DNA of 22,204 bases from a virus. The notes below the pieces were generated by a model. It saw only the letters and a program-made list of their open reading frames with translations. It made no database searches and was not told the DNA's origin. Of the stretch, positions 1 through 22,204 are shown piece by piece. Made by a program: the position numbers and the translations under genes. Numbering within the stretch: position 1 is the stretch's first letter; every line of letters starts with the position of its first letter. Where the stretch lies: IMG/VR virus record IMGVR_UViG_3300009545_000063, positions 1 to 22,204 of that record; one strand, 5' to 3'.

Positions 1-375
1 ATGTTTTGGTCCGAAGACCTGCTCTACCCCTGCGGCACCACGCAGAACCCACATACCTACGGCACCGGCCCCAGCGCCCGCGAATGGCGGGAATGCAAGC
101 AGTGCCACCGTTGGCGGCCGCCCGTCGCCGAAACCCTCACGGTGCACCCCGAAGACCGGGCGTACCTCAACGAGCAGCTGCCCACCGCCCGCGTGTACGG
201 TGAGCCCCTGCCCGACGGCTGTTTCATCCTCGAGGACCCGTGCATGACGCCGGGGACGCTGCGGGTGCGCATCGAAGGCGTCGACCTCACCGTCACGCTT
301 GGCCAGCCTCCTGAGCCGCGGTGGGTTAAGTGTGACCCGTTGACCGGGCTGCCAGTTGGGGCGGTGCCACGATGA
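1..375 (+). CDS. Small phage protein with a CxxC knuckle, function unknown
   Basis: This 124-residue protein starts with ATG at the first base of the window, so neither its ribosome site nor a possible upstream start can be seen. The N-terminal third carries C11 and a C32-x2-C35 pair (ECKQCHRW), which looks like half or most of a zinc knuckle. The rest is acidic and proline-rich, with a short beta-like stretch (RVRIEGVDLTVTL). I do not recognise the family. It ends in an ATGA overlap with the next gene and lies two genes before the terminase, a place where actinophages commonly carry small zinc-finger proteins. That the cysteines bind metal is inferred. Confidence 0.7.
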   Translation: MFWSEDLLYPCGTTQNPHTYGTGPSAREWRECKQCHRWRPPVAETLTVHPEDRAYLNEQLPTARVYGEPLPDGCFILEDPCMTPGTLRVRIEGVDLTVTLGQPPEPRWVKCDPLTGLPVGAVPR

Positions 376-581
376 GCGGCAGCCGACCGATGAGCTTGCG
401 CAAGGAGACCTGGCGCGACCGACGCTGGCGCTGGTGGTTCTCCGGGCCTTACGGCTGGCTGTGGACATGCCACATCTGCCGCCTCGAGGCCTCCTATCCC
501 GCTGTGACCCTCACGGCCGGTTACGGCGACGCGCTTGACCACCTCGACGATGAGCACCTCGCGGTGTCCGCCGGACGCTGA
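372..581 (+). CDS. Small C2H2-type zinc-finger-like protein
   Basis: This 69-residue basic protein starts at the ATG that overlaps the previous stop (ATGA, 372-375). It has an Arg/Trp-rich N-terminus (residues 10-31), then C33-x2-C36, and H57-x4-H62 in the segment ALDHLDDEH. That spacing fits one zinc-finger-like fold. Proteins of this size and pattern are often found just upstream of the terminase in actinobacterial phages; their function is not established. An overlapping frame at 356-538 was rejected because it lacks the conserved pattern and the coupled start. DNA or protein binding is inferred only. Confidence 0.7.
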   Translation: MSGSRPMSLRKETWRDRRWRWWFSGPYGWLWTCHICRLEASYPAVTLTAGYGDALDHLDDEHLAVSAGR

Positions 582-591
582 GGGGATGGAC

Positions 592-1104
592 GTGCCCGGC
601 GGCGACTACAGCAACCAAGCCCACGCGGCAGCCGAACGCCGCGACGTCGTCGTGCAGCTGCGCGACGAAGGCCTGACCTTCCGCGAGATCGGTGAACGTC
701 TCGGCATCAACCGCCAGCGCGCCCACGAACTGCACAAGCGGGCCCTGCGCGACCGGCCCATTCTGGCCGCCTCGGCCCAGCGTGACCACGAACGCAAGAA
801 CGCACAGCTGGCCCAGATCGACGAGCAGCGCCGCGAAGCCGAAGCCAGCCGCGAAGCCGTCCTGGAAGTGCTGTACCGCGACGGCCGCGTCGTCATCACC
901 CAAAGCGGCAAGGTCATTGAGGGCGTCCAGGACGATCCGACGCTGCTGGCCGCCGTGGACCGCCTGGTGCGCCTGGATGAGCTACTGCTGAAGCTGAACG
1001 ACCACGAGGCGAAGCTGCTCGGCCTGTACGCCAAGGCCGAACTGAACGTGTCCGGCGGCGTCACCTACGAGATCCTCGGCATCCCCACAGAAGACCTGAA
1101 GTGA
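592..1104 (+). CDS. Helix-turn-helix protein, probable terminase small subunit
   Basis: This is a probable small terminase subunit, which recognises phage DNA and hands it to TerL. With the GTG at 592 it has 170 residues. That start has GAGGGG six bases upstream (580-585); ATG 586 directly abuts the same motif, and ATG 550 and TTG 535 have no ribosome site, so 592 is preferred. Residues about 18-52 form a helix-turn-helix (GLTFREIGERLGINRQRAHEL). A long charged helix, likely a coiled coil, spans about 60-95 and a second helical segment 120-150. This HTH plus oligomerising helix layout fits TerS proteins. It ends in a GTGA overlap with terL. A plain DNA-binding regulator is the alternative; position favours TerS. 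Confidence 0.75.
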   Translation: MPGGDYSNQAHAAAERRDVVVQLRDEGLTFREIGERLGINRQRAHELHKRALRDRPILAASAQRDHERKNAQLAQIDEQRREAEASREAVLEVLYRDGRVVITQSGKVIEGVQDDPTLLAAVDRLVRLDELLLKLNDHEAKLLGLYAKAELNVSGGVTYEILGIPTEDLK

Positions 1105-2507
1105 CCCCCGCCCCGACCGTCGTCCGCTACGAACCGCGCGGCGCCGCGGTCGAACTGTTCACCAGCCGCGACAGCGAGATCGTCATCTCCGGCCCGGCCG
1201 GCACCGGCAAGTCCGTGGCCTGCCTGTTCCGGATACACCTGGCCGCGCTGAACAACCCCGGGTTCCGCGGTCTGATCCTGCGCAAGACCGCGGTGTCGCT
1301 GGGCTCGACGACGCTGGTCACCTACAAGGAGAAGGTGGCCAAGGCCGCGCTCGATCAGCGGATTGTCACCTGGTACGGCGGGTCCCGGCAGGAAGCCGCC
1401 TGCTACCGGTATCACCGTGACGGTGCCGTGTCCGCGGTCATCGTCGTTGGCGGTCTGGACAAGCCCGAGAAGATCATGTCGTCGGAGTACGACCTCGTGT
1501 TTGTCGACGAGGCCACCGAGCTGTCCCTCACCGACTGGGAAACGATCGGCACGCGGCTACGTAACGGCCAGCGCGCTCAACAGCAGCAGATCGCCGCCTG
1601 CAACCCCGACTCCGAACACCACTGGATGATCCAGCGGGCCCAGGCCGGGACGCTGAAGATGCTGTACTCCACCCACCGTGACAACCCCGCCTACGTCAAC
1701 CGCGACGGCAGCTACACGCCAGCCGGCAGGACCTACATCCTCGGCAAGCTTTCCGCGCTCACCGGGATCCGCCGCCAGCGTCTGTTCGAGGGCAAGTGGA
1801 CCTCGGCCGAGGGCATCGTCTACGAGAACTGGGACCCGGCCATACACCTGGTCAACCAGCTTCCGAAAGGCTCAGAGACGTGGACCAGGTGGTGGACGGT
1901 CGACTTCGGGTATTCGAACCCGTTTGTGCTCCAGTGCTGGGCCGAGGACCCGGATGGCCGGCTATGGCTGTACCGCGAGATCTACAAGACCAAGACGCTG
2001 GTGGAGGACCACGCTAAGACGATCCTGCGGATCGTGCGCCGCTGCGCGGTCTGCTGCAAATCCAAGGCGGAGGACCACGACTGCCAGACCTGCAAGGTCT
2101 GCGAGCTGAAGTGGATCGAGCCGCGGCCCCGCGCCGTCATCTGCGACCACGACGCCGAGGACCGCGCGACCCTGGACCGGCACCTTGGCCTGGGCACGTC
2201 GAAGGCGCACAAGACGGTGAAGGACGGCGTACAGGCCGTGCAGTCGCGCCTGAAGGTCCAGGGCGACGGGCGTCCGCGGCTGTACATCGTGCGCAATGCG
2301 GTGGTCGAAATCGACAAGGAGCTGGAGGCGGCGAAGTTGCCGCTGTGCACCGAGCAGGAGATCACCGGCTACGTCTGGCCCGAGGGCGTGAAGCCGGACC
2401 AGCGCGAGAACCCGGTGAAGCAGGACGACCACGGCTGCGACGCGATGCGCTACATGGTGGCCGAGCGCGACCTTGGCGGCCGGCCCCGCGTGCGGACGCT
2501 GGGCTGA
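1101..2507 (+). CDS. terL: Terminase large subunit (packaging ATPase/nuclease)
   Basis: TerL is the motor that cuts concatemeric phage DNA and pumps it through the portal. The 468-residue protein has a Walker A (GPAGTGKS, 31-38), a Walker B (DLVFVDEATE, 131-140), and a coupling motif (CNPD, 167-170). The RNase H-like nuclease domain shows acidic residues at D268 (VDFGYSNP), D349/D351 (ICDHDAED) and D442/D443/D447 (QDDHGCDAMRYMV). Length is normal for the family. An unusual Cys-rich stretch (C315, C318, C319, C328, C331, C334, with H326) interrupts the nuclease domain and looks like a zinc-binding insertion. The GTG start overlaps the stop of the preceding HTH gene. Its stop faces the convergent antisense gene. 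Confidence 0.97.
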   Translation: MTPAPTVVRYEPRGAAVELFTSRDSEIVISGPAGTGKSVACLFRIHLAALNNPGFRGLILRKTAVSLGSTTLVTYKEKVAKAALDQRIVTWYGGSRQEAACYRYHRDGAVSAVIVVGGLDKPEKIMSSEYDLVFVDEATELSLTDWETIGTRLRNGQRAQQQQIAACNPDSEHHWMIQRAQAGTLKMLYSTHRDNPAYVNRDGSYTPAGRTYILGKLSALTGIRRQRLFEGKWTSAEGIVYENWDPAIHLVNQLPKGSETWTRWWTVDFGYSNPFVLQCWAEDPDGRLWLYREIYKTKTLVEDHAKTILRIVRRCAVCCKSKAEDHDCQTCKVCELKWIEPRPRAVICDHDAEDRATLDRHLGLGTSKAHKTVKDGVQAVQSRLKVQGDGRPRLYIVRNAVVEIDKELEAAKLPLCTEQEITGYVWPEGVKPDQRENPVKQDDHGCDAMRYMVAERDLGGRPRVRTLG

Positions 2508-2523
2508 GCGCTCAGGAAGCGCT
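2507..2523. terminator. Possible bidirectional terminator hairpin between convergent genes
   Basis: AGCGCT (2507-2512), a five-base loop, then AGCGCT again (2518-2523) can form a 6-bp stem. It overlaps the 10-bp palindrome TGAGCGCTCA (2505-2514), whose ends are the terL stop on the plus strand and the antisense gene stop on the minus strand. There is no U-tract, so intrinsic termination is only a guess from position and symmetry. Confidence 0.3.
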
Positions 2524-2748
2524 GCCGACCGTCATCCAGCGCAGCCCGACCTCTTCGATCCGCGCGACAACCCAGCGCGCCTCACACTTAGGGCAGTCCC
2601 ACTTCGTGCCCGCCTTGAGGATGCGCACGCCGGACGGGGATGTGCTGCTGGGGATGTCCAGTGGCGGCTTGTCGTTACAGGTGTGGCACCAGGCGCTGGA
2701 GTCTTCGTAGGCGTCGGCGTAGTCGGTCTCGACCTGAGCGGAAGTCAT
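2512..2748 (-). CDS. Antisense zinc-ribbon protein, function unknown
   Basis: This is the only supported minus-strand gene. The 78-residue protein has two CxxC pairs, WCHTC near residues 21-24 and DCPKC near 52-55, separated by a Pro/Ser-rich loop, followed by a beta-like segment (ARWVVARIEEVGLRWMTV). That is a zinc ribbon. Its codons show the strong G/C third-position bias of the neighbours, which supports real coding. It converges on terL and its 5' end faces the A/T-rich island at about 2830-2985, so it is probably transcribed separately from the late operon. The ribosome site is weak (CTGAAGC before the ATG). Function unknown; a small regulator or accessory (moron) gene is possible. Confidence 0.72.
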   Translation of the reverse strand: MTSAQVETDYADAYEDSSAWCHTCNDKPPLDIPSSTSPSGVRILKAGTKWDCPKCEARWVVARIEEVGLRWMTVGSAS

Positions 2749-2848
2749 GCTTCAGGGTAGCCGCTGCGGGGCGGTGCATGGCTAGTTGCCGGCGGCCTGG
2801 ACCGGTTGGGTCCGTGTCTCTGACGTGGCGTTTAGCGAATGATCTTAT

Positions 2849-2870
2849 CCGCATAATGCTTCTTATGCGG
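2849..2870. promoter_or_regulatory. Perfect inverted repeat, probable operator overlapping a -10-like box
   Basis: CCGCATAA (2849-2856) and TTATGCGG (2863-2870) are perfect inverted arms around a six-base spacer. The left arm contains CATAAT (2852-2857), a good -10 match, though no convincing -35 lies 16-18 bases upstream. GGAGG (2869-2873) begins at the end of the right arm, seven bases before a GTG at 2881. The element sits between the minus-strand gene (5' end at 2748) and the plus-strand genes, in a locally A/T-rich patch. It could be a repressor operator or an RNA hairpin near the ribosome site; I favour an operator. Confidence 0.5.
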
Positions 2871-2880
2871 AGGTGGGCGC

Positions 2881-2952
2881 GTGACCACTTTCGAACAGGC
2901 GTTCCCGTGCGCTACCTTGTTCGTATCGCGAACTGATGCAACAGGCAATTAA
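2881..2952 (+). CDS. Possible 23-residue leader peptide
   Basis: A GTG at 2881 opens a 23-codon frame ending with TAA at 2950-2952. It has one of the best ribosome sites in the window (GGAGG, seven-base spacer). The peptide starts MTTFEQAFPC and includes LFVSRT, encoded by the first of two 15-bp palindromes. The frame is the same as that of the membrane protein at 3010, and after the stop it reads LFVSRT again, encoded by the second palindrome. It may be a leader peptide, or the remnant of a longer N-terminus of the 3010 gene cut by a stop codon. Too short for composition to be informative. Confidence 0.35.
   Translation: MTTFEQAFPCATLFVSRTDATGN
2919..2933. promoter_or_regulatory. 15-bp palindrome, copy 1 (probable operator)
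   Basis: GTTCGTATCGCGAAC is a dyad with one imperfect pair. It matches the copy at 2967-2981 in 14 of 15 positions. The pair lies between the dyad at 2849 and the ribosome site of the membrane protein at 3010. Sites of the TTCG-N5-CGAA type resemble those reported for IclR-family and other dimeric regulators in actinobacteria; which protein binds here is unknown. Confidence 0.5.
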
Positions 2953-2966
2953 TGCAGGCCGCAACT

Positions 2967-2981
2967 GTTCGTATCACGAAC
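2967..2981. promoter_or_regulatory. 15-bp palindrome, copy 2 (probable operator)
   Basis: GTTCGTATCACGAAC is a perfect dyad with 6-bp arms and a 3-bp centre. It starts 48 bp after copy 1 and ends 15 bp before the GGGAGG ribosome site (2997-3002) of the next gene. The repeat and symmetry suggest cooperative binding of a dimeric regulator; no regulator gene is visible in the window. Confidence 0.5.
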
Positions 2982-3009
2982 TGCATCGGGGCATGTGGGA
3001 GGTGCGGCC

Positions 3010-3279
3010 ATGGCAACCATCACCGCGACTCCCCACGACGCGCCCGCCGTCGGGGCTCGGGCCCGGCAGCGGATGCGGGCGGCCTGGAACAGGGCGGTGG
3101 ACCAGGCCGGCGCGATGGTCAGCGCGGCGCGGCTCCGTTCGAGCCCCGCGCTGACCATCGGCGGCTTCATCACCATCGACACCAGCGCCTTCCAGCTCGC
3201 CGCCGGGCACGTTAGCCCCGGCATCGGGCTGCTCGTCACCGGCCTGAGCATGTGGGCCTACGACTGGTCCCGCGACTGA
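3010..3279 (+). CDS. Small membrane protein upstream of portal
   Basis: This 89-residue protein starts at ATG 3010, chosen because GGGAGG (2997-3002) lies seven bases before it; the GTG at 2995 lacks such a site. Residues 1-45 are Ala/Arg-rich and probably helical. Residues about 46-83 are hydrophobic (ALTIGGFITIDTSAFQLAAG, then a GIGLLVTGLSMWAYDW segment), which suggests one or two membrane passes. It ends in a TGATG overlap with the portal gene. Small membrane proteins at this position occur in other actinophages, but their role is unknown. It is the first gene after the regulatory island and may be the first gene of the head operon transcript. Confidence 0.75.
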   Translation: MATITATPHDAPAVGARARQRMRAAWNRAVDQAGAMVSAARLRSSPALTIGGFITIDTSAFQLAAGHVSPGIGLLVTGLSMWAYDWSRD

Positions 3280-5552
3280 TGAGCCTCATCGGCAAGGTCG
3301 TCTCGGCTGTCAGCAGCGGCACCGGCGGCAGCAACACCCCGCCCCTGCGCTATTCCCGGCCCGGCTACGCCCCCGCCTCGCTCATGGCCGGCGGCAACGA
3401 CCTCGCCGCCTACATGCGCGCCTACGGCAGCAGCGGCACCGTCTACGGCATCGTGTCCATGCTCGCCCGGCAGACCGCGAAGGTGCCCTGGCACCTGTAC
3501 CGGCAAGCCAAGCAGGACGGCCGCGTCCGCTACACCACCGGCGACAAGGGATCCGACCAGCGCACCGAGGTGCTGCAGCACCAGGCGATCGCCCTGTGGA
3601 ACGCGCCGAACGCCGCGATGTCCGGGTTCCGGTTGCGCGAACTCGGCCAGACCTACCTCGATCTGACCGGCGAGTCCTACATCGTGGTGCAGCGCAACCC
3701 TGCCTCCACCATCCCGCTCGGCCTGTGGCCCGTGCGCCCCGACCGCATGGAGCCGATCCCCGGCACCGACAAGTTCCTGGCCGGCTATATCTACACCGGC
3801 CCGTCCGGCGAGGTCGTGCCGCTGCAGCCGGACGAGGTTATTGCGACCCTGCTGCCGAACCCGTTCGACCCGTACAGGGGCTTGGGTCCGATCCAGTCGA
3901 TCCTCGTCGACATCGACGCCGCCAAGTACAGCGCGCAGTGGAACCGGAACTTCTTCCTGAACTCCGCCACACCCGGTGGTGTCATCCAGGTCGACAAGCG
4001 CCTCGACGACGACGAGTGGAACGAGCTCACCGCGCGCTGGCGCGAGACCCACCGCGGCGTAGGGGCCGCGCACCGCGTTGCCGTGCTGGAGCAGGGCGCC
4101 GTATGGGTGCCGAACGCCCACACGATCCGCGACATGGACTTCAGCACCCTGCGGAACGTCTCCCGCGACGTCATCCGCGAGCCGTTCGCCATGCACAAGG
4201 CGATCATGGGCGCCAGCGATGACGTCAACCGCGCCAACGCCCAGACCGCGCAGGAGCAGTTCGAGGCCTTCCTGGTCACCGACCGGCTCGACCGGTGGAA
4301 GGACACCCTGAACTGCTTCTACCTGAAGCTGTTCGGCACCACCGGCGACGGCGTTGAGATGGACCACGACAACGCGATCTCCTCCAACCGCGAAGCCGAC
4401 GCCCTGGAGTTGAAGAGCAAGGCCGAGGCCGCCGGTTCCCTGGTGACCGCCGGCTACGACCCGCACGACGTTCTGGAGGCCGTCGGCCTGCCGGACATGA
4501 AGGTCGCCGAGAAGGCCACACAGACACCCGCGGTCCCGCCCGGGTGGGTTGTGCCCGGCGCGCCCGCTTCCCCGGGCGCGCCGGCACAGCCCGGCACAGA
4601 CGACACCCCCGACGGCGGCGACTCCGACTCCCAGAACCGCCACCGTCACGCCATCCGCGCCGACGGTAGCGGCAAGACCGCGCCCGAGCACAACCTCGAC
4701 GAGGTCGACCGGCACTGGAAGGAAGCCGTTGCGATCCTCGTGGCCGCGTGGCTTTCGCAGATTGTGCCGGGCCAGATCAAGCAGCTCGCCGATCAGGTGC
4801 GGCGCCTCGTCGACGACGGCGACGCCGCGGGCCTGGCCCAACTGACCGTTGACTCCAGCGACGGCGCGCAGTTGCTCACCACCTCCATGACCGGCATGGC
4901 CGCCACCGCGGCGAAGCAGGCCGTGGCCGAGGCGAAGAAGCAGGGCATCGACATCGAGGCCCAGGCCGCCAATCCTGAGGTGATCTCCCGCGTCGCCTCC
5001 ACGATCGCGGCGCTTCAGGCCGCGGGCTTGGCACTGTCCGCCGGGTCGACGGCGGCCCGGCTCGCCGCAGCCGGCGACGCCGATCCCGAGGACGTGGCCA
5101 GCCAGGTCGAGGACGCGCTGGGCGCCCTGTCAGACGCCTCCCTGACGTCGAAGCTGCCCGGCGCCCTGTCTACGGCGCAGAACGAGTCCCGGATCGCGAC
5201 GTTCCTCGGCGGCCCTTCGGTCGACCTGTTCGCGTCCGAGATCAACGACAAGAACACCTGCTCGGCGTGCCGCGCCATCGACGGCCAGTACATCGGCAAC
5301 AGCCTCGACGACAACATCGCCGACGAGATCGACGAGCTGTACCCGAACGGCGGCTACATCAGCTGCGCGGGCGGGGATCGGTGCCGCGGAACCATCGTCG
5401 GCGACTACGTCGGGGACTCCGGCAGCAGCAGCGCCGACAACGGCGGCGACGTCCCGGCAGCGCTGGACGGCCTGCCGTACTTCCTGGTTGATGCCTACCG
5501 CAAGCCCCTAAAGGCCAACGGCCACAACCACCACGAGAAGGCGGGTGTCTGA
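3279..5552 (+). CDS. Portal protein fused to a MuF-like minor head domain
   Basis: This 757-residue protein combines two head functions. Residues about 1-410 are an HK97-type portal, the dodecameric DNA entry ring: the segments WHLYRQAK, GESYIVVQRNP, PDEVIATLLPNPFDPYRGLG, KYSAQWNRNFFLNSATPGGV and the EPFAMHKAIMGASDDVNRAN region are characteristic. A Pro/Gly/Asp-rich linker (about 412-455) leads to an Ala-rich helical part and a C-terminal MuF (SPP1 gp7-like) domain with C661-x2-C664 (NTCSACRAIDGQ), C696 and C702, the usual zinc-like cluster of that family. MuF proteins are normally a separate gene of the head. The ATG at 3279 overlaps the preceding stop (TGATG); an upstream ATG at 3252 lies inside the previous gene and was rejected. 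Confidence 0.93.
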   Translation: MSLIGKVVSAVSSGTGGSNTPPLRYSRPGYAPASLMAGGNDLAAYMRAYGSSGTVYGIVSMLARQTAKVPWHLYRQAKQDGRVRYTTGDKGSDQRTEVLQHQAIALWNAPNAAMSGFRLRELGQTYLDLTGESYIVVQRNPASTIPLGLWPVRPDRMEPIPGTDKFLAGYIYTGPSGEVVPLQPDEVIATLLPNPFDPYRGLGPIQSILVDIDAAKYSAQWNRNFFLNSATPGGVIQVDKRLDDDEWNELTARWRETHRGVGAAHRVAVLEQGAVWVPNAHTIRDMDFSTLRNVSRDVIREPFAMHKAIMGASDDVNRANAQTAQEQFEAFLVTDRLDRWKDTLNCFYLKLFGTTGDGVEMDHDNAISSNREADALELKSKAEAAGSLVTAGYDPHDVLEAVGLPDMKVAEKATQTPAVPPGWVVPGAPASPGAPAQPGTDDTPDGGDSDSQNRHRHAIRADGSGKTAPEHNLDEVDRHWKEAVAILVAAWLSQIVPGQIKQLADQVRRLVDDGDAAGLAQLTVDSSDGAQLLTTSMTGMAATAAKQAVAEAKKQGIDIEAQAANPEVISRVASTIAALQAAGLALSAGSTAARLAAAGDADPEDVASQVEDALGALSDASLTSKLPGALSTAQNESRIATFLGGPSVDLFASEINDKNTCSACRAIDGQYIGNSLDDNIADEIDELYPNGGYISCAGGDRCRGTIVGDYVGDSGSSSADNGGDVPAALDGLPYFLVDAYRKPLKANGHNHHEKAGV

Positions 5553-5821
5553 TGGCCAAGCGAGCCGTCATCCCGGTCTCCATGGAGCTGATCCATCAGC
5601 TACTTCAGCTGCCCGAAGACGTGGAGATCTTGCACAGCACCATCGGCAACTACGGCCTGACGCTGGACCTGGTCATCACGGCACCGGACATGGCGGGCCT
5701 GGACCCTCTGATGACGCCGCCGCGTGCGGTCCCGACCTACGTCCGCGAGAACGGCGTCGGGCGCCTGGTGTCGCTGGACTACCCGCGCGAGCCGGCCGCC
5801 GAGGAGGCGATCGCCCCATGA
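5552..5821 (+). CDS. Small conserved-looking head-region protein, unknown
   Basis: This 89-residue acidic protein is coupled to the portal gene by a TGATG overlap, with AAGG about ten bases upstream. It reads as alpha/beta: an N-terminal strand and helix (VIPVSMELIHQLLQLP), a strand pair (VEILHSTI and LTLDLVIT), and a C-terminal part with RLVSLDYP. No catalytic or metal motif is visible. It lies between portal-MuF and the protease, together with a second small protein with which it overlaps by ATGA. I do not recognise the family; a minor head or morphogenesis role is inferred only from position. Confidence 0.7.
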   Translation: MAKRAVIPVSMELIHQLLQLPEDVEILHSTIGNYGLTLDLVITAPDMAGLDPLMTPPRAVPTYVRENGVGRLVSLDYPREPAAEEAIAP

Positions 5822-6102
5822 CCGAGCCCGTCCTGCAGGTGCCCCCGGCCGACCCGGGCAACACGCTGCTGTCCGGCGTCCCGGCGCAGCTGACCATCTC
5901 CGAGCAGCAGACCGCCGCCGGGAAGATGGCCATGCTGACGATCCGCACGCCGTGCACGACCCTGACGGTGTTTCTGGGCCGCGAGGAGCTGGCCAACTGG
6001 GCCAGCACCATGCAGCACCTCGCCGACCAGATGGGCGGCCTGACGATCGTCGGCGCCGGCGCGCTGCCGGACCTGTCGCTGACACAGGTGATGGCCCGGT
6101 GA
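5818..6102 (+). CDS. Small head-region protein, unknown
   Basis: This 94-residue protein starts at ATG 5818, overlapping the previous stop (ATGA), with GAGGAGG at 5801-5807, ten bases upstream. It is mostly beta-like (QLTISEQQTAAGKMAMLTI, TTLTVFLGREELANWA) with one central helix (NWASTMQHLADQM). No known catalytic motif is present. It ends in a GTGA overlap with the protease gene. The pattern resembles small single-domain proteins found beside head genes in actinophages, but I cannot assign a function. Confidence 0.7.
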   Translation: MTEPVLQVPPADPGNTLLSGVPAQLTISEQQTAAGKMAMLTIRTPCTTLTVFLGREELANWASTMQHLADQMGGLTIVGAGALPDLSLTQVMAR

Positions 6103-7403
6103 ACGTCGTGCAGCGCTCCCGGCAGCGCCTGAGCAACCTCGCGGCCCGCGAGCAGCGGCCGACGGGCTGGTTCCGCATGTCCGCCGGGGCCGACGGCGCC
6201 CCGACGCGCGTCGATATCTACGACGAGATCGGCGGAGGCGGCTGGTTCAACGACGGCGTCAGCGCGATCGACTTCGTACAGCAGCTCGCTGGCATCAACG
6301 GCCCCATCGAGGTGCACATCAACTCGCCCGGCGGCGACGTCTTCGACGGCCTGGCGATCTACAACAGCCTCGCGCAGCGCGCCGGCGACGTCACCACCGT
6401 CGTCGACGGCCTGGCCGCCTCTGCCGCCAGCTTCATCGCCATGGCCGGCAAGACCCGCATCATCGCCCCCGGCGCCATGATGATGATCCACGACGCGGCC
6501 GGGATGTGCTTCGGAAACGCCTCCGACATGCGGGAGCTGGCCGAGCTGCTGGACAAGGTGTCCGACAACATCGCCTCGATCTACGCCGACCACGACGCCA
6601 CCAGCAGCGGAACCGACTGGCGCGCCGCCATGAAGGCCGAAACCTGGTACACCGCCAACGAGGCCGTCGCGGCCGGCCTGGCCCACCGCCTTGCCGAACG
6701 CCCCGCCACCGCCGCGCTCGCCGCCGCAGCCAAGTTCGACCTGTCCGCGTTCTTCAACGCCCCGGCTATGGCCGCCGCAGTCCCGGGCCACGGTGCGTAT
6801 ACCGGCACCCACACGCATGCGCACACCGCCGGCGGCGACCAGGGCGACGACGCCACCCACGAGCACGAGCACAGCCACGACGGCGACGCCGACCACGACC
6901 ATTCCCACCCGTCCAACCGGGCCCGGGCCGGCCGAATCCTCGGCGTCGAATCGATGCCGCTGGCCGACAAGGCCCTGGCCGTCCACCACACCGCGACCGT
7001 GGACAAGCCGTGGGACGGCCCGGCCGCCGTGAAGGCGATGCCGGCCGACGACGCCGTCCTGCGGTACTGCCACGCCTGGATGAGCGACGAGGCCGCGGCC
7101 GAGACCCCTGCAAAGGGCGACGACGACGCGGACGACAAGAAGAGCTCGTACAAGTTCCCACACCACCAGGCCGAAGGCGGCCCGGCCAACCTGGCCGCCT
7201 GCCGCAACGGCCTGGCACGACTGTCCGGCGCGGACATCCCCGACGGTGACCGCGACGGCGTGAAAGCCCACCTGCAAGCCCACCTCGACGACGCCTCCAA
7301 AGGCGACGGCGAGGGCACCACCGATCACGCCGGGCCGCCCTCCTGGCTCAAGAACGCAGCCGCGCACCCCGCGTGGCTCGATCTCGCCGAGGAGGCGAAG
7401 TGA
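6099..7403 (+). CDS. ClpP-like prohead protease with His-rich linker and extra C-terminal domain
   Basis: This is the probable prohead maturation protease, cleaving capsid precursor. The 434-residue protein has a ClpP (S14) fold in residues about 36-200: INSPGGDVFDGLAIYN (74-89), the nucleophile S108 in DGLAASAAS, H131 in MMMIHDA, and the WYTANEAVAAGLA segment (183-195). An acidic linker rich in His (11 His between 231 and 270) follows. Residues about 285-400 form a second domain with a YKFPHH motif (351-356), PANL, and a DIPDGDRDGVKAHLQAHL end, a pattern I associate with the C-terminal parts of other phage prohead proteases. The GTG start overlaps the previous stop. It precedes the capsid gene, as expected. 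Confidence 0.9.
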   Translation: MNVVQRSRQRLSNLAAREQRPTGWFRMSAGADGAPTRVDIYDEIGGGGWFNDGVSAIDFVQQLAGINGPIEVHINSPGGDVFDGLAIYNSLAQRAGDVTTVVDGLAASAASFIAMAGKTRIIAPGAMMMIHDAAGMCFGNASDMRELAELLDKVSDNIASIYADHDATSSGTDWRAAMKAETWYTANEAVAAGLAHRLAERPATAALAAAAKFDLSAFFNAPAMAAAVPGHGAYTGTHTHAHTAGGDQGDDATHEHEHSHDGDADHDHSHPSNRARAGRILGVESMPLADKALAVHHTATVDKPWDGPAAVKAMPADDAVLRYCHAWMSDEAAAETPAKGDDDADDKKSSYKFPHHQAEGGPANLAACRNGLARLSGADIPDGDRDGVKAHLQAHLDDASKGDGEGTTDHAGPPSWLKNAAAHPAWLDLAEEAK

Positions 7404-8815
7404 CGATCACCATTCCGGACTCCCCGGCGGGGCTCGCCGACGTCCTGGCCGACGCCGACAAGGTCAAGGAGCTGTGGGCCTCCAAGGAGAACCTGGAGGG
7501 CTTCATCAACGGCTACGCCAAGGCCGTTGACAAGGCCGACCGCGGCGAGATGCGCGCCGAGGCCCGCGAGCAGATGCAGCTGGTGCTGGCCGAGTACCTG
7601 AAGAACAACGGCGCCACCGACGCGCCGAAGGTGAACCTGGCCGACGGGCCGTCGCACAAGCGCACACCGATGATCGCAGGGCTTCCGTCCGCGACCGCCG
7701 GCCGCAAGAGCGTGTACAACCGTCGCGCTCCGGGCGCCGCTGCCGACGGCATCTTCGAGGACGCCAGCGAGTTCTTCCGCGCCACCTGGCACCACTCGCG
7801 GCGGCTGAAGGACTGGAATGAGCTCGCGCCGAAGGTCGAGAAGCTGCGGGAGGTTCAGAACTCCTACGGCTCCGAGGTTCCCGGCGACGGCGGGTTCCTG
7901 ATCCCGGAGGAGCTGCGCAGCGAGATCCTGCAGCTGGCGCTGGAGACCGCAACCGTCCGGCCCCGGGCGACCGTCATCCCCATGTCGAGCGCGCGCGTGC
8001 CGATCCCGACGATCGACGACCCGTCGCACACGTCCTCGATCCTGGGTGGCGTCGTCGGGTACTGGACGGAGGAGGCAGCCGGCCTCACCGAGTCCCAGGC
8101 ATCGTTCGGCCGCGTCGTCCTGGACGCCAAGAAGCTGACGGTCTACGCCGAGGTCCCGAACGAACTGCTCATGGACGCCCCGGCGTTCGAGGGCTTCTTC
8201 TCCGGCACGTTCCCCAAGGCGATCACCTGGTTCGAGGACGTCGCGTTCCTCACCGGCACCGGCGTCGGCGAGCCGCTCGGCTTCATCAACTCCCCGGTCG
8301 CAGTCACCCAGGCCGTCGAGAACGGCCAGAACGCCGGCAACGGCCCCACGGTCGTGTGGGAGAACATCGTCAAGATGTACAGCAGGATGCTGCCGACCTC
8401 GCTCGGCCGTGCCTGCTGGATTGTCTCCCCGGACGTGTTCCCGCAGCTGGCCACCATGGCCCTGTCGGTCGGTACCGGCGGCGGCCCGGTCTGGATCGGC
8501 AACTTCTCCGGCGGCCAGGGCGGCGACGCCGCCCCGCCCGCGACGATCCTGGGCCGGCCGGTCCTGATCTCGGAGAAGGTCGGCCCGCTCGGCACCACCG
8601 GCGACATCACGTTCGCGGACATGTCGTACTACCTGGTCGGCGACCGCATGGAGATGCAGGTCTCCGCCTCCGAGCACTACAAGTTCGCCAACGACAAGAC
8701 GGCGTACCGCGTCGTGCAGCGCGTGGACGGCCGCCCGTGGCTCTCCACCGCGCTCACGCCGAAGAACGGTGGCCCGACCCTGAGCCCCGTCGTGCAGCTC
8801 GGCACCCGTTCCTAA
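7400..8815 (+). CDS. Major capsid protein, HK97 fold
   Basis: This 471-residue protein forms the icosahedral shell. The GTG start at 7400 overlaps the protease stop and has GGAGG at 7391-7395. Residues 1-72 are highly helical and charged, and 73-150 less ordered. This N-terminal part probably acts as the removable delta or scaffold domain, as no separate scaffold gene is seen. The HK97 core begins near 153 with the typical NSYGSEVPGDGGFLIPEELR, then VPIPTIDDPS, the WTEEAAGLTESQASFGRVVL strand, a PNELLMD spine-helix start, and DVAFLTGTGVGEPLGFIN. C-terminal motifs are GRPVLISEKVGPLG and MSYYLVGDRMEMQVS. The cleavage site cannot be placed from sequence alone. Confidence 0.95.
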   Translation: MTITIPDSPAGLADVLADADKVKELWASKENLEGFINGYAKAVDKADRGEMRAEAREQMQLVLAEYLKNNGATDAPKVNLADGPSHKRTPMIAGLPSATAGRKSVYNRRAPGAAADGIFEDASEFFRATWHHSRRLKDWNELAPKVEKLREVQNSYGSEVPGDGGFLIPEELRSEILQLALETATVRPRATVIPMSSARVPIPTIDDPSHTSSILGGVVGYWTEEAAGLTESQASFGRVVLDAKKLTVYAEVPNELLMDAPAFEGFFSGTFPKAITWFEDVAFLTGTGVGEPLGFINSPVAVTQAVENGQNAGNGPTVVWENIVKMYSRMLPTSLGRACWIVSPDVFPQLATMALSVGTGGGPVWIGNFSGGQGGDAAPPATILGRPVLISEKVGPLGTTGDITFADMSYYLVGDRMEMQVSASEHYKFANDKTAYRVVQRVDGRPWLSTALTPKNGGPTLSPVVQLGTRS

Positions 8816-8867
8816 CACCCAACCCAGGCGGCAGTGACGCCCCGCCACCTCATCGAAGGAGACTGTC

Positions 8868-9293
8868 ATGGCAGGTATGGAAGCGCTCGGCCGCCTGGTC
8901 GACGCCGTTCCGATCGCATCCGGCGCCGCGATCAAGTTCCGCGGCGCATCCGGAATTTTGGTGCTGTGCACCGGCAACGACACGTTCACCGTGACCGCGT
9001 CGGGCAGCTTCGGCGGCAGCTACTCCAGCCCCGGGCCCATCATCACCCACTACTACCAGCGCGCCGACACCAACGGCACCCACGCCTGGACCCGGCAGAC
9101 CCAGGCCGCGTCCAACGCGGTCGTGCAGTCCAACGCCGGCTACACCACGGCGTTCGAGGTGCTGACGTCGATGCTGGCCGACCCGAACGACTACATCAAG
9201 GTCACCGCCGGCGGCTCCGGCCTGGTGGCGCTGATCCCGCACGACCTGGTGGTCCAGCGCAAGCCGGCCAACCTCGAAATCCTCGGGGCCTGA
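8868..9293 (+). CDS. Probable head decoration or head-associated protein
   Basis: This 141-residue protein starts at ATG 8868 with AAGGAGA about seven bases upstream, the one clearly separated start after the capsid gene (52-base gap). The middle is rich in Gly, Ser and Thr with alternating beta strands (GILVLCTGNDTFTVTASGSF), then a Tyr/His segment (ITHYYQRADTNGTHAW), and ends with LVALIPHDLVVQRKPANLEIL. A single beta-rich protein of this size just after the capsid gene is often a decoration protein in siphophages; that assignment is positional. The family is not recognised. Confidence 0.72.
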   Translation: MAGMEALGRLVDAVPIASGAAIKFRGASGILVLCTGNDTFTVTASGSFGGSYSSPGPIITHYYQRADTNGTHAWTRQTQAASNAVVQSNAGYTTAFEVLTSMLADPNDYIKVTAGGSGLVALIPHDLVVQRKPANLEILGA

Positions 9294-9294
9294 C

Positions 9295-9762
9295 GTGGCG
9301 AACTTCCTCACCGGCAAGTCGCTGCGGCAGCTGGAGTACGGCCTGCAGGTCCTCAAGACCGCGCAGGCCCTCCCGCAGACCGCGACCGCGACCCTGTTCA
9401 CGGTCACCGGCGGCCGGGTCATCGTCACATCGCTGATCGGCACCGTGTCGACGGCGATCCAGAACCAGGCGTGCACGCTGGCGCTTGGCACGGTCCCGAC
9501 GGTCGGGACCGCGTCCTCGACCGGCATCGCCACCGCGACGTCGATCATCAACCTGGAGGCGGGCACGCACTTGTACCTGCCCACCGCCAAGGGTGCGCTG
9601 ACCGTCAACGCCAACGCCGGCGCCGCGGCCCAGCTGCCAGCCGGATCGGCCTACGTCGTCTCGGCCGGCACGATCTCGTGGACCACGTCGGCGTCCAACA
9701 CCGGCGCGATCTCCTGGGCGCTGACGTACATCCCGCTCGACGACGGGGCGGCGGTGTCCTGA
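9295..9762 (+). CDS. Beta-rich structural protein, tandem paralogue A
   Basis: This 155-residue protein starts at GTG 9295, one base after the previous stop. It is almost wholly Ala/Thr/Gly/Val-rich beta sequence with no cysteine except one. Segments ALPQTATATLFTVTGGRVIV and ISWTTSASNTGAISWALTYI recur in the next gene as ALPQTATGSIFTVSGGRIVL and IQITTSASDTGSVKWSMTYV, so the two are clear paralogues. A virion surface or decoration role fits the composition and position after the capsid gene, but is inferred. It is coupled to its paralogue by TGATG. Confidence 0.78.
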   Translation: MANFLTGKSLRQLEYGLQVLKTAQALPQTATATLFTVTGGRVIVTSLIGTVSTAIQNQACTLALGTVPTVGTASSTGIATATSIINLEAGTHLYLPTAKGALTVNANAGAAAQLPAGSAYVVSAGTISWTTSASNTGAISWALTYIPLDDGAAVS

Positions 9763-10232
9763 TGTCCTACATCCTGTCGCCGGCCGGCGTGCGCGGAGCT
9801 TCCCTCGGCATCCGGGTGGACCGCGCAACCGCGGCCCTTCCCCAAACTGCCACGGGCAGCATCTTCACGGTCTCCGGCGGCAGGATCGTGCTCACCTCCC
9901 TCGTCGGCGAGGTGACTACGGCCCTGGGCGCGACGGCCACGACGGTGACGGTGGTCTCGACGCCAACAACGGGTGCGGCCACGACCCTGGCGTCGGCGAC
10001 CGCGGTCACCAGCTCCGCGGTCGGCTCGTGGCTCACGCTCCCGGCGACCCTCGGGAGCGCCCTGGTGGTTACGCCGGTCGCCGGGGCGGTCGCGCTGCCG
10101 TCGGCGAGCCTGGGCTTGCTGGTGCCGGTCGGCAGCATCCAGATCACCACGAGTGCGTCCGACACCGGCAGCGTCAAATGGTCGATGACCTACGTGCCGT
10201 TCGACGACGCAGCCACTGTAGCGGCGGCCTGA
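9762..10232 (+). CDS. Beta-rich structural protein, tandem paralogue B
   Basis: This 156-residue protein is the second copy of a tandem pair, starting at the ATG of a TGATG overlap. It aligns with copy A over its whole length: N-terminal ALPQTAT, a Thr/Ala-rich middle, and a C-terminal TTSASDTGSVKWSMTYVPFDD. Divergence is considerable, so the duplication is old or the two have different partners, such as a heteromeric spike or decoration. The function is unknown. It ends in a TGATG overlap with the zinc-ribbon/SAP gene. Confidence 0.78.
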   Translation: MSYILSPAGVRGASLGIRVDRATAALPQTATGSIFTVSGGRIVLTSLVGEVTTALGATATTVTVVSTPTTGAATTLASATAVTSSAVGSWLTLPATLGSALVVTPVAGAVALPSASLGLLVPVGSIQITTSASDTGSVKWSMTYVPFDDAATVAAA

Positions 10233-10666
10233 TGCCCATCGAGACGTGCACCAGATGCCAGCAGACCTTCGCGTTCGGCCTGTTCCGGTGCCCGCGCTGC
10301 CAGACGCTCGCCCCGCGGTACGCCAAGGCCGCGGAGCTCATCGAGAAGGGAACAAGCACGATGCCGAGGATCACCGTCGGGGCCGGCCCGACGAACGCCG
10401 ACGCCGCCGAGGATGAGGTTGGCTTCGTTGGTCGCGCCGAGCACGAGGCGGCCGAAGTCGCAGCCGAGGTCAAGGTTGGGGTGCACTCTGCCGAATCCTG
10501 GGCCGAGAAGCCGCTGTCGCACCTGCGGGAGGCCGCCAAGGAGCGCAACCTGTCCGCCGCCGGCTCCAAGGCGGACCTGGCCGCACGCATCGCCGAGCAC
10601 GAGGCCGGCCAGACGGCCGCCGACGCGTCCTCGGCTGCCACGGTCGACAAGGAGGTCGCCGAATGA
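10232..10666 (+). CDS. Zinc-ribbon plus SAP-domain protein
   Basis: This 144-residue protein has two recognisable parts. Residues 1-30 hold CTRC and CPRC pairs, a compact zinc ribbon. Residues about 91-121 (PLSHLREAAKERNLSAAGSKADLAARIAEHE) match the SAP helix-extension-helix, a module known to bind DNA. Between them lies an acidic, Ala-rich linker. The start is the ATG of a TGATG overlap. An in-frame ATG at 10361 could give a shorter product beginning MPRITVGAG that keeps SAP but loses the ribbon. SAP proteins are common in the connector region of actinophages, possibly touching packaged DNA; that role is inferred. Confidence 0.78.
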   Translation: MPIETCTRCQQTFAFGLFRCPRCQTLAPRYAKAAELIEKGTSTMPRITVGAGPTNADAAEDEVGFVGRAEHEAAEVAAEVKVGVHSAESWAEKPLSHLREAAKERNLSAAGSKADLAARIAEHEAGQTAADASSAATVDKEVAE

Positions 10667-10971
10667 GCTGGACTCTGTCCGCGTCCGGGAAGCTGCCTGC
10701 CGAGCTGGAGCACCTGGAGCAGGAGTTCGTCGATGAGCTGCACGCGCTGCTGGCCAGGTTCGGCGCGCGGTTCAGCCACTTCCAAGGCCCGACGGTCGAC
10801 CGGCTCACGGCCGGGGATGCGGCGCCGCCAGCGACGGCCGCCGAAGCCGCTCCGACTCCCGCACCCGCCGCTGAGCCTCCCGCCGAGGAGACGCCGGCCC
10901 CGGCGGCTAAGACGGCGAAGGCCGCCAAGGACGCACCGCCGACCGCGGACCCCCCGGCGCAGGGGAGCTGA
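10663..10971 (+). CDS. Small protein with Ala/Pro-rich tail, unknown
   Basis: This 102-residue protein has a strong ribosome site (GGAGG at 10651-10655, seven bases before ATG 10663) and overlaps the previous gene by ATGA. Residues 1-50 form an amphipathic acidic helix region (AELEHLEQEFVDELHALLARF); the rest is a low-complexity Ala/Pro/Glu/Lys linker. No domain is recognised. The helical head and flexible tail suggest a structural or adaptor role, but position between connector genes is the only support. Confidence 0.7.
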   Translation: MSWTLSASGKLPAELEHLEQEFVDELHALLARFGARFSHFQGPTVDRLTAGDAAPPATAAEAAPTPAPAAEPPAEETPAPAAKTAKAAKDAPPTADPPAQGS

Positions 10972-10975
10972 CCAC

Positions 10976-11233
10976 GTGTCCTGGTACCAGCTCCTCGACA
11001 TCCGTCGCCAGGCGCGGCTGGAGTTCGAGCGCGACCCGTACGTGATGGGTCCGCCGGTCGCCTGCCCGAACGACGGCGAGCCGCTGCTATCGGGGCCGCC
11101 CAGCGAACCGGGCACCTGGTACTGCCCCTACGACGGTTGGCGGTACCCGCGCGACTGGACCCGGCCGGACCCGCCGGCAGGCCTGTTCGACGGCGTCGCC
11201 GAAAGCCCCGGTTCGTACAGCGGGCTGCCGTAG
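10976..11233 (+). CDS. Small zinc-ribbon protein (CPNDG/CPYDG type)
   Basis: This 85-residue protein starts at GTG 10976, four bases after the previous stop. It opens with MSWYQLLDI and a basic helix, then two matching knuckles, ACPNDGEPLL and WYCPYDGWRYP. Paired CPxDG motifs suggest a compact metal-binding fold or at least a duplicated turn. I recognise this as a recurrent small protein of actinophage structural operons, without a known function. Only one cysteine sits in each knuckle, so zinc binding would need Asp, His or a second chain; treat metal binding as uncertain. Confidence 0.75.
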   Translation: MSWYQLLDIRRQARLEFERDPYVMGPPVACPNDGEPLLSGPPSEPGTWYCPYDGWRYPRDWTRPDPPAGLFDGVAESPGSYSGLP

Positions 11234-11313
11234 GCGAACCGCTGTACCGCCACAACTGGATACGACGGTCACCACCCCACGGGGTTCTCCGCGAGAAGAA
11301 AGCAGGGTCGCAG

Positions 11314-11394
11314 GTGTCTACCACTGAACAAACCGCCATGCGGCCGTGCCGCGACGGCGGAGATCGGTGCTTCCGGAAGCCGGTGGCGCCGTGA
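11314..11394 (+). CDS. Possible 26-residue peptide
   Basis: A GTG at 11314, with AGGG seven to ten bases upstream, opens a 26-codon frame that ends in a GTGA overlap with the basic protein at 11391. The peptide contains PCRDGGDRCF and is basic at its end. The main support is the coupled overlap; ribosome site and length are weak evidence. It could instead be untranslated leader of the next gene. Confidence 0.3.
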   Translation: MSTTEQTAMRPCRDGGDRCFRKPVAP

Positions 11395-11525
11395 AGAAGC
11401 ATCAGGGCAGCAGGAAGCACAGCGGCGGGGCCAAGCACGGCCACGCCAAGAACGCACGCCGCGTGCACGCCGTCGGCAAGCAGCAGAAGCACGCCAAGCC
11501 CGCGCCGCCGAAGAAGGGCGGCTGA
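11391..11525 (+). CDS. 44-residue Lys/His-rich basic protein
   Basis: A GTG at 11391 starts a 44-codon frame ending one base before the adaptor gene at 11527. The product is strongly basic: nearly half its residues are Lys, Arg or His, with Gly and Ala (KKHQGSRKHSGG, ending KPAPPKKGG). Such composition suits nucleic-acid or capsid-interior binding. The codons show the G/C-rich third positions of its neighbours, and it fits tightly between genes. I do not know a named family. It is below the length that gene callers often accept, so it may be missing from annotations. Confidence 0.58.
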   Translation: MKKHQGSRKHSGGAKHGHAKNARRVHAVGKQQKHAKPAPPKKGG

Positions 11526-11526
11526 C

Positions 11527-12603
11527 GTGCCTGTGAGCATCCCGTGCCTGTGCACCCGCGAGGACGTCAAGCGCGCACCCGACATCAAGGAGACCGCGCG
11601 CTCCAACTGGCAAATCGACCGCGCCATCCAGTCCGCGACCGAGAACATTGAGGACAAGGGCCACCTGCACCGCAAGTTCTACCCGGTCGACACCACGAAC
11701 TACTTCGACTGGCCGAACTTCGACTATGCCTATCCGTGGCGGCTGTGGTTCAACCAGTTCGAGCTCGCGGCCGTCCCCACAGCGCCCAACGCGGTCACCA
11801 CCGGCGGGGTATCGATCCCGCTGTCGGCGTGCAACTTCGAGCCGATCAACTCCGGGCCGCCGTTCAAGTACCTGGAGCTGCGCCGCGACCTGCCGTACTC
11901 GTTCGGTGTGGGCCCGACCCCGCAGCGGGACATCTCGATCACCGGCACGTTCGGCTACTGGATGCAGACCGACGACGCCGGGGTGCTCGCTTCCCCGATC
12001 AACTCGACCACGGCCACGGCCGTGCAGGTGTCCGACGGATCGCTTGTCGGCGTCGGCCAGATGCTCATCGTCGACGGCGAACGGATGGTCGTCTCGGACC
12101 GCTCGACCCTGGCCACCGGCCAGACCAACCTGTCCGGCGCCACCACCGCGCTGCTGTCGGACGACGCAATCGGTGTTACCGACGGCACTCAGCTGCACAT
12201 CGACGAGGTCATCCAGATCGATTCCGAGCGGATGCTCATCGTTGACATCACCGGCAACCAGGTCACCGTGAAGCGCGCCTGGGACGGCACGGTCCTGGTC
12301 ACGCACAGCGTCGGCACAGCCATTTACGCCTTCCGGAGCCTGAAGGTGCTGCGCGGCCAGAACGGCACCGCCGCGGCCACGCACAGCAACGGCGCGTCGG
12401 TCGTCACGTGGCGGATCCCGTCGCTGCTGCGGGACCTGGCGATCGCCGAGTCCGTCGTCCGGGTCACGCAGGAGGTTGGCGGCTACACCACTGTCGAGGG
12501 CGACGGCGAAGGCTCGGTGAAGAACATCGGCGCCGGCCTGCCGGACCTGTGGGACGAGGCCATGACCCGGTTCGGCCGCAAGGGAAGGATCAGGGCGATC
12601 TGA
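11527..12603 (+). CDS. Head-tail connector/adaptor protein
   Basis: This 358-residue protein probably sits between portal and tail. The N-terminal part is helical (REDVKRAPDIKETARSNWQIDRAIQSATENIED), like gp6/gp15-type adaptors, and the C-terminal part returns to helices (SLLRDLAIAESVVRVTQEV, DLWDEAMTRFGRKGRI). Inserted between is a beta domain with a doubled module: GQMLIVDGERMVV (178-189) and DEVIQIDSERMLIV (226-239), then RAWDGTVLVTHSVGTAI (250-266) and RGQNGTAAATHSNGASV (276-292). A similar module ends the tail protein at 19090. The GTG start lies one base after the preceding stop, with AAGGGCGG upstream. Larger than a minimal adaptor (about 100-200 residues), because of the insert. Confidence 0.82.
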   Translation: MPVSIPCLCTREDVKRAPDIKETARSNWQIDRAIQSATENIEDKGHLHRKFYPVDTTNYFDWPNFDYAYPWRLWFNQFELAAVPTAPNAVTTGGVSIPLSACNFEPINSGPPFKYLELRRDLPYSFGVGPTPQRDISITGTFGYWMQTDDAGVLASPINSTTATAVQVSDGSLVGVGQMLIVDGERMVVSDRSTLATGQTNLSGATTALLSDDAIGVTDGTQLHIDEVIQIDSERMLIVDITGNQVTVKRAWDGTVLVTHSVGTAIYAFRSLKVLRGQNGTAAATHSNGASVVTWRIPSLLRDLAIAESVVRVTQEVGGYTTVEGDGEGSVKNIGAGLPDLWDEAMTRFGRKGRIRAI

Positions 12604-13061
12604 TGGCCTTCGACTTCCAGGGCCTCGTCGACGCGGTCGCCTCCTACGCGGGGCAGACCGGCGAGTTCGAACGCGTCGCCACCCACGAGCCAAAGTCCAA
12701 GCCGGGCAACGGCCTGACCTGCTCGATGTGGTACGAGGAGATTGCACCACTGGCCGCGGCCTCGGGTCTGGGATCGGTGACGGGCCTGATCATCATCACG
12801 CTGCGTCCGCAGATGCCGTTCCTGTCGCAGCCCGCCGACCAGACCGACCCGCTGATCATGCGCGCGGTCGCGGCGCTGATCACAAAGTTCGCCGGCGGCT
12901 TCACCATGACCGGCGTCGTCCGCAACGTGGACCTGCTCGGCCAGCACTCGCAGGGCCTTCGCGCCAAGACCGGCTACGTCAACCAGGACGGCACCGTCTA
13001 CCGCGTCACAGACGTGTCGCTGCCGCTGATCGTCAACGACCTGTTTCAGGAGGAGCCGTAG
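12603..13061 (+). CDS. Head-tail connector-region protein (head closure or tail terminator)
   Basis: This 152-residue protein starts at a TGATG overlap, with GGATCAGGG upstream. It has an alpha/beta pattern with strands GLIIITLRPQMPF, GFTMTGVVRNVDLLG and VYRVTDVSLPLIVND and a helix LIMRAVAALITKF. Its place after the adaptor and before the gp10-like gene matches neck or head-closure proteins of siphophages, and its 152 residues fit that size class. I recognise the sequence style as a recurrent actinophage connector protein, but cannot tell head closure from tail terminator. Confidence 0.72.
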   Translation: MAFDFQGLVDAVASYAGQTGEFERVATHEPKSKPGNGLTCSMWYEEIAPLAAASGLGSVTGLIIITLRPQMPFLSQPADQTDPLIMRAVAALITKFAGGFTMTGVVRNVDLLGQHSQGLRAKTGYVNQDGTVYRVTDVSLPLIVNDLFQEEP

Positions 13062-13469
13062 ATGGCCCAGACGATCCACGTCAACGAGCGCGGCCCGCTG
13101 TTTACCGGCGTCGCCGAGGCCGAGTTGGCCGCCGCGGTCATGGCCGTACAGGAGGAGGTCGCCTCCTATGCCGAGTGGCAGTGGCAGATGAACATGACCT
13201 CCTCGTTCCGGCACCCGTCCGAGCCGCCGCGGTACCAGTCGCACATCAACATCGCCAAACGCGACGGGCACCTGGTAGTGAACGACGGCTACCCGGGCTC
13301 AGGGCTGCTGTACGGGCCGTGGCTGGAAGGCGTCGGCTCCCGCAACGCCACGACCCGGTTCAAGGGCTACTTCTCGATGCGGCGGGCCGCAAACGCGGTC
13401 GCGCAGAAGACCGCGTCGATCGCCAAGCCCATCATCGACGCCTTCATCAGCAAAGCGAACGGAGTGTGA
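13062..13469 (+). CDS. HK97 gp10-like neck or tail-completion protein
   Basis: This 135-residue protein has the best ribosome site of the region (AGGAGGAG at 13048-13055) before ATG 13062, directly after the preceding stop. It shows the features of gp10-like proteins: a helical N-terminus (AEAELAAAVMAVQEEVASYAEW), a middle with YQSHINIAKRDGHLVVND and YGPWLEGVGSRNATTRFKGY, and a C-terminal helix (MRRAANAVAQKTASIAKPII). The GPWLEG-x-RFKGY segment is typical of this family. Such proteins help join or complete head and tail. Assignment is by pattern, so confidence is moderate. Confidence 0.75.
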   Translation: MAQTIHVNERGPLFTGVAEAELAAAVMAVQEEVASYAEWQWQMNMTSSFRHPSEPPRYQSHINIAKRDGHLVVNDGYPGSGLLYGPWLEGVGSRNATTRFKGYFSMRRAANAVAQKTASIAKPIIDAFISKANGV

Positions 13470-13474
13470 GCGCA

Positions 13475-13702
13475 GTGAGTGAACTGCCCGAAGAGCTGGC
13501 CGCGCTCGGCGTCGAGGAGGCGACGGTGGTACGGCTGGAGCCCGGCGACGTCATCGTCCTGTCGACGTCGCAGCATTTGACCCAGCAGGACTTCGAGGAC
13601 CTGCGTTCGCGGGTGCGCGATCTGTTCGGCGAGTACGAAGTCGCAGTCCTCGAAGGCGGCATGCGGCTGCAGGTCGTTCGCAAGGGCGGTGAGTCCCAGT
13701 GA
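13475..13702 (+). CDS. Small alpha/beta phage protein, unknown
   Basis: This 75-residue protein starts at GTG 13475, with GGAG at 13461-13464 ten bases upstream; a GTG at 13466 overlaps the preceding stop but has the ribosome site only one base away. The sequence alternates strands and one helix: VVRLEPGDVIVLST, QDFEDLRSRVRDLFG, YEVAVLEGGMRLQVV. I have seen this pattern of EPGDVIVL plus a short helix in actinophages, with no known function. The stop overlaps the tail-tube-like gene start (GTGA). Confidence 0.7.
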   Translation: MSELPEELAALGVEEATVVRLEPGDVIVLSTSQHLTQQDFEDLRSRVRDLFGEYEVAVLEGGMRLQVVRKGGESQ

Positions 13703-14445
13703 GCAAGACCAGCGGCCTCGGCGACCAGTTCCTCATCGGCGGCTACGACCTGTCCGGCGAGGTCAACGCCCTGTCGAAGATCAGCTGCCCTCAGGGGACG
13801 TTCGACTTCACACCGATCAACAAGTTCGCCTACGTCCGCGGCGGCGGCCAGCGCGACGGCGGCATCGACTTCACGACGCTGTTCGACCCGGCCGTCGGCC
13901 ACTCCCACCCGGTGCTGGCGACGCTGCCTCGTACCGACGTGGTGTGTGCATACCTGCGCGGCGGGATCCTCGGTAACCCGGCGGCCTGCCAGGTCGCCAA
14001 GCAGGTCGACTACAACCCGACCCGTGCCGCCGACGGCATGCTGTCCTCCGCGGTGTCCTCCGTCGCCAACAGCTACGGCCTGGAGTGGGGTGTCCAGCTC
14101 ACTGCCGGCCAGCGGACCGACGTCGCGGCCACCAACGGCACGGCCGTCGACAACGCCGCGGCGACGTCGTTCGGGTTTCAGGCCTACCTGCAGGTGACCG
14201 CCTTCACCGGTACGGACGTGACGGTCAAGCTGCAGGACTCCGTCGACAACGTGAGCTTCGCCGACGTCTCCGGCGGAGCCTTCACCCAGGTCACGACCGC
14301 ACACGCTACGCAGCGGCTCGCTGTGGCCAACACGGCCACGATCCGGCGGTACGTCCGGGCGAGCACCGTCACCTCCGGCGGGTTCTCCTCGGCGACGTTC
14401 TCCGTGGTTCTGGCCGTGAACCAGGTTGCGGGGGTGGTGTTCTGA
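13699..14445 (+). CDS. Tail-tube-like protein with extra C-terminal beta domain
   Basis: This 248-residue protein begins MSKTSGLGDQFLIGGYDLSG, the opening of a common actinophage tail-tube family, with FDFTPINKFAYVRGGGQRDGGIDF and HPVLATLPRTDVVCAYLRG in the core. The core fold occupies about residues 1-150; a further Thr/Ser/Ala-rich beta domain follows (FGFQAYLQVTAFTGTDVTVKL, then SFADVSGGAFTQV, SATFSVVLAV), which looks like an Ig-like decoration on the tail surface. The start is GTG, overlapping the previous stop. A second protein at 14889 shares the KTSGLG opening. One of the two is likely the major tail tube; which cannot be settled from sequence. Confidence 0.83.
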   Translation: MSKTSGLGDQFLIGGYDLSGEVNALSKISCPQGTFDFTPINKFAYVRGGGQRDGGIDFTTLFDPAVGHSHPVLATLPRTDVVCAYLRGGILGNPAACQVAKQVDYNPTRAADGMLSSAVSSVANSYGLEWGVQLTAGQRTDVAATNGTAVDNAAATSFGFQAYLQVTAFTGTDVTVKLQDSVDNVSFADVSGGAFTQVTTAHATQRLAVANTATIRRYVRASTVTSGGFSSATFSVVLAVNQVAGVVF

Positions 14446-14885
14446 TGCAGACGCAGGAGCCTTGGCGGCCGGAGCCGGCCGGACGTCCGATCGACTACCT
14501 CACGTACTCGATCCGGGCCGGCCGGGACACCTCCGTGGTGGCCGCGTGTAAGGACGTCGGCTGTCAGAACTGGCTGCACGGCTGGGAAACCACCGTGGAC
14601 GAGGCGACAGACCTCGGGCGGGCCCAGGCCGCGTACATCCGGCACAAGTCCGGCCGCACCTCCACGGAGCGGCGCACCGGTACCGGCCTGACCGTGTTCC
14701 GGTTCGAGGCCTTCCAGCGCTGCTTCGTCGAGCACCGGACACGCCCGGACACATTCTGGGTCCGCGACGGCGACTTCCGCGGCAACCCGACCCAGCGAGT
14801 GGTGCGGCACGTTCGTGCCGCCGACTGGATCGAGGACTTCCAGGAGCACGAAGGCTCCCTGGCTGATCTACGAGAGAAGGGATAG
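14445..14885 (+). CDS. Conserved actinophage tail-region protein, unknown
   Basis: This 146-residue protein starts at a TGATG overlap. It opens IDYLTYSIRAGRDTSVVAAC, then CKDVGCQNWLHGWETTVDEA, a helix ending AAYIRHKSGR, and later RFEAFQRCFVEHRTRPDTFW and GDFRGNPTQRVVRHVRAADWIEDF. I recognise this sequence as a recurrent protein between the two tail genes in actinophages, but no function is assigned. C41 and C46 (CKDVGC) plus C85 might form a metal site with His. It ends four bases before the second tail-tube-like gene. A tail assembly or tail-completion role is inferred. Confidence 0.72.
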   Translation: MQTQEPWRPEPAGRPIDYLTYSIRAGRDTSVVAACKDVGCQNWLHGWETTVDEATDLGRAQAAYIRHKSGRTSTERRTGTGLTVFRFEAFQRCFVEHRTRPDTFWVRDGDFRGNPTQRVVRHVRAADWIEDFQEHEGSLADLREKG

Positions 14886-14888
14886 GCC

Positions 14889-15296
14889 ATGGCCAAGACC
14901 AGCGGCCTGGGAGCGACGGTCACCTGCGACGACGCGACGCCGACGCCGACCGTCATCAGCAACGACGTCACCAACTTCGCGTTCTCCACGCCGCGCGGCG
15001 TGCAGGACACCACCGGCGTCGACAAGTCCGCGCACGAGCGGTTGCTGCTACTCGCGGACTACTCGGCGACCCTGAACGGCGTCTACAACGCCACGGGCGC
15101 GCACCTCGTGTTCAAGTCGATCTCCTCGACGTCGGTGCCGCGCAACCTGAAGATCCAGCCGATCGCGGGCAGCACGCCGTACCTGTCGTGCTCGTGCCTG
15201 CTGACCGACTACACCGTCACCCGCGCCAACGCCGGCGAGCTCACGTGGGCCGTGCCGGCCGTGCTTGCGGACGGCACCGTCCCGACCTGGAACTGA
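14889..15296 (+). CDS. Second tail-tube-like protein, candidate major tail protein
   Basis: This 135-residue protein has an AGAAGGGA site before ATG 14889. It opens MAKTSGLGATVTCDDATPTP, then NDVTNFAFSTPRGVQDTTGV and KSAHERLLLLADYSATLNGV, and ends with SCLLTDYTVTRANAGELTWA, the usual shape of the short tail-tube proteins of actinophages, in which the last segment forms the tube-lining sheet. It shares only the opening KTSGLG with the gene at 13699. Its position immediately before the tail assembly chaperone favours it as the tube subunit, by analogy with lambda gpV before gpG/gpGT. Confidence 0.82.
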   Translation: MAKTSGLGATVTCDDATPTPTVISNDVTNFAFSTPRGVQDTTGVDKSAHERLLLLADYSATLNGVYNATGAHLVFKSISSTSVPRNLKIQPIAGSTPYLSCSCLLTDYTVTRANAGELTWAVPAVLADGTVPTWN

Positions 15297-15306
15297 GGGT
15301 TGCGAT

Positions 15307-15720
15307 ATGGGCTTCAAGGCCACGAAGAAGTACCACCTGGTGTTCGACGAGACCACCGACCTGGAAGGCCTCGACGTCGTCGTCCGCGGCATCTCCACCG
15401 CGCAGCTGCTGCGGATCCAGAAGCTCGGTACCGGCTTCACCGCGGCGAAGCTGGACTCCGGGGCGTTCGAGGAGATGGTCGGCGTCCTGTCCGCCTCGAT
15501 AGTCGAGTGGAACCTCGAAGACGACGACGACCAGCCGGTCCCGACCACCGTCGAGGGTCTGATGTCCCAGGACCCCAACGTCATCATGTCGATCATCACG
15601 GCCTGGACGTCGGCGGTCGGCGGCATCTCCGCCCCTTTGGGCGGCGGCTCGACCTCTGGGCAGCCGTCCCTGGAGGCGTCACTGCCGATGGAGACGTTGT
15701 CACCGAGCCTGTCGAGCTGA
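15307..15720 (+). CDS. Tail assembly chaperone, short form (gpG-like)
   Basis: This 137-residue protein starts at ATG 15307 with GAGGG seven bases upstream. It is typical of gpG-type chaperones, which bind the tape measure during tail assembly and are absent from the mature tail. A helical middle (ISTAQLLRIQKLGTGFTAAK, VGVLSASIVEWNLEDDDD) is followed by VPTTVEGLMSQDPNVIMSII, WTSAVGGISAPLG and a flexible Ser/Gly-rich end. The -1 frame stays open past its stop (see 15639), and a CCCTTTG heptamer at 15633-15639 sits at codons 110-111, so a fraction of ribosomes should make a longer form of 184 residues. Confidence 0.87.
   Translation: MGFKATKKYHLVFDETTDLEGLDVVVRGISTAQLLRIQKLGTGFTAAKLDSGAFEEMVGVLSASIVEWNLEDDDDQPVPTTVEGLMSQDPNVIMSIITAWTSAVGGISAPLGGGSTSGQPSLEASLPMETLSPSLSS
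15633..15670 (+). promoter_or_regulatory. Predicted -1 frameshift site and possible stimulatory hairpin
   Basis: CCCTTTG (15633-15639) has the X-XXY-YYZ form in the zero frame (C CCT TTG). It is the only heptamer of that form I found in the overlap of the two chaperone frames. Slippage by -1 would leave the P-site tRNA on CCC and the A-site tRNA on TTT. Just downstream, GGCGGCT (15643-15649) can pair with AGCCGTCC (15662-15669) with one bulge, or a similar pairing starting at 15639. Such a stem could promote slippage; this pairing is by eye only. Confidence 0.7.
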
Positions 15721-15860
15721 TCCACGCCCGCCTGCTGTTGCGCTGCCTGGAACGCTTTGGCGGCTACACCCTGGCAACGCTGCTGGACGAGGACGCCGAG
15801 CTGTTCCAGCTGATGGCTATCGAGGAGAGAGGAAGACCCGCGGATGGTGACCCGACCTGA
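15639..15860 (+). CDS. Tail assembly chaperone, frameshift extension (gpT-like)
   Basis: This 73-codon segment, in the -1 frame, has no convincing start or ribosome site and is therefore read by frameshifting from the chaperone at 15307, as in lambda gpG-gpGT. Its conserved part (VELIHARLLLRCLERFGGYTLATLLDEDAELFQLMAIEERGR) is the usual gpT-type helical region, known to bind the tape measure. The fusion product would be about 184 residues. The tape measure gene follows after a 52-base gap, as in other siphophages. Confidence 0.8.
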   Translation, partial: GRRLDLWAAVPGGVTADGDVVTEPVELIHARLLLRCLERFGGYTLATLLDEDAELFQLMAIEERGRPADGDPT

Positions 15861-15912
15861 GCGCACATCGCGCCACCGGGTCCTTCCGCATGCGATCGGG
15901 AGGCTCGCGTAG

Positions 15913-18561
15913 ATGGGCAACTTGATCGAGATCGTCATCTCGGGCAAGAACGAGGCCAAGGCCGCCATGTCCGAGGCCAAGGCCGACTCCGCCGACCTGT
16001 CCACGAAGATGAGCAAGGTCGGCCTGGTCGCCGGGGCCGCGCTGGTCGGCATCGGCATCGAGGCCGGGAAGATGGCGACCGCCTACGAGTCCTCGACGAC
16101 GCGCTTGGTGACGTCGGCGAACGAATCGGCGTCGAACCTGCAGATGGTCGGCAAGGGCATGCTGACCATGGCCGGCCAGGTCGGTACCGGCGCCGAAGAG
16201 CTGTCCAAGGGCATGTACACGGTGGAGTCCGCCGGCTACCACGGCGCCGACGGCCTAACCGTGCTGAAGGCCTCCGCGCAGGGCGCGAAGGACGAGAACG
16301 CGGACCTTTCGACGGTGGCGAACGCCGTGACGGACGTCCTGGTCGACTACCACGAGAAGGCCTCCGACGCCGCCGACGTCACCTCAAAGATGGTGACTGC
16401 GGTCAGCTTCGGCAAGACGACCTTCGAAGAGTTTTCCGGCTCGATGCACAACATCCTGCCGCTGGCCTCGGCGATGCACCTGCAGTTCTCCGACGTGGCC
16501 GGCGTGCTGGCAGAGATGACCGCGCACGGCATGTCCGCCGACCAGGCGTCGCAGAACATGGCGAACGCGATGCGGTCGCTGATCGCCCCCACGGCGAAGC
16601 AGGAGCAGGAGTTCAAGGCCCTGGGCATCTCCTCGGACGAGGTCCGGACCAAGCTGTCCACGGTCGGCCTGGCCGGGACGATGCAGTTCCTGGCCGAGAC
16701 CGCGAAGAAGGTCGGCCCGAACGTCCTGGACCAGGAAGCGGCACTGAAGAAGCTGATGGGCACCGCGCCGGGCCTGAGCGTGGCGCTGATGACCACCGGC
16801 GAGAACTTCGACTCGACCACCGCGGCCATCAAGGGCATCAGCGGTGCCAGCGCGGACGCCCAGGGCAACGTGAAGGGCTTCTCCGAGGTCCAGGGCACCC
16901 TGGCGTTCAAGGTGGCCGCGGCGAAGGCCTCCTTCGATTCGCTGATGATCGAACTGGGCCAGAAGTTCATCCCAGTCCTGAAGGACCTGATGGACTGGAT
17001 GGGCCGGAACCACGACGTCGTGGAGAAGGTCGTCGAGGTTCTTGCCACGCTGGTGATCGGGCTGGCGGCGTACTCGCTGGCGACGAAGGCCGCGGCCGCC
17101 GCGACAGCCATCTTCGAGGCTGCGTCGGCGGCGCTGACGGCCGCGCTTGAGCTGGACCCCATCTTCCTGATCATCACGGGCCTGGTTGCGCTGGGTGTCG
17201 CGGTCTACGAGCTGGCGACGCACTGGAAGACGGTATGGGCCGACGTCAAGAAGGTGGCCGAGGACGTCGGGAAGTTCCTGTCGAGGATCTGGGGCGACGT
17301 CAAGACCGACGCCGCACAGATCTGGGGCGACGTCCTCGGCGTCATCAAGGGCATCTGGGGCGGCCTGGTCACGGCCTGGAACGACAGCGGCGGGAAGGTC
17401 GTCGCGGCGATCCACGACGCCTGGGAGAAGATCGCCACCTCGGTTGCCGAGGAGTGGCACCACATCACCGGCGACCTGGCGTCGATCTGGGCCAACCTGA
17501 CCCAGCTGTGGAACGACACCGGCGGCAAGCTGGTCGGGGTCGTGCGCGACGCGATGGACTTCATCTACGGCGGCGTGATCAAGCCGGCATGGGATTTGGT
17601 CGTCGGCTACTTCGAGATGCAGCTCCGGATTATCGAGGGCGTCGCGGAGGCGTACTGGGACACAATCATCGGCGTTTTCAGGCTGGCCTGGGATCTGGTC
17701 GTCGGGGTCGTGAAGGTCGGCTGGGATCTGGTGGTCGGCTATGTGAAGGCCGAGTTCGACATCGTGAGCGGCCTGTTCAAGGCCGGCTGGGACGTCATCG
17801 TCGGCATCGTAAAGATCGCCTGGGACCTGATCAAGGCGGCGATCAACGTCCCGCTGGACCTGATCAAGGATCTGCTGCAGGGCTTCATGGACCTGGTCAC
17901 CGGCAAGTGGTCGAAGCTGTGGAAGGACTGCAAGCAAACCGCCGCTGACCTGTGGCACAACATCGAGTCCCTCATTGGCGGGGTCCTGGGTGACATCAAA
18001 ACCATGGTCGCCAGGGGTGCAAGCGACATCTGGAACGGCTTCAAGTCCGGTGCCGAGGCCGCGCTGGGCGGGATCAAAAAGGCCGTCGGCGACGTGAAGG
18101 ACACCGTCGTCGGGTTCTTCAAAGACGCTGGGACCTGGCTATACAGCGTCGGCAAGGACATCATCCAGGGCCTGATCAACGGCATCGGCGACATGGCAGG
18201 CGGCGTCGGCAGCGCCATCGGCAGCATCGGCTCGCAGATCTGGAGCAGCGTCAAGAGCCTGAACCCGTTCGCCCACGGCGGCGAAGTCGGCGCGGCGGCC
18301 ACCGGCGGCGACCGCTCGGGCATGGTCCTCGTCGGCGAGCACGGCCCGGAGATCGTGCGCCTGCCGACCGGCTCCACGGTGCGCTCCAACCCCGACTCTA
18401 TGGCGGATCTGGCCGGCTCCGGCGGCGGCAGCGCCTCGGTGATGCTGGAGTGGGTCGGCCCGCAGGGCGACGCCCTCTTCGAACTTTTCAAGCAGTGGAT
18501 CCGGGCCCGTGCCGGCACCGGACCGAACAGCGTGCAGCAGGCCCTCGGACAGACCTGGTAG
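15913..18561 (+). CDS. Tail tape measure protein
   Basis: This 882-residue protein sets tail length and is ejected with the DNA. ATG 15913 has GGGAGG nine bases upstream. Residues 1-350 hold a TP901-like domain (AGKMATAYESSTTRLVTSANES, AEELSKGMYTVESAGYHGAD, FGKTTFEEFSGSMHNILPLA). Residues about 370-436 are hydrophobic and contain likely membrane helices (ELDPIFLIITGLVALGVAVY). From 438 an 11-residue Trp/Phe repeat runs to about 691. The C-terminus has LVGEHGPEIVRLPTGSTV, common in tape measures. No lysozyme, peptidase or transglycosylase motif is visible. At roughly 0.15 nm per residue, the tail would be about 130 nm, a family rule of thumb rather than a measurement. Confidence 0.95.
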   Translation: MGNLIEIVISGKNEAKAAMSEAKADSADLSTKMSKVGLVAGAALVGIGIEAGKMATAYESSTTRLVTSANESASNLQMVGKGMLTMAGQVGTGAEELSKGMYTVESAGYHGADGLTVLKASAQGAKDENADLSTVANAVTDVLVDYHEKASDAADVTSKMVTAVSFGKTTFEEFSGSMHNILPLASAMHLQFSDVAGVLAEMTAHGMSADQASQNMANAMRSLIAPTAKQEQEFKALGISSDEVRTKLSTVGLAGTMQFLAETAKKVGPNVLDQEAALKKLMGTAPGLSVALMTTGENFDSTTAAIKGISGASADAQGNVKGFSEVQGTLAFKVAAAKASFDSLMIELGQKFIPVLKDLMDWMGRNHDVVEKVVEVLATLVIGLAAYSLATKAAAAATAIFEAASAALTAALELDPIFLIITGLVALGVAVYELATHWKTVWADVKKVAEDVGKFLSRIWGDVKTDAAQIWGDVLGVIKGIWGGLVTAWNDSGGKVVAAIHDAWEKIATSVAEEWHHITGDLASIWANLTQLWNDTGGKLVGVVRDAMDFIYGGVIKPAWDLVVGYFEMQLRIIEGVAEAYWDTIIGVFRLAWDLVVGVVKVGWDLVVGYVKAEFDIVSGLFKAGWDVIVGIVKIAWDLIKAAINVPLDLIKDLLQGFMDLVTGKWSKLWKDCKQTAADLWHNIESLIGGVLGDIKTMVARGASDIWNGFKSGAEAALGGIKKAVGDVKDTVVGFFKDAGTWLYSVGKDIIQGLINGIGDMAGGVGSAIGSIGSQIWSSVKSLNPFAHGGEVGAAATGGDRSGMVLVGEHGPEIVRLPTGSTVRSNPDSMADLAGSGGGSASVMLEWVGPQGDALFELFKQWIRARAGTGPNSVQQALGQTW
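17224..17985 (+). repeat. 11-residue (33-base) periodic repeat within the tape measure gene
   Basis: Residues 438-691 of the tape measure fall into 11-residue units, usually starting W or F, for example WGDVKTDAAQI, WGDVLGVIKGI, WDLVVGYFEMQ, WDTIIGVFRLA, WDLVVGVVKVG, WDLVVGYVKAE, FDIVSGLFKAG and WDVIVGIVKIA. There is a one-residue phase slip near residue 559. About 23 units are seen, clearest at 560-658. Trp/Phe 11-residue repeats are a known tape measure feature; here they are unusually regular. Confidence 0.75.
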
Positions 18562-18570
18562 GAGACGACG

Positions 18571-19080
18571 TTGAGCTACAAATGCTGGAACGTACCGATG
18601 CCCACGACGGCGCCACCGACGCCGGTGGCGACGGGCACCGCGGTGAAGACGATGCTTCAGCTGGCCACGCCGTCCACCCGGCAGATCCAGCTGATCTCGT
18701 GGGGCTACACTCTGTCGGGCCTGCCCGGCGCCGCCGCCACCATCGAGCTGATCCAGACCGATGTGGCCGCGACCGTCACTGCGCACGTCGCCTCCGGCAT
18801 CGTTCTGCAGAACGACCCGAACGGCCCGGCATCGCTACTAACGCTGGGCGCGGCGGCCACCGGCTATACCGCGTCCGCCGAGGGCACGATCACCGCCACG
18901 CGGCTGCTCGACTGCGACCAGATCCCGGCCGCCTCGGGCCTGGTGCCGCTGGACTACGACTACCAGTGGATGCCGGACGAGCGGCCTCTCATCCCCATCT
19001 CCAAGTTTCTACGGATCCGGGCGAACACGCCGACCTCGGGTGTGAACATGCTGTGCTGGATCTGCTGGAACGAGCTGTAG
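18571..19080 (+). CDS. Minor tail or distal-tail protein, beta-rich
   Basis: This 169-residue protein starts at a TTG at 18571, with GGAG (18561-18564) six bases before it; the G of the tape measure stop is the first base of that site. Its middle is a run of beta strands with Ala/Thr repeats (QLISWGYTLSGLPGAAATIEL, EGTITATRLLDCDQI), and it ends RPLIPISKFLRIRANTPTSG then MLCWICWNEL. It resembles small beta-sandwich proteins of the tail tip. The family is not recognised, and no catalytic motif is seen. Position after the tape measure fits a distal tail component. Confidence 0.75.
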   Translation: MSYKCWNVPMPTTAPPTPVATGTAVKTMLQLATPSTRQIQLISWGYTLSGLPGAAATIELIQTDVAATVTAHVASGIVLQNDPNGPASLLTLGAAATGYTASAEGTITATRLLDCDQIPAASGLVPLDYDYQWMPDERPLIPISKFLRIRANTPTSGVNMLCWICWNEL

Positions 19081-19089
19081 GTCGCTGCG

Positions 19090-21414
19090 ATGACGTCCAC
19101 CGCTCCTCTGGCCGCCGGCTGGGCCCGAAGGCTCGGCCGGCGCGATGTCGGCTGGCTGCCCACGGGCGCGCCATCGGCCGGGTCACCGCCGATCCAGGGG
19201 CCAGACGATCCGATCGGCCTGATGGTCGAGCTGTATATGGGCGCGTTCGGCTGGGTGGACGTCTCGGACCACGTGTACTACCGCAACCTGCTTCGTGTCA
19301 GCCGGGGCCGGTCGAACGAGACGTCGCAAACACCGCCGCAGACGTGCGGGCTGACGCTGAACAACCGCGGCGGCCTGTTCACGCCGCGGCTGGCCACCGG
19401 CCCGTACTACGGTCTGATCGGCCGGAACACGCCGATGCGTGTCTCACGCACCTGGAACGGGGTCCGGTTCTACCGGTACTGCGGCGAGGTCCCGTCGTGG
19501 CCGACGACCTCGGACATCACCGGCAAGGACGTGTACGAGCAGATCTCCGCGGCCGGGCCGTTGCGGCGCATCCAGCAGGGCTCGGCGCCGCTGCGTTCGC
19601 CGATGGAGCGGGCCTACACAAGCGGCTTCACCAGCTCCCTGGTGACGGCGTACTGGCCGTGCGAGGACCCTGTCGGATCCACCCAGTTCGCCTCGGCACT
19701 TTCCGGCGGCCTGCCGATGACGTTTGCTGTGGGGGCGCCGACGCTGTCCTCCAGTACGGCCTTCGCATGCTCGGCGCCGTTGCCGCAGGTGAACGGTTCG
19801 TCGTGGACGGCTCCGCTGCTGCCGTACGCCAACACGACGGCGAACGTGATGCGGTTCCTGATCTCAATCCCCGCCGGCGGTGACCAGGCTGGGGAGATTG
19901 CTTTCCTGACTACGAACGGGACCGTCGCCAGTCTGCAAGTCGCCTACGACAACATCAGTGGCGGGACGCTGTCGCTGTTGGGAAAGGACGCGTTCGGCGA
20001 TACCCTGTTCGGCTCCGGCGGCGGCGGGGCGAACCTGAACGGCACCTCGTTCCGGCTCTCGATCGAGCTGATTCAGAACGGGGCGAACATCACGTGGGCG
20101 CTGGTGATGCTGGCCCAGGGGGCGACAGGTGCTTTCGTCCTCCTCAGCGGTTCCATCGCCGGGACGGTCGGCAACGCCACGAGCCTGACCGTGAACAACC
20201 ACATCGCCACCGCCCCCGTAGGGGTGCTCACGACGTCCATCGGCCACGTGTCCTATCAGCCGACGTGGGACTCCCTGTATGACCTGTTCGGCGCGTTGAA
20301 CGCGTGGTCCGGCGAGCCGCCGGACGCCGTGCAGCCGAACAACAGCCTGTATTCGACGTCCCGCTTCACCCGGCTGTGTCTCGAGCAGAACATCAACCCG
20401 GTGGTGGTCGCCTCGGCATCAGGGTTCGACAACGACCCGGGCCCGGGCTCCCCCGTCGGCATGGGTGCCCAGTCGATCGACACGTTCTCATCGCTGCTGC
20501 AACAGGTTCCGGACACCGCCGCGAGCGTGATATTCGAACCGCGCGACCAGGTCGGCATCGGGATACGGACCCGCGCCTCCATGTACAACCAGCCTGCGCG
20601 GCTGACCCTGGACCACTCGCAGCACCACCTGGCTGCCGCGCTGTCCCCGGTTGATGACGACCAGCAGGTCCGCAACGACGTCATCGTCTCCCGCATCAAC
20701 GGCAGCTCGGCCACGCTGGTGCAGACCAGCGGTCCGCTGTCGGTCCAGGCGCCCCCGGCCGGTGTCGGCGACTACCAGACGCAGTACCAGTTGTCCCTGG
20801 CATCCGATGCCCTGCTCGCCGACGCCGCCGGCTGGCGGCTGCATCTGGGGACCGTAAACGAGCCACGGTACCCGCAGATCAGTCTGAACCTGCGGCACCA
20901 GAGCTTCACCAGCAACACGGACCTGATGAACGCCGCGCTCACGCTTGACATCGGCGACCGCATCGTCATCGTCAACCCGCCGCCGGAGCTGCCGCCGGAT
21001 CCGATCTCGCTGATCGTGCAGGGCTACACCGAGACGCTCGGGATCTTCGAACACAGCATGGTGATCAACTGCTCTCCGGAGTCGCCGTACGAGGTCGCGA
21101 TCCTGGAGGATCCCGTGCTCGGACACGCCGACACCGACGGCTCGACGCTGGCCAAGGACTACCCGCTCGGCACCGAGACCACGATCCAGGTGGCCACGAC
21201 GGGCGCGGCGACCGGCTCGCCGCTGTGGACGACGAACGCCGGGGACTTTCCTTTCGACATCGCGGTGGGCGGTGAGCGGATGACGGTCACGAACATCACC
21301 GGCGCGGCCTCCCCGCAGACCTTCACGGTGACGCGGTCGGTGAACGGCGTGGTGAAGGCGCAGCCCAACGGAACCGACGTGAGGCTGTGGCAGCCCATGA
21401 TCTTGAGCATGTGA
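19090..21414 (+). CDS. Large minor tail protein (tail tip) with LamG-like insert
   Basis: This 774-residue protein starts at ATG 19090, nine bases after the previous stop, with a weak ribosome site. The N-terminal region (WVDVSDHVYYRNLLRVSRGR, TCGLTLNNRGGLFTP, PYYGLIGRNTPMRVSR, RYCGEVPSWP) is a known actinophage minor tail arrangement, akin to distal-tail proteins. Residues about 185-390 are a probable LamG-like (concanavalin-like) domain, opening AYWPCEDPVGSTQFASALSG, which often binds carbohydrate. A tail-hub-like part follows (FIF-type strands, VRNDVIVSRINGSSATL, LTLDIGDRIVIVNPPPELPP). The end carries GGERMTVTNITG, TVTRSVNGV and NGTDVRLW, shared with the adaptor at 11527. Role in host recognition is inferred. 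Confidence 0.85.
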   Translation: MTSTAPLAAGWARRLGRRDVGWLPTGAPSAGSPPIQGPDDPIGLMVELYMGAFGWVDVSDHVYYRNLLRVSRGRSNETSQTPPQTCGLTLNNRGGLFTPRLATGPYYGLIGRNTPMRVSRTWNGVRFYRYCGEVPSWPTTSDITGKDVYEQISAAGPLRRIQQGSAPLRSPMERAYTSGFTSSLVTAYWPCEDPVGSTQFASALSGGLPMTFAVGAPTLSSSTAFACSAPLPQVNGSSWTAPLLPYANTTANVMRFLISIPAGGDQAGEIAFLTTNGTVASLQVAYDNISGGTLSLLGKDAFGDTLFGSGGGGANLNGTSFRLSIELIQNGANITWALVMLAQGATGAFVLLSGSIAGTVGNATSLTVNNHIATAPVGVLTTSIGHVSYQPTWDSLYDLFGALNAWSGEPPDAVQPNNSLYSTSRFTRLCLEQNINPVVVASASGFDNDPGPGSPVGMGAQSIDTFSSLLQQVPDTAASVIFEPRDQVGIGIRTRASMYNQPARLTLDHSQHHLAAALSPVDDDQQVRNDVIVSRINGSSATLVQTSGPLSVQAPPAGVGDYQTQYQLSLASDALLADAAGWRLHLGTVNEPRYPQISLNLRHQSFTSNTDLMNAALTLDIGDRIVIVNPPPELPPDPISLIVQGYTETLGIFEHSMVINCSPESPYEVAILEDPVLGHADTDGSTLAKDYPLGTETTIQVATTGAATGSPLWTTNAGDFPFDIAVGGERMTVTNITGAASPQTFTVTRSVNGVVKAQPNGTDVRLWQPMILSM

Positions 21415-21424
21415 TGGAGAGCTG

Positions 21425-21910
21425 ATGGGCGTTCCCTTCTTCGCGGGCCAGCGGGTGCTGGCGTCCGACCTGAACACCGCGACGCAGCAGGCCGCGTGGT
21501 CCTCGTATGCGCCGCTGTGGACGTCTAACGGCACGGCGCCCGTGCTCGGCAACGGCACGATGATCGGCTACTACGCCAAGGTGGGACGCCTGGTCACGGC
21601 CAAAATCGAGCTGAACAGTGGATCCACCACCACCTTCGGGACCGGCTACTACTCGTGGACGCTGCCGATTGTCGCCGCGGTCACCGGTGTCCCGACCAAC
21701 CAGATCGCACACTGCGGCAGCATGGGCATCTCCACCTCGGGCTCCGGAACCTTCTACACCGCGACCTCTTTCATCTCCCAGGGAACGCCCGGAAATGTCA
21801 ATGCGCTGATCAACGGCAGCGCCAACTTCATGGGCGCGGCGAACCCGGCCGCTTTCAGCGGCGCGGGCGTGCAGTTCCAGATCACCATCACCTACGAGTC
21901 GGTGTCCTGA
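21425..21910 (+). CDS. Minor tail protein, possible receptor-contact subunit
   Basis: This 161-residue protein has GGAGA five bases before ATG 21425. It opens MGVPFFAGQRVLASDLNTAT, a motif of trimeric tail fibre or collar proteins of actinophages, then WTSNGTAPVLGNGTMIGYYA and VGRLVTAKIELNSGSTTTFG with a Gly/Ser/Thr-rich beta end (FQITITYESVS). It probably sits at the tail tip. Family role in attachment is by analogy. The stop overlaps the SGNH hydrolase start (TGATG). Confidence 0.8.
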   Translation: MGVPFFAGQRVLASDLNTATQQAAWSSYAPLWTSNGTAPVLGNGTMIGYYAKVGRLVTAKIELNSGSTTTFGTGYYSWTLPIVAAVTGVPTNQIAHCGSMGISTSGSGTFYTATSFISQGTPGNVNALINGSANFMGAANPAAFSGAGVQFQITITYESVS

Positions 21911-22204
21911 TGGGTCGCCACTTGATCCGCCACCTGGCTCGCGGGTTCGTTGCGGCTCTGCTGGTACTCGGTTTCGCGGCCAACAGCCCGCAGCCTGTAC
22001 GGTTCGTGGCCCCGGTGACGGAACCGGCCACGGCGGCAACCGGCTGGACCTCGACGTGGAACGCTGCGCTCGGCTACGCGCCGGCCGTCGGCGGCTGGAA
22101 CAACCAGACCTTGAGGATGGCGGTCCGGACCAGCCTCGGCGGCGACCAGCTCCGGCTGCACCTGTCCAACCGCTTCGCCTCGGCACCGGCCGTCATCGGC
22201 CACG
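21910..22204 (+). CDS. SGNH/GDSL-type hydrolase with signal peptide, cut by window end
   Basis: The visible 98 codons begin at the ATG of a TGATG overlap with the tail gene. Residues 1-43 look like a secretion signal or membrane anchor: basic start (MGRHLIRHLARG), hydrophobic core (FVAALLVLGFAAN), then an Ala/Pro/Thr stretch ending at TAATG. The following WTSTWNAALGYAP, NNQTLRMAVRTSLGG and QLRLHLSNRFAS match the N-terminal part of secreted actinobacterial SGNH hydrolases (esterase or acylhydrolase family). The catalytic Ser, Asp and His blocks lie beyond the window, so activity cannot be judged. Being coupled to tail genes suggests a virion or export role at the cell wall. Confidence 0.75.
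   Translation, partial: MGRHLIRHLARGFVAALLVLGFAANSPQPVRFVAPVTEPATAATGWTSTWNAALGYAPAVGGWNNQTLRMAVRTSLGGDQLRLHLSNRFASAPAVIGH

Follow-up and report, generated by a model that had tools for sequence, protein, structure and literature searches.

A putative SOS-controlled head-operon promoter with an exchangeable operator-like cassette in a soil actinobacterial phage

Little is known of how Streptomyces-type phages control their late genes, and LexA control of virion genes has been documented in few phages. In the Bacillus phage GIL01, the documented late promoter P3 is repressed by LexA via boxes located downstream of the -35 element (PMC6182141). In Streptomyces venezuelae, the LexA regulon extends to a predicted prophage, from which it takes in vnz_21525 and its neighbours (PMC9380542), and the -10 consensus of Streptomyces coelicolor promoters is TANNNT (PMC4895711). 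Here we describe an A/T-rich gap upstream of a phage portal gene that is most likely a real on-switch for the head genes, and through which head production may be tied to DNA damage in the host.

The window analysed is the entire 22,204-base virus record IMGVR_UViG_3300009545_000063, itself a fragment. It comes from a soil actinobacterial phage, and from its prophage relatives we infer Streptomyces as the host. Searches with portal and terL found near-identical contigs (L003, L004/L048, L012), a close relative (L013, terL 90% identical) and many distant relatives, some of them prophages in Streptomyces, Kitasatospora and other actinobacteria. As an earlier note on this DNA had stated, the late gene order is broken by an antisense ORF and by 261 bp without a large plus-strand gene (2749-3009, between the antisense ORF and the small gene that precedes portal). 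The A/T-rich island reported there, at 2830-2985, was borne out as the lowest-GC region of the record, with a GC content of 0.513 compared with 0.683 for the window; the only 156-bp stretches below 0.58 are those starting at 2777-2884, with the minimum at 2831. The genes and elements of the region are as follows.

1101-2507, plus strand: terL, terminase large subunit (Pfam Terminase_3, PHROG terminase)
2512-2748, minus strand: antisense gene for a small CxxC...CxxC protein, zinc-ribbon-like by eye
2754-2759, minus strand: -10-like TACCCT, 5 nt before the antisense-gene ATG, a candidate leaderless promoter (TAACCT in L013, at 6 nt)
2842-2847, minus strand: -10-like TAAGAT abutting the dyad, an alternative candidate for the leftward promoter
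2848-2871, no strand: perfect dyad with 9-bp arms and a 6-nt loop, TCCGCATAA-TGCTTC-TTATGCGGA, present only in the window, L003 and L004/L048
2852-2857, plus strand: CATAAT, inside the dyad; best -35 candidate 3/6
2885-2919, plus strand: conserved core of the putative head-operon promoter, CCACTTTCGAACAnGCGTTCCCGTGCGCTACCTTG, 32-35/35 identity among the window, L013, L049, L050 and L052
2890-2895, plus strand: -35 position, TTCGAA, 17 bp before the -10; 3/6 to TTGACA, a poor match
2891-2904, no strand: SOS/LexA-like box TCGAACAGGCGTTC across the -35 and the spacer, the best LexA-matrix site of the record
2913-2918, plus strand: -10 element TACCTT (TANNNT); TACTCT in L013, TACCCT in L049, TACCTT in L050/L052
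2919-2933, no strand: operator-like palindrome, site 1, GTTCGTATCGCGAAC, abutting the -10; identical in L050 and L052
2920-3009, plus strand: exchangeable cassette from core to start codon, type I; window and L050/L052 agree at 66/86 positions (z 14-15)
2967-2981, no strand: operator-like palindrome, site 2, GTTCGTATCACGAAC, 48 bp from site 1
2997-3002, plus strand: GGGAGG, ribosome site of ATG3010, found in the same position in L013, L049, L050 and L052
3010-3279, plus strand: small hydrophobic protein gene; homologues lie immediately before portal in many relatives
3279-5552, plus strand: portal gene (Pfam Phage_portal, 1.9e-53)

The 35-bp core was found by aligning the gap with that of L013, and a scan of the viral collection then added L049, L050 and L052. 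It lies between the dyad and the palindromes and had escaped the earlier note. Outside the near-identical pair L050/L052, the small gene and portal DNA of the core-bearing loci is about 64-83% identical, and the first 100 bp upstream of the core are unrelated between loci. A 23-base core pattern matched only contigs of the window's lineage in the viral collection, and a 22-base pattern had no match among 84,980 bacterial species genomes; the gap DNA was absent from cultured phages and gave merely weak 41-bp matches in plasmids. A loose match to the core in L198 was discarded as chance, having neither a -10 nor phage genes around it. We also rejected the core as coding sequence: in no frame is a start codon kept by all loci, and the lengths differ. 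In every case the core is oriented towards the small gene and portal, and transcription is predicted to start near 2924-2926.

Promoter-like signals upstream of the small gene extend beyond the core-bearing loci. In 11 of 145 loci a TANNNT stands exactly 7 nt ahead of a candidate small-gene start, the spacing seen in leaderless transcripts (about 0.6 expected for 526 candidate starts, from a background of 0.11% per start), and CCACTT-N20-22-TACYNT occurs at the equivalent place in the distant relatives L061, L063 and L065. Together with the conserved core, these signals indicate that a putative promoter before the small gene and portal is common in the window's phage family. The suggestion that the region sits where most siphophages have none therefore does not fit this family, many members of which have a promoter-like gap here; in L015, L020, L022, L029 and L035 terL overlaps the small gene, leaving no room for a promoter.

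Several further observations concern the same slot. The TANNNT element 7 nt before the small-gene start is seen in L031, L040, L069, L073, L139, L140, L034, L142, L154, L157 and others. A -10-like TAGCCT upstream of the small gene is common to L082, L083, L094, L114, L118 and L136, in the form ATGCTAGCCT in most of that branch and TTAGCCT in L114. Inside the small gene of L020, L022 and L029, TTGACAGGAGGATTTACACT is identical while the remainder of the gene diverges, a possible element in coding DNA. L098 carries at about 3600-3640, just upstream of the small-gene -10, a perfect dyad CTTTTGTA-TGGTTCC-TACAAAAG, another, unrelated operator-like repeat. Cargo in the terL-portal slot of other relatives comprises an HNH gene (leftward in L049, 5813-6289), an HTH gene and tRNAs, with leftward tRNA genes in the gaps of L005 (4423-4594) and L063 (3362-3579) and a tRNA-Asn in L018 (6525-6596).

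The core carries a sequence resembling the SOS boxes of Streptomyces, of the form TCGAAC-N4-GNNC (TCGAACAGGCGTTC, 2891-2904). Scored with a matrix trained on the 17 S. venezuelae boxes that PMC9380542 lists in its Table 1, this box ranks first in the 22 kb (13.8 bits, the next site reaching 11.5), and the boxes of L013 and L049 score 17.0-17.1, above every training site. The window box is without the last GA of the full 16-bp palindrome. Within CGAACA-n-GCGTTC, differences among the core loci are confined to the N4 centre. The box was not found in relatives that are more distant but share the gene order (L005, L061, L063, L065, L031 and L040), and the core box is thus specific to the lineage.

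Boxes of the form GAAC-N4-GTTC are concentrated in this lineage. Most of its contigs are fragments; in 102 kb they contain 16 boxes, a count that includes homologous copies and at least one box inside an ORF (G003 11699), so that events are not independent, compared with 12 boxes in 1.69 Mb of other relatives. The density is about 22 times that of the relatives, and simulations gave an expectation of 1.07, with a maximum of 5 in 200 runs. In five of five contigs (L012:4371, L013:569, L050:8479, L048:6376, L049:8435) a second box, with differing N4, lies at the putative promoter of a small gene (its protein begins NRYW or TRYW) ahead of the packaging genes; the box precedes the -10 by 4 nt in four contigs and comes just after it in L013. 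The window's own lineage also has this box at the predicted packaging promoter: L012 and the window differ at a single position over an overlap of 2850 bp, and the L012 box lies about 530 bp upstream of window base 1. Further boxes lie upstream of the leftward HNH gene in L049 and L052 (L049 having two within about 45 bp, the second towards that gene) and, in G003, downstream of an HTH gene near the integrase.

We propose, with a probability of roughly 0.6, that the gap is a divergent control region whose rightward part (2885-3009) is an SOS-repressed head-operon promoter with a swappable operator. This part would drive the small hydrophobic protein, portal and the genes onward. In a lysogen, host LexA bound across the -35 and spacer would exclude RNA polymerase; upon DNA damage LexA would be removed, and the core promoter would open together with the second SOS-box promoter before the packaging genes. 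The palindrome pair just past the -10, beginning at or beside the expected transcription start, would provide a second, phage-type-specific check by a regulator, and the leftward part (2749-2871) with its dyad would serve the antisense accessory gene. The conservation of the core, the motif match, the box enrichment, the box positions and the cassette incongruence described below are direct observations on sequence, from which we infer promoter activity, LexA binding, repression, induction timed by damage and the second operator.

It is possible, but unlikely, that the same promoter is governed by a phage-encoded repressor or activator whose GAAC-N4-GTTC operator merely resembles a LexA site. 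In favour of such a regulator, the boxes at several phage promoters are restricted to a single lineage, and the near-complete relative G003 is temperate, with HTH genes beside its integrase; given these genes, LexA need not be the only repressor. Against this, the L013 and L049 boxes match host LexA sites better than the training sites themselves do, and no LexA-type DNA-binding domain passed the Pfam cut-off in seven records, the one sub-threshold match reaching 19.7 bits in G003.

The operator proposed as the second element of the SOS-repressed promoter rests on the palindromes. Two near-identical palindromes had been reported in the island, and both are present: TGTTCGTATCGCGAACTG at 2918-2935 and TGTTCGTATCACGAACTG at 2966-2983 agree at 17 of 18 positions, 48 bp apart, with no third copy in the 22 kb record. 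L050 and L052 keep site 1 exactly and have GTTCGGATCGCGTAC on the other strand as site 2 (13/15) at the same 48-bp spacing. Their conservation does not extend to L013 and L049, where another palindrome replaces them; the type II cassette common to these two loci is built on AAAGTTACGTAACTTT (43/52; z 15). Variants of site 1 occur at the equivalent place in L005 (GTTCGGATAGCGGAC) and L065 (GTTCGCATAGCGGAC), both of a related GTTC-N7-GGAC form.

Between the two cassette types, similarity is slight or absent (z 1.3-3.2; window versus L013/L049, z 1.3-1.4). This distribution, with the window, L050 and L052 on one side and L013 and L049 on the other, contradicts the relatedness of the flanking genes: over the first 560 nt of portal, the nearest relative of L049 is L050 (83%) and that of the window is L013 (78%). 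The sequences thus indicate that the cassette has been exchanged independently of the genes, between two conserved flanks. Mosaicism is also seen in L004, whose terL is 55% and antisense gene 89% identical to those of the window and whose gap is identical from about 2766 on. The type II palindrome was not found elsewhere in the temperate relative G003, for example between its HTH genes. More tentatively, we suggest that two stacked controls may act on the head-operon promoter: the host SOS box, which is conserved, and the operator cassette, which is exchangeable and would be recognised by phage regulators specific to each type. If so, related phages would share the damage signal and differ in a second, immunity-like specificity, located with the structural genes and not in the immunity region.

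Another explanation, which we hold to be improbable, is a constitutive head-operon promoter that became necessary once an accessory gene was inserted after terL, the palindromes and box being incidental or part of a 5'-leader structure. The recurrence of accessory genes in the slot and the plain -10-N7-ATG promoters of other lineages, which have no obvious operator, are in keeping with it; the conservation and enrichment of the box and the exact 48-bp palindrome spacing kept in L050/L052 are not, and shuffled sequences fold as well as the leader does (z -0.42). An RNA-structure reading was likewise rejected: there was no Rfam match, and the dyad, which by itself folds well on the minus strand (z -3.2), is confined to near-identical copies.

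The leftward half has a different character. The gap alignment with relatives restricts the dyad, CATAAT and the GGAGG-GTG2881 pair to near-identical copies. The perfect dyad claimed for the island is there, with arms of 9 rather than 8 bp, and is unique in the record (0.01 expected at up to 3 mismatches). CATAAT, put forward as a -10, has no good -35. The GGAGG (2869-2873) described as a strong ribosome site stands before GTG2881, from which only a 23-codon frame opens; we rejected this frame, as GTG2881 with its GGAGG is absent from L013, L049 and L050. A dyad-GGAGGTGGGCG block resembles the start region of L016, but over too short a length to be relied on. No terminator-like site (a GC-rich hairpin followed by a T run) was found at 2667-3009, the dyads being without a T run. 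The reading of the island as a control region is supported for the head operon, given the promoter-like core kept in relatives and the -10 elements before the small gene in other lineages, but not on the elements first named as its promoter.

For the dyad, CATAAT and GGAGG-GTG (2869-2881), a role at the leftward gene, or no role at all, is more likely. As the dyad abuts TAAGAT and TACCCT (TAACCT in L013) stands before the antisense ATG, the leftward half probably serves the antisense gene. This gene had no match in Pfam or PHROG, and among the loci tested its homologues are confined to L003, L004, L012 and L013. That the island chiefly controls the antisense gene, through the dyad with TAAGAT or TACCCT, while the head genes are read through from upstream, is very improbable: a good leftward -10 does adjoin the dyad, and L013 too has TANNNT 6 nt before the antisense ATG, but the core is kept in L049, L050 and L052, which all lack the antisense gene, and is always directed at the small gene and portal.

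If the proposed SOS-repressed promoter is real, the head and packaging genes of an actinophage would be tied directly to the DNA-damage response of the host, by a short, testable promoter with a regulatory cassette that is swapped independently of the genes it controls. Such a cassette would differ from the stoperators of mycobacteriophages, which are dispersed repressor sites in many copies across the genome: the window palindrome occurs only twice in 22 kb, and in relatives of 59 and 61 kb the palindromes occupy single places, for which reason we rejected them as dispersed operators. The box shares the TCGAAC-N4-GNNC form with the S. venezuelae LexA regulon (PMC9380542); the loci of that regulon lie in the host genome, whereas here the box is part of a conserved phage-lineage promoter core before portal and recurs before the packaging genes. 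The -10 is that of the actinobacterial leaderless TANNNT promoters (PMC4895711), and in several of the window's relatives the small gene has the -10-N7-ATG arrangement; unlike these, the window's predicted promoter would give a leader of about 85 nt, in which lie a ribosome site and operator-like repeats. The closest parallel is GIL01 P3 (PMC6182141), where LexA boxes also lie in a virion-gene promoter downstream of the -35, the single box of the window being predicted from sequence, and where LexA-type boxes are found at a further phage promoter too, as at the core and packaging-operon promoters here. GIL01 is a phage of Bacillus, has its boxes in tandem and uses gp7 and gp6 as co-factors; the window belongs to a tailed actinobacteriophage with a single GAAC-N4-GTTC in its gap, an added palindrome cassette and no LexA-family protein found. 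With its single box, and with no such protein found in the seven records searched, the region is not a member of the GIL01 system, and what it would share with P3 is the proposed mode of control, in which LexA holds back the genes of the virion until the host is damaged.
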